NCBI GenBank assembly: GCA_944472155.2
Contig: OX235277.1
Location: forward strand, 27,104,804 to 27,168,803
Length of the DNA: 64,000 bases
Source of the DNA: Trichobilharzia szidati
Taxonomy: Eukaryota; Platyhelminthes; Trematoda; Strigeidida; Schistosomatidae
Direction: 5' to 3'
Part shown: positions 1 through 64,000 of the stretch, piece after piece
Numbering within the stretch: the first letter of the stretch is position 1
Layout: each line of letters begins with the position of its first letter
The notes under the pieces: model-generated
Database searches by the model: none
The model's input: only the letters and a program-made list of their open reading frames with translations
Told to the model about the DNA's origin: nothing
Program-made: the position numbers and the translations under genes

Positions 1-297
1 GCGAAATAAACAGGAACCGATTGTGAAACAAATAGGCAGAAAGAAATGGAGATGGATTGGCCATACTCTGAGGAAACCATCAAGTGACATCACTAGAGAA
101 GCCATTGCTCGAGTGGAACTCGAAAGGGAAGCGGCGAGTTGGTCGTCAGTGCAAGGGTGACTTGGAGGAGGTCATGTGAAGAGGAGATGAAAACGTGTGG
201 GCAGACATGGAGCCAGGTGAAGACTGTAGCAGAGAACCGAACTCAATGGAGACGCACGGCTGAAGCCCTATGTTCCTCTAGGAATTAAAGGAAACAA
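1..297 (+). mobile_element. RTE-like LINE (family A), 3' end
   Basis: The sequence encodes the C-terminus of an RTE-type ORF: a KWRWIGHTL motif, a GRPRVTWRRSCEEEMK-like segment with one frameshift, ending near TEALCSSRN. A (TAA)n-type tail follows at 296-330. It lies antisense in HEATR6 intron 11 territory. The copy is 5' truncated or continues off the window. Confidence 0.75.
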
Positions 298-338
298 TAA
301 TAATAATAAATAAATAATAATATATATAATCAACTCAC

Positions 339-755
339 TTGAAGAATATTCAGTATGAATGGTAAAAATGTTTGCCACCATGAGATAACTTGTATCTCAT
401 CTATGTGTAATTTAGAATTAATAGTAATAGTATTACTAGTATTATTATTATTATTATGAAAGTTATAATTATTATTGTTATTATTCTTGGAACAGTCTGC
501 AGTGTTCACTATCTGATTACTGTGATCTTCAATATTATCTGCTTTTGTTAAATGAATGTTAGTCATTTGTTCACTGAGCAGTAAGTTAGCATTGATGCTT
601 GGTTCTGTTGTTGTTGTTGTTCTAGGCATGCTTTGATTCTCATCGAAATGCTGTGAAGGAATATTGTTGGCATAACAACAACTAGTTAAATATGGCAACA
701 GAGTAGTTAGGAATCTTAAACTGTACGTCCGTAATGCATTAATTTCTTGTTTCTC
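339..755 (-). CDS. HEATR6: HEATR6 exon 11 (residues 822-960), gene continues beyond window
   Basis: Acceptor ttcaattcag, donor CTTCAA followed by GTGAGT, phase 0. It starts EKQEINALRTYSLRFLTTLL and ends WWQTFLPFILNILQ, which are HEAT helices. They flank a long insert with Thr, Asn and His runs (including six consecutive Asn) that the vertebrate protein lacks as far as I recall. The downstream donor means further exons lie at lower coordinates. Confidence 0.8.
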
Positions 756-959
756 CTGAATTGAAAGAGAAAAATGAAAAGTGGGGGGGGGGAGGTTAAA
801 TGTCACGAGTTGTTTTTGACTGACTGATTTTTAATATTATTACAGAAAAGAACGGTGAAGAGTTTTCAATAACTTACAGATTGAACAAGTGGTGTACCAG
901 TTGTTGGTTATAGTTAAGATGATTTTCAGCCCAACCAGTACTGTCGCACTTGTACACTA

Positions 960-2160
960 GTGGATATTGCCCATAGTCGACTTTACCAACTCACGGATTA
1001 ACTACTTACTAGGGAAAAGTTTTGTCAACTTAGAGTACGCGTACGATCTTGTCCTCCAGGTTCAAGATACTGACAAAATACAGAGTCCTCGTAACATCTT
1101 GAGCGGAAATCTTGCTATATTTGAGATGAGATTCTCTACTCTCATGTGTAAAAAGATGCAACAGGATTGGTGTGTAGCAACATCTAGTTTTTGAAGAAAG
1201 AGAATCGGTCAATTGAGAGTATGTACAGCTTCGCTAATTTGGGAAGTTGCATCCGCCCCAATGGAGTAGTTGCTGACGAAATCTCGGCACGGATACTAAA
1301 GGCACATTTGGCATTCGCCAACTTCCACAGTCTTGGGCGTAGACGTGATATCCACCTGGCGATCAAACGACCCTGTGTGCTGATAAACCATTCGCTAAGC
1401 CTCTCTTTATGGCTATGAGACATGGCCGTTGAAAGCGGGAAACTTGAAGAGCCTAGCTGTATTTGACCACAGACGTTTTCATTCTATCTTCCATAATAAC
1501 TGGTATTATATGGTGAGCGAGGTTGACTATCAGGCAAGGAGGGACAGTCAATCGATGAAGTTGTGAAACTACATAGATCGAGATGGCTAGGGCTCGCGTA
1601 ACGCATTCCGAGCCACTTCCTTCCTTGACAAGCAGTGTCGGCTGATAGAGGATTAGGTCACAAAACAGTAAGGGTGGTCAAATCAAAACCTGGAATCAGT
1701 TCATGAAGTTAATTGGTGGGTGGTGACTAGCAGCAGAATCCAGGATGCGCATTTCGCCCTATCTGAGACTCGTCAGCTAGATGTACCTGCACCCCTCAGT
1801 GAGTGATGATATCTTTCATGAAGTCCATGACGTTTTTCACCGGTGGTCTGAGCCACCAGCGTGGTGACGTATAAATTGCCAAGCTGATTGGGGTCTTGGA
1901 GATACTAAGAACCAATGGCGTGAGACTGTTGGTAACACTGCTTAAAACTATTCTCAGTGGAGCAGATTCATTCCCTCTGTGTAACTTCTTATATCCATTA
2001 AGTCAATATTTTGTCCCATGTTACTGTTCTTTTTCCAGTATGTTTGTGTTCGCTATAGTTAGTTTGAATTTTTTATTCTTTCTACGTTTGTGTTCTATGT
2101 GGAGTGTTGTAACTTGAACTGCTGCACATCTGTGCAAAGTCCTACGTCGAAACTCATTTA
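960..2160 (+). mobile_element. RTE-like LINE (family B), degenerate RT 3' part
   Basis: Broken reading frames resemble the copy at 36100-37060: SYSFANLGSCIRPNGVVADE, a RRRDIHLAIK segment, then at the DNA level the region of the LGWLGHVLRMP block and the 3' UTR ending near a CGAAACTCATTT string. Several stops and frameshifts make it a fossil. It sits antisense inside HEATR6 intron 10. Confidence 0.7.
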
Positions 2161-2636
2161 GCCGAATCCTCAACAGTACAAGCTCATGATTAATTTTCAT
2201 AAGTCAAACTATAAAGTTTCTCAGTCAAAATTTCAAGTTACTGATTGAAGCAATTACAACTCCAGGTGTGAACCACAATCTACCCACTGATTTTATTAAC
2301 AAATCAACTTACAGACACTCATATAAAAGTGTGTGGATACAAATTAGAAAACTAAAGACGAACAATGAGATAAAAATGTGCTTTACAGTGCGCAATGAGA
2401 GCAATCAACGATGAAATACTCTATTCGATAAAAAAAAAACCCTTAAAACGGAATGCCAAGAAGCACGTATACCTTCCCGAATTAACGACTTTCATCTGAC
2501 TTCCGTTAGGGTTTACACTGTCAACTAAGTAAATATTTCGACTAGGAAAAATGCAATACAACAATCGACTATTACAGTTAATGCCCATTGTCAAAATAAC
2601 TTGAATACATACAAAATTACCGGTTCATACACCATT

Positions 2637-2639
<3 letters not shown>

Positions 2640-2674
<35 letters not shown>
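2640..2674. repeat. (TA)n microsatellite
   Basis: About 17 uninterrupted TA units at the left border of repeat D. Similar long (TA)n runs occur at 14943-14980 and 37130-37174. Confidence 0.9.
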
Positions 2675-2675
<1 letters not shown>

Positions 2676-2677
<2 letters not shown>

Positions 2678-3145
2678 CAAAGTTCAACAATAGCGTCCCA
2701 GGAGTGCGAACGCACGAGGAATGTTTGCCCAAAAAATGATGTATGTATATTGACAAGAGAATGCTTGAAAACGCATTAAACAGGTTATCTTTCTTTGACA
2801 TGGCTTAAAAATACGTCCTAGATGTAACGAGGAGTATCAGTTGCTAAGTTAGACTAGTTTCTGTACATGTATTCACCGAGATGACTAAAGGTAAACTGTT
2901 TTTGTGAGTCGTTTATCCCTTTCATCCTGCTTGCAGTCTTCCAAAAAAGCCCTCCGTTGAATTATTATGGTTTTCAGCAAGAGGATAGACGACTACTTAC
3001 CAGTAAAACGTGGATGATAAAAAAATTAAAATAAATAACATCAACTATTAATCTATCCCTAATCGTAACCATAAACTTAATCCTGACCCTAACACTAAAA
3101 ATAACCTTAATCCTTACCTTTATTAAAACCGTGATTCTAATGCTA
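2676..3145 (+). repeat. Repeat D copy 1 with degenerate telomere-like CCCTAA units
   Basis: It starts with ggcaaagttcaacaatagcg directly after a (TA)n run and aligns over about 450 bp with 53404-54000. From 3045 to 3135 it holds irregular units such as ccctaatcgtaacc, gaccctaac and aaccttaatcc, a decayed CCCTAA array. Its right end is replaced by a hammerhead SINE at 3147. Confidence 0.65.
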
Positions 3146-3146
3146 A

Positions 3147-3300
3147 TGGTCGAATCCCAGTGGGTGCATACTTCCGATGATTCCCAAACTAGGATGAAAC
3201 AGCAGCTGTCCAGTACTCCCTGGTTTTCAATAGTTCTCTAAATGATATCAATCCGGGATCAACTCGTAAAAACATAAGTAACCCTTACAAACCAAACTAC
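3147..3300 (+). repeat. tRNA-derived SINE with hammerhead-like core (family H1), 5' truncated
   Basis: B-box remnant cgaatccca at 3151, then a hammerhead-like core at 3168-3218: CCGATGA, stem II TCC..GGA with a CAAACT loop, GAAA, palindromic stem III region ending CTGTC, then CAGTAC. The invariant U4 is C. The 3' part ends with the family string gggatcaactcgtaaaaaca. Confidence 0.65.
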
Positions 3301-3358
3301 AGAAAATATATAAATTTTGACAAGGAAATTGCTTAAGCACAACAAACAAACAACTAAC

Positions 3359-3637
3359 CTGTATACAGAAAATCAACGCTTTCATGATAAGCGGTAAACT
3401 TGGCTGTAGAAAATTGGCATAATTTGGAATAAATTGATGCAGTGTTACAAGAGCTTCTTTACGAACTTGTAATGGATGAAATATACAAGTTTCATAAGAT
3501 TTTGTATCATTTTCAAGATTATTGAATGAAGCGTTGTTGATTTCATTCGCTGTAGTAGTTGTTGTTGTTGTTATTGTTGTTGCTTTTGTATCCCATTCAA
3601 TAGATTCGATATCAGGATGAATGAGGCGTAGACAAAC
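3359..3637 (-). CDS. HEATR6: HEATR6 exon 10 (residues 729-821)
   Basis: Acceptor gaataaaag, donor ATACAG followed by GTTAGT, phase 0. It begins VCLRLIHPDIESIEWDTKA, contains a run of about seven Thr (ACA/ACT codons), then FHPLQVRKEALVTLHQF and FLQPSLPLIMKALIFCIQ, a typical HEAT helix pair. The poly-Thr tract is a recent microsatellite expansion inside the coding sequence. Confidence 0.8.
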
Positions 3638-3692
3638 CTTTTATTCGAAAGGAAAAGAATATAAAGAAAAATAAATAAATGAACGAGATTTT

Positions 3693-4245
3693 AGGGAAGA
3701 AACAGGAGTAAGACAAGCTGGCTGCCTACTATCGCCAATGATTTTCCTAATTGTAGTAAACTGGATAATGCGACAAACAGTGGGCAATCAGGAAACAGGC
3801 ATAAAATGGATTCACACAAAAAACTTGGAGGATCTGGACTTCGCCGATGATATATGTCTGGAAGATATGCAAGCGAAAAGCAACAAGTTGGCAGAAGAAG
3901 CCTCCTGAGAAGATAGGCCATCAGGTGAACATAGAGAAAACAGAGGTGATGGTGAAGATTCCTGGACAACACCAACAGCAACAACAGACAACAATCAGCA
4001 TAAATGGGAGGAACCTGAAAGAAACAACCTCCTTTACCTACCGACCTACCTGGGAAGCATCATCTCAACTACAGGCGAACGGAACTGGCGAGGATATCAA
4101 AGCAAGGATCGAGAAAGCAAGATAAGCTTACATTACTCTCAAGTTTGTGTGGAGGTCAACAGCACTGCTCAGCATGAAAGATAAGATCCGGATTTTCAAC
4201 TTCAATGTGAAGTCAGTGATACCATTCCATTCTAAACTATACAAC
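3693..4245 (+). mobile_element. RTE-like LINE (family A), RT fragment
   Basis: The DNA encodes fragments of RT: a TGVRQAGCLLSPMIFLIV-like stretch, then LDFADDICLEDMQ with the catalytic ADD, then a PGQHQQQQQTTISINGRNLK segment homologous to 16400-16500. Frameshifts break the frame. It stops near 4245 after an IRIFNFNVKSVI-like block. Confidence 0.7.
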
Positions 4246-4411
4246 CAAGCTTCTTTCCCAGACTAACTTAGTGCAACTCTCACAAGGCTTCGCTGCTTGA
4301 TTCCCTGTGGGACAAAAGAAATTATGCATAATTGTAGAGCCTGAAGAAGAATTTATTGAAAACAATTGTTCGCTCTGAAAAAAAATTATGCATAAAAAAC
4401 TGATTGCTTAC

Positions 4412-4570
4412 TTGAACAAGCCAACAAGGCGTAGATGTGTGGCTGAAATACGAGTAGGAACTTCTTGAATTATTTGTTGGAGATAAATTTGTTGGTTTCA
4501 TTAAGTTATTCCTTGGGCTAACAGTATTGTCGTATGGGAAATCCAGTGCAGGCGATAAAATCTGGAAGAC
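4412..4570 (-). CDS. HEATR6: HEATR6 exon 9 (residues 676-728)
   Basis: Acceptor gtcaatag, donor GTTCAA followed by GTAAGC, phase 0. A variable Asn/Ser/Pro-rich segment ends in TPCWLVQ, which continues in exon 10 as VCLRLIHP. In the family a Cys-Trp-Leu motif likewise opens the next helical block after a variable insert. The exon is too short to stand out as an ORF and was found from the flanking exons. Confidence 0.78.
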
Positions 4571-4679
4571 CTATTGACAAGAAATCAATGAAAGAAATGG
4601 ATAAATAAACGGAACAATTCATCAAATAGTTAATCGAATAACACGCTATTTAGTGTAATTAAAGGTCAGCAGATTCCCT

Positions 4680-4790
4680 TTCCATATTAACCCTCTGTGT
4701 GCAAATCTACATGCATCTGTGACAGCATTTACACTGGGAGAACAGAAAAACAGACCATCGTCAACTTTCTGTACAGGTACCAAAAACCAC
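4680..4790 (+). mobile_element. Short Penelope GIY-YIG-like fragment
   Basis: Plus-strand translation CKSTCICDSIYTGRTEKQ matches the motif CxCxxxYIGRTxR seen in the other PLE fragments (compare 9000-9080 minus). It is very short and isolated. Confidence 0.4.
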
Positions 4791-4911
4791 AGGTCTCAAA
4801 GGAGCAGACACTTACAATAGTGCCACTACTAGGTATCTCATCTATACAAATGCTGAGTGGACATAATGAAATCCTTTTACCTCCTTTAAAATTAACAATA
4901 AACAAAATATC

Positions 4912-5080
4912 AGTTAGAGAACCAGTGAAAACCAGCAGGGAGTACTGGTCAGCGGTTTCATCCTAGTCTCTTGGGAATCACCGGCAGTACGCACCCACTT
5001 GGGTTCGAAGCCAGAACCTTCCAGTTACAAGGCAAGCTAGCTCGTACACCATTCAGCCACTGAGATCCGATTCAATGGCT
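4912..5080 (-). repeat. H1 SINE with hammerhead-like core, minus copy
   Basis: On the minus strand a tRNA-like head (B-box GGCTTCGAACCC) is followed by a hammerhead-like segment at 4991-4939: GTACTG, CCGGTGA, GGATGAAAC and CCAGTAC. Two core bases differ from CUGANGA. A plus-oriented 3' fragment of the same family lies at 5125-5200, making an inverted arrangement. Confidence 0.6.
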
Positions 5081-5499
5081 CATGAATTCTAACTTCCACC
5101 AATTCGTCATTTAGCGCGACCCCAACAGCTGCCCAGTACTCCAGTGCTGGTTTCAAATGGTTCTCTAACTGATTTCAATCCGTGATCAACTCGTAGAAAA
5201 CAAACCAATTAAAGAAAATAAACAAAACAGTTCATTGCTGCTCAAGTGTGCCGAAAAAATTGCTGTCGAACGCCTGAAATTGCACTTATGTGTTCAAAAA
5301 GAAGAAATTGTCAGTCTTTCTGGACCCTTTGGTAACTGGATGTTTTTACTATTTGATTAAGCAATCTTTGGCTTTAGCAACTCTCAACTTCGCTATAATT
5401 TAGTTTTAATTGTCTCTTGTTTCTATATTTTGAGTCGAAATCAACATGCTGTTGTTCAACTTATTAGTCATTCGTCATTTTATCCACCTTTCATTATTA

Positions 5500-6050
5500 T
5501 TACTCAACTCATTTGCCACGAATTAAAGTCTAAATATCTATTGGAATGTGTTGGCTTTTCATGAACGCTAGCGTGCAGTTTACCTTTTTCAACTGGTTTT
5601 ATTTTACAATCTAACCTCATAGTCAATTCTCCTTGTTGATATTCCGATGCATATGTGAATTTTATTCCCTCTACAAGTGAGTTTATGTATGTCAAGAAGC
5701 TAGACAGAGATATATTCTGTTTTTAACACTGTGCAAATTTCATCCACATACCTCCAACATATTTTTGGAATAGGATTAAATGTATTAAGAGCAATATTTT
5801 CCCAGCTGCCCATAAATATATCTACTACGATAGGGGATATTGGTGATCTCATTGCTACACCGTCCGTGTATCTATAGATTTTGCCTTGGAATTTAAAGAC
5901 AGTAGATGTGAGGCATAACTGAATTCTTAAAATAATTTCCTCAATCGGCAGCTTCGTCCTATGAGTTAGTTCAAGATCTATAGTTAGATGATATGATAGG
6001 ATTCTGAACAGTAATAAATTGTGCTCGAAACGTGGTCATCAGTAAATATT
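5500..6050 (-). mobile_element. Penelope-like element, RT fragment
   Basis: Minus-strand frames contain a YTDGVAMRSPISPIVVDIFM-like block (the Penelope MGSPxSP..A motif) and WRYVDE in the catalytic YVDD position, then GIKFTYASEYQQGELTMRL and a DCKIK string. Stops and frameshifts are present. The catalytic second Asp reads as Glu. Confidence 0.65.
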
Positions 6051-6387
6051 ACTCACTGTATAACGCTGTGAGACTTTATCAAAATAAATTTTACGCATAA
6101 AGGAATTATACTCTACCACCACAAAACACACAAGTTTTATTCTTATATCAACAGTGCAATTAACTTGTTCTATACAGATGATTTGGATTGACTTTTCAGT
6201 TAGAAGACATTGTATCAACAATGTAACAAAAACAATGGAAAATGAAACAAATGTAGGCGATAGACACATGTTGTCAATTGGTGGGATTTCACAGTCAGCA
6301 GCGACAGCAACCGGCAATAATAATAATAAAGTATCATTATATAATCATTACTGGAAAGTGTATCCGATCAAAAAGATTTGTACTCAC

Positions 6388-6594
6388 CTCAATCAAAGGT
6401 CCATTCACCTTGCCCAGTATGTTGCCTAACAATGACAAGCATCCAGATCGGATATCAGCTGGCCGACTTACATTCAGCTTTACTGGTTGTAGTAGATGAT
6501 TGATCATTGGGAGTAATGATGTTAAAAGGCCAGGTTGAAGACGTTGATATGGTGTTATCAGAACAAGAGCACCCAATGCTTTGAGTAGTAAAGC
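6388..6594 (-). CDS. HEATR6: HEATR6 exon 8 (residues 607-675)
   Basis: Acceptor cttgtag, donor ATTGAG followed by GTGAGT, phase 0. It encodes LLKALGALVLITPYQRLQPG, a HEAT-repeat pair ending SGCLSLLGNILGKVNGPLIE. It matches the family block in which a TPYxRLxxGLL motif is followed by a conserved second helix ending in a proline-containing turn. Confidence 0.88.
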
Positions 6595-7182
6595 CTACAA
6601 GTTTGTTTTGTTTGTTTTTTTGTTGTTGAAAAAGTTAATGAACAAAACACATGTAGATTATTTCACTTGCATAAAATTTACAAAGTCTAGAATAAAATGC
6701 CCTTAGAGAAATCCTTTCTGGAATTCAATGTATATTCAGTTGGCTAAGTGACCTGCTTGATACTGCTGCTACTACTGTAACAACAACGTTTCAAGGTCAT
6801 AGGTGCGGTCGCACTCCATTGGTAGTGGTTAGTGGTGCTTAAAGTTTAACTTGGCCACCCGACCTAAAGACAAAAGTACCAGATGTGATAAGTTAGACAT
6901 TCTCAACTAAAAAGGAATAAATCTACAACCAGCCAGAATTTTCAATTCAAACGGTGTTAAAGAAACTTGACGCAAAAAAAAATATTTCATTATACTGTCA
7001 GCAGATTTCTCCTATCTTCTGCAGAGGAGTGAATAAAACAACCGATGAGGTAAACAATACCAAATCTCTAGCAAAATATCAAATACGATTTCAGGTACCT
7101 GCAAGTAGATTTAACAAAATAATATTTCTACTCGGTTAGATAAAAGAGAAAAAAAAACAAGAAAAAAGATTTTCAACGTTAC

Positions 7183-7365
7183 CTGGAATGCATATGTTTT
7201 TTCAACAGATAATGCTAACACTAGACGACGATGTAAATGACGTAACTCCATAGCCAATTTAACAGAATATGGTATAAATGAAGCAGAATAAGGAGTGAGA
7301 TCTTCAGCGACAGCAAAACGTTTATTAACATGCGACAGCAGATGAACAAGTATTTCTAGTAATAT
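7183..7365 (-). CDS. HEATR6: HEATR6 exon 7 (residues 546-606), DUF4042 core
   Basis: Acceptor cttttacag, donor TTCCAG followed by GTAACG, phase 0 at both ends. It encodes ILLEILVHLLSHVNKRF, then FAVAEDLTPYSASFIPYS and MELRHLHRRLVLALSVE. The FxVAED...FxPxSxxLAxxxRxLHRxLxLAL pattern is the most diagnostic HEATR6 signature in the window. Confidence 0.88.
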
Positions 7366-7434
7366 CTGTAAAAGAAACAAAGTCGGTATATACATAACAA
7401 TCATTATTACTATTATTAAGACGCAATTCGTACA

Positions 7435-7930
7435 TTAAGAGCACCAGGAGATGCAGCACACAAAGTCTCATAGTCTGCGCAAGGGCTTGGATACTACTGG
7501 TCGGACATCCAGATTGAAACATGTGGATGTCTTAAGGGGCCATCACCCCTGCCCCCAACCTTTGACTTGAAGCCTAACTGACGAAGCAGTGTAGTAGAGT
7601 CAAGAGCTGCGTTCCCATGATTTTCGATGACCAAATCAGGTTCGTACGCCATTCTCTACTTTCGGATTCTGGAGCCAACGTACAGCGTTGGCTTGATAGA
7701 CCTGTATGTTGAGAAGTCCGGTTGTAAGAGCCAGACTTTCGCCCTCATCCTCTCATTTTATTGAGGAGCACCCCAAAAGCGTGAATACAGAGGTAGAGGC
7801 TATGCAAGTGTGGTCCCGTAGAAGGGCATTTCCAGAGGACCCTTGACCGTAGTACCAGGTCGTTTATGAGGGCAGTATTACGCTCAAGTTCTCGACAGAT
7901 ATTTAATCTTTCACATAACTGCATCACTTT
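7435..7930. repeat. GC-richer repeat-like block, unassigned
   Basis: This stretch in intron 6 is clearly richer in G+C than its surroundings and has no exon-like frame that joins the gene. It resembles the untranslated part of a retroelement, but I cannot assign it to any family in the window. Confidence 0.3.
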
Positions 7931-8164
7931 AAGTTATTAAATGCACCATAGGAACAAAAGGTAAAACTAGAGTAAACACAAATCAGAAATACACAAAGAT
8001 AAGCACACATACAAAAAATAAACATGACAAGAAAAAGAAAATAACGGAATGAGGTTTAGTAAGATAATTTGAAAAGCAACTAAAATAGAAGTGAGTTTTA
8101 TGTAGGTTTATTTGATTCTAGATATAGCCTGCTGTAGACTTTTATCAACGGCTGCTCCCTTCAG

Positions 8165-9440
8165 TTCATATCGAAGATCGGATGACCAGCCAGAAAAGAT
8201 TAGCGACAAGGAGTTCTGGCAACCAGTCACCCAAGTGTACCTATTACTCAAGGAATAAATCGAAGAAACCGAAAATACCCATTGAGTCATGAAGAAAATA
8301 AAAAACAGATTCAGCGAAGAAAATTTTCTTTATCGACGAAATCATCTTCAGAGGCTGTACAGTCGTATTTATACTTACAAAAATATATAGCGGTCTATTA
8401 TTGAGTAATAGGAGGTGACATAATTGATATAATTACTCAGAAGTGGCTTTAGAAGTGAAAATTAAAAGTTGTAAATTACGTGGTACTCAACGGAACAAAG
8501 ATAGAAATTTGATAAGGTTAAAATTGCTATTGAGTCAGAATAAAGGTAGTTGAGTGTCAATTTAACAAGTGTGAAGAGGGTGTGAAAATATACAAAAGGA
8601 GCATATGAGAGTGATAATAGTGAATTAATTATTAAAGCAAAAGCAAACTAAAAGTAAGATTAAAAATTACAAAAAAGAAGAAAAAAGTTAAAATATTTTT
8701 ACAGGGAACGATTAGTGAGAAGGTTAAGACCAAGGTAGAATAAGAGACTGGACAAACTTTTTCTGTATACAGAGTTCAGGGTTGTATTGATGAATTGCCA
8801 GCGCCTCCGCCATACACAAAAGCCGAAACCTGACGCCCTTTGTACCATTTGGCTTCACTTTGTAGATGATCTTGAAAGATGACTCCGGTGGAGCTAGGTG
8901 CAGTGAGTTCACCAAATGCTCGAGAATTGAGCTAGTAATTGTCTTGCACTGTCCCTTTGCTAACTATGCCGGATAATGTTCAGAGATGCGTTTGAAAAGC
9001 GTGCGCTTTGTGCGGCCAATATAACTAGGTCCACAGGAGCAGGTGAATTTATAAACACACATTGAGGTGGCCCAAAGCGGCAGTTTATCCTTCATACATC
9101 CGTTGATCATTTTTCGGCTGTAGAAGTTGATACGTAGCTCAGCCATAAAGAAGGCTTTCCTCAGTGATCTGCATAAGCGATTCTTTAAGATCTCAGCTGC
9201 GGTATCACCTTTAAATTCAACACGCATAAATAGCAGTATCGAAGGAAATGGAGATCGGTTGGGCACACACTGAGAACGTTGAAGTGAAATCACTCTCACC
9301 AGGTAGACTTTCGACTGGACCCAGAATGAGAAGTGACGAGTTGGACGCCTGAGGATAACACGAGGTAGAGAGATCATTTGAGGGGGAGATGAGAGCTTAC
9401 ACGCAGTCGTTTGAATCTGATCACCCCTGGACTTCTAGTG
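8165..9440 (+). mobile_element. RTE-like LINE (family A) split by a Penelope insertion
   Basis: The bases at 8165-8240 match the family A segment reading cagaaaagattagcaac with GKISNKELW-like coding. The match resumes at about 9236 with the KWRWIGHT-equivalent block (ggaaatggagatcggttgg). The intervening minus-strand Penelope sequence therefore appears inserted in an older RTE copy. Confidence 0.55.
8300..9235 (-). mobile_element. Penelope-like element with GIY-YIG domain and hammerhead-like 3' end
   Basis: The minus strand encodes the GIY-YIG-type endonuclease start MCVYKFTCSCGPSYIGRTKR with downstream ISEHYPA, and a C-terminal stretch ending HQYNPELCIQKKFV. At 8360-8300 the minus strand shows CTGAAGA followed by a stem and an AAAG string, a decayed hammerhead-like motif where PLEs carry them. 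Reading frames are broken. Confidence 0.65.
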
Positions 9441-9498
9441 AAATGCCTCACATACGGTAACTATTTATATATATGACTTCAAAATTTTTGTCACTAAC

Positions 9499-9717
9499 CT
9501 GTTTAATTCTTACATCATTCGTTTTAAAATACAAGTTAAGCATATCAGGTTTTGAGATCCCATGTGATGCAGTCCAATTGAAGGATTTGTCTTCAGAAGC
9601 TGTTGTCTGCAGGCAATCACTATTCATAAGTATAGGCCAACAATTTATGATAACTTGGGGTCCATACATTTCCAGCATATGTTTAAGGCAGAATATAGCC
9701 AGTAGATAGCATTTAGA
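9499..9717 (-). CDS. HEATR6: HEATR6 exon 6 (residues 473-545), start of DUF4042-like region
   Basis: Acceptor gtatttctag, donor AAACAG followed by GTTAGT, both phase 0. It encodes SKCYLLAIFCLKHMLEMYG, a variable WP..MNSD loop and PDMLNLYFKTNDVRIKQ. This parallels the HEATR6 block in which a helix pair is followed by a Trp-containing strand and ends with a V-R-x-x-x-Q motif at the exon junction. An antisense RTE fragment and an inserted Penelope fragment lie just downstream in the intron. Confidence 0.8.
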
Positions 9718-9954
9718 CTAGAAATACAAATCATATATAAGAGAAATAATAATAACATATTTTGCAATAACCAGGTAATAAACTTCAGTGGAGAATTGTC
9801 CACACACACACACTCTTTGCATTTGTATAAGAAATATTAACAGACATCAGTAATGAAAATTAGCTTTTATTTATTTTAAGCCTAGAAATTGCATTCGTGT
9901 TTAAGATGTCAGAAAAAAGAAATAATCGCGAACGGACAGAAGTCAGAATTCATG

Positions 9955-10110
9955 AGTCATCGGATTGTAGCATCTCAGTCACTGTATGGTCAAGCTGTTG
10001 GCCTTATAACGTGTAGGTGCTGGGTTCTACTCTCAGTGCGATTAAGGGGGGTAATACTGATGAACAGTACAAGACCAAAACGAAACAGCGATCCAGTACT
10101 CTTGAACTTC
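9955..10110 (+). repeat. H1-like SINE, diverged
   Basis: A tRNA-like head (ggtcaagctgttggcc, B-box-like gggttctactc) is followed at 10051-10100 by ACTGATGA, ACGAAACAGC and TCCAGTACTC, the H1 hammerhead order with an altered stem II. Confidence 0.45.
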
Positions 10111-10228
10111 AAAGAGATCACAAAAAATTTTTTTGATTACAGCTTGATCCACACCGTATTTTTTGTACAGGTGTGGAATTTTCAGCATGTGATATCGGCA
10201 TCCCAAAGTTTGCAGGCCGACCGTAGAT

Positions 10229-10313
10229 ATCAGGTGTGCGTCGGCAGGGGATCGAACCCCGGACCATGTGCATGGTCAGCGAGATTCCTAACCACTGTGC
10301 CACCGACGCACAT
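10229..10313 (-). repeat. T-SINE head: 74-nt tRNA-like cloverleaf sequence
   Basis: On the minus strand the ends tgcgtcgg and ccgacgca pair as an 8-bp acceptor-like stem. There is an A-box-like TGGCACAGTGG, a 5-bp anticodon-like stem GACCA/TGGTC closing a 7-nt loop, and a B-box GGTTCGATCCC. The position of the conserved U33 is G, so this is a tRNA-derived SINE head rather than a working tRNA. The SINE body is absent here. Confidence 0.6.
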
Positions 10314-10563
10314 GAGGCTAAGGCAGAAAACATTTTTGAAAAGGTGGTATACATCGAAACAAGGCATTTTTATTAGACGCAGTGCTCTTTATGTAAACGC
10401 TCCAATTCCTATAAAAGTTGGATTGATATAGTAAGCAGCGTAATCATAAGATTATAAGTTTCCAGACCGTAGGTGTTACGGACTTCCTGGAATAATTTGA
10501 TCGCCGAGTCAGATTGATTCATTATAAATTATTTAAATTAATCCCAGTGTGTTTAAGAGGAAA

Positions 10564-10850
10564 TCAAAACAATATCTGTTTTCTGAACGTTTCGCTGTGT
10601 ACGCCATCACAGCTTCTTCAGCAAATTTATTCGGATTTTTATTAATCATCAAAATATATATAGTCAAAAATTGTTTTACATAAATTGAAGTCAGTTTCTT
10701 TGAAGGTCATTTTTCCATGGACATTTGTACCAATAAAAATATGTAAGCAGTCATCAATCATATATTTGTAATGACTAATGACAAATTGTTGTTGTGTATA
10801 TTTTTCAATAGTTTCGGCAACCATATCTTTGACATTCACCAAAGTTTTCT
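10564..10850 (-). mobile_element. Penelope-like 3' end with hammerhead-like motif (minus copy)
   Basis: The minus strand encodes TFKETDFNLCKTIFDYIYF before a stop, then at 10622-10583 CTGAAGA, stem II GCTGTG/CACAGC, GAAA and CGTT. Its inverted partner lies at 11765-12015 and shares the string ttgatgattaataaa-like and the same hammerhead start. Confidence 0.55.
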
Positions 10851-10955
10851 CCAGAGAATTAAAGGCTTGAAGAAGTTCGGACCAGATTGCCGAACGAAAC
10901 GTTGGAATTACTCATTTCAATCTCGCTGAGACTTTACAAATATAATTTTTTACAA

Positions 10956-11333
10956 ATGTCTACTTCTCACTCAGCGCCCAAATATTTTAGAACTATTCTG
11001 TCAAATCTTGACGATAGTTCATTTGAATTATTTTGCAATCGAATTACATTAACAAAGAAACTGTGTAACTGGCACAATCATCGTGTTTTCACTCTCCGTT
11101 GTCTGCAACAGAATGCATATCCTGAATCCGTAGCTGTCGAGTCACCTGACAACTCCAGTAGGTCGAATAAAGCAGCTCAATCTTCAGAAAGAAGGCAAAG
11201 CAATAAGTCCGACAGGGTGCTTCTACTAAACTCTAATCCTAAACACCATAATTTTGAAAATACGTCTAATCATAAAATTCTAGATACTAACAGTTTGAAC
11301 AGACATGAAGGCGTGATGTTAGCTGATGCATAG
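10956..11333 (+). CDS. Small ORF inside the retrozyme-like unit, unknown function
   Basis: The ATG at 10956 opens a 125-codon frame beginning MSTSHSAPKYFRTILSNLDD and continuing FELFCNRITLTKKLCNWHNH; the C-terminal half is Ser/Asn/Lys-rich. A degenerate copy of its start is on the minus strand at 60148-60003 (MSTSHSTLNYFATLRSN). I recognise no domain. Conservation of the start in a second copy argues that it belongs to the element. Confidence 0.45.
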   Translation: MSTSHSAPKYFRTILSNLDDSSFELFCNRITLTKKLCNWHNHRVFTLRCLQQNAYPESVAVESPDNSSRSNKAAQSSERRQSNKSDRVLLLNSNPKHHNFENTSNHKILDTNSLNRHEGVMLADA

Positions 11334-11663
11334 GAAATCCGTACTAATAAATAAAAATGGATATTTATCACTAATTATTAATACTTGGTCAAAATTCTCA
11401 ACTGTCCATATCTTCTTATGGAGACGTTAACAAATGTTTTACAACTGTTCACCCACACACACATACACACTCTGTTTAAAGTGTTTAACAAAGGTAGACC
11501 AATATTTGTAAGTCCGAGGTCAAATTTTGATCACATCTCATAAAATTTTGTTTACTATACTTGTTGATACTTTTTGAATGACTTATGATTGGACAAATTT
11601 TTAAAAACAAGTAATGTTCCTTTTTATATATAAACCTTTGTTATGTTCATTTCGATTAATTTC

Positions 11664-11704
11664 CCTGAAGAAGTTCGGACCAGATTGCCGAACGAAACGT
11701 TGGA
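11664..11704 (+). ncRNA. Hammerhead-ribozyme-like motif (PLE/retrozyme type)
   Basis: CTGAAGA, one extra A, stem II GTTCGG/CCGAAC with a 9-nt loop, GAAA, then ACGT as a 4-nt palindromic stem III and U at the cleavage position. This is the best preserved of the PLE-type cores in the window. Others are at 10867-10905 (+), 10583-10622 (-), 60198-60240 (-) and 60851-60888 (+). Confidence 0.5.
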
Positions 11705-11764
11705 ATTACTCATTTCAATCTCGCTGAGACTTTACAAATATAATTTTTTACAAATGTCTTGAAA

Positions 11765-12015
11765 TAGACTTTAATATTATATGAAGCAAATAGTCTTTGA
11801 AGTTGTTCAGCTGTGTCCTTTCGATATGAAATGGCTATAGTCGATAGCCAAGATTCCTCAATTTTCTGTAGTAGCTTTTTCGGTACAAATGTCTGCCGCC
11901 AAGTGACCTTCAAATAAACTGACTTCAATTTATGTAAAAAAAATTTGACAATATATTTTGATGATTAATAAACATTCGAATAAATCTGCTGAAGAAGCTG
12001 TGGCTTACACTGCCG
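11765..12015 (+). mobile_element. Penelope-like 3' end (plus copy, inverted partner of 10564-10850)
   Basis: It shares ctgacttcaatttatgtaaa, a TGATGATTAATAAA-like string and ctgctgaagaagctgtg with the minus copy. The retrozyme-like unit sits between the two. The hammerhead-like motif is interrupted at about 12005. Confidence 0.5.
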
Positions 12016-12055
12016 CCATTGACTCCCTAGTGACCAATCAAAGTATCCAGTACAG

Positions 12056-12255
12056 TCCTACAGGAGGTCAGTCGCAAGTTTGAATAGCTTAATGGTAACG
12101 TCTCTGACTGCAGCACTCGATGTGGTCGGTTCGAATATCAGAGGGGACATGAGTTCCTTAAATTGTTTGCTTCTTTGACGAGTGACAACAAGCACGAAAC
12201 CTACGTCAATGGCTTGTTGCCGATTGCCTCCAACCATCGAACATCACGAAATGTA
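12056..12255 (+). repeat. H2 SINE (tRNA-derived, hammerhead-like), diverged copy
   Basis: A-box-like tagcttaatgg, B-box-like ggttcgaatat, then at 12172-12222 TTTGACGA, stem II remnants and GCACGAAACC, followed by TACGTC. It shares the leader gtcctacaggaggtca with the copies at 14440-14930. Confidence 0.6.
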
Positions 12256-12492
12256 TTTACAAAGTCATTAGTTCCAGATACGTACATTACTAATGTGACA
12301 AATAAGATAGAAATTATTCCTTATTCCACTATGATAAACCAGAAAACATAAGATATAAAATGTAAACGAGAATGCTGATGATCCCATATTAGGTAAGTTC
12401 ATTTGAAATAAATGGTATAATAAAGAGACAGTATTAAAAACTGAATAAAGTTTCGAGTACAATCTACTGGTTTCCTAACAAGCTAACATGAC

Positions 12493-13716
12493 TTACTATC
12501 TTCAAATGACATTAATTTTGTTAAATATGCTGACGACCTGACTGTATCTTTACCTGTCAAATGTCAAAGTGATTGCTCCAAACTAAATGGCTTTTTATCA
12601 GAAATCAGCCGGTGGTCCAAGGAAAACGGTTTTACTTTAAACCCCTCCGAATGCCAAACAGTCAATTTCATCTTTAGGCATAAATCTGACTTAAACAAAC
12701 TGGTTAGCTCTCACGAAGTGTGCAACATAGATGGCACTGAAACAGAAACCAAGTCGGAAATCAAATACCTAGGCGTCATTCTATCTGCTGATCTCTCCTG
12801 GTCGTCTCATATCTTGGCGATTTCTAAGAAAATATTCCGTCTTACCTTCTAAATCAAGAAGTTAAAACATTCTGGTATAACCCAACCCTTACTCCTACAA
12901 TTCGTTAACTCTTGCATCCTGCCTGTTATTCTCTATTGTTCCCCCCTAGTTTTTCCAGGGCTACTGAAGAAAGACTATACCTTATTAGGCAGGATGTTAA
13001 GGTTTGTCAGCAGGGTAACCAACGTGCCACTTAACCAGCTTGTTAATATTCTGGTCGACAGGCACATGGACTCATGTGAAAAATGGGCTAAATCCATTTT
13101 ATCTAACTCACACCACCCTCTTTATTCACAACTCTCCCCTTGTATCTCATCAGGCAAAACCAGAGGCCGATATAGAAAACTATATGCTCGCACTAGCAAG
13201 TACAAAACTCAACCATACCATGCTTAGCTCGTGTTCTGTGTGATAAAGAAAGCATTAGGCGTGACACCTATAATTCATTAAATAGTCAGTAGTACAACTG
13301 GATCTTGTCTTTCCAACTCATATCATCTATAGGTACAACGTTTTCTTTCTTTCTTTTCCTTTTCTCTTTTTTGTGCTGTGCTGTTTTGTTTCTCTCTTCC
13401 TTACAAACTTTACTTAAAACATTCTTATTCGTCCTTTCACACTCTGTATATCTCGACCTTTTTGTTACCGCTTACTCCAGTAAATATGCTAGCATCTACT
13501 TTTCTAACACATTCAAATATTCTGTTCACTTTTGGCTTTGCTACCGACATGCCAGTGTGTTGTTGTCATAATAAACTGAGATTACCCATAATCTGTGTAG
13601 AATTCTATTTATTGATAATGTACTAACTGGATGCAATACTGTAGTGAAATGCTGAGAATTCCATTCTGTATCACAAGTACTGTTTTGGAATAAAGCAAAT
13701 TATTATTATTATTATA
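12493..13716 (+). mobile_element. CR1-like LINE (family C), RT C-terminal part and 3' UTR
   Basis: The plus frame encodes INFVKYADDLTVSLPVKC (catalytic YADD at 12526-12537), ISRWSKENGFTLNP, KYLGVILSADLSWSSH, then after one in-frame TAA near 12850 FVNSCILPVILYCSPLVFPG and LSPCISSGKTRGRY. The 3' UTR ends tggaataaagcaaa and an ATT microsatellite tail, the same tail as the copy ending at 57597. It is 5' truncated and antisense to HEATR6. The schistosome SR1 element is of this type. Confidence 0.8.
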
Positions 13717-13903
13717 AATTGCGCATAAATGTTACTCATCTATTAATAATATTCTATTAATCATGTTATGTCGGATAAACTTAACGAAAACGTGCAGTTA
13801 TAGTTTACTATCACACAGATCGCAAAATACTCTTCTCATTGTATACCAGCAATGATGATCAGGGAAAAGAAGACACACTGACTAAAGGCGGCAGTAAACT
13901 TAC

Positions 13904-14106
13904 ATGACTTTTGTACGCATTAGAAGGAGAGACAGTTGATCGTTTTTCAGATATAAACGACGCATACTTTTTTGAAGAAGTGTTCTTATAACTACTCCTT
14001 TGAAATTGATGTGGCGTAGACAATTTTTCAAATGATACTGACTGTGGTGACGACGGTGATAACGATAATGTTGTTGTCGAGGAAGGAACAGCTGGATGTC
14101 GACAGT

Positions 14107-14138
<32 letters not shown>

Positions 14139-14234
14139 TTGTTGTTGTGCAGTAAACAATTGGCGATATTTTGTGTTGTTATTAAAGCTGAATCCAATGA
14201 ATCGTTATGAATAATTGCTGATGGTTTCATATCC
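13904..14234 (-). CDS. HEATR6: HEATR6 exon 5 (residues 362-472), low-complexity linker
   Basis: Acceptor attttataag, donor CAT followed by GTAAGT. The first base completes the codon begun in exon 4. The product is a disordered linker with a run of Asn and Ser encoded by a CAA/GCA-type microsatellite (14110-14150 on the plus strand), then Ser/Thr/Pro-rich sequence. It carries no recognisable domain. It is assigned to the gene because it joins exons 4 and 6 in phase and lies between them. Confidence 0.7.
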
Positions 14235-14444
14235 CTTATAAAATAAAAAATAGTAAATAGAAATTCTGTTTACTGGTGAACAGTGTATTTCACGAAACAG
14301 AATTTTCTTGACTAATTTACCACTACTGTATTTTGTTTGGACACTGGTCAGTAACTAGTGTGATGTGGCTAGTCCTTTGTTTTTTTGGTGAAGTGTGGCC
14401 ACCATTGTAGGTAGCTCACCATCACGGTGCACATTCATTTGATG

Positions 14445-14655
14445 ATATTAGATAGTTGGAGGCAATCGGCAGGAAGCCATTGACCTAGGTTTCGTGCTAG
14501 TTGGCACTCGTCAACAAGGCGTGTCTGCAACCTTGAAAGAACTCATGTCCCTTCTTTGATTGGAACCCACTTTACCCAGTGCTGCCTGCAGTCAGAAGCG
14601 TTACCACTGAGCTATTGGGGCTCGCGATTGACCTCCTGTAGGACAGTAGTAACTA
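14445..14655 (-). repeat. H2 SINE with hammerhead-like core, minus copy
   Basis: On the minus strand: leader cctacaggaggtcaatcgcg, A-box and B-box, then at 14535-14488 TTGACGA, a perfect stem II GTGC/GCAC with a CAACTA loop, GAAA, the palindrome ACCTAGGT, and cleavage-type GTC. Position C3 of the core is T in every copy. Confidence 0.65.
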
Positions 14656-14714
14656 GTGCGACGTGTCTAGTCCTTTCTTTGGTGCAGACTGAATTCTATC
14701 CAATCGAAATACCC

Positions 14715-14930
14715 ACTACAGTCCTACAGGAGGTCAATCGCGAGTCCGAATAGCTTAGTGGTAACGTTTCTGACTGCATGCAACACTGAGTGACGCGGGT
14801 TCGAATCTCAGAAGGGACATGAGTTCCTTCAAGGTTGCAGATACGCCTTGTTGACGAGTGCCAACTAGCACGAAACCTAGGTCAATGGCTTCCTACCAAT
14901 TGCCTCCAACTATCTAATATCATGACTACT
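14715..14930 (+). repeat. H2 SINE with hammerhead-like core, plus copy
   Basis: The same architecture as the copy at 14445-14655 but inverted, only about 60 bp away. The core is at 14844-14890. The two arms would pair over roughly 200 bp in a transcript crossing both. Confidence 0.7.
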
Positions 14931-14931
14931 G

Positions 14932-14984
<53 letters not shown>

Positions 14985-15149
14985 ATTATCTCCGATTGGA
15001 TATTAATTTTGAACGCTAGAAATTTATTATTTTCACGTTTTCTTATACATCCTCATACAAATTGATTCATGACATTATCCGAAAGTCTTATTCAATAGAT
15101 GTTTCATTGCCTGTCAGTTGGGAGTTCACGAAGAATGACTTCACGTGCA

Positions 15150-15450
15150 CTACTGAGAACGATTTTTTAGCTATATCAACCAACAGTGTCCACCCATTGG
15201 TTCTTAGCGTCTCGTGGATATCAACCAGGCATTCTAAGTGTCCCATTCAAACTATAATCAAAGACTTCATGAACTAGTTGTACCAGGTTTCAGTTTGACC
15301 GCGTCTTGTTGCTCTTTTCCAACCTAATCCTATATCATCAGTTAATATTACCCGTTGAGGAAGACAATGGCTCCGAATATGTGTAGCACGTGTCCTAGCC
15401 ATCTCAATCGATGAAGCTTAACAACTTCATTGATTAACTCACTCTGCTTA
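15150..15450 (-). mobile_element. RTE-like LINE (family B), fragment
   Basis: Minus-strand bases encode a KLHRLRWLGHVLHIF-like block, then a remnant of the GLGWKRATRRGQTETWYN segment, equivalent to 36540-36680. It is short and has no intact frame. Confidence 0.55.
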
Positions 15451-15544
15451 CCTAACACGGCGCCAAAAGTCAATACTACTCATCATATTGTACTAATTAC
15501 CTCGAGAGATCAATCAGTCAACAAGTATACAATGCTTCCTGAAT

Positions 15545-15790
15545 TCAAGGTTCAGTGGTTCAGTCACAGAATATTTGCCAAACACTCACATGGTCCGGCG
15601 TTCGATTCCTGGCCGACGCACTACTGAACTTCTCTTAGCTGGTGGTAAGATGGGTAAAGAGGAAAGGTTAGGCGTGGGACTAGCAGCCCTGCCCAGTGAC
15701 AAGAAACACCACTGCTACTGACACCTAAAAACTCAAGCTTGAAGTTATATATTGCACTAGGAACATAGAAGAAAAAGACAAGTGATCTCA
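15545..15790 (+). repeat. T-SINE, diverged copy
   Basis: tRNA-like head with B-box-like gttcgattcctgg and gccgacgcac, then the family body (gtaaagaggaaaggttaggc, cccagtgacaagaaacaccactgctac) and the 3' end gcttgaag..actaggaacatagaaga. Confidence 0.6.
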
Positions 15791-15904
15791 AGCTTATATT
15801 GATTGGAAAGAAGCTATTAGATCTGATTTCGGATGACTATAGGATAGGAGGCAACCTATAAAAAGTAGTGCGATGGTTATGCAGGAAATTCAAATATGTA
15901 TATA

Positions 15905-17130
15905 TTCAATGCAACTCTACGCATCATCATCGAACAAAGCATGGAATGGCAATCAAACCTCTACCTCAACTTTATAGACTTTGAGAAGGCCTTCGACAGC
16001 GCGGCATTGACCGCGAAGTAATTTGGAAACTACTACTCGAGTACTACGGCGTACCCCAAATATTCGTCAACCTTATTCAACAGCTGTACGACAACGGCAC
16101 ATGTCAAGTAATCCACAACGGAAAACTCAGCGAGGCGTTTGGAGAAAACACAGGAGTCAGACAAGGGTGTTTATTATCACCAATGATATTCCTAATTGTG
16201 GTGGACTGGATTATGCGTCAGACAGTGGGAAACGAGGAGACAGGGATATCCTGGACCGACGTGAGGAACCTAGAAGACCTGGATTTCGCGCGTGGATGAT
16301 TTATGTTTGATGTCACACAAAATCGAAGACTTACAAGCGAAAACCGACAAACTGGTTGAAAAGACCGGCAGCAAAGACAGGACTCCAGGTGAACATAGAC
16401 AAGACGCAGGTTATGAAAATAACCAACCAACAACAACAACAGCAGCAGCAACATCCAGCGCCAATCACCATCAACGGGAGGGATTTGAAAGAGGTTACTT
16501 CACTCACTTATCTAGGGAGCATTGTCTCAACTACAGGAGGAACGGACGAGGATGTCAAATCGAGAATCGGGAAGGCGAAAAACACAATCATCAACCTGAA
16601 ACCAACCTGGAAATCTTCGTCACTCTGCATCAAAAAAAAAAATTCGGATTTTCGATACAAACGTCAAGTCAGTTCTTCTATATGTACGGATCAGAAACTT
16701 GGCGGGTTACAAAGAATATTTCCAACAGCCTGTTGCAGACCTTTATCAACAAGTGTCTTCACTGGCTCTATACTGAAGATCAGATGGCCGCCGGAAAGAA
16801 TCACCAACAAGAAACTATGGGAACCAACAAAACAAGAACCAATCGCTCAACAAATATTCAGGAGGAAGTGGAGATGGATTGGACACTCTCGCTGAGGAGG
16901 ACGCTGGGTGACATCGCGCGTCAGGCCATTGCTCCAGTGGAACTTGAAAGGGAGGCGGCGAGTGGGACGTCCAAGGGTGACATGGAGGAGATCGTGTGAA
17001 GAGGAGTTGAAACTGTATGGACTAACATGGATGCAAGTGAAAAGTACAGCAGAAGACAGAAGCAAGGGGATACGTGCAGTTGAAGCCCTTTGTTCCACTA
17101 GGAACCCAAGAGAACAATAATAATAATACA
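15905..17130 (+). mobile_element. RTE-like LINE (family A), longest copy
   Basis: Frames in pieces encode YLNFIDFEKAFDS, a TGVRQGCLLSPMIFLIVVDW block, DDLCLMSHKIEDLQ with the catalytic DD, LQVNIDKTQVMKITNQQQQ, VTSLTYLGSIVSTTGG, YGSETWRVTK and KWRWIGH, ending TEALCSTRN and an (AAT)n tail. Multiple frameshifts mean it is dead. It is antisense in HEATR6 intron 4, ending about 20 bp from exon 4. Confidence 0.8.
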
Positions 17131-17148
17131 ATGCATGTTCTATCTTAC

Positions 17149-17450
17149 CTTTTTATAAATCCCTCACAGTCAGACGATGATGAATCACCACCTAATGGTG
17201 ACACTGACTGATATGAATCACTGTCAGAAGAAGGCATTGAATTATGCGCCGATACACAACCATTTGCTTCATCATTCAATGCAGAATTAGATTGTTTCGA
17301 AGTTTTTTTACTCAATCCGCTTAAGAGAATCACATAAGACCATAGTGTTTTCACATGTTCAGTAATGTCATTTGGCGGAAATTTTTGAAGACGACGTAAC
17401 TGCAGTTGTGATAAACCAATTAGACAGGTTTGCACAGTAAGACGATATAA
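17149..17450 (-). CDS. HEATR6: HEATR6 exon 4 (residues 262-362)
   Basis: Acceptor atttcag, donor AAAAG followed by GTAAGA (phase 2). It encodes LYRLTVQTCLIGLSQLQLRR, helical repeats, and a Ser/Asp-rich segment (SSDSDSYQS, GGDSSSSDCEG) of the type that precedes the DUF4042 part of HEATR6. The downstream donor lies only about 20 bp from the 3' tail of an RTE-like LINE copy, so that insertion nearly touches the exon. Confidence 0.8.
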
Positions 17451-17518
17451 CTGAAATCATACAACAACAAAAATGTAAGAGTACAAATAAAAATTCGAAA
17501 TGTGGATCCATTCTTGAA

Positions 17519-17523
17519 TAATG

Positions 17524-17556
<33 letters not shown>

Positions 17557-17586
17557 GTAATAATAATAATAACAATAATAATAATG
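17519..17586. repeat. (TAA)n microsatellite
   Basis: A long TAA/TAG/CAA run just beyond exon 4 in intron 3. It produces artificial poly-Ile and poly-Leu frames. Confidence 0.9.
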
Positions 17587-17884
17587 GCTTTATTCGAAAC
17601 AGTACTTTCAATACAGTGTGCAAATCTCAGCATAGAATACTATATTGCACCTAATTTCCCCTTTATATTACATGTTAAGGAAGAAATACCTATGAGGGCA
17701 TTTACATTGATAATCATATCAATAGGAATATAAATGTAAAGTTAAGATCAAGTGGAAATAATTGACGACAGTATATTAATGAAAGAAAGAATAAGAAGGG
17801 CCGTTTACTCAGTGTGTTTCTCAGTAAACTGGTAGCACCATGCCTAACACTTTTCTCATCACATAAAATTTATGCCGAATAAGT

Positions 17885-19030
17885 TTGAAACGAGGCAAAG
17901 TAAGCAGCAGGACCCGATGGAATAACTCCAGAGGTATTTAAGTACGGTGGAGACAGTTTACTTTCTGCGTTGACTAAGGTAGTAGGCGGTGTCTGGGAAT
18001 CGGAAGAAGTCCCGTCGACTTGGCGTAAGTCATTGATTATCCCGATATACAAGAAGGCAGATAAGTCTTCCTGTGATAATCACAGGGGGATTAGCTTGAC
18101 TAATATGGTATCTAAAGTTCTAGGCTCAATAATCATGCGTAGACCAAGTAGTGTTCGAGAGGAACAAACACAAGAGAACCAGGCAGGCTTTATACCGGGA
18201 AGAGGGTGTTCTGATCATATCTTCACCCTTCGACAGATTCTGGAACATAGGCATACTTACCGGCAATTAGTTCCCTTTATGAATTTCGACAACACAATAA
18301 GAAGACGTAGTTTATCTGAAACGTGTAATGTATTGGCGCAACACATTTCGGACATTCTGATCACACACGTACTTGTCATACACAGTTTTTATATAATGCA
18401 AGAAGGCATGAATAATTGCAATACAGATCTGATTGTATACAGGTCAAGGTCCGAAATGTGTTGCGCCAATACATTACACGTTTCAGATAAACTACGTCTT
18501 ATTGTGGTGTCGAAATACTTACCGGCGTCCAACAATCGTCATATTTCTTGACCTAACGGCGGCATACCTTTCCATCGACCGAGAGGTACTCTGGCGATGC
18601 TTGTCTGTAAAGGGAATGACGAGAAAATATATCGCCCACTGATCAAGGCGCTCTACTCGAACTCATGCAGTCAGGTAAGAGCCTACAGCGAGTTGTCATC
18701 TGAAGTGGTGACAACTAGTGGTATCCGTTAGGGATGCCCACTGTCCTGATTTCTATTCAATTTCATCATGGATGTACTAATGGAGTTATCCCTAACTGAT
18801 TTCAGAGACTCAGGGATCGACTTGTTACCATCAGGGGATAATCTGGTTGACGTAAAATATGCAGACGATATAGTCCTCCCTCCTAGGTGAAGATGCTGAC
18901 AAAAGAGAGCAGAGTCTTCTGAACACCTTGAGCTGCATTCTACGAATGTTTGGCATGCAATTCGCTCCCGTCCTTTCAGGGGTATCGCTACCTAAAAGTA
19001 CTATAGAGTTCATCTACTCTAAGTTAACTA
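17885..19030 (+). mobile_element. RTE-like LINE (family B), RT domain interrupted by a foldback insert
   Basis: It encodes GVWESEEVPSTWRKSLIIPI, KKADKSSCDNHRGISLTNM, a QENQAGFIPGRGCSDHIFTL block and LRQILEHRHTYR. After the insert it continues RRPTIVIFLDLTAAYLSIDR and, further on, a VKYADDIV-like catalytic block near 18855. The two RT halves are contiguous in homologous elements, so 18265-18514 is a later insertion. Confidence 0.8.
18265..18514. mobile_element. 250-bp foldback insertion with 12-bp flanking direct repeats
   Basis: Arms at 18284-18353 and 18449-18515 are nearly perfect inverted complements (about 67-70 bp) around a 95-bp loop; the left arm has three extra bases. Flanking copies of atacttaccggc lie at 18253-18264 and 18515-18526, one of which is the original RTE sequence. 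It is a MITE or foldback-type element; the family is not recognised. Confidence 0.75.
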
Positions 19031-19121
19031 TCTGGCTTTCTGTTAGCCAGCACCCTCCAAATTTCCGACAGCGCTAAATGTGTCCACAGTTAAATTATCC
19101 AACATTATCATGTTAAAACGT

Positions 19122-19330
19122 TAGGAGTTGGTGGTTCGTTGACAGAATACTCGCCAACCACACACGTGTTCCCGGCCGACTCACTCCTACATCTTGCTTA
19201 GTCAGTAGTTAGCTTAGAGCAGGGAGAAGGTTGAGTGTCAGGCGAGAAATCCCACCTACCAGTACTGAAACTTTAAAGCTCGAGCTTGAAGCTCCATATT
19301 CCGCCTGGAATGCACAGGAATTAGAGTAAA
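19122..19330 (+). repeat. T-SINE, diverged copy
   Basis: Head ggtggttcgttgacagaata and ccggccgactcactcc, then the family 3' body (gagcttgaagctccatattcc, cctggaatgcacaggaatt). Confidence 0.5.
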
Positions 19331-19609
19331 AGGGTGGGTTTGATGAAGCATCGGAGGCAATATTTATATGCCCAGTGTTTTTCCCTTTTTTCAAATACAT
19401 AACCTATGTATCTGATATATATCATATGTAGGCAGCAAAAGAAAGAAAGAACTATGCAATCGTTTCCAAATGGTAACTGAAATCTGTCAAGCGACTAATT
19501 ATGTTACATCAATGATGCATCTTCATAAGCAACTAATAAACTAATTTAAGTGAATATTTATGAACTGGAATTATAAATGCAAAAACATTTTAAAAATCGT
19601 GGCTTTAAT

Positions 19610-19740
19610 CACTCGTAGGGTCACGGGTGCGTACTGACGAAGTATCTCAAACAAGGACGAAACACATGTCCAGTACCCTTTTGTTTTCAATGATCCTCCT
19701 ACTGGAATCACATCTCGTGATGAATCTTGAAGTTAATCAG
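19610..19740 (+). repeat. H1 SINE fragment with hammerhead-like core
   Basis: At 19628-19676: GCGTACTGACGA, then AAGGACGAAAC, ACATGTC and CAGTAC. The literal box CTGACGA is present, but stem II is poor in that register. The 3' end carries tctcgtgatgaa. Confidence 0.5.
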
Positions 19741-19911
19741 ATCCCAGCACATCAACACTTGGAAATTGTATTGTTAAATGCATCCACAGTGAAAAAGAAT
19801 GCAACAGCCATTATTTATCAAGCCGTTAACGAAAACCTCTCTCGTATTAGAAGTATTTTTTTAAACTACTCACGAGTAGTTAAAAAATTAAAACAGAAAA
19901 AAATCACTCAC

Positions 19912-20225
19912 GTCTACATCGTCATCACCACTATCTTTGCCAACAGGTTTCAATGGTTGTTTAACATATTTCAAAGCAGTTAAGAAGGCTTGTTGAAACG
20001 ATCTTAAAAGATATTGACTGAAAACATTATCTAGACGTTTATAAGCTCTCTGAAGGTTCAACTGACTGCATATAGGATGTAGAAATACTAAATGTGACAT
20101 TGTAGAATAGATATGATAAGATTCAGTAACATTCCCATCGACTGTTACACTTCTGCTATTGATTTCATTTAAAAGTGATTGACCAATAGTTCGGAGTAAA
20201 TCACTTCGAACATAATCCAAGTTAC
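19912..20225 (-). CDS. HEATR6: HEATR6 exon 3 (residues 157-261)
   Basis: Acceptor cattaag, donor GAC followed by GTGAGT. Its first two bases complete the split Gly codon of exon 2 and it ends in phase 0. It encodes LDYVRSDLLRTIGQSLL, a mid region with conserved hydrophobic spacing, then an acidic end (DSGDDDVDV). The 6.3-kb intron before it holds PLE, SINE and RTE fragments. Confidence 0.8.
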
Positions 20226-21335
20226 CTTAATGTATCAGAAAAGAAAAAAAACAAGAAGTAGATTATAATGAAAACAATAACAACACCACGATAAAGATAA
20301 AACCAAATTTCGGATGTTTCTGTAGTCCATACCGCTCCTTCGTCCAGTAAATACACGTGAGTAGCTGGAAACCAAACATCAACCAGTATTGCCTGCTAGC
20401 CAGCCAGATAAAAATGATTTAAGAAAATCCGTGGGCGGACGTTTCACTTGTTTGGTGCCCGGCTCATCAGCGATGTACTCAGTTGAAAGGACCAAATCAG
20501 TGCAAACTAGTCGAAATCTCGTTAGCTACTTGAGAGAACTAGCAATAAGTCAAATCAAATTCTCAATTTTCAATTTACATAATTTACACACTACTCATCT
20601 CAATCAGTCAGTAGTGTATAGCGTGACTAACAAAGGTGTTATTAATAGAAACTGGTGATTATAGACTTCGTAATACGCTTGACTGAATAGTAACAGTGTT
20701 CGCTAAGATACCTGGCTTGATAAGACAAAATACTTTGGTTAAGTAATCCTAGAGCACTAAAAATTCAAGGCAGAAAGTCTACTCAAAGTTTTTTTTGATA
20801 ATCTTTTGATCTCTTTTAATTGCCAGCTGTATGCTACTGATTGATTCAAATGAGTAGTGTGTAATTGGTATAAGTATAAAACTTTGGCACTGTGCTAGAG
20901 TGAAACGCCATTATAGATAAGATTTTATTTTGATAAATCACACAGTGTTGTAATGTAATATTAACTGATTACCACGTTTCGAGAACAAACTATTGCCGCT
21001 CACAATCATATCAAGTCACTACTCACACAACTTTCTTCCTTCATTTATATACATGAGTGAAATTGATGATTAGACATTTGAATCAAATCAATGTAAGATA
21101 AAGTACACTCGGAAATAATAATATGAGTGTTATTCATGAATTACAGTCAGATGGGAAACAAGACGAATGTTTTTATAGTCAAAATAAGTAACTTGTTAGA
21201 ATGTTGTGATTTGATTGAACTGAAAGAGAATTTTGAGATTATTTATTATCCTTTTCTGATTTGACTGACTGGTAGTAATAATATCTTCCACACATATCTC
21301 TGGTATTTGCATTGAGTCATTCCTTTTGCATATGT
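20226..21335. other. Intron 2 sequence without recognised gene
   Basis: AT-rich non-coding sequence in HEATR6 intron 2. Part of 20930-21060 shares strings such as aatcatatcaag and actactcacacaacttc with 27260-27545, so it is a repeat of Penelope-flank type. I see nothing else. Confidence 0.4.
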
Positions 21336-21339
21336 TGGA

Positions 21340-21470
21340 TGTTGCAGATATATTCATAGACAGCTGGGAAAATATGGCTCTTAGTACACTTAATCCTACT
21401 CCAAAGATATGGTGGAGATAAGTGGATGACACTTTCACAGTGCTAAAAACAGAACATATCCCTATCAGGG
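21340..21470 (+). mobile_element. Penelope-like RT scrap
   Basis: Plus-strand coding reads DSWENMALSTLNPTPKIWWR, then a VDDTFTVLKTEHI-type block carrying the YVDD region with a stop (TAA) in place of Tyr. It matches 22030-22110 and 5750-5850. Confidence 0.55.
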
Positions 21471-21790
21471 ATATGTATTGAACTGAACATAGAGAAGACA
21501 TAGATGCTGAAGATAACAAACAACCAACAACAACAACAGCAGCAACAATCACCAGTCATCACCAACAGGAAGAATTTGAAGGAGGTAACCTGTTCCATTA
21601 GCCTTAGCTGCATCGTTTCTACTACAGTCAGGAGGCATGGATGACATGGATGCCAAATTTATGCCACAATCAACATGAGACACGAGTTCCGGATTTTTCA
21701 ACACTTGATATCAAATCAGTCAGGGCTTCTGTGATTCTGATTCGGAGACTTTGCACAAGTGTCACGAAAATCATTTCCAACAGCTGGGAA
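21470..21790 (+). mobile_element. RTE-like LINE (family A) fragment
   Basis: It carries the NKQPTTTTAAATITSHHQQE-type segment of the family A RT, then remnants of the VTSLTYLGSIVS block and the FRIFNTNIKSV block. Frames are broken. Confidence 0.55.
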
Positions 21791-21797
21791 AATAGTG

Positions 21798-22032
21798 ATT
21801 TCATTTTTTCCTTCACGTTCCCCAGTGGAACATAGGGCTTCAAGCTAGTGACTTGAAGATTCTGTAGCAGTGTTCATTTTACAGGATGGGGTTGCTAGCC
21901 TCATGCCCAACCTTTCCTCTTTACCAGCATTATTTCTGGCTTAGCGAGGTAAAGGAGTGCGTCGGCCGGGGATCGAAACCCGGACCATGTGCATGGTCGG
22001 CGAGCGTCCTAACCGCTATGCCACCGACGCAC
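21798..22032 (-). repeat. T-SINE, complete copy with target-site duplication
   Basis: The 235-bp minus-oriented tRNA-SINE is flanked by aaaatagtg at 21789-21797 and 22033-22041. Head: tgcgtcggtggcatagcggt with B-box; tail rich in A on the minus strand. It is inserted into the Penelope fragment that continues at 22042. Confidence 0.8.
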
Positions 22033-22041
22033 AAAATAGTG

Positions 22042-23680
22042 CTCTTAATACATTTAATCCTTCTCCAGAAATATGGTGGAGATATGTGGATGAGTCTCTT
22101 TTCGGCGAATTCATTTTCAAAGCTGTACAATCGCAAATATATGTGGTTATCCAACCACTTCTACTCGCATGGTAACAACTCCGTTGATTTGACCCAACTC
22201 TTCTTTGTTTGTTTGATTTGACCTTACTTCTGTTTGTATGCTTATTTTTCTAACTTAAAACCCTTGTGTAATTCTGTATATTATTTTGTTTCCATGCTCA
22301 CCCTTTGAGTACAACTCATTCATCAAACTATTCATGCCATTACGTAACTCTTATTTAACTATCGTTTTTGACAACTCATCACTTTTGTTGCTATCCTCTT
22401 ATCAACATCCAATTCATTTGAACTTACTAACCGTATTTTGTTTGACAAATTTAATGTATATACACACACACACACACACACAAAATAACCATAAATATTT
22501 GCGATTGTACAGCTTTGAAAATGAATTCGCCGAAAAGAGACTCTTTGCTGAACTACCTGTCTTTTGTCTACTAATGTCCGAATGGGAATTATTCACGAAT
22601 ATGTGGATGACACTTTTACAGTGTTAAAAACAGAACATATCTCTGTCTAGCTTCTTGACACATACAAACTCACTAGTAGCGGGAATAAAATTCACATTTG
22701 AATCGGAAAATCATCAAGGAGAATTAGCTATGAGGTTAGATTGTAAAATAAAATGAACAGAAGAAGGTAAACTGCACACTAGTGTTTATAAAAAAACCAA
22801 CGCATTGTAATAGATATTTAGACTTCAATTCGTCTCATCCGTTAACTGTATGTGAAGGCAGGCTTAGTTAAGTGCTGTCTAACAAACCAAGCCATAGCAC
22901 TAAGTAGCACAAAAAAAGACTTAAATGATGAAATGAAACAGATAGAAGAAGAGGCGTTGGTATCAAATAACTATCCTATAAAATTTATTAAGAAGATCAG
23001 TAAAGGCCAAAAACAAAAAAAATGATGGTGAAACTAGTAATGATAACATAAATAAGAGAGAATATAAGTCATCCACTGTTATACCATATAAGGAGGGGAC
23101 ATCTGAGACCCTACGTAGGATTTTCAATAAAGCAGGAATTAGGGTGGCATTAAAACCTACAAACTCACTCAGATAGAAAAACCTCTGTAACCTAAAGGAC
23201 CCTATAGGTTTACCTAATTAAACAAAATAATATAATTTACAATATACCTTCCCATGACTGTTAGTGAGATCAACTACGCAGATTAAACTAGTAGATCAGT
23301 GGTAGTGAGATTATCAGAACATAAGAATTTAGCTACGGTTAGAATGACTGACCCCGAGAAGATAAGTAATTTAGAGAAAAACTCAGCAATTACACTGAAT
23401 GCCTTAACACGTAACCACAAAATAGGATGGCGGGAGAGGGATAAAATTCGAATAAGTAATATAGGTAGGTGGAGAGAGAGAGAGAGGTTGATCACTGAAT
23501 CCTGGTTCATCGAGTCTACACCCAACATATCACATGCAACAGAAATAACTCAACGCGAATAGCAGAGATATGGAAGATATAATTACCACCAGTCAGTCAA
23601 ATCAGAGGAGGATAATAATAAATAATCTTAAAATTCTATTTCAATTCACGTACATCACAACATTCTAACAAACATTCCAT
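22042..23680 (+). mobile_element. Penelope-like element, RT to GIY-YIG C-terminal region
   Basis: The element is in pieces: INTFNPSPEIWWRYVDESL near 22045-22100 and again a VDDTFTVLKTEHISL-like string at 22600-22640. It continues with a SGNKIHI and GELAMRLDCKIK block, then at 23300-23560 LSEHKNLATVRMTDPEKI, NSAITLNALTRNHKIGWRER and ESWFIESTPNISHA. The latter is the conserved C-terminal part after the GIY-YIG motif. A (CA)n run lies at 22462-22485. Stops disrupt all frames. Confidence 0.65.
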
Positions 23681-24369
23681 ACCAAACAACAGGAACGGCT
23701 GTGTGGTGTTTACGAGTGGCTGAATTATTGTATATCCCCGCTAACTGTAGAGTCGTAGTCGGTTGCTATGATGGTTTAGTGACAAGTTATGTTTGACATG
23801 CTTTTCAAATGTAAGTTTGCATTAAGAAATCTTTTCTGCGGTACATAATATCGGTGGCATTATATTCTAGAACTGCGCTACATTTGCTGCAATACAATCA
23901 GGAAATGTCGCTGGATACTGATATCTGCGCAATGTAATGGATTGGAGGATGCAGTTCAACGTGTATTTTCGGATTTTTATGAAATCCTGCTAGTATGTTT
24001 GGCCTGTTTATTGAAATACGACAATACCCACAGGGAAACAGGTGGCGTCACTTCAAAAAAGGGATATGGCATATAATCACTCGAATAATTTCGGTTTCCA
24101 AAGGAAACTGTGGTTAAATTTCACCTCCTCGAACTGTGCAAATGGCGAATATGACTCAACTGTCAACTAATTAATTAGAGCTACAGCTTATTTTGTATAG
24201 GTACTTGACTTTCAACAATCGAACCGCAGGTTAGAAACACCCCTGTAGGTAGTGAATGGATAACTTCCGCACAACAGATGTGCTTCTTTGCCAGTTTCAT
24301 AAAACATGAACGTGCTTGTATGGTAACATGATTATTTCTTTTATTTCCCTCCTAGTATCTTTCAATATG

Positions 24370-24850
24370 AGTGTGTAGACATGACTTATCAACTGCCGCA
24401 AACTTAACTTTTCACCAGTTGTTAGCCACCCTCAACGGGCAATGTTAGCTGACAAAGGATTGGGTCAGGTTGGAAAAGAGCCAGTGGTTGTCATCAGTCA
24501 ATGAGATACACAACAGTTAGTTTAAGCCAGCCATGTAGGAAGGTGTAGACTTCGTATCTGGTGGGGGACCACAGGACGGTAAAAACCAATGAAGGCTGGA
24601 AACAATCAGTGATATGGCTCAAAATCGTTCTCAATGGCGCAGATAGATGCATCCACTCCTTGTGACTTATCCAATAAAACTATATTGTTCTTCGTTATTA
24701 CAATTCGTTTTGCCTCATATCTCTGTTTACTGTCTCTATTTTGCATTTCTTTTTACTTTCTTCTCTGGCTTTCTGTGCTGAGTGAAGTGTGGCGACTCGA
24801 ACTGCTGCACATCAGTGCGAAGTTCTATGTTGAAACCAGTCAGTCAGCCA
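24370..24850 (+). mobile_element. RTE-like LINE (family B), 3' end
   Basis: Nucleotide matches to 36590-37000 include aggttggaaaagagccag, tggctcaaaatcgttctcaatg and gtggcgactcgaactgctgc. It holds the 3' UTR and last codons of the family. Frames are broken. Confidence 0.6.
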
Positions 24851-24939
24851 CCAACTTCAACCGCCGACACACACAATTCAGTTTGTGTTTAAACAGGGGA
24901 GATAATAAGGATCAACATTATGAAAGTAGATATATAGAC

Positions 24940-25500
24940 GAATTCGGAAAATTCCCTAAAAGAATCACTGTTGAAGGAAGACTTTCGAAGGTATGGGGAT
25001 TTCGCGGATGACTTATGCTTAATGTCACACAAAGTCGTGAGGCAAAAACCCACAATTTGATAGAAGAGACTGGCAAGGAAGACAAAACTTCAAGTGAACA
25101 CAGAAAAGACAAAGGTGATGAAGATACTCACCAAGTGAAAACAACAAGCACCAATCAATACCAACGGGGGGAACTTGAACTTTTTCACATATCTACGCAG
25201 TATTGTCTCAACTACAGGCGGTGGCAGAGATGAGGATGTCAAAGGTAGGATCGGTAAAGCAAGACAGATCTCCATTACTCCGAAATCAGTGTAGGTATCT
25301 GCTGCAGTCAGCTTAAAGAACAAGATTTGCATTTTCACCACTAATATCAAATCAGTTATTCTATATGGTTCAAACACGGTTGGTCACGAAAAGCATCTGC
25401 AACAGGATTCGAACTTTTATCATCAGCTGACCCCTCCGCTCCACACCCAAGGATCAGATGGCCAGGAAAGATTAGCAACAAGAAATTGAGTCAGGTAATT
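24940..25500 (+). mobile_element. RTE-like LINE (family A) fragment
   Basis: The encoded remnants follow the order of the copy at 15905-17130: a DFADDLCLMSHKVV-type block, a SSEHRKDKGDEDT region, then LRRIVSTTGGGRDEDVKG and an IRWPGKISNKKLSQ string at 25450-25490. Confidence 0.65.
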
Positions 25501-25949
25501 CCATGCACAACTTGCTTTGAGACACACCTACTGTGTGACGGCTACAGATAGTACTTGCCTACCGACTACCTCGGTATGTGCAGCGGTATTCGAACTCGTT
25601 TCTCACCGGTTGGAAGTCAAGGCCCACAGCTCCATCCATCAAGTACTAGTCATATTTCATACATTTATTTCCCTTAATGAATTTGAACAAAGCAAGAACT
25701 ACAGTTTTAGCAGAATAAAATGGTACCATCTTTTATTTCTTTGCCTTCTCGTCAGCTGCTTACAGGGCAAAGACATTATTAAATGTATCTACAAAAACAA
25801 TTTTAACATACTTGCACAGAGTTCATTTTAAACAAAAATCAATCGATCAGTATACGCATACACTAATAATATATATATATATATATGCAATATTAAACAC
25901 TATTCCGAACAATAATAATCATACACAATGAAAACTTTTCAGCATCTCG

Positions 25950-26466
25950 CATTCGGATGAAAAATATCCAGTTACCAGGGCAAAGAAAGACTGATAACCG
26001 CTTCTTTCTGAACGCATAACTCAGGTTTCAGGCGCTTGATGGAAATGGCTTCAGCAAACTTAAGGAGAATTGAGCTCTTTTGCCTATTGATAATTTTGAA
26101 CGACTTTTCGACGTCCACCTCATGACCCGTGTCAAGGAGATGCCTGGCGATGGCACTGTTTCAAGCATTTGTTCCCTTTAGACGTAAGCTTTTTGGTACA
26201 TGTTCAGAAAATCGTAAATATGCCCTTCTTCTTTCTGTTCTTCCAATGTAACTACTCCCGCAGATACATGTAAATTTGTATATACAGTTGAAGTTAACAT
26301 GAGAAGGATATCTATCGAATTTTGATTGCATTAAAGAGCAAGTTGTTCGACAGACGGGAACGAGCTTAGCTGCAGGATAGGCTATGGCTATTGATGTGCT
26401 CAGCCTTCTGTTGATCATCGCTGCAATGTTTTCACCTACTAGCGATATATTATTATAATTATTCAT
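25950..26466 (-). mobile_element. Penelope-like GIY-YIG fragment
   Basis: Minus-strand coding: VNFNCIYKFTCICGSSYIGR, TERRRAYLRFSEH, then (after a frame break) a MARHLLDTGHEVDVEKSFKI-like stretch and ending in a FAEAISIKRLKPELCVQKEA block. It lies in intron 2 just downstream of exon 2. Confidence 0.65.
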
Positions 26467-26536
26467 ACAAAGAAAGTATCAAAGCATATATTATAAGAAA
26501 CACCTTTTTCAAGACAAAACAAAAAATTCCACTCAC

Positions 26537-26929
26537 CTAAAAGTACGAAACCAAATAACTGGGAAATATTATTTAGCACTTCATTGATTTCTTTAACGCA
26601 ACAAATGCTATTTACAGACTTTGCAGTTTTGTAACATTGTACACGTTCCCATAATTTGAAAAGTTGTTCAATTAAACTGTTTAAATCTAGACCGGATTTC
26701 CAGCATAAACTAAAATATTCATATTCATGAAATAATTTAAACAATTTAACAAGTGATGCAGTCACTTGAAGGAATTCGTGAACTGTAACACCTTCAACGG
26801 ACTTTAAATAGGCGATGTAATCAATCAGTGTTAGAAAGAATTCATGGAGTGTTTCGTTAGGATTTTGTAGATTTTTGCTTTGCAGCAAATTCGAGTCGTT
26901 TGTTAACTGAAATGATATTTGCATTAAAA
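26537..26929 (-). CDS. HEATR6: HEATR6 exon 2 (residues 26-156)
   Basis: The 3' splice site is caatttag at 26930. A second cag 21 bases later would put the exon out of frame with exon 1, so the earlier one is chosen. The donor is CTTTTAG followed by GTGAGT (phase 1). The product is helical and leucine-rich with no low-complexity tract: blocks such as LHEFFLTLIDYIAYLKSV and INEVLNNISQLFGFVLL look like N-terminal HEAT-type helices. A Penelope GIY-YIG remnant lies immediately downstream in the next intron, whose bases read on as a spurious extension of this ORF. Confidence 0.8.
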
Positions 26930-26986
26930 CTAAATTGACAAAAAAGAAGAAAAGATTATTGGAGAAAAAAAGAAAGGGAGCACTAC

Positions 26987-27062
26987 CATTCAGATTTTCT
27001 TTAACATTGAATTTTTCACTGACAACATTCCGTTGAGATAATGCTCTCAATGATGAATTCAT
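26987..27062 (-). CDS. HEATR6: HEATR6 exon 1 (start codon, residues 1-25)
   Basis: The start is ATG at 27062-27060, with an in-frame TAG two codons upstream. The bases just before it read as a possible 3' splice site (tttctag), so a 5' UTR exon may join here. The exon ends AATG before GTAGTG (phase 1). It encodes MNSSLRALSQRN and a short Glu/Asn-rich stretch. It is separated from exon 2 by a 57-bp intron with a T-rich 3' end, the kind of very short 5' intron common in schistosome genes. The start is supported by the upstream stop but not by transcript data. Confidence 0.7.
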
Positions 27063-27293
27063 AATCTAGAAATTAAACAAAAGACGTGATAATTTCTTTC
27101 AAATATTAAAAAAAAGAAATTCTAAAACAGAAGATATACAACAATAACTTATGAGATAGAAGAAAGATTAAGGGACCTCATGAAGAATTCCATTAGGGGT
27201 AAAAAATTCTTTTGATAAAGTCTCATAGTGTTATACAGTAATGTGTACTGTACAATTTACTGCTGCTCGTAATCATATCAAGACACTACTCAC

Positions 27294-27511
27294 TTCCTTC
27301 ACGTTCCCAGTGGAACATAGGGCCTCAAACTAGTGGCTTGAAGTTTCTGTAGCAGTGTTTATTTTACAGGATGGGGTTACTAGCCTCACGCCCAACCTTT
27401 CTTCTTTACCAGCATTATTTCTGGCTTAGCGAGGTAAAGGAGTGCGTCGGCCGGGGATCGAACCCCGGACCATACGCATGGTCGGCGGGCGTCCTAACCA
27501 GTATGCCACCG
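27294..27511 (-). repeat. T-SINE, complete copy with 11-bp target-site duplication
   Basis: Flanking acactactcac at 27283-27293 and 27512-27522. Minus-strand head with acceptor-like gtcggtggca and B-box ggttcgatcccc; body and 3' end match the other copies. The pre-insertion sequence matches the Penelope-flank repeat at 20995-21060. Confidence 0.8.
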
Positions 27512-27599
27512 ACACTACTCACACAACTTCCTAACTTCATTTATATAATTCCATTATTTTCCATCGCTTCACTTGATTGGTAGTAGTATTTTCCATATT

Positions 27600-28556
27600 T
27601 CCGGTGTGAGTGATGAGTCATTCCTATTGCATGTGTTGGGTGTAGACTCGATGAACCAGGACTCAGTAATCTACCTCTCTCTCCACCTACTTACATTAAT
27701 TCTTAGAATCTTAACCCTCTCCCGATCACCCTATTGTGTGGTTGTGTGCTAATGCATGCAGTGCGATCGCTGAGCTTTTTTCTAAATTACTTATCTTCTC
27801 AGGGTCAACCGTTCTTACCTTAGCTGAGTTCTTATGTTTCGACAATCTGACTACCCCTGACCTATGTAATTGACGTCACTCGCAGTCATTGCAGGGTATT
27901 TTGCAAATAATATTATTTTGTCTAATTGGCTCAACCGACAGGGTCCTTTAACCTACAAAGCTTGTTCTACCTGAGTGAGTTTGTAGGTTTGAATGTAACC
28001 ACCCTAATTCCTACTTTATTAGGAATCCTACCACATGGGGTCTCAGATGTCCCCTCTTTATATGGTATAACTGTAGATGACTTATATTCTCTCTTATTTA
28101 TGTTATCATTACTGGTTCCACAATTATTTTTATTTTGTTTTTGGCCTTTACTGATCTTCCTAATGAATCTTATAAGATAGTTATTTGATACCAACGCTTC
28201 TTTTATCTGTTTCATTTCATCATTTAAGTCTTTTCTTGTACTACTTAGTGCCACTGCTCGGTTTGTTAGACACTTAACTAAGCCTGCCTTAACAGTTAAC
28301 GGATGAGGTGATGAATTGAAGTCTAAATATCTATTAGGAGAGTGCGTTGGCTTTCTATATAGGCTAGTGTGCAGTTTATCTTTTTCTATTCGTTTTATTT
28401 TACAATCTAACCTCATAGCTAATTCTCCTTCTTCATTTTCTGATTCAAATGTGAATTTTATCCCCTCATGAAGAATTCCGTTGTTGGCTAAGTGATAGAC
28501 AGTTTCACCCTGTATTATATTCTTGTTCCTCTTATAAGTAAACTTTATATTCATAC
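27600..28556 (-). mobile_element. Penelope-like element fragment (RT C-terminal to endonuclease region)
   Basis: The minus strand encodes GIKFTFESENEEGELAMRLD, KRIEKDKLHTSLYRKPTHSP, NRYLDFNSSPHPLTVKAGLV, CLTNRAV and an open stretch ending LRFKPTN-like. 27640-27850 holds the ENSAIA..EH-type C-terminal remnants, the counterpart of 23300-23560. The frame is open for about 200 codons, making this one of the less decayed copies. Confidence 0.65.
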
Positions 28557-28559
28557 CTT

Positions 28560-28787
28560 TGCGTTCCGAATGGACCATAGGGCTTCAAGCTTGACCTTTG
28601 AATTTTCAGTATCGGTGGTTTTTGTTACAGGGGAGTGAAGTCGCTGGCATCACCGCCAACTTTCCCTCTTCACTAGGCTTATTACTATTGGGCTAAGTGA
28701 AGCTTACGAGTGTGTCAGTTAGGAATCGAACCCGGGACTATGTTGCTTGGTCGATGAGCAGCTTACCACTGAACCATCAATGCACAA
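28560..28787 (-). repeat. T-SINE, diverged copy
   Basis: Minus-strand head with B-box gttcgattcc and the body pattern (aggggagtgaagtcgctggc on plus). It abuts the Penelope fragment. I found no clear target duplication. Confidence 0.55.
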
Positions 28788-29520
28788 TTACACTCTAGAA
28801 GGCTTGCCGTAAATTCTGCTGATAGCTAAAAGCGAAATGTTATAATGATACCAAGAAGCCCTATTAACTAGGGATACTATTAAGGCTCAAATAATTCGAT
28901 TTGAAATTAGAATAACAACAATAACTGCCAAAAGTTAATACCGCATAGTTTGAAATTTTTTAAAATTACAGCTACCAGGAATTCTGAAGAAGTGAGAATG
29001 AAGCACGATGGGGAACTAAAGGCTATCACGGCCTAAGGTCCTTCGGGTGCTACGGATCCGTACTTGGACATTTATAGTAGTAAATGTCATAAGAATTTAC
29101 AATAGTATTTATAAATTAGCTCCTTATCAACAAAATAACTCAGAGAACACATTTACTCTTTGGAAATAACTGACTTGACGTGGAATGACAGAGATTGGAA
29201 TTATGAAGTATGTACAGCTTATTTCATGCAAGATACACCTATAAAAACAAACCTTAGGATCTTATTAATTCTACAAACAAAAAAAACTGTTTGATGTATC
29301 TCTCGAATTCCTACAATGTTACATGCTGCGTTTAAAATAGGTAGTAGAAGGCCTTACTGCATTGTTTGTACACTGAGGATGGCTTTTGGAATGACTCACA
29401 CGCGAAGTTATTCAGAAAGAACACAATTCTAGTGGACTTCATCTTTTTTTCTCTATTGCTTTGCATAAGCATTACTTTTCATGTATTATTAGTAGATGTG
29501 ACACGCTGTACCCATGTTTT
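28788..29520. other. Intergenic, no gene seen
   Basis: AT-rich sequence with short unrelated frames. No splice-consistent exon or known repeat core was recognised. Confidence 0.4.
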
Positions 29521-29524
29521 TTTT

Positions 29525-29740
29525 TCATTCCTTGCCTTCCGAGGGGAACACAGGGTTTTAGGCTTAATGCCTTGAATTTTCAGTGGTAGTGGTGTCTGTT
29601 ATACGAGGTAGGGGGTCACTAATCTCACGACAAACCTTCTCTCTTTATCGAGGTTTGGGAGTGACTCAACCGGCGAATGAACCCCTAACCACTAGAGGTG
29701 TAGTTCCCGAGCATTTTATCGCTAAACCACCGACGCATGT
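29525..29740 (-). repeat. T-SINE, diverged copy
   Basis: Minus orientation. The family 3' body (ccttccgaggggaacacagg on plus) and a tRNA-like head ending near 29738 (aaccaccgacgca) are both recognisable. Confidence 0.55.
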
Positions 29741-29759
29741 GCCCAGGTGCCTAGTCAAT

Positions 29760-31655
29760 ATAAGTCCAGGAATAAGGAGTCGAAACTTAAAAAATTTTAG
29801 ACATAATGTATGGGTGGAAAAATTAAGAAACGAAACCACAGACTACTGAGATCTGGGCTGTATAAAGAAGCAGAACAATCTAGTGGCTGTCATGATACTG
29901 TTAGCCTCTACCAATCTCAATGGTCTGGAAAACATTATAAGTCATCTATTTCGCTCATCTTGGTTTATTCTGAGTTTGTTTACACTTTTGTGGAATGCAG
30001 AATCAAGGAATTTAACCAAAAGAACTAAGCACACTTATGACAACTTCAGCTGAATAACAAGCCAGGTTTTTTAATGTCTTTACTGATGGTGATTTAAGAA
30101 ATCCTAATCGAAGCTTTAAACTACAGCACTGATGAATGTTTCACAGCAAACAGTGAAACACTCTGATATATCACAAGAAGCAATTATGCCAGGGCTTTTA
30201 ATTAGTTTGAATTGTGTAGGAGCCACTGTCGTGTTAGGGTAGGAATGCTTACGGTGTAAATTTTCTAAACGGGCTGACTGACTGGCACAGAAGTATATCA
30301 CTTCAAGTTGTCCAACTATGTAACACACAAAGGTACAGAAAAGAAATTCTACAGAACTACAATGATCAGTGATGTAAAAAAAAAACATGAGGACCCCGCT
30401 GATACGACAGAACACAAAGACTGAATGCATCTGCACTATTCAAAGTTATTCTGGGCTGTATCACCGATAGTCACCAACCTGTGTTTCTCAGCGTCTTGAG
30501 GACCCCAACCGGACAACCTACACACACACCCCCACTACATGGCTGATTTAAACCAACTGTCTAAGATGTCATGGGCTGATTCTGAATTTCAGTCTGACCA
30601 CTCCTATGTCAGCTAACATTGCTCGGCATGCGCAACATGTGTCCCTAGCCAACTCAAGTGATGCAACTTTACAATTTAAACACCTTCAATAAGAAGTTCA
30701 AATTGTTTAAGATGGCGTTTAGCCTTCAAAAGATTATTTAAAGTACTTAAACACACACTAAAATCATCCCTTACTGGAGAAGTCACAAAAACTTACATGG
30801 ATTGACAGGCCATTATATTTTCCCAGAGAAACAAAGTGCTAAATTTGTTTTTTGAAACTTTCAGTACTATCGGGATACCTAATAGCTCTTTGAAGTCTGA
30901 ACTGCTTCATGAGTAGTTCTTTCACTAATTATATAAAACCGTTTATAATACACACTTATAACAGGCTACTGATGTCTGGCAGCTATCACTCCTGTAACGC
31001 TGACCTCATTTCGGATTAAAGACAACCTTCAAGTAGTATTGCGAAACTGATGCCCACTTCCTTTGAAACTGCTTAATCGGTAGTGGCTGTACTGCAGCTA
31101 CAGGCGAGTTCAATTACACCGCTAAATTCCCCCAATGCTCCAGACATTTCAGTTGAGAAGTCAATCAATTTCTAACTTACTCAGGGACGGTTCTACATAC
31201 CAGCCATTTCAGGGCCTATCATCATACTATGCTTAAATAGTCGACAAGCCTAACTTCTTGTGGTGCCTTTCCTTGTAACGCAGAATTCTCTCATCCTTAC
31301 AAATCTATGTAATCAGATAGCATACAAGTGATAGTGCACCATATGTAATGTAATGTTATTTCCAAGATAACTAACACTGGAACCCCCTAGCAGTTGTAGA
31401 AGTGATATTCGTAGATTTACTACATTGGCCAATTAGGCTAAATGAAAAACCATATTTGCATTTTTAAGTGTATCCCAGAAATAAAACATGCATCCAGAGC
31501 CTGACACGTTAAGTTTTCAGTTATTGATGCTTCTTGTTCAATTTGGAGCAAGTTTTGATCGCTGAGAGTTTCAGATTCCAGTTGGCAGTATGGTTTTGTG
31601 AAAATAAGGCTTACGTTTCGTTGTCTTATGTCATTGGTAATAGTAACACAGTAAG
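29760..31655. other. Intergenic with a short minus-strand RTE family B fragment at 30470-30670
   Basis: At 30470-30670 the minus strand matches the family B segment around ggctagggacacatgttgcg and ccgagcaatgttagctgaca. The rest contains no recognisable gene or repeat. Confidence 0.4.
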
Positions 31656-31663
31656 GGAAGTTG

Positions 31664-31898
31664 GTGCTTCGGTGGCACAGTGGTTGGGACGCTCGCCGAC
31701 CATGCACATGGTCTGGGGTTCGATCACCTGCCGATGCACCCCTTTACCTCGCTAAGCCAGTAATAAGACTGGTAAAGAGGAAAGGTTGGGCATGAGGCTA
31801 GCAACCCCATCCTGTAAAAATAAACACTGCTACAGAAACTTCAAGCCTATAGCTTAAAGCCCTATGTTCCACTGGGAACGTAAAGGAATAAAAAAAAG
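31664..31898 (+). repeat. T-SINE, complete copy with target-site duplication
   Basis: Flanked by ggaagttg at 31656-31663 and 31899-31906. Head gcttcggtggcacagtggtt, B-box ggttcgatcac, body and an A-run tail before the second duplication. Length is 235 bp, the same as the copy at 21798. Confidence 0.8.
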
Positions 31899-31909
31899 GA
31901 AGTTGAATG

Positions 31910-33080
31910 AACTGTATGCGAAATAGTTTCCGTAAAGCAATGTAACATGAATTGAAATGGGGCATAAATGTATGTATATGATGAAGAGTAGTGTGCAGAT
32001 GAAAGTTTTGGTTGGGTGACACACTACAGTTAATGATTTTTCTTCCACTTTTAAAGAAAGATTAGCCTCGCTTGAATAGGAAAGTGTGTCTGTCAAAGGT
32101 CAGTCACATGTAGTCTTTTTGGAACTGCGTTGATAAGGAAAACCTCAATACCAAATGACGTAGATTGAGCTAGAATTACAATTTATATGCATAACATTTT
32201 TTGATCGCCGATTACCGGACTCAAAAGACACCATGGCTAACTGAATGGTTGCACAACGTCAACATGATACTGTCAAAACTCCATAGGCAATAGTGCGACT
32301 TCACCTTCAGCCCCCTCCCCCCCCCAATGAAACAACAAATAATGCACTTTGCAGCAACAGCTTTTAGTCCTGTCACTATCCAAGTGACCTTACTGGAATA
32401 CTAGCACAACCGGAAACAAAATCTCAGTAGATATAAGTCACTCACTCATTGAAATATGTAGGCTCTACTACCATACCAAAGTGGCAGCCAACAGTCGTGT
32501 AAAATGTTTTGTAACATCTAAGAACAGTTCATCTGCTCATAAAACAGTCAAAAAACAAGAAACCTTAAACCTATGTCACATAAATTTTTAAAAAATCTGT
32601 TATTTAATTATTCTATTGGTTTACAAACTAAAATAAAGGTGACTGCAAAAAGAATCAGTCGCTCATAGTTTACATTTGAATGTGTTTTTTTGTCACCTAG
32701 TGGAGTTCATTCATGAATCGCATGCGACTCAAATTAGCCATTTCAAACATCTATCAAACTTTAAGGAGTAATGTCATACAATGTCTATTATATCAAACGT
32801 AAATCAAATTAAGCTTGCAGATATTACAATGAAACAGGATGTACTACGAAATCTTAAGGACTATAAAGGATTAACAGATTTCGTCATGTACACCAACTTT
32901 GAACCACATCACTTAAAATTTTCAAACGTAATTTCTGAACACCTGATTGTTTAATATAATTGAAAATTGGAGTAATTGGAAACAAAAATAGGAAAGGAAA
33001 ACTCTTAGACAAAAAATAGTCAAAATGAACAACTTGGCTACTCTGTTTGCTGTAAAAATTTCATGAAGTAAGCTACCCTA
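31910..33080. other. Intergenic, no gene seen
   Basis: No frame with coding character or splice support was found. A C-run lies near 32316-32328. Confidence 0.4.
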
Positions 33081-33095
33081 AAATGTCACTAATTA

Positions 33096-33337
33096 TATTA
33101 TCATTTTATTCCTTCACATTCCCAGTGGAACACAGGGCTTCAAGCTAGAGGCTTGAAGTTTCAGTAACAGTGGTGGTTATTTTAACGGGATGGGGTTGCT
33201 AGTCAGCCTCATGCCCAACCTTTCCTTTTTAACAGTCTTATTGCTGGCTTAGAGAGGTTTAGGAGTGCGTCGGCCGGGGATTGAACCGCAAACCACATGC
33301 GTGGTTGGAGAGTATCCTACCACTGTGCGACCGACAC
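33096..33337 (-). repeat. T-SINE, complete copy with 14-bp imperfect target duplication
   Basis: Flanking aatgtcactaatta at 33082-33095 and aatgccactaatta at 33338-33351 differ at one base. Minus-strand tRNA-like head near 33337 and the standard body. Confidence 0.75.
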
Positions 33338-33799
33338 AATGCCACTAATTAAAGCATCCCAATTTCATCCAAAAGGTCTGTTGACAGTTGTGGAAAGTTC
33401 CCCTTTTGGTTGATTATGCTGAATATTATCCTCATTTTGTTCCTTCAGGGAATTATTCTCATAGCAGTAAAGGGCAGATAAATGAGTGGAATAGTATGTG
33501 CTTTAAACGCTAGAAAAATAGGAATACTCCACCTAAAGTTAATCGATTAAATGTCCATAGACAATAACTGTTTCCACATGAAATTCGGTGGAGAATGCAT
33601 TCATGTTACAGATTTGTAACTAGGTGATTTATATTTTCGCAAAATCTGCCTCAGCTAGTATTCTTGTTATTTGATTTGCTTGCTTTAGATGAAACTAAAA
33701 ATGTTTTGCAACACCAGTTTTATTAAAGCGAAAAAATAGAGCAAAAGAGAAATTACCGTTCATTTAATTCCAGATAAGCTTATGCCTATGTTTCCGAAT

Positions 33800-34285
33800 A
33801 AGATCCGGATTTTCAACTCCAATGTGAAGTCAGTGCTACTATACGGATCAGAGACTTGCACTGCGCGTCATAAAGAGCATCTCAAACAAACTGTAAACCT
33901 TCATTAACAGTTGTCTTCTCTCAATACTCAAGATCAGATGACCAGAAAAGATCAGCAACAGAGATCTCTGGGAGCGAACCAACCCAGCAGGAACCGATTG
34001 TGAAACAAATAGGCAGGAAGAAATGGAGATGGATTGGCCACACTCTGAGGAAACCATCAAGTGACATCACTAGACAAGCCATTGCTCAAGTGGAACCCGA
34101 AAGGGAAGAGGCGAGTTGGTCGTCCAAGGGTGACTTGGAGGAGGTCATGTGAAGAGGAGATGAAAACGTGTGGGCAGACTTGGAGCCAGGTGAAGACTCT
34201 AGCAGAGAACCGAACGCAATGGAGACGCACGACTGAAGCCCTATGTTCCTTTAGGAATTAAAGGAAACAATAATGATAATATGTT
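33800..34285 (+). mobile_element. RTE-like LINE (family A), 3' end
   Basis: It encodes a KIRIFNSNVKSVLLYGSET-type block, then KKWRWIGHTLRKPSSDIT, a KRRVGRPRVTWRRSCEEEM stretch and ends LAENRTQWRRTTEALCSFRN. It is nearly identical to 1-297 but better preserved, so family A includes relatively recent copies. Confidence 0.75.
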
Positions 34286-34639
34286 TCCTACAAAGTGAGC
34301 ACTGTTTGCTTGAAAAAAAAGGAGTACACCCTTAAAAGCATCTGCAACCTACTAATGATCAATGCACAGTGAAAACTCACAAAAACATTAATACTCTCTG
34401 GACATATAAGGTAATGCAGTAACATTACATTTAACTTTTGATAAAATCATAGACAGTCACATTACAAAAGTCAGCAAATTTGATCAGCAAAATTTATTAC
34501 ATACATGCATACAAATTTGCATATCTTATGCTTACACGATAGTTACAGGGTAATGCATAGAAATAGTTTGTTTATAACAACGTTCAAAGTATATAAATTT
34601 ATTTTTCACTGCCTATATTCATGCAACGAATCAGCTTCA

Positions 34640-34845
34640 TATATTCCTATTTTCATGACTGATATCCTGCAAAGTAAAGAATAATTAGATGTCCATTAGT
34701 ATTGTTTGGTGCTATACAAGGTACAAAATACACTTCAAAAGCAAACTGGAAACAGGTACACGTCCATACTGACGCACACCAACTTCTGAGAAAAATAGAA
34801 GTTAGGTCAAATGTTTGGTTGTGGACATAACAGAGAAATGTTAAC
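34640..34845. repeat. 200-bp inverted repeat, left arm
   Basis: This segment is the reverse complement of 37890-38087 with few differences (shared strings acaggtacacgtcca, cctgcaaagtaaagaataatt). The arms are 3 kb apart. It could be the terminal repeat of an unknown element or two opposite copies of a repeat. Confidence 0.65.
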
Positions 34846-35149
34846 GAGAAGTGTGTTGAGACATATTTAGACGTTGAAAATATATGGAAAAGAAGTTTCT
34901 AACAGAGTTACTTTGTGAAGTGTCCTACGAGATTTTCATTAAATAAAGTTGATTATAACACTAACAACAACAACGGGACAAAGATGAGAGACGTTTTTAT
35001 AACTTTGTGGAGATACAGATTGTAGAATTATACTCCATCAACACACTTGAAGTTTACATAGAAATAAAATATCTGGTAGCATGTTCCATCATCTAGCAGG
35101 GTATGCTTGGCTTGGATTAACACGTACTTACACATCCTGTTTTACTCTT

Positions 35150-35690
35150 ACTTACTTTACTTCGGCTATCTCCTACGGGAGAATGAGCCGGCTTCATGAA
35201 CATCTCGAGTCGTTTGTAAGAGAGTTCATGAAGTTTCATGGGAATTTGGTACGAGTGATGTCCCCAGAATCGCTCGGCCTTTTGTTTGAGAGTGCAGCTC
35301 TAGCCTTTACACAACCAAGTGTGACCTACAAGGCAGTAGGAGTGGAGTAGGGAGTCCACTATCCATTGGCAGCCGGTGACCGGGTTTCGGTTCATACGCC
35401 TTTTTGAATGGGGCCAAACATCCAGGACATCCAACAAGCCCTTTGTCCATACGTCTGCCGGTGAGCTTCATACGCCAGTCGTTGGAGGTTTGGAATCAGG
35501 GTTTAGCCATCTCCCCTAGACTGTCATCCAATGGACAGTCAACCCGGTGAAGAGCGCCGGGCATCTGATGTTTGGTATTTTCTAGCTACAAGTATGAAGC
35601 AGGATGTGAACCTCGTCCGGTTTGGAAGTGTGCAGCAAGATGCATCTGCCTCCTATGCTAGGAGCTGATGTGCCGAAAGTGAACAGTTAG
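35150..35690. repeat. GC-richer repeat-like block, unassigned
   Basis: Compositionally distinct from the surroundings. A short open frame exists at its start but shows no family resemblance. It probably belongs to a LINE 5' or untranslated region; not proven. Confidence 0.3.
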
Positions 35691-36099
35691 TTTGGTCTAA
35701 TAAAAACAAACAACAGGAATTTCGAGGTTACGAAAGTTTCCTTTACTCACAACAAAAGTTCCTCTTCAACAGATTAAGAAATCCACTTTAAAATAAAGGG
35801 TAGATACAGTATTGAATAAAGACAACTGGATGATGGCTACTGTCTGCTGGTAACTATTTACAGGCTACACTTCTCAATTTTAGGACTCTTACTGTTCACA
35901 TGGGATAAGTGAACTGGTGAATATAGTAGCATGTCAGTTACGGTAAATGAAGAGAAATACAAGAACAATGGAGACACCAGCTTTCTCACTGAACATGTTC
36001 CAGCTAGCTTTCCTGACTCACAGTGAACAATAACTTTCTGGAAAACACCACTAAATATGCCAAATGGCAAGAAGAAATTTACTTTACTAACTATTCGCC

Positions 36100-37060
36100 C
36101 CTGTGAAATGTAAGATGCTGCTACAGGACTGGACTACGTCAACTCCTAGCTTAGTGATAGGGAGTGAAGTGATAGAACATGTTGACCACTTCACCTATTT
36201 GGGAAGTTGTATCAGCACCAACGGATTGATTGGCGACGAAATCACAGCACGGATCCAGAAAGCTCGGGCTGCTTTCGCTAACTTACGCCATCTCTGGCGT
36301 AGGCGTGACATCCGGCTGTCAACCAAGGGACGTGTATACTGCTCATCAGTTCGCTCCGTCCTTCTCTATGGCGGTGAGACGTGGCCATTGAGAGCGGAAG
36401 ACATGAAGAGATTGTCTGTTTTTGACCACAGATGTTTACGATCTCTCTCTCTCACGTTAGGTGGTATAATAAGGTAAGTAATGTTGACGTTAGGCGTAGA
36501 GTGTTGGGCAAAGAGGGAAAATCAATCGACGAGGCTATGAAGTTACATAGATTGGGATGGTTAGGCCATGTGCTGCGCATGCCTGACCATCGTCTCCCCC
36601 GACGGGCATTACTAGCTGATATAGGTGCAGGCTGGAAAAGAGTAAGCGGTGGCCAAACAAAAACATGGCATCAATCCATGAAATCCCTGACAGTTAAACT
36701 GGGTCAGGTAGGGAGATGCAAACTTCCGGGTTGGGGCCCTCGGGACTCTAAGAATCAATGGCTGGAGACAATAGGTGAAATGGCTCAAAATCGTTGTCAA
36801 TGGCTTACGCAGATGTATTCAGTCCCTTTAACCTTCATATTCCTTTCTACCATTACTCATTCTGTTTCTCTCTTATACTTATCTAAATTCTATCGATTCT
36901 CTTCTCTCATTTTCCTGTCTACCTTTGTGTGCTATTTGGAACGTGGCAACTCGAACTGCTGCACTTCGGTGCCAAGTTCTATGTTGAATCCAGACAGAGA
37001 CAGAGAGACTTTACTAACTCAATTCCATTTGTTGACGACTGCTAGAACGGCTTTCTCTAA
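36100..37060 (+). mobile_element. RTE-like LINE (family B), best-preserved 3' half
   Basis: Two overlapping frames encode VDHFTYLGSCISTNGLIGDE, an ARAAFANLRHLWRRRDIRLS stretch, SVLLYGGETWPLRAEDMKRL and FDHRCLRSL, then after a frameshift LHRLGWLGHVLRMPDHRLPR, WKRVSGGQTKTWHQSMKSL and QRCQW-type residues. The 3' UTR ends near 37020. It reads like the C-terminal domain of the RTE-type polyprotein. Apart from the frameshift the copy is nearly intact. Confidence 0.75.
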
Positions 37061-37126
37061 CTTCGCTTTCTAGCCATCAGTGCATGGCGCACCAAGCTGA
37101 AGTGTTATATGGCCAAGGAAGCATTT

Positions 37127-37129
<3 letters not shown>

Positions 37130-37174
<45 letters not shown>
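37130..37174. repeat. (TA)n microsatellite
   Basis: About 22 TA units. Confidence 0.9.
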
Positions 37175-37178
<4 letters not shown>

Positions 37179-37889
37179 AAAGTTATATTTCATCTATTTC
37201 ACAAACTGATATTAGTTAGCGCACCCCTGAAAATAAGGGAATATTCAGTAGGACACACTCCCAGCCCCACCGAGAACCAAATGCAGGATTTTTAAGTTGA
37301 GGCAACCCGTTTGAACATTCAGTCGGAGATACAGGATTCAACGGCCTACGAATTCTAGCTTCTACCAACTAGCAATGTGCAGCGCCACCACCACAATGTG
37401 TGTATCTGTTCTTGCACCTTAACGACTATTCACTAATACTGCATTGGTGATTGTCCAGTAGTTCTTTATTTTGAAGTAGACTACCAGTGACAAACTACGC
37501 ATCATATTTATACGACATGCTCGTATACGAGCATTTTATAGAATCATAGCTAGTCAATATTTTTATTTTGATGTGCTTCTAAGAGGCATTTACTTGTCTA
37601 TTATTAAATAATCAAGATGTCTTCTTAAATGAACAGGGACTGAATTTTTGAGTATTATGGCATAGAGTTATTGGCACAGCGCGTGAAAATGAGGACAAAG
37701 TGAGGAGGGATGAATACATACAACTACATAGCTGGATACAGATTTTTCCCTATTGATGATTTAGTTCAGTGCCCATTATAAATTAGCTTATACATATTCA
37801 CCATTCTCCAATTTACAAATACTGGGTAGTGTCAGGTCACGAATTATCATTAACAATTGCTTACAACCTGCACTAATACGGGTTAAATT

Positions 37890-38087
37890 TATGAATTTAC
37901 GTCCACAAACAAACATTTAGCCTGACTTCTATTTTCCTCAGAAGTTGGTGTGCGTCAGTGTGGACGTGTACCTGTTTCCAGTTCTCTTTTGAAGTGTATT
38001 TTTTTACCTTGTATAGCATCAAACAATACTAATGGACGTCTTAATTATTCTTTACTTTGCAGGATATAAGTCATGAAAATAGGAATA
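37890..38087. repeat. 200-bp inverted repeat, right arm
   Basis: Reverse complement of 34640-34845, as described for that arm. Confidence 0.65.
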
Positions 38088-38099
38088 TATGACGGCAAT

Positions 38100-41000
38100 T
38101 AAGAGCATGGAATAAATTTACATACGTCGAACGTCGTAAAGATCGTTACTTCTGGTGATTAATCACCTTAATTAGGGACATAATAAATTCCCGTCCTAGA
38201 TGAGATTACTCCAACCTTTACTTCTCCAAAGAATAGGGAATTAGTCAAAAAAACTACATCAGTATAAATAACACATAAGAGATGAAATCTGACATTTTAT
38301 GGGAGTAAATGTTATGAAAACCTCTCACCATGAGACAGAAATTAAAATCCCGCTTTTAACAGGAACCTTGTCAACTGAATAGTATAGCTCAAAATAACTT
38401 GGTTTTGCTGAATAGCATGACTGAAAGACATATGTCAATTTAAGTGAATCAACCAATTAGACATACAACATCCTTTTTATGTGTCAGTAAAACTAGCTAG
38501 CTTGTTCCAATAACCTATATCTTCCTACTGGGCTTGTGTAAAACTTTTAGTTTATTTGCTATCTCTCTTCTTATTGTTGTGGAGTGGCCCTAGATTTTCG
38601 GGTGGTCATTTCCGAGACCTGCGACGTCTCTCACAAATCTCTCTCCCAATGGGAATATGTCTATTAACGGTAACCTACTTGAAATAAATTAGGTGAGGGA
38701 GCCAGTGTAACCCACAGAGATAGTACCATATTGCTCAATATAGTCAATAATACGATCCAACATATCCAATATCTTTTTACGAGCTAGTATAAACCAATTT
38801 GATTTCTTTGCGCTCGCCTCTTGATTGTAAGGTAGAGGTTCCTGATCTTTGGTAAACGTCTGTGTAGCTCGTCCCGCCACTCGACTGTCGTAGCTTTGGT
38901 TGACTCCAACGATGGGTTCACCCGCCTCAATACACTGCTGCTACAGATGAGGGGCCACTTTTCCACAACCCATCTCATTTCACTTGTTTTCCCTTTTGGG
39001 TGGTCAAGTGCTCTATGCTAAATTTCTGGCAGTCAGCACGGAATCCCTCTTTGGAAGCAGTGTAGAAAAAGCCTGTTATTCACCGGAAACCCTTTATAGA
39101 TTCAAAGAATTTCAGGCCTGACTAGCACGAACAGTCTTTGCGAATGCTTAGCGTGCTATCTTTCAGTGATGAAGTGTTGGCCAGGAAGGATGAATTCAAC
39201 AGTAGTAATAGGCGACTTATCTCCGTACCGTTGGATCAAATCACCTACAGGTTGAATTGTGTGGGCCTTACAGGAGATTATATCGCCTAGTGGGGAATCC
39301 CACAACTATGAGTCACACTAAACTCACAACAAGATTCGAAATAAGCTCAGCTGTGACCACCAATGTGAGTTACTAGCCGCTCGTGAGATTTAGTAGAGCC
39401 ACTCAGATCATGTTTCACGTGAGAGGCACCTTTCAAACCAAAAGATGAGATCTAACTGGTAACTCAGGTTTGGCAACCAGTAATGCAAGTCAGAAGTACT
39501 TGTGTGCTGTATCAGTGGCTGCCCTTAGTGCTGGAAATGGGCAGGGTGGTGGCAGCCAGTGTCTATAGTCTACCTCACCCACTACATTTTCACAGTCAGC
39601 ACTCCACTACCTGTGGCATTTAAATCCGCATAGACAAAAGCTCTAAGTGAAGAATGTTATGCGGCTAGAGATAATATGGGCAGTAGCACACTATGCTATA
39701 AAAATAAGTCTGGACCTCCACTGTAATAGCTGAGAAATGCGGTGTCAGGACATTATCCATCATCATCGAGCAAGATAACTGTACGGTGAGAAAAATTAAC
39801 AATCGCCATTATATAGAATCCAGAGGCAAAATCTGTGCCCTCAAATCTCTCACCATCTGTTGTCACTCCGGAATAGATTGACATAACTCAGCATCAGATA
39901 CTATGAAATGTTCATGGATGGGGTGGCAGTTGACAAGAATAGCTGAGAGGAGGGGGTGGTAGATGGGCTGCAGCTTACGTAAGCAGCAAGTTCCCCGTAT
40001 ATTAAGCCGACAATGCAATATTAGCTGCAGACAATATCAGGTTCCTGAATGGAAGCTGTTACCGATCCCGAAAATGTCAAGTGACGTTCGAGCTACCATT
40101 AGTCGAATCAATACTTATGGTCGTGGAGATTTGACTAGGATATTATCTCTAATGACATGACTGGACCATCACTCGGCATTTGTGAGAAGCACAGCAATTG
40201 GGGAGCTGACGATAGAGAGCTGTTGGCTGCAATCATAGCTTCACGATAGACACGCTGCTGAGGACGAACAGTAAACTCGCCCGGCCAGAATATCATCTCA
40301 AGAGGGAATAGCTATTCATGAAAAGTGTACAATTAATGCCATCGTTAGGTAGCGGCGACCACGCAGCATTATTGGTTAACATATAATGATATATTTATTC
40401 CCATCTATGCAGGACATACCAATTTCACTAGCATGGATAAGTACTATTTAGATTACATAAATTTGGTTTATGGTGAAATTACATGGTTGGTGACCATTTT
40501 ATGGCTGGACTAATCCGGCTGAAATTTCACTTTGTAAACTTATTTTGTCGATACGTTTTAATGAAAGTGTGCTACATGTTTTTTGGATTGATAGGAATTC
40601 TCATTTCCAGACCAGTTATGTTGGTGTCCACGTCATGCGATTGGACAGCACCGCATCCTTAGCATATTTGTCGCGATGGGTAGTGTTTCAGGCGGACTGT
40701 GTCAAAACATCGCTATGATGAGCAAGATGGGATATTTTCAGGGTAATGTCATCTACACAAATTTAGAAGCTGCGTCTTTCGGCATAGTACCATTCAACGA
40801 AGACTTCACATCTCAGGATATCAACGCAGCCTATTTTCGTATGAAGAACAGTACTGTTTGGTGACTCTAAGGTAAAGCAGCCCAAAACGCAAATTCCTAA
40901 TGAGCACGCTTAAATTTCCAGACTGAATCCACAATACTGTTTGAAACAAACCCAATGTTATGACATATTACGCCTATTATTCTCATTTTTACTTCCAAAA

Positions 41001-41170
41001 TTTTTGATTTGATACCGTAAATGTGGACAAATTCCTGTGGTAAATTTATATTTTGAGTAAATCAGATGGAATATTGTGACAGATGCTGACAATTCTACCC
41101 TGTTTTATAAATGCTGTTCCTGAAATTTAAGATCACTGTTAGACTTTAATGACGCCTCCTCAATCCTGCT
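38100..41170. other. Repeat-like block without recognised gene
   Basis: Moderately GC-rich from 38560 to 40340 with broken frames, for example a minus-strand VEWRDELHRRLPKIRNLY stretch near 38800-38880. It looks like a decayed retroelement of a family not otherwise seen here. A 62-codon plus frame at 40676-40864 is unassigned. Confidence 0.35.
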
Positions 41171-41176
41171 TGGCCT

Positions 41177-41528
41177 TTTAGAGGGCAGTAGGTATCGAAC
41201 GTTCGCGAGTTGTACGGATTATACTAACGCAAGATCTTATACCAACAACCACTATAGTGTTCGTTCTTCGAGTACCAAATGGTAAAGCAAAAGACCGGAT
41301 TTTGTCGTCCAAATACGATATATATTTTGGGACCAAATCGCGGGTAGGAATGAATGCTTAGCTAGCTAGTAATCGTGCACGCACGTGACACGACGGAGCA
41401 CCAAATGGCGGGGATGCTTGACCGTAAGCCTTCAGCTAAACAAGTCGACTTAAACAGTGATGGTCAGCATCCAATGTTGAGTGATGATTGCTGTGGTTAA
41501 TAATTTTGGGGAATTATTTACCCCTACA
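41177..41528 (-). repeat. 3' LTR of the CsRn1-type element
   Basis: 352 bp, identical to the 5' LTR except one base near its element-sense start (TGTAGGGG instead of TGTAGCGG). Confidence 0.92.
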
Positions 41529-41546
41529 GCTCACTCCCCCCCTAGT
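41529..41546 (-). promoter_or_regulatory. Polypurine-tract candidate
   Basis: Immediately before the 3' LTR the minus strand reads AGGGGGGGAGTGAGC, a purine-rich tract in the position of the plus-strand primer. Confidence 0.6.
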
Positions 41547-41988
41547 GGGTTTGTGAGGACCCTAAGACATGACCAGCCGGAAGTAAAAAAATCTCGATGG
41601 TTCCCTGATGGGTGAAAAAAATCTTCCGAGCGGCTTGATCGAGAGCCTGCTGGTCTGTCTGCCTATGCTAATAGGGTGTCTGTACATAGCTTCCTCAATG
41701 TTGTTCGTTGGATCCCGTGCTTCGTTTGTTTCCTGTCCAGTGCCCGTTGCACCTGGAAAAGAAAACAAGAATGCTGAGAACCTTGTCAAGAAAAATGTAC
41801 CAAATAAGCGTTTTTTTTTACCAAAAAAAAAAAATATGACATGCATCTACTATACAGTAAAATAATGTAAAGTTCAAAATATCGGGAAAAAAATATACAT
41901 CTAATTTAATTTTATGTACGGTTATAGGAAAAATATCATTTACTTGTGTTAAATGACGCAACATAAAAAAAATTGATGTGTCACTCAG

Positions 41989-43275
41989 TTATGTGAAATA
42001 GGTGTGAAGGTATTCTGGGAATCTAACGTGACGTCCAGAACGCGTTTTCTTAGAGTGATCGACCGAAGTGGGCAGTGGGCGAATGCCCTGACAGTCAATA
42101 GTGTGACCCAGAAAATCGAGTGAGTCAACGCCTATTTGACACTTCTGTATATTGATGGTAACACCATGTTGGCGTAACCTTTCAAATGCCAAGTCCAAGT
42201 GTCTAAGGTGAGTTTCCTTATCTGGACTGGCAATGAGGCAGTCGTCTAAGTATGCGTATACAAAGTCGAGACCGCGAAATACTTCATTGATGAAGCGTTG
42301 AAATGTTTGGGCCGCATTCCGGAGGCCGAATGGCATACGTAGAAATTCGAAAAGTCCGAAAGGCGTAATGATAGCCGTTTTCGGGATATCTTCCATTGCC
42401 ATCGGGATTTGGTTATATGCTTTAACCAAGTCGATTTTGGAGAATATGGATGCTCCAGATAACGTTGCCGTCAAGTCGTGTATGTGAGGCAAAGGGTAGC
42501 AATCAGGAGTTGTTTTGGCGTTCACTCGCCGGTAATCACCAGTGGGTCGCCAATCGTTGCTATCCTTTTTCGGTACCATATGCAATGGGGATGCCCATGG
42601 ACTATTAGATGGCCGAATGATGCCAAGGGTGAGCATATGATCGAATTCGTTTCTGGCAATTCTCAGTTTCTCAGGGGCCAGTCGTCGTGCTTTAGATGTC
42701 ACGGGCTGTCCTGAGGTTATGATGTGGTGCATAACATTGCTGGTTATGCCCGGGAGATCGTTAGATGGGCAATTGAGTTCCGGACATTTGTCAACAATCG
42801 GTTGAAAAGTTGGATCGAGGATTGCTTTCATCTTAACGATTGACAAGCTGGGGCCTACGTAAGTTATGCCTTTGATAGACAGACTAGTAGTGTTGTCAAT
42901 TAGTCGTTTACGGCGGACGTCTACGAGTAAATCATGATGATTAAGTAGGTCCGTGCCAATGATGGGCATTGTGACGTCAGCGATTAGGAAAATCCACTGA
43001 ATAGGTTTGCGTAAACCTACGTTCAGATAGACGTATTTCCGACCAAAGGTTGCAATTGGTTTTCCATTTGCAGCCTGTAGGTTGAAGTTAGGATCCTTCT
43101 GTCGATCTGCTGCTGTAGCAGGAAGGACGCTGACTTCGGCGCCTGTGTCGACTAGATATCTAGTCTGGCTAATTACATCATGGATGTAAAGTAAGCGGCT
43201 AGTGCCACCGGCGACGGTTGCCGCTAAGGCGTGCCGGCGGGATAGTTTCCCACAGACTTGGAGGCTTTGTCGAAA
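41989..43275 (-). CDS. pol: pol remnant: protease and RT fused to a Pol-tail-like end
   Basis: Open from 43275 in the -1 frame relative to gag. It has protease with [15 protein letters not shown] and a second conserved block ending IIGTDLL, then [90 protein letters not shown], catalytic [10 protein letters not shown] and [14 protein letters not shown]. It then passes in frame into [20 protein letters not shown] and stops. TRSGR..RFP is the usual extreme C-terminus of Pol in this clade, so connection domain, RNase H and integrase are deleted without breaking the frame. Confidence 0.85.
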
Positions 43276-44042
43276 TCACAAGGTTTTCGACAACATTTCG
43301 CTTCCTTGCCATAGGTGTTGTGATACCAACACCAGTCAGGATTTTTGACAGAACGTGTGTTGGACTTAGATCGTCCACGTGCGTTTTGCCGTTGAGGGGA
43401 TTTAGAACGACGGTTTGAGGAATTGCTAGGCTTGTTTGACCTAAGCATCTGCTGGACGGAGTTGATTAACTCTATCATTGCAGAATCCTTCTTCGAAGTC
43501 TGTTCGGTAACAGAGTATACTTCGGTGACTGGCCGTTTCGTTATCTCTAGAATTCTATCTGCAGAGACAGCTAAATCATCTATGAGAACACCCTGAAGTG
43601 TCACAAGTACAGTCTGAACTGACTGTGGCAGTTTGGATAAAAATAGTTCTCTAAACAGTCCTTCATCGAACTGACTTTGGCCAATGATCTCTTTCATTCT
43701 TGCCAGCATGCTCACGGCTGACTGATCTCCTAACTCGATGTTACGAAATAACTCATCCAGACGTTGTCGATCTGTGAGAACGTTTCTCTTGAGGATGGAT
43801 GCTTTTAGCAACTCGTACGAGTTACTTACCGACATCTGCAGAGTTACGCACTTGCTGAATTCCCGCGGCAGGGCGTGAATAACTGCAAGGAACTGTGAAC
43901 GTTGATCAGTTATGCCATGTTCACAAAAATCAGACTCAGCAATCTGAAACCACGTTTCAGCATTATCTGGCCAATATGGTACTAGCTGGATTGTTTTGGC
44001 GGTTGAGCGAATCTGAATAACCTTGGGGCTAGGATCACTCAT
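43224..44042 (-). CDS. gag: gag of the LTR element (272 aa)
   Basis: The start is taken at [16 protein letters not shown]; an upstream in-frame codon adds 15 hydrophobic residues that I consider leader noise. The capsid-like part contains [19 protein letters not shown] and [18 protein letters not shown], both typical of the gag of CsRn1-related elements. Near the C-terminus [18 protein letters not shown] gives the CHHC-style nucleocapsid motif of this clade instead of the usual CCHC knuckle. The frame is intact and ends at TAG 43224, overlapping pol by 52 bp. Confidence 0.88.
43245..43251 (-). promoter_or_regulatory. -1 frameshift slippery heptamer GGGAAAC
   Basis: In gag frame the bases read GTG GGA AAC, so the heptamer has the X XXY YYZ register. 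It lies inside the 52-bp gag/pol overlap, and pol is in the -1 frame. About eight bases downstream GCCGGC can pair with GCCGGT across a GC-rich stretch, a possible stimulatory stem. It fits a programmed -1 shift for Gag-Pol. Confidence 0.6.
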
Positions 44043-44137
44043 GACGAAAAGTATGCCGATAACAATATAGTACAAGAATAAACACAAAAAGGAACGAACT
44101 CACCGGGTTTATCTGCGTGTGAATTGAAGATGAAGTT

Positions 44138-44155
44138 CGTGGTAGGGCTCACCAG
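44138..44155 (-). promoter_or_regulatory. Primer-binding-site candidate
   Basis: Directly after the 5' LTR the minus strand reads CTGGTGAGCCCTACC. The TGG complements the CCA end of a tRNA, as expected for a primer-binding site. I do not assign the tRNA. Confidence 0.55.
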
Positions 44156-44507
44156 TTTAGAGGGCAGTAGGTATCGAACGTTCGCGAGTTGTACGGATTA
44201 TACTAACGCAAGATCTTATACCAACAACCACTATAGTGTTCGTTCTTCGAGTACCAAATGGTAAAGCAAAAGACCGGATTTTGTCGTCCAAATACGATAT
44301 ATATTTTGGGACCAAATCGCGGGTAGGAATGAATGCTTAGCTAGCTAGTAATCGTGCACGCACGTGACACGACGGAGCACCAAATGGCGGGGATGCTTGA
44401 CCGTAAGCCTTCAGCTAAACAAGTCGACTTAAACAGTGATGGTCAGCATCCAATGTTGAGTGATGATTGCTGTGGTTAATAATTTTGGGGAATTATTTAC
44501 CGCTACA
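44156..44507 (-). repeat. 5' LTR of the CsRn1-type element
   Basis: 352 bp. It begins (element sense) TGTAGCGGTAAATAATTCC and ends CTGCCCTCTAAA. This end adjoins the primer-binding region. Confidence 0.92.
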
Positions 44508-44511
44508 GCCT

Positions 44512-46540
44512 GTTCTTCTTCCTTTAATCATGATATCAGCGTGTTTCACAGAAATCATCACACAGCGTATCAGCCTTAAAAGTATACTACATACAGTCAT
44601 AAAGTTTGTAAGCTAGGTATGCAAATCAAAGTTAATGCTTGTATGGTATACTCATTATAATAAGACTAGCTGGTATGTCAGAACTACGGTTCGACCAGTT
44701 ATACAACGTTTAATATATTTAGACACAATCAACATGAGCTGCTTACTTCTTTGACGCATTACCTAAAGCTACGTAGCTATCCTAAAATAGCCTCTGCTAA
44801 GGCAATCTCCTTTGGCTATTATCTTAGCAACCTGACGTTATCTTTGAATTACACAATAAAAGTAAACATCCTGGGAAGTTTCTTGGTAGAAAGATCGTTT
44901 CCTAGCCAGAAAGTGAATTTGTCCTAATCTCCACGATAGCGTTTACAGGTACTTAGTCTATCACCTCAAGTGACTTAATAATTCCGGTCACTTAAAAAGT
45001 AAAAGTAAATTTACTGAAGAGAGCGTCCTTATGACTTCTACGTGTTGTAATGGCACCATGAGGAAAAAGCTATATCCATAGAATTATAACAGATAGACGC
45101 GCAATATTAATCCAAAGCATTGAGACTAAGGTTCTCAGTCACATGCTAAATATTCGTCTAATCGTGTCAGCGAATGATTCGCCAAGAAAAAGAAGACCAC
45201 CGGTTCAAGGAAAATTTATTTCAAGTTTTCTTAAAAATCATGGACATCCAGTAGGTATAGGCACCGAGAAATTACAAACATCCGAAAAGCAAAAATGTGA
45301 TTATTTGAACCATAACAAGCTATTTGTATTCAGCCAATGTTTTCACAACGAATAATAATCAGCTTCTCAGATTGTTGTAACTTCGTTAACCCACCGATTG
45401 TAGACCACAATCCGAATCGTTATGCTGGCTAATTAAAGTCTTACCTTTACTTAGGATAATTCTTACACTCACCAGCCTATCGTATGCTTTCTGCTTTCTA
45501 AGTCGTTTTGCAACACACTGAATGGCTGCCAACATTGGGTTTGCTACAGGAAGTTCTAGTTCATGTATTCGTATCTAGTAGACTAGACACTAACAACCAT
45601 ATGTGACACCGTTTAGAGGTTTCTGGTTGCCTTTCGATTTCCTTTTGCTTCCAAAAGTACATACAGACACCACACATCCACACCTCACATGGGTCTCAAA
45701 GTTGTTCAATTTAGATTCTCTCACAATATACCTGGTTTGTTAATTTGTAATAGACACACTGACGGTATACTTACCTTCTCGAAAAGCTTCAAAGCTTTTT
45801 CAACTTCAACCCAGGTCCTTATTTCTCCAGGATTCACATGTTCTTCGAAAACCTAGCTAATAGCGATTCTTACCGTGCTCTCTTCACAAGATTCACTCGT
45901 AGATTGTTGCATGCTGTAAACATGAACGTGAAAGACATTGTTTTTTCCAGATTTCTAAATTATTAAGAAACCAACTGGGCCAGCAACAATAACAGCAACC
46001 AACAAATGAACCGGAAACGACAGCTTCTGCTCCCGAAACATGTTCATGTGCATAACTTCCAAAACTTCCACACAATACTATTTCATAAATGGCTCAAAAA
46101 CAACTAAAACACTGAAACCACGCATGGACGCAAAGTGTGAAACAATTACAATGAAATGAATTAACTGATCTGGTGGTAAAACTTTAGTAACAAACCAAAT
46201 AATGAATTTTAACAGCAATGGAAACAAAATGAGGTGGAACGCAACTTTTGTGAACAATGTGCATCAAGATAAGTTGTGAATAACTGCAGGATAAACGTAA
46301 AAGCCAATGTGCAAACGAACAGTTAGGGAACGGGAATCCAACATGGACGAAAATAACTTTCAGTTGCCTAACTCTTCCCATGACCTTGGGCATGCGGAAT
46401 AATTTCAGTTCCATTTTGTCGTTAGTTTGTGGGAATAATCTGCTACTAGTCATTAAATGGAGTACACTAGGAAATAAAGGAATATTGTTTTCGCATTAAC
46501 CAAAATAACCCAAGTATGTGATGGATGGATTACGAATACA
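44512..46540. other. Intergenic, no gene seen
   Basis: AT-rich with isolated short frames (for example 45143-45355 plus) that show no family resemblance or splice context. I cannot support a feature. Confidence 0.4.
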
Positions 46541-46544
46541 GGAT

Positions 46545-46765
46545 TTCATCATGAGTTGACAATGGTTAAAGAACCATAGAAAAACCTGGGAGCACTGGAC
46601 AGCTCTTTCGTCCTAGTTTGGGACTCTTCATCAGTACGCACCCACTGGGATTCAAGCCCAGGACTTTCCGGTTACAAGGCAAGCTTGTAGACTATTAAGC
46701 CACTGGCACTCGATCCAATGGCCAGCCCATGATGTCTAACTTCAGCCAATTCATGACGTAGCGTA
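46545..46765 (-). repeat. H1 SINE with near-intact hammerhead core, minus copy
   Basis: On the minus strand the tRNA-like head (B-box near 46660) is followed at 46640-46594 by GTACTG, ATGAAGA, a perfect stem II GTCC/GGAC with loop CAAACTA, GAAA, GAGCTGTC and CAGTGC. Read this way only core base C3 (A) deviates. Read as CTGATGA the box is exact but stem II is shifted by three bases. Confidence 0.7.
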
Positions 46766-46774
46766 ACCACTAGC

Positions 46775-47010
46775 CATGACTAGTGGTCAGTGAAGAGTGG
46801 GGTTCAAGTGGTTTGACGGCCTACGAGTGCGCTCGTATTGTAACCGGAAATTCCTAGGTTCGAATCCTAGTGAGCGAGAACTGATGAAGAGTCACAAACT
46901 AGGACGAAGTAGCTGTCCAGTACTCCCAGGTTTTCCAATGGTTCTCTAACCAATATCAGTTCATGATGAAATCCTGTAACCAATCAAATCCCCACAAACC
47001 AACACTTGGA
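46775..47010 (+). repeat. H1 SINE with hammerhead-like core, plus copy
   Basis: Head with ggttcgaatcctag at 46858-46871, core at 46876-46925 (CTGATGAAGAGTC, TAGGACGAAG, AGCTGTCCAG). It faces the copy at 46545-46765 head to head with a spacer of only a few tens of bases. Confidence 0.65.
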
Positions 47011-48060
47011 TTACGAGTACTTAGAGAAGAAAGCTTGATTTCATTTCCCCCATATAACTTTGGTGTGTTCAGCATCGAATCTTATTCTTGATTTATATCC
47101 AAACTAGGTATTAATTCAAAATAAGTGGTACATTTTGCATAATTTTGTTAGAATTTTCATTGTAAGTGAATTGTACTTGATTCAGACTAATATCGGTCAT
47201 TGCCAGGCAGATTTGTTTACTGCGTCTGGATCAGCCGCCATTTGTTGCTGCATGGTTGTTCTATGCGAGTAAGTTAATTAACATATAGAAAACTCTCTGT
47301 AAACCATCTTAGGTCACGGTTGCTGCTTGTACAGGATGTTATACAACGTCCTGATATGATGTGGTATATATAGGGGTGACACTGAACTATAGCAGCCCAA
47401 ACGAAACTGCCTGATGAACGAATTGATGACCTTGACAGATTTATTTACAGAAATTGATTTAACCTGACTACGAGGACTTCTGTGAGAATCTGAGAGGCTT
47501 TCTTCGAACATATACAAGAATATTAGCCTACACAACCATTTTTAACATTGCATCACTTGTTTATGGGCGCTTGATTCAATTGCACACTTCTACTTCTTAC
47601 TAATTTGATTAATCACAAGAGGTAGTTTCGTTGTGGGCTGCTATAGTTTACAGTCACCAGCAAATTGTCCTCTTGTCACATATGCGAATGCTGCTAGTAA
47701 TAAATGGACAGTATTGTAATATTGGTTTTACACATATTTTGTATAGAATGAACTTGGCTTCGCTGACGTGAAAGTTCCTAAGCATGCACCCTGAAAGCAT
47801 CCTCGACTGTTGAGTGTGTGATGCCACTTGCTGCGAAAACGTTAGGCCACTAGATTACCCCAATTCTAAGTCAACTACATTTTGGAGTCTGGGTAGGTTA
47901 GCAGACTGAAGCTTTAATTTTATGTCATTTGAGGGGGCGCCGAAGCAGATCGAACCATATCTGTTCAGATTGAACTGTAGATTCCATTAAGACGAACAGA
48001 CAGTTACTTTATCTAATTCACTCTGCATGACATTCTGGAAGTACCCCAGGTCATCACACT
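47011..48060. other. Intergenic, no gene seen
   Basis: No coding or repeat signal that I can support. Confidence 0.4.
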
Positions 48061-49260
48061 GGAATGCCTAAGCTACTTTTGGGTCATCTGCAAAGATGAA
48101 TGGTTTCCCACGTGAGAAGCAAGCATGTGGTGAGAGCTGGCTCCTAGCCAGAGTTGGTAGACAATTATTGGCGTCAATGTTTATGTCCCCAATATTGGTG
48201 GTGGTGGCTTTGCGTAGGCGGATACAGTTAGCATATAGATGACCTGACACAGCCACAAAGAGATGCAAGGTTAACTTTCTGTGAGAAACAACCAATCAAG
48301 AGACTGCATTTTCTGCTAACAATAATCTACAATAATGTACATTAAAATCTATAAATATGTGTCGATTTTCCTTAATAAACGATCTGTTGCCTGGCTCTTG
48401 TCTTCTATTGTTACAAGCACATGTGTCGTTGATATACGGTGTAAATAGGAGGGGTCCAATGACGTCACCTTGAACCACACCAGAAGTGATTAGGCTAGGT
48501 TTGGAAGTTACAATCCCAAGTTTAACTATTTGGGACCTATTGTTATGGAATGATTTAAGCCATCCTAATAGCGGGTCACGCATTACTAAGGAGTTCAGCT
48601 TATGGATTAGCAGTCAATGGTCGACACGCTCAATTGCCTTAGAAATCTCAAAGTAGATGACAAGTATTAGTTGTCGTCTGTCACGACTGCCGGTCACAAA
48701 ATTAAGGAAGTCCGGGTGGCATGTTAAAGAACATCTGGATTTTAGGGATCCATGTTGGTTCTGACCTACAATATTGAAACTAAGCCTACGCTTGAATATG
48801 TTATCGTTAACTCTCCATAATTCTAGATACTATAGGTGGGATAATGATCGGCCTGCAGTTGCTGACTGCCGTTTTCGAGCCACATTTGTGTTTAGGCATA
48901 GTAAATGTTGTTTTCCATATATCCGGGTAAGTTTGGGCTTCTGTAGGCATTGTAAAGATTTTAAACGGTATTAAAGGAATGTCCGAGCCACTATATTTAC
49001 AAATAAAGGACGGTGATATGCCGTCAGTGTGAACACATTTAGAGCTTTTGAGGGTTCTCATAGTTTGGCCAGTGTTAGCATAAGTGAGCTCAACGGTACT
49101 AATTTGTTTTGATGTGGGTAAAGATAGAAGTTGCGCCATATCATTTGGGTGTATACAGGTAATAGGACTGTAGGCTTCAGGTAGTTAGCCTCAAATTCTC
49201 TTTCGAATAATCCAACGCCGTTATTGCGTCTTGGCCACTAGAATACTCTCTACTAACGAC
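48061..49260 (-). mobile_element. CR1-like LINE (family C), RT fragment split by a solo LTR
   Basis: The minus strand encodes MRTLKSSKCVHTDGISPSFI, ISNCRPIIIPPIVSRIME-type residues, an ISKAIERVDH block, LLGWLKSFHNNRSQIVKLG, TSGVVQGDVIGPLLFTPYIN and, beyond the inserted LTR, GKPFIFADDPKVA with the catalytic ADD. Stops and frame changes show it is dead. Confidence 0.75.
48126..48415 (+). repeat. Solo LTR (290 bp) with 4-bp target duplication
   Basis: Begins TGTGGTGAGAGCTGG, ends TATTGTTACA, flanked by agca on both sides (48122-48125 and 48416-48419). A CCAAT-type cluster (aacaaccaatcaa) and AATAAACGATC near the 3' end fit LTR promoter and polyadenylation signals. It interrupts the CR1 RT between INDT and the FADD motif. 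A second copy is at 62806-63131. Confidence 0.7.
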
Positions 49261-51385
49261 GGATGGGCACTGAATATTAGTGAAAGCTGTCATCAAGATC
49301 ACAAAATATTTCATCACCATAGTAACACTAACCGTTTCTCAAAACAGCACTCATTGGACGAAAAGAGGAAACGTTCAAATCCAAAGAATAACAGTAGGGA
49401 GTGACGCAAACAGAGGCTCTCGTGGAAGGCGACAGACCATACAGCACATCAAGTCACAACAAATCAGCGCACTACTACAGCTGAAGGGGATAAGAGAACA
49501 ATGCAGAAATAGCCGGACACAAAACTGTGTATCAACCACAAGTGTATGCACCGATTCACGGCTTCGAGGAATAGCGCAAGCGAAGAGTAGTCGCACACTG
49601 CAGTGGCAACCTTTCGTGTAAGCTGAAGATATTCGATCATTGTTTACTGCGATTAATAGCAAATATAACTGTCATCTCCATCTCCCTTCTCCTCATTCTA
49701 TCCTCATATTGCCTACTTAGTTTTCGGGGGTGACAAAAAAGGACGTAATTAACAGGCGACTTACAACGTCACTCAAAACAAACTTGCAAATCTCACTAGC
49801 ATCAAGTGTTAAATGACTACCAAAAGGTTACAGCCTTTTTCTCGTAACGTATCTTTCGTAGCACTTGTGGGTCATTATCTTCACAATAACTGTCAGATGC
49901 TTTGAAAGCGCCGATACACTTAGGAAACTGGTGGAATCACGGCTAATTGTAGAAGGTTCCACCTCACGTCTCAACAATTCATAGGATAGTGCCTTCATCT
50001 AATGCGTGTCTCATCTGGATTAATTCTTCAAATTCATAAATGACAAATGGCCTGAAATTATCGGTTACTGATTATAGGCAGTAGTGGTAGTACTTTCTTA
50101 TATATTTAATTGCACACTTACTGCTGTGGTGAGTCATGTGAATTCAATATTGCTACAGACATCATTATCGGCAAATTGATTCACGTTTTACTCAGGCACA
50201 CTTACGTATCCATAAATAGTCTATCATCCTGGTCACTCGTTACGCATCCTTTGAATAACGCGCCATTAATTTAATTTTGAATTGTGCAGACACTCAGAAT
50301 CAGAAAATGTAAACTGTTCCTACCCCTATACAGGGATTTTTCAATATTTTGTAGTCATTTTGTCTTGCTCACATCGCTCTGTTTTAAAAACCCCTGCAAC
50401 CATCATTAACCGTAAGTACGATTACTCTATTTTGTGATTTGACAAATTTGTGGTGCCGGTAAGCTGGTGTCACTCCTGTATAAACGAATGAGACTATGAT
50501 ATTGTTATCACCATAACCGGGGGCATATTATCTCATGGTTGTTATCCCCCAATTTAACTCCCTTTTACCCAGCTATTGGTTGACTTGTACAGCTGAACCG
50601 TCCTGCTATGAGTCCATGCAGTTACTCTGATAACAAGAGATGTTTATCCACATGAGTTATTACTCATTCCTAGACAGTTTCTCACTTTAAAGGCAAGAAT
50701 CATCACTTCATCATTTCATTTCAAGGCGGCCTGAAATAATGAAAATCTCCAGAAGAGTTAAGTATATCACTGCGAACTGGATGAGTAGCAGTTTAGACTA
50801 AAGTTTTTAAGCCTGAGTGTCTTATCTGGTTTCACTTTAGAGAGAAGTTCCAGAGGTACTCCCCTGTCAGCAATGATTTGCGGCATTTCATGACCGAACT
50901 AAGTCCCTGCATGTTGTTTTTCGAAAAGGAAGCATCGATGAAGTGTCCAGAAAGGTTTCCGAGCTTCGCATTAGCTGCGTTGACCACATCGCCTACATTG
51001 CTTATCAACACCGGAATAACACTGTTCGTTTAAGACTAAATTTTCACGTATCAGCACAGTCTGTCAGGAAAATTTGAGCATGTCCGCATTATTTGTCTTG
51101 CATATTCTATGTGAATTTTGAAGATCATATATTTTCAAAGGTTCGGGATCTCAAGTAGGCCTACCCGAAAATTTCCCTTTTCTCATCATTGCCGTAGCTC
51201 TTTTTTAGTAACTCCCTTATTTCACTATTTACCATAGGAGTATACGAAATTCACTTCATGGATTAATGTGGTGCAAACTGATGAATTCCCTGATTCTAAT
51301 CCAGCTTTAGCGACTGTGCCATCTGCGTTAACGGAATGGTCAGTTAAGGACTCTCCACTTCAAGCATGAAATTATTGACTACTGC
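49261..51385. other. Intergenic, no gene seen
   Basis: A 113-codon plus frame at 49283-49621 has no recognisable features. Otherwise the stretch is AT-rich with nothing I can name. Confidence 0.4.
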
Positions 51386-51389
51386 AACT

Positions 51390-53403
51390 ACGACAAAAAG
51401 AATTAAGCTACAACACTGAAGATGCTTCAAAAACTTATTTCTTCGCTACCCTTGAATCAACGCTCAAACCATCACATCTAAAACTAGGAAGCACAAGAAG
51501 AGATACGCCATACAATCGTACCAATGGTCAAACACAAAAAACAATAAGCACAGCTGAACTCTCAAGAATTCAAAGCTCTCAAAAAGCTTAAAAATAGGAA
51601 GGACATTTTAACTCTACTAACTGACAAAGGATGAACCACAATAGTCATGGACGAAGAAGAATACACAAAGAAATCTGAAAAACTTCTTAAAGATGAGGAT
51701 GCATATAAACAACCCATAACAAATCTCACACGAATATTAGAATACCACACCCATAGAACCTTAAACAAGCACACCAAAGCAGACCAGATCACGAAACAAG
51801 ACCAATGATGAATAAAATCCACTGGACCATTTTCACCTCGATTCTACCTCAGACCCAAAATGCGCAAACCAAATGACCCGTTACGACCAATTTATCAATC
51901 ACAGGAACCCCAACATACAACTCATCAAAAGAACTATTCAGAAAATTGAAACACCAGACGTATTTTGCGATTGCTCCATCAAATCTGGTATCCAATTTCC
52001 GGAGGAAATCAGAGGCATTCAAATAGATGACCAAGAAATAATGTATCCTTTGTCGTCACAGCATTATACACCTCAATTAAGCAGAAACAAGCAAAAGAGA
52101 CCATGGAGCAGTTACTCGTTAACAACGAACACCTCCCACAACAATCAGAAATGCAACGCACAAGTTGGATGAAATGCATAAAGCTATGCCTGGCAACGTA
52201 CTTCCAATTCAACGGTCAAATATATGAACAACCTGAAAGAACATGCATGGGATCGCCAATATCAGGTTTGATTGCAGAAGCGGTGATACAAAAACTCAAA
52301 AACATAATCCTATCAAAGATCAAACCAAAAATTTGGATAAATTACGTAGATGATACATTTGTAATAATCTAAAGAAACGAGTTGGATAAACGTCACAACT
52401 TAATAAACAGCATTTTCAACTACATCAAATTCACAACAGAAGAGGAATCCAAGAACAGAATCCTATGTTGGACTCTTAGTCAAGCGGACAAGCACAGGAG
52501 AATTAGAAACTCAAGTTTATAGGAAATCAACTCACACAAACCAAAAGATCAATTACAACGGCAACAATCCAAAAACACAAAAGGATTTAAATGCACACAC
52601 TATTGAAGAGGGCCAGGACTCATCGCAGCACTATCACCCTAAGGAAAATGGTAGAAATATATCTCATGGACGTCTTTCAAAAGAATGGATATCCACTGAA
52701 TTTCATCAAAAGATATATACCACCAAGCCAACCTATCATTCCGAAAGCCCCCAGAGAAAGAACAAAGAAAATCGCCCAACCATATATAAATGATATCTCA
52801 GAAATCACTGCAAGACTCTTCAAACATTTAGAAATTGATGTCGCACACAAACCAACATCACTTCACTCAACCAAAAGACTCGGTAACGAAAGAAGATAAA
52901 ACCAACATCACCTACAAAATAAATTGTAACAACTGCGAAAAACTATACATTGACCAAATTGGACGTCCTCTTTGTCTTCGCATCCATGAACATTTACTAG
53001 CCGTCAAAAGAAATGGCATCCACTCTCTCATATCACTACATATAGACAACCACGGACATCAGTTTAACTAGGACAACGTTCAAATGTAAGACAGGGAAAA
53101 CACCGAGAATGCCAGAGAATTTTTAGAAACCCGGTATTCCAGTGAATCGTCAATCAGTAGACCAATCGTGATAGACAAAATTTACCAATCGATAAGAAGG
53201 AAATCTCACACACAAAGGGTCAAACTTCCGGTCAAGGAAACAATCAGTCCCAACACCAGTAGCCAAGAGGGTGCGAAAATACACGAAAACAACCAATCAC
53301 GTTGAAGGTCACCAGGAGAGATGACCAATAAACTCACGGAGAAATCTAAAAGCTCACTTCAAATTGAAGTGTGCGCTGAAGATGTTACCCAGTAGGGTAA
53401 TGG
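51390..53403 (+). mobile_element. Penelope-like element with RT (YVDD) and GIY-YIG-like domain
   Basis: The longest PLE here, in broken frames. In order: a LKNRKDILTLLTDKG start, TTIVMDEEEYTKKSEKLLKD, PFSPRFYLRPKMRKPNDPLR, FVVTALYTSI, CMGSPISGLIAEAVIQKL and WINYVDDTFVII (catalytic Asp pair at 52349-52354). After these come ITYKINCNNCEKLYIDQIGR, CLRIHEHLLAVKRNGIHSL and LHIDNHGHQFN. The last three match the Penelope endonuclease with Cys spacing, but the usual GIG reads DQIG. At its end (53378-53413) CTGAAGA, a GTTACCC/GGGTAA stem and GCAAAG form a decayed hammerhead-like terminus. Confidence 0.8.
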
Positions 53404-54168
53404 GCAAAGTTTCAACAATAGCGTCCCTAGAGATGCGGACACACGTGTGTTCTTGAGCCAACCAATCATGAAAACGAGGGATTTTTGCATGAAAAATGTC
53501 GTATATTTACAAGAAAGTGCATGAAAACACATTTAACAGGGTATCTTTCTCTGACATGACTTAAAAATACGTCCCAACAATAATGAAAAGTATCAGTTGC
53601 CAAGTTGAACTAGTGTCTGTACATGTATTCACCATGATGACTAAAGATGAGCTGCTTCTGCGAATCGTTATCTCTCTTCTCCTGTTGTGTAGTCTTCCCT
53701 AAAAGCCTTCGGTTGAATTACTATGGTTTCCAGTAGGGGGATCGACGACTGCTTATCAGGAAAATGTGGACAATAAGACAAACTAAAATAAATGACATCA
53801 CCTCTAAATCTATCCCTAATCGTAACCCTAACCTTTATCCTGACGCTAACCCTGAACTTAACACTAACCTTAACCTAATTCCTAACCTCACTTACAACCC
53901 TTATGCTAACAGTAAACCTAACCCTAATTACGACTCTGATCCTAAGCCTCACCCCAATACTTACCTTAACACTAACCCTAACGAGCTACTAAATCATTGT
54001 CCAAACAGTACTTAAAAACGCGATCTGGGTGAAATTCGCTCCCCAGTTGGTGAATAGCGTTGACATTTCAGCTATAATAATGACAGGTACCGTAAGCCAA
54101 CGACTAGCATGCGTTTAAGGTCACTGGAGCGTCCACCCTCCTGGAACGCTATTGTTGAACTTCGCCGG
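53404..54168 (+). repeat. Repeat D copy 2: terminal inverted repeats around a telomere-like array
   Basis: Left end gggcaaagtttcaacaatag and right end ggaacgctattgttgaact followed by tcgcc are inverted complements over about 25-30 bp. Between them, 53810-53990 is a degenerate array of CCCTAA-type units (ccctaaccttta, taaccctgaa, aaccctaac). Internal sequence 53480-53770 aligns with copy 1 at 2740-3000. It looks like a nonautonomous element that carries telomere-like sequence. Confidence 0.7.
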
Positions 54169-54589
54169 GCAATGAAAGCTTCACAAATAAATCACCCAGC
54201 TCAGAGAACACAAATACTTCAAAATTAGGATTCATGTATTATCACGACATACAAACAGAAACCTACTTTATAGTTTTAAATACGAATTATCTCTCGATCG
54301 ATTGTTAATAGCTGTTTGAGCTAAAGAAAATTACACACTAATCTTTTAGACTGTACAACGTTTAATGTTTATACACAATGTGTATATAAATGAGTATTGT
54401 ATTTATGTAAATTTTATTAGTTTTTATTGGTTTTTCTACTCATTACTGAACAGAAAAGACCACAACCATGGACTTTACAAATAATCATGTGAGTATATTA
54501 AAATCAATAAAACTGAAAATAACTTTTAAGATATTTAGAATTTTGGACGACTGAAATGTTGTTCTGGTTTGATTTTCTAAACGTCCTCT

Positions 54590-55000
54590 GATCATGGGGA
54601 ATAATTATATTAGGATTCGACGACTTATACTTGTGGCAGCATACATGGTTATTATGCGTACTCTTCGACATCATTCATCTCTTAATGTGGAATCAAGAGG
54701 CTTCGATGGAGCACTAACTGCTATCGAGATCTTATCAGGTAATATCGTGTTATTCTTGTTATTGTGTTTATTTGACAACTTACCTTTCCCACTCACCATG
54801 TGGCGTTAGATTCCATCACTGTACTCTTACAGCAAATAATAGCTCTACTGAGTCTTCGACACTTCCTTACATTCTTTAAAGGGGATTTTTCGGATATCAG
54901 ATCCCGTTCTGAAATACTACCATATGACTGCTCAGAATTCCTTAACGACAGTGATATGCCGGGTAAATATTTCTGATTTCCTTCTCTTTTAGGATGTTGT
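54590..55000 (+). other. Two exon-like frames with splice-type borders, unassigned
   Basis: 54594-54740 reads MGNNYIRIRRLILVAAY then MRTLRHHSSLNVESRGFDG and ends before GTAATA. 54829-54962 follows a tcttacag acceptor and reads QIIALLSLRHFLTFFKGDF, then SRSEILPYDCSEFLNDSD before GTAAAT. Their phases do not join directly, so they are not a clean gene model. Confidence 0.2.
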
Positions 55001-56400
55001 CACTGTTGGGTCATACTTAAGATAAACCTCAAATTACGTCGCTTACTAAATACTTCACCGCTTACTAACCTTATCAGCACTCTACCTACCGTGTAAGTAC
55101 TGACTAACGAAATCAAAGTAACAAGACTTGAGACTGGAAGTGTGTCCTGAAGAGAGTTGTATTTTACATAAATGAAATATCAATTTTAATAAATAAGGGT
55201 GTTATACAACTTATCTGATGCCTTGGCTGGGTAGTAAGCTCGAAGAGTGCACTGAATAGTAGCACAATAAGGGGGCGAACCACATGTGTACAGTCACGTT
55301 GGAAAACAGAAGATGGCGTGGCGCCACAGGTAGGTGAATGCGTTAAAACAAAAATTCAAAGGTTCAGGGTACACTACAATGTCTTCAGATTTACTGGAGA
55401 TTATGCACATTTATGGAGGTGATGGCTTACTGAATTTCCAGACTATCGAGTGTTAATCTGGTACAAATCATGTCAGAAGTAGCCGGTGTTTTAGTTTCTC
55501 ACAAACAAAATCATTTTGTAATTCCCCTACATCTTGCATAGAAAATTTGCTACTGGCTTTTCTATAAACTTGCAAAAAAATTCACTTGAAAGTTAGTTGT
55601 CAGAAGATACCCATATCTATCACCTTCCTGACTCCACAATGAATCGAGTTCACAAATGTCATATTGGAATCTCTATGTACTATGCTGAAAGTTGAAGCAA
55701 CTAGCACTCATCATTGTTGTTAAATAATTAGATGTAGTAAATGCTAGTTTAATGAAGTCGTTGTCCCCAATGATTGATAACCACCCCGCTAAGTTTCTAA
55801 CAGAGGCTATCCAGTACTGCTTCCTGAGACTCTATTGCCTACATGTTTCTGTCGGCTTGTAATGAGTGCCATAAAAAAGTAATCATTTCATGTGTCCATT
55901 CTTTAGTGGTGCTGGAATTTTATCAGTTCAAAGTGAGAAGAGCTCTGTTACACTAGCGCCTTTCGGTGTGCAGTAATTTCATCAGATGACAATTTACAGA
56001 TGGCTGATTATCCGCAGCTGTATTGGATCATTGAAAATTGCTCAGTGTTAGCTAAACATTCTAGACAAAGCTTTACCATATCATCAGGACATAATCCAAC
56101 GTACTGTAAATTTATACTGTTTTAAAGTAGCTGTATGTAAATTAACTTTCCATTCTGAATTCCTAACTGTCTTTATAGTAAAAGTCATCTGATTCCCATT
56201 ATTCACTTCAGGTCTACCTACTGTTTTGGCTATATACGTTTATATATTTATAAATAAACCAAAGTTTCTTCTCAAGTTTCCTTTCCTTTCCTGTTTTCTT
56301 CAGGGACTGAAATAAATTTAGAGAATCTTAGATGAAACAGAAAATAATTGACACATCGTGAATTCTTTCTTCATATAATGGTAAGTATGGTCACAATGGA
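55001..56400. other. Intergenic, no gene seen
   Basis: AT-rich. No supported gene or repeat. Confidence 0.4.
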
Positions 56401-56404
56401 CAAT

Positions 56405-57597
56405 CTGAAATCACCCAACCTCTACTTTCACAATTTGTCAACTCTCGTATCTTACCTATTCTACTTTACTGCTCCCCGTTAGTCTTTCCTGGGCTACTGA
56501 AAAAAGACTATACCATCCTGAGAAGGATGTTGAAGGTAGTTAGTAGGACTAGTGGTGTAAATCTCAGTCAGCTCGTCACTACATTAGTTGATAGGCATCT
56601 GAATACATGCGAAAAATGGTCTAAAACCATACTCTTCGACCCCCAACAACCCCTCTATTCCCAACTCTCGCCTTGTATCTCATCAGGTAGAACCAGAAAT
56701 CAGTATAAAATAATCTATGCTGGTACAACTAAGTACAGGAACTCAACGATACCATACTTGGCCCGTGTTCTAAGCGACAGAGACAATTTTAAGCGCGAAA
56801 CCTGTGACTTGCTTTGTTGTTAATAACATAATTTTAGGCTCTTTTAATTATCTCTTATTTTGCATTCCATAGTGAACTCCTACTCAAACATACTTAGCTA
56901 CCTAAATTATTATCATTGGCTTACTTTTGTACTTCACTGTATTCCTTCTTTTGTGTATCTACTGGTTTCGACTATATTAGCACTATGAGTAGTACAAAAT
57001 TTTCCTGTCATTAGCCATCATGTAATTATTAGTTTTGTGGTCGTTTTTTCTTATTTTGTATTTTATTTCGGCAATATTAACTGACAATCATTGGTTGTGA
57101 ACGCCATTATCACCACCTTAAAATTTCGTATTATGCAGGATTACTCACACTAACAATACAAACACTGCATTAGACCTGACCATAAAAAACAAAACAACAA
57201 ACCTTGAAATGTTATTTTGTGATTGTTTAGAGTTGTTTCAACTTAATTAACAGATCATCTTGGCGATAAACATTCTTAAATATCATTTCATAACTTCTTG
57301 TATGACTATAGCTTTACTGTCACCATGCACAGTCATATCATAGCTTCCACTACCCAATACTGAGTTATTATTATATGATGTTTATTTTCCTTTCTACTTC
57401 TTGGTATTTTTTCGCATTTTTTAAAAACTTATTTTGTTTTTTCCTGTCTTTTTTTGCTGTTGGTGTCTTTATATTTGTTTTTTTTGAAATATTCCTTTTA
57501 AATGTTTGATAAAATTAGATGCAAATATTGTAGATATGTGCTAAAAATTCCACACTGTACCACTAGTCCTGTTTCTGGAATAAAGCAAATTATTATT
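56405..57597 (+). mobile_element. CR1-like LINE (family C), 3' end
   Basis: It encodes QFVNSRILPILLYCSPLVFP, YTILRRMLKVVSRTSGVNLS, LVDRHLNTCEKWSK and LSPCISSGRTRNQYKIIYAG, then a roughly 780-bp 3' UTR ending tggaataaagcaaattatt. It aligns with 12890-13710, including the tail, and is 5' truncated at about 56405. Confidence 0.8.
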
Positions 57598-57984
57598 GTG
57601 TTGTAGTTTTGTGGTTTTCCGGCCTACAGTTAAATAGACGAATGACTTTGTGATCTTCTATTTTTATAGTAGTTGTTAACGCGACCTACTGATGGCTGTT
57701 TAAATGAAAGGAGGCTGGAAAATATATTTCGACAAATAACAACAAGATAAGAGAAGCAGTAATTCAAGTGATGATCAGAGTAGAGCATTAAAATACTTGT
57801 GTAAGAATTCTTTCATTTCGTTTGTTGGGGATTATATTTTACAATGAGAAGTTTTATTGTTTAACAAGACATTTCAACGTATGCAAAAACAGCAAGTTTT
57901 AGTATCTGGCTTTAAGAAAGAAGGAAAAAGATTTCGAATTATCAGGTATTCTAAATTGACTTTTCAGTGAGATCATACAAAACT

Positions 57985-58124
57985 CTAAATTTTTACAAAA
58001 TCTAAACGGAAGTGGGTTTCGTAAAGGTGGGGATATTTCAGATGTTCGCCTACAATAGATTCTAGCTTGAACATATCAAGATGTTTCTTTGAATAATTCA
58101 TTTCACAGTCATTAGTAGATTCCT
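57985..58124 (-). CDS. PH-domain protein, last exon with stop
   Basis: Acceptor ttactatag. Read in the phase left by the previous exon it gives EESTNDCEMNYSKKHLDMFK, then a tail ending FRLDFVKI and TAG. The tail has no recognised domain. The match of phase across both introns and the terminal stop support it as the 3' coding end, but the acceptor is only moderate and no transcript was seen. Confidence 0.5.
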
Positions 58125-58377
58125 CTATAGTAAGTAATAATTCCATAGCTAATACGATGATTACATGAGTAAGGCCATACATAGCAAAGAAAACGAATAG
58201 TTGGAAAGAAAAGTTTTATGGTACATAATTTACAAAAAATAATTCATTTTCACGACATTTTTTGAGTTGTGGGAATCTTTTCATGACAAAATGTTGAACT
58301 ACTGAATTCTTAGTAAGTAGAACAAGAATTTATATAATAAAATAAACACGGTTGTTATCCTGTTGATGGTCATTTAC

Positions 58378-58509
58378 CACCCATCCACCAGTTTCCATTA
58401 TATACCATATGTCTTTGTATGCGAACTAACCACTCGTGAACATCTGAACCTTGAAAATGTGCAATCTGTTTACGATTATCCTCAGTCAAATATTGCAGGA
58501 TAAGTTGAT
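58378..58509 (-). CDS. PH-domain protein, penultimate exon (C-terminal half of PH domain)
   Basis: Acceptor gctgttacag; the two first bases complete the codon left open by the previous exon. It encodes QLILQYLTEDNRKQIAHFQG and DVHEWLVRIQRHM, the last PH strands and C-terminal helix with the near-invariant Trp. I chose donor GGTG followed by GTAAAT because only it keeps phase with the next exon. Alternative GT sites lie within 15 bp. Confidence 0.65.
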
Positions 58510-59450
58510 CTGTAACAGCAAATAAAATTATATAATTCTATATTAAGTTGTTTGTTGGATATATAAAGCACAGTGAGACAGCATCGTCTATTGCTCTACG
58601 TTTTGTAGAAATCTATCAGTGTTCATAATCATGTCATCAATTGTAACTACACAACTTCGAAACTTGCTTTTTATATTTCTTTTCTGATTCATACGGATAA
58701 TAGTATTTTCCAGATGTCCCGGATGGGTTTGGAGTTATTCCCAATGCACGTGTTGTCAGTTTATCCGGTTAACAAAGCTTCACCTATTGATCCCTGCCTC
58801 CAGTCCTTTCATATTAGATTTCAATACTGTCGTCTTATACCATTTTACTGTAGGGTTGTGTGTAACTGCATAAAAGGTTATAGATGGGCTTTTTTATGTT
58901 AATTCTTTCATTTATTATGGTGAACAAATCTAGATTTCTCTAGGTTTTTGTGCTCCCCTAAGATAAGTAACCCCGACCTTCTAGTATGACCTCACAATCA
59001 TTACAGCGTATTCGATAAACTAGACCATTTTGTTTACTGGGCTGCTGAGGTTATTTTAGCCGACATAATTTGTTTCTAAGTGAATCGGAGGGTCTGAAAG
59101 TCGTTTTTATTCCTGACATGGTAAAAATTCTAAGTGTGGTTTCAGATGATACCCCTTAATATTCAAGATCTACTGATTTTTTAAATTCATTATTCTTGGT
59201 GTTATCACCTTTCTGTACATGTCTCGCATTCATCTTGTCCTTATTATTATTTCTAGTTTTATTCTTGCAGTTTCTTACATAACTTTGATTCAGAGTTACT
59301 AAAGGTAACGGTCGAAGCGTACTTTTGGCTAATCACAAGAATCACCAACTATGTGTACAAAAACTACAGACTTTGAACGTTGGCTGTCTGGAGTAACTGT
59401 TCTACTACATCTTGAGTTTGTTTCACGTACTCACTTACGTGTCCACCTTT
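58510..59450. other. Intron of the PH-domain gene, left half
   Basis: AT-rich non-coding sequence. A few bases (58985-59040 region) resemble a Penelope C-terminal segment on the minus strand, but too weakly to call. Confidence 0.3.
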
Positions 59451-59454
59451 CCTC

Positions 59455-59800
59455 CATACTGAAGATCAGATGAACAGAAAGCAGTAGAGATAAAGAAATC
59501 TAACGAACAGACAAAGAACCTTTCACCTAACAAATATACAAGAACAAAAATGGAGGTGGACCAGAGACATACTAAGGAAACCGCTGAGTGACATTACGTG
59601 CCAGGCAGTCGAACGGGTGGAACCCCAATGGGAAATGTCAAAATCGGCCTCCGAGAATGATGGATAAGATCGTATAAGGGGGGAAATGAAAGCTTATGGG
59701 CAATTGTAGAGTCAGCTGATAGGGACTGCAGAGAACAAAGCGCAATGTAGACGTACTGTTGAAGCCCTATTTTCCGCTAAGAACCAAAGGGGAATAGTCA
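59455..59800 (+). mobile_element. RTE-like LINE (family A), diverged 3' end
   Basis: The order tgaagatcagatgaacag, KWRWTRDILRKPLSDIT-like coding, then the final block (tgttgaagccctattttccg, ctaagaaccaaagg) matches 33930-34260 with many changes. It lies in the intron of the PH-domain gene, antisense to it. Confidence 0.6.
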
Positions 59801-59999
59801 TATTATGATGACACCTGACGTTGTTCAGCTTGTAATAAATTATATTATAATTCACTGTCTAAATGATATTTCGTTTCCTAATTCAAACAAAATTGACAAA
59901 TAAATACAGAGAGGGAAAGTAACCAGTTAGTTATTCGAAGACAGCAGTTACAGAAATGGCCGCTATACAAGTGCATATTGGCTGAGTTCTTCCTTTAAT

Positions 60000-60480
60000 T
60001 TTTCAGACTGTCGAATGGTTGATGCAGAGTGAGCATAAATGTTTCTCATCACTAGTAAATGATAATTCTGATTGATATTCATATGAACTGTGATCAGGAT
60101 TTGACCGAAGAGTTGCAAAATAATTGAGCGTCGAGTGAGAAGTAGACATTTGTAAAAAATTATATTTGTAAAATTTCAGCGAAATTGAAATGATTAATTC
60201 CAACGTTTCGTTCGGCAATCTGGTCCCAACTTCTTTTTCAGGGAAATTAATCGAAATTAATATAACAGAGGTTTATATATAAGAGGAACATCTCTTTTGG
60301 TTTTTCGAAACTTTATCCAATCATGAGTCATTAAACAGGTATCAACAGGTATAATAAACCAAACTGTGATCAGAATTTGACCTCAGACTTTCAAAATTAG
60401 TCTACTTTTGTTAAAATATATATGTATATGCAGTAAACAATAGTGTGTATGGGTGAACAGTCATAAAAAATTTGTTGTTC
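60000..60480 (-). mobile_element. Hammerhead-bearing repeat (retrozyme-like family), minus copy
   Basis: The minus strand carries the motif at 60240-60198 (CTGAAAAAGAAGTTGGGACC, CCGAACGAAACGTTGG) and a degenerate start of the small ORF (MSTSHSTLNYF) at 60148. It is the inverted partner of 60690-60935. Confidence 0.6.
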
Positions 60481-60689
60481 TCATCATAAGAGGACGTAGA
60501 CAATCGAGAATTTGACCAAGTGTGACTAGTTGTTGATACATATCCAATTGTATTTATTAGTCAGGATTTGCCATGCATCAGCTAACATCACACCTTCACG
60601 TCTGTTCAAACTGTTGGGATTCACCCATATATGTAGACCTTCTGCAGTCAGTTATTCTTTATATGAACCAAAACCTTTTTGTAGAGATT

Positions 60690-60935
60690 TTGAAAGTCTG
60701 AGTTCAAATTTTGATCACAGTTCATACAATTTTGGTTTATTATACCTGCTGATACCTGTTTCATGACTCATGATCGGACAAAGTTTCAAAAAACCAAGAG
60801 ATGTTCCTTTTATGTATAAACCTCTGTTATGTTAATTTCGATTAGTTTCCCTGAAGAAGTTCGGACCAGATTGCCGAACGAAACGTTGAAATTAAACATT
60901 TCGATTTCGCTGAGATTTGACAAATACAATTTTAA
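60690..60935 (+). mobile_element. Hammerhead-bearing repeat (retrozyme-like family), plus copy
   Basis: At 60851-60888 CTGAAGA, extra A, GTTCGG/CCGAAC stem, GAAACGTT: the same core as 11664-11704. Upstream sequence (acctctgttatgttaatttc) matches the arm at 60240-60480 in opposite orientation. Confidence 0.6.
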
Positions 60936-61072
60936 AGAAGTAAAACATAACTAAATAAAAATGATAGATGCTGGTGAAATCAATAACCTCTGCAGAAGGA
61001 AAGATGATTTAATTCCTCCTGATTTGGTTAGACTGTACACACTAAAAGAATATATATATATATATTAATTAC

Positions 61073-61613
61073 CTGAAGCATACGGAGGAATGTTAATATA
61101 GGATATTTTTGTATTATATATAGGATCTTTAATCACATTGAAATAACCATTAGAATTTTTTTGTGCAATCAATAATAAATCAGGAAATAGTAACAGTTCA
61201 ACTTTTTTCCATCCACACGTGTCTAAAAGATTTAACCAACCATGATGTTCTAAATATCCAGTTGATTGATTTGAATAATAATATTGATTAATTCCTGGAA
61301 ATGTTGTTGTCGCTGTCATCATCATTGTCATTAACATCTGTTGCTGTTGTTGCGGATGATGATGATGTTGGTGAAGGAGATGGTGATGATGATGGTGAGG
61401 AGTAGGATATCCTGATTGTTCTCCTGTATTGACATTATAAAGGTTTGTATTACCAGGTAGATTTTCATTTTGTGGAAGAAAATGTTGAATCTGATGAAAT
61501 TCTGATTTATCCATAGTGTCAGTGTGTTGATTGTGTTGTAAGAAACATTTGGGATCAGTTAAATGCTCACGGTTTTGAATTGACTGTCCAACACTTTTGT
61601 GTTCATTTTGTGC
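61073..61613 (-). CDS. PH-domain protein (RhoGEF-like), antepenultimate exon
   Basis: Acceptor cattgttacag, donor TTCAG followed by GTAATT (phase 1). The first 110 or so residues are a hydrophilic linker with His runs and a Gln run. The rest is the N-terminal half of a PH domain: GWLNLLDTCGWKKVELLLF, PDLLLIAQ, then YFNVIKDPIYNTKISYINI. That beta-strand pattern is typical of the PH domain that follows a Dbl-homology domain. No DH domain is visible, since earlier exons lie outside the window, so RhoGEF is an inference. Other PH proteins are possible. Confidence 0.65.
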
Positions 61614-61839
61614 CTGTAACAATGATGCAAGGAATAAAGTTATGTATATATATATATACATATATTTCAAACGCTAAATGAATGCTCTGCATATTGAATT
61701 AAAAAAGTAATGATATGACTTGACAGTTCAGCATTTTGTGAATAACTAACGTTAAAAACAATTATATATGTCCAAACCAAGTTCACTTTTAACGGTTTGA
61801 AAAAATTTGGGCATTGGGTATATGATATTCTTACGAGTT

Positions 61840-62080
61840 GATCACGAACTGATATCAGTTAGAGAACCATCGAAAACCAGGGAGTACTGGACAGCTGCTG
61901 TTTCATCCTAGTTTGGGAATCATCGGCAGTACGCAACTACTGCCAGGGTTAGAACCCAGGACCTTCCGGCTACAAGGCAAGCTCGTATACCATTCAGCCA
62001 CTGGGACCCGATTCAACGGCTCATGAATTCTAACTTCTACCAATTCGTGATTTAGTGCGACCCCAACCATTGTCGTTGGT
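61840..62080 (-). repeat. H1 SINE with hammerhead-like core, minus copy
   Basis: Minus strand: tRNA-like head (B-box near 61950), core at 61933-61881 with GTACTG, CCGATGA, ATTCCCAAACTAGGAT, GAAACAGCAGCTGTC, CAGTAC. Stem I is a perfect 6 bp and stem III is palindromic, but U4 is C and stem II is weakened. Confidence 0.65.
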
Positions 62081-62299
62081 GGGACATCCATCCACACACG
62101 TGACAACTAATTGGACCTCACTGGTCACGACTTCTCACTAGAACTCCAGGAGACTCCATACTGTAGCAAGTCGCTAGCGAGCATCAGATTAATTTTCTAA
62201 AGTTTGATTTGTAAGGGTTTGTTATGTTTTCAGTCCGTGATCAACTCGTAAAAACATAACAAACCCTTACAAACCAAACTTTAGAAAATATATGATATT

Positions 62300-62790
62300 C
62301 ATTATAATAAAGGTTTTTGTATTTCCCAATGAATGAAAAACAAAACGATATTGTTTTACTGATCTTTCGCTATTTAATGCTAATAGCTTTATCAAAGTAT
62401 TATTAAACCGGAATTTACAAAATCTCAGCATATATATAACAAACAGTTAGGGGGTGAGAAAATAGACTTAGGGCAGACAACGGGACAGACGAACGATGAT
62501 CAAGTTGGTAAACTTTATTTTGATATCATAACAGACGTACTATTACCTTTGTTATTTGGTTTAGTGATCTTCATTGCTATTTTTACTTTCAATATGTCCC
62601 TTTAACTTGACCTAAGTCTATTTTCTCATCCCCTAACTGTTTGTTATATATATGCTGAGTGGATTTTGTAAATTCCGGTTTAATAATACTTTGATAAAGC
62701 TATTAGCATTAAATAGCGAAACGTCAGTAAAAACAATATCGTTTTGTTTTTCATTCATTGGGAAATACAAAATCCTTTATTATAATTAAA
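62300..62790. repeat. Long inverted repeat with hammerhead-like cores in both arms
   Basis: Arms at about 62302-62475 and 62603-62785 are inverted complements of roughly 175 bp around a 130-bp loop. Each arm has TTGATAA, an extra A, stem II GCTATT/AATAGC and GAAA (minus 62398-62357; plus 62689-62726). In the right arm ACGTC follows. At core positions 3 and 8 the pair is U and A instead of C and G. Confidence 0.65.
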
Positions 62791-62805
62791 AACAATTAGT
62801 CCCCT

Positions 62806-63131
62806 TGTGGTGAGAGCTGCCTTCAAGACTTTAAAATTGTAGACAACAATCGACGTCTATGTTTACGTCCCGAATAGGAGTCATGAGAACAAAACAAGAA
62901 GAAAGCCCAACCATGAGGAACTCAACAACCAATCACAGCATGTGCAAATGCTATTCGCAGATATATGGCTTAGCTTTCTAAGAAACGGTCACAAAGAGAT
63001 GATAGAATAATCTTCAGCAAGAAAACAACCAATCAGAAGACGTTACTTCTCTGCTAACAGTAACGAATAATAATGTACATAAAAATCTCAATAAACGATC
63101 TGTTGCCTGGCTCTTGTCTTCTGTCGTTACA
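62806..63131 (+). repeat. Solo LTR (326 bp), second copy
   Basis: Begins TGTGGTGAGAGCTGC, ends CTGTCGTTACA, with the same internal CCAAT-type cluster and AATAAACGATC string as 48126-48415. Flanks ccct and ccca are a near-match target duplication. Confidence 0.6.
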
Positions 63132-63389
63132 CCCATAATAAATTTCGATAGCATTATTAGAAGGCGAAGACTATATGAAAAAATCATGTTATGAATTTGC
63201 ACTGTGGGCGTGTCGAATAATCCGATCACACACTTTTATTTGTCAAATCAATTAAAATGAGCAAAGTGACTAGGGATTTAAGAAATTTCAAGGATGATAA
63301 TTAACACTACTTTCGGTAATACAGTCATATAAGGACTAACAAGGTAGATTAGGAGTACTAATAAATTAAGAACACAATATTCAGCGAAG

Positions 63390-64000
63390 AGACTCTTTTC
63401 AACGACGAATTTATTATCAAGCTGTACATTCGTATACGTATATACGGTTTTTAAGAAATTATATCCGGTGAGGGAATTAGATCAAAAGTGTGAACACATG
63501 AAATAATAATAGTAGTATGAAATGCAATTAAAATATTTGTGATTATAATCATGGTTAAATGTCAAGTAGCAAAACAGTTGATGTCATGCAGAGAACAATT
63601 CGTATGATGTATAGATGTTGGAAAGGGGTTTATAATAATAGGGTTCGTAGACCAATATAGAAGTCTGTAACGAAGAAAACGTGGCAAGTTAGCATGCATT
63701 CGGCAGATGATCTTAAAATCATGGTCAGTGTCGGCAGAGTGACAGAAGTCGATCAGGTGTTCTAGAATAGAGCTTCGCACTTACTTCCTTTCTCCCCTGT
63801 AAAACCATGCTGGAATATGTTCTCGTATCCATGTGGAAAGCATCCTCTGGCTACGGCCAATACACCTTGTTCCACAAGAGGAGTGTGTGAACTGATAGAT
63901 GCATATGGAGGCGGCCGGACGGGGAAGCTTATCTTCTACAGAGATGGAGAACAACTTGAAGCTGGTGAACGTCATTTGTGATTTTGCTGCGAAGAATGTC
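63390..64000 (-). mobile_element. Penelope-like element, endonuclease end with hammerhead-like 3' motif
   Basis: The minus strand encodes SICIYQFTHSSCGTRCIGR followed by SQRMLSTWIREH, the GIY-YIG-type start, then ILEHLIDFCHSADTDHDFKI. Downstream at 63435-63393 TTGATAA, a short stem with TTCGTCG, GAAA and AGAGTC form a hammerhead-like core with the same U3/A8 substitution pair as 62300-62790. It continues off the window. Confidence 0.65.

What the first reader, a model, noticed from the sequence alone, without database searches (positions are those of the whole stretch)
10867..11760. 798-bp retrozyme-like unit with hammerhead cores in its direct repeats and its own ORF
Two 96-bp direct repeats each start with a CUGAAGA-type box, 6-bp stem II and GAAA with a palindromic ACGU stem III. 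They enclose a 125-codon ORF whose start recurs at 60148. Retrozymes known to me are non-coding, so a coding version or a Penelope pseudo-LTR unit with a separate ORF would be unusual.
Basis: partly seen in the sequence, partly recalled or inferred. Interest (0 to 1): 0.8.

Follow-up and report, generated by a model that had tools for sequence, protein, structure and literature searches.

The report
Shortened Penelope-like jumping gene remnant
A 0.9-kb piece of blood-fluke DNA looks like a shortened, non-autonomous copy of a known class of jumping gene (Penelope-like elements), which are known to carry a small hammerhead ribozyme motif in their repeats; it is probably not a new coding kind of retrozyme.

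Summary
The repeats are real: two identical 94-bp copies (10868-10961, 11666-11759), 798 bp apart. Only the second has a complete minimal hammerhead core with stem I; the first has T at the C3 position and no stem I. The 125-codon ORF (10956-11333) is not an unrelated gene: its first ~70 residues align with the N-termini of two Penelope-like (PLE) reverse transcriptase proteins of related flukes, and its nearest proteins are from Trichobilharzia regenti. Direct pseudo-LTRs with such a core, 3' ends near the ORF start, and 5'-truncated head-to-head copies at 60055-60933 are described PLE anatomy (PMC11167929, PMC3846280, PMC7761336). Best reading: a non-autonomous PLE derivative, moved in trans. 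It keeps about the ORF start that the anole PLE needs in its template RNA (172 nt). The coding-retrozyme claim is not supported. No Rfam hammerhead model matches these sites, cleavage was not tested, no autonomous partner was found, and the genome could not be searched, so copy number and period are open. New member of a known kind.

The parts
10868..11759 (+). Whole element: one 798-bp unit plus the repeated 94 bp (truncated pLTR - ORF start - 3' region - pLTR)
10868..10961 (+). 5'-truncated pseudo-LTR; hammerhead core broken at the junction (TTGAAGA, no stem I)
10956..11333 (+). 125-codon ORF; residues about 4-75 align with PLE N-termini, residues 71-125 tested alone have no PLE match
11334..11664 (+). 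3' region after the ORF's stop; shared with the minus-strand copy at 60055-60615, and from about 11505 on with the copy at 60689-60933
11661..11705 (+). Complete minimal type-I-like hammerhead core: stem I TTCC/GGAA, CTGAAGA 11665-11671, extra A 11672, stem II 11673-11678/11688-11693, GAA, palindromic ACGT 11697-11700; predicted cleavage after T11701
   Evidence: sequence; minimum-energy fold has stems I and II, -11.1 kcal/mol, but 21 of 200 shuffles fold as well (z -1.20); no Rfam match; activity inferred, not tested
11666..11759 (+). 3' pseudo-LTR, ending at +6 of the ORF start
60055..60615 (-). Related copy: end of ORF - 3' region - pLTR - ORF start up to about +95; 3-nt insertion in the core
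60689..60933 (+). Related 5'-truncated copy, head-to-head with the previous one; full CTGAAGA box, stem I altered
10589..10621 (-). Core of a second pLTR family (different stem II), followed by an ATG at 10522 that may open another PLE N-terminus

Best explanation
A non-autonomous derivative of a Penelope-like retroelement in a bird schistosome (Trichobilharzia or a near relative). It keeps the pseudo-LTR with its minimal, dimer-type hammerhead and about the first 70 codons of a PLE ORF; reverse transcriptase and GIY-YIG endonuclease are missing. Proposed working: transcribed from the pLTR or by read-through, bound in trans by an autonomous PLE protein at the ORF-start region, reverse-transcribed at a nicked AT-rich target starting near the ORF start, with a partial second unit giving the truncated upstream pLTR. 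Shown here: the repeats, the core, the homology of the ORF start, the copies and their orientation. Inferred: mobilisation in trans, RT start, any ribozyme cleavage. This copy may no longer be mobile.
For: The ORF start aligns with the N-termini of P0004 and P0005, beginning near their second methionine; both carry RVT_1 above the cut-off and GIY-YIG below it. tblastn of P0004 finds the ORF start at 10932-11180 (E 0.002). Related copies in the window are 5'-truncated and head-to-head, as described for bdelloid PLEs (PMC3846280, passages). 3' ends lie at +6 and about +95 of the ORF; in A. [quoted passage not shown] in the anole element RT starts 111-118 bp into the ORF and the template needs its first 172 nt (PMC11167929, section 3). 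Minimal hammerheads without stem III are reported in PLE pLTRs (PMC7761336, passages). PLE RT and endonuclease fragments lie elsewhere in the window. A T. regenti protein model with the same ORF and the same end, P0001 (cluster of 6 sequences), reads on from upstream 3' region and pLTR, so the unit seems to exist in more than one place.
Against: No autonomous partner with this ORF start was found: 0 of 44 candidates of about 440-1400 aa at E<=10. P0005 gives no tblastn hit at this place at E<=0.01, and 3 of 1000 shuffles reach its score. Residues 71-125 and the 3' region have no PLE match, so a simple internal deletion is not shown. P0002 follows the ORF for only about its first half and P0003 matches only a middle part (48% and 37% of the query). 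CTTGAA at both ends is no secure target-site duplication: 1168 of 20000 random 20-mer pairs share a word as long. Copies outside the window were not seen as DNA.
Confidence: 0.85

Rival explanations
1. A coding retrozyme: self-cleaved, circularised ~798-nt RNA that encodes its own small protein.
For: Direct repeats about 800 bp apart with a hammerhead core and an open frame between them; P0001 is an open frame over the same region.
Against: ORF start aligns with PLE N-termini; 10 non-synonymous to 2 synonymous codon changes in 25 codons against the second copy; core of copy 1 broken; neither end of the element lies at the predicted cleavage site or its counterpart in copy 1; no Rfam match.
Confidence: 0.05
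2. A one-off decayed PLE insertion with an internal deletion and no family of its own (a narrower form of the best explanation, not exclusive of it).
For: Only three places in 64 kb, two of them partial; no long protein with this N-terminus found.
Against: The copy at 60055-60615 is colinear from the ORF end through the 3' region and pLTR to the ORF start, and P0001 of T. regenti ends at the same stop, so the arrangement recurs.
Confidence: 0.2
3. A PLE-mediated capture: the ORF tail and 3' region are host or foreign DNA taken up between two pLTRs (also a narrower form of the best explanation).
For: Residues 71-125 have no PLE match; bdelloid PLEs are reported to capture DNA between pLTRs (PMC3846280, passages); the second family has a 74-codon frame without PLE look upstream of its pLTR.
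Against: No source gene found; for the ORF no Pfam family above its cut-off and no PDB match better than E 0.66.
Confidence: 0.25

Closest known systems
Penelope-like elements (Penelope/Poseidon type) with hammerhead motifs in pseudo-LTRs
   Same: pLTR with minimal hammerhead lacking a real stem III, ORF start inside the pLTR, 5' truncation, head-to-head copies, 3' ends near the ORF start
   Different: No RT or endonuclease domain in the unit; only an ORF start
Short nonautonomous Penelope elements of heliconiine butterflies (PMC6685494, two passages seen)
   Same: Short, non-autonomous, Penelope-derived
   Different: The passages seen say nothing of hammerheads or retained ORF starts; other host
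Metazoan non-LTR retrozymes
   Same: Non-autonomous repeats with a type-I-like hammerhead
   Different: Reported as small circular RNAs (about 170-400 nt in invertebrate tissues) with canonical hammerheads (PMC7229834, passages); this core is of the minimal PLE sort and the unit holds a PLE ORF start
Sm-alpha-type SINE-like elements with type I hammerhead (PMC8490949, section 11)
   Same: Hammerheads of this type occur in the same window (Rfam RF00163)
   Different: Those match Rfam RF00163, this core does not

Membership tests
Penelope-like element (derivative) | ORF related to a PLE reverse transcriptase protein | tested here: met
   N-terminus only: E=1e-6 and 2e-5 for single comparisons; 0 and 3 of 1000 shuffles as high
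Penelope-like element (derivative) | Direct pseudo-LTRs, the upstream one 5'-truncated | tested here: met
   94-bp repeats; only the downstream one is preceded by the 3' region seen in the 60-kb copies
Penelope-like element (autonomous) | RT and GIY-YIG domains in the unit | tested here: not met
   No RT or GIY-YIG match in the ORF; hence at most non-autonomous
Penelope-like element (derivative) | Minimal hammerhead motif in the pLTR | tested here: met
   Full CTGAAGA box in 2 of 4 window copies (11665, 60851); broken in 10868 and 60235(-); catalysis untested
Hammerhead_1 (Rfam RF00163) | Covariance-model match | tested here: not met
   No hammerhead hit at E<=10 in either region
Hammerhead ribozyme | Self-cleavage at the predicted site | not testable with these tools
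   Needs in vitro transcription
Retrozyme | Two intact hammerheads bounding a circularised RNA | tested here: not met
   At this locus copy 1 lacks C3 and stem I; circular RNA itself not testable here
   ORF start aligns with PLE proteins
Multicopy non-autonomous family | Many copies with the same internal structure | tested here: inconclusive
   Window copies and the P0001 cluster of 6 sequences, which need not be six loci; genome search did not complete

The most novel reading that the evidence does not exclude
A natural minimal PLE: a multicopy non-autonomous family of avian schistosomes that retains just the pLTR hammerhead and about the first 170-200 nt of the ORF, i.e. the cis-acting template region that I have seen defined only in vitro for the anole element, and is moved in trans by an autonomous PLE.
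Probability: 0.4. Interest if true: 0.45.

Novelty: new member of a known kind. Interest (0 to 1): 0.28.

Why it matters
If the shortened unit is a real multicopy family, nature has done a deletion experiment: what survives in it is what a PLE needs in cis. That would bear on how PLEs choose their template and where reverse transcription starts, for which I read one in vitro system (PMC11167929), and on whether the hammerhead is needed. It does not change the picture of retrozymes.

Tried and rejected
Rfam scan of both regions at E<=10: 7 and 2 hits, all to unrelated families far below their gathering scores, no hammerhead. Pfam for the ORF: one sub-threshold immunoglobulin hit, E 0.071, taken as chance. 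NCBIfam and PDB by sequence: nothing convincing for the ORF. Long proteins sharing the ORF start: 0 of 44 candidates. Exact pLTR pattern in viral contigs: 0. Folds: the first repeat does not form the hammerhead (109 of 200 shuffles fold as well); the 60851 copy forms stem II with a shifted stem I (7 of 200); the second family's minimum-energy fold pairs part of the CTGAAGA box itself, not stem I (3 of 200). AC-rich stem-loop as in the anole element: folding 11040-11110 puts a small hairpin at about +107 to +121, but 148 of 200 shuffles fold at least as well (z 0.67), so the parallel is not supported. Divergence from P0001: 2 of 30 residues in the pLTR part, 15 of 125 in the ORF, Fisher p 0.53, no signal. 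Target-site duplication: see evidence against. Co-fold of two cores gave stem II in trans, not the hammerhead fold, so it says nothing either way. The 10:2 codon count is ungapped and its last codon lies at a gap of the alignment; without it 9:2. Second-family N-terminus, 33 residues cut by eye: 5, 59 and 4 of 1000 shuffles as high against P0004, P0005 and the window ORF; with 60 residues 38, 42 and 5 of 1000: suggestive only.

Full report
Observation. The window contains two identical 94-bp direct repeats at 10868-10961 and 11666-11759, 798 bp start to start. The bases next to them differ on both sides (T/C before, A/T after). Between them lies a 125-codon ORF, 10956-11333, whose ATG is inside the first repeat. 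The core motif CTGAAGA-A-GTTCGG-loop-CCGAAC-GAAACGTT occurs at 11665 and 60851 on the + strand, and with another stem II at 10621-10589 on the minus strand. The first repeat has TTGAAGA and no stem I, and the copy at 60235 (minus) has a 3-nt insertion. So 2 of 4 window copies of this family keep the whole CTGAAGA box; of these, the one at 11665 has a 4-bp stem I and the one at 60851 a shifted one.

Ribozyme. Rfam Hammerhead_1 matches four other places in the window, but no hammerhead model matches here at E up to 10. The anatomy (short stem I, 6-bp stem II, palindromic ACGU in place of stem III) is that of the minimal variants reported in PLE pseudo-LTRs, said to lack stem III and perhaps to cleave as dimers (PMC7761336, passages; PMC6155905, passages). 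The two primary papers (Cervera and De la Pena 2014; Lunse et al. 2017) are not held; I saw only their reference lines. The extra A between CUGAAGA and stem II is present in both families; whether other PLE hammerheads share it I could not check. In the anole PLE the ribozyme cleaved only with protein added, and mutants without cleavage still inserted (PMC11167929, section 3). So a role of this core in mobility is not to be assumed.

The ORF. Its nearest proteins are from Trichobilharzia regenti: 3 of 7 candidates at E<=1, P0001 with 88% identity over the whole query, P0002 over 48%, P0003 over 37%. The host is therefore taken to be this species or a near relative (inference; lineage). Two full-length proteins found with another PLE fragment of the window, P0004 (Heterobilharzia americana, 872 aa) and P0005 (T. 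szidati, 930 aa) (2 of 426 candidates at E<=0.001), carry RVT_1 above its cut-off and GIY-YIG below it. The ORF aligns with their N-terminal parts: 23% and 25% identity, E=1e-6 and 2e-5 for one comparison each; 0 of 1000 and 3 of 1000 shuffled ORFs score as high. In tblastn, P0004 finds the place at E 0.002 and P0005 does not at E<=0.01. Residues 71-125 alone show nothing (256 and 418 of 500 shuffles as high). In a five-sequence alignment N41 H42 R43 and R48 C49 are among the invariant columns. Against the second window copy 12 of 25 codons differ, 10 non-synonymously (9 of 11 if the last codon, at an alignment gap, is left out): no sign of protein constraint, though the stretch is short. A search for long proteins with this ORF start gave 0 of 44 candidates at E<=10, so the parent element is not identified.

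Copies and ends. The unit matches 60615-60055 on the minus strand, colinear from the end of the ORF through the 3' region and pLTR to about +95 of the ORF, and 60689-60933 on the plus strand. These two lie head-to-head, their truncated 5' ends 73 bp apart; a bdelloid PLE paper calls head-to-head the most frequently observed inverted arrangement (PMC3846280, passages). The element itself ends at +6. A pLTR that includes the first codons and an optional longer tail are described for A. vaga Pen2a; in the anole element reverse transcription starts 111-118 bp into the ORF and the template needs its first 172 nt. The present unit keeps PLE similarity over about its first 70 codons, a little more than that. 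I read this as retention of the cis-acting part; it is an inference from one other element, and the hairpin predicted at the matching place is no better than shuffles.

P0001 reads from the 3' region through the pLTR into the ORF and ends at the same stop. If that gene model is unspliced, a 3' region - pLTR - ORF junction of the shortened unit exists elsewhere in T. regenti; its DNA was not seen. It stands for six sequences, which need not be six loci. The genome itself could not be searched.

Neighbourhood. PLE RT and endonuclease fragments lie at about 5.5-6.0, 21.3-23.6, 27.5-28.5, 51.5-53.1 and 58.7-59.3 kb. The element sits between two inverted copies of a second pLTR family, 10594-10737 and 11876-12013, whose core is followed by a frame that may be another PLE N-terminus (suggestive only).

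Literature. A search on six non-autonomous Penelope terms gave one paper, which mentions short nonautonomous Penelope elements in butterflies. In the listings (several of them capped, at 12 of 4,177) I saw no description of this unit in a schistosome; that is a statement about listings and passages, not whole texts. PLE RT sequences of T. szidati are in print (PMC4465651, passages). What is said of PMC8969392 (5' truncation, tandem second copy forming the pLTR) rests on passages.

Verdict. A shortened, probably trans-mobilised Penelope-like element: a new member of a known kind. The retrozyme reading fails at this locus on two points: one of the two cores is broken, and the ORF start belongs to another element's protein.

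Noticed in passing
window 1738-1782 (-), 46592-46637 (-), 14476-14520 (-), 14845-14889 (+): Type I hammerheads above the Rfam gathering score, perhaps Sm-alpha-like SINE elements; the pair near 14.5-14.9 kb is inverted.
   Followed up: no
window 10645-10866 (-): 74-codon frame just upstream of the second pLTR family, no Pfam match, weak PDB (E 1.5) and NCBIfam (E 0.021) hits taken as chance; could be DNA captured between pLTRs.
   Followed up: partly
window 10594-10737 (-) and 11876-12013 (+): Second pLTR family as an 83% identical inverted pair that encloses the element.
   Followed up: partly
window 12034-12200 and 14700-14876: 78.5% identical stretches; the second overlaps a Rfam hammerhead.
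   Followed up: no
window 41989-44099 (-): Two long overlapping open frames that look, by eye, like gag and pol of an LTR retrotransposon.
   Followed up: no
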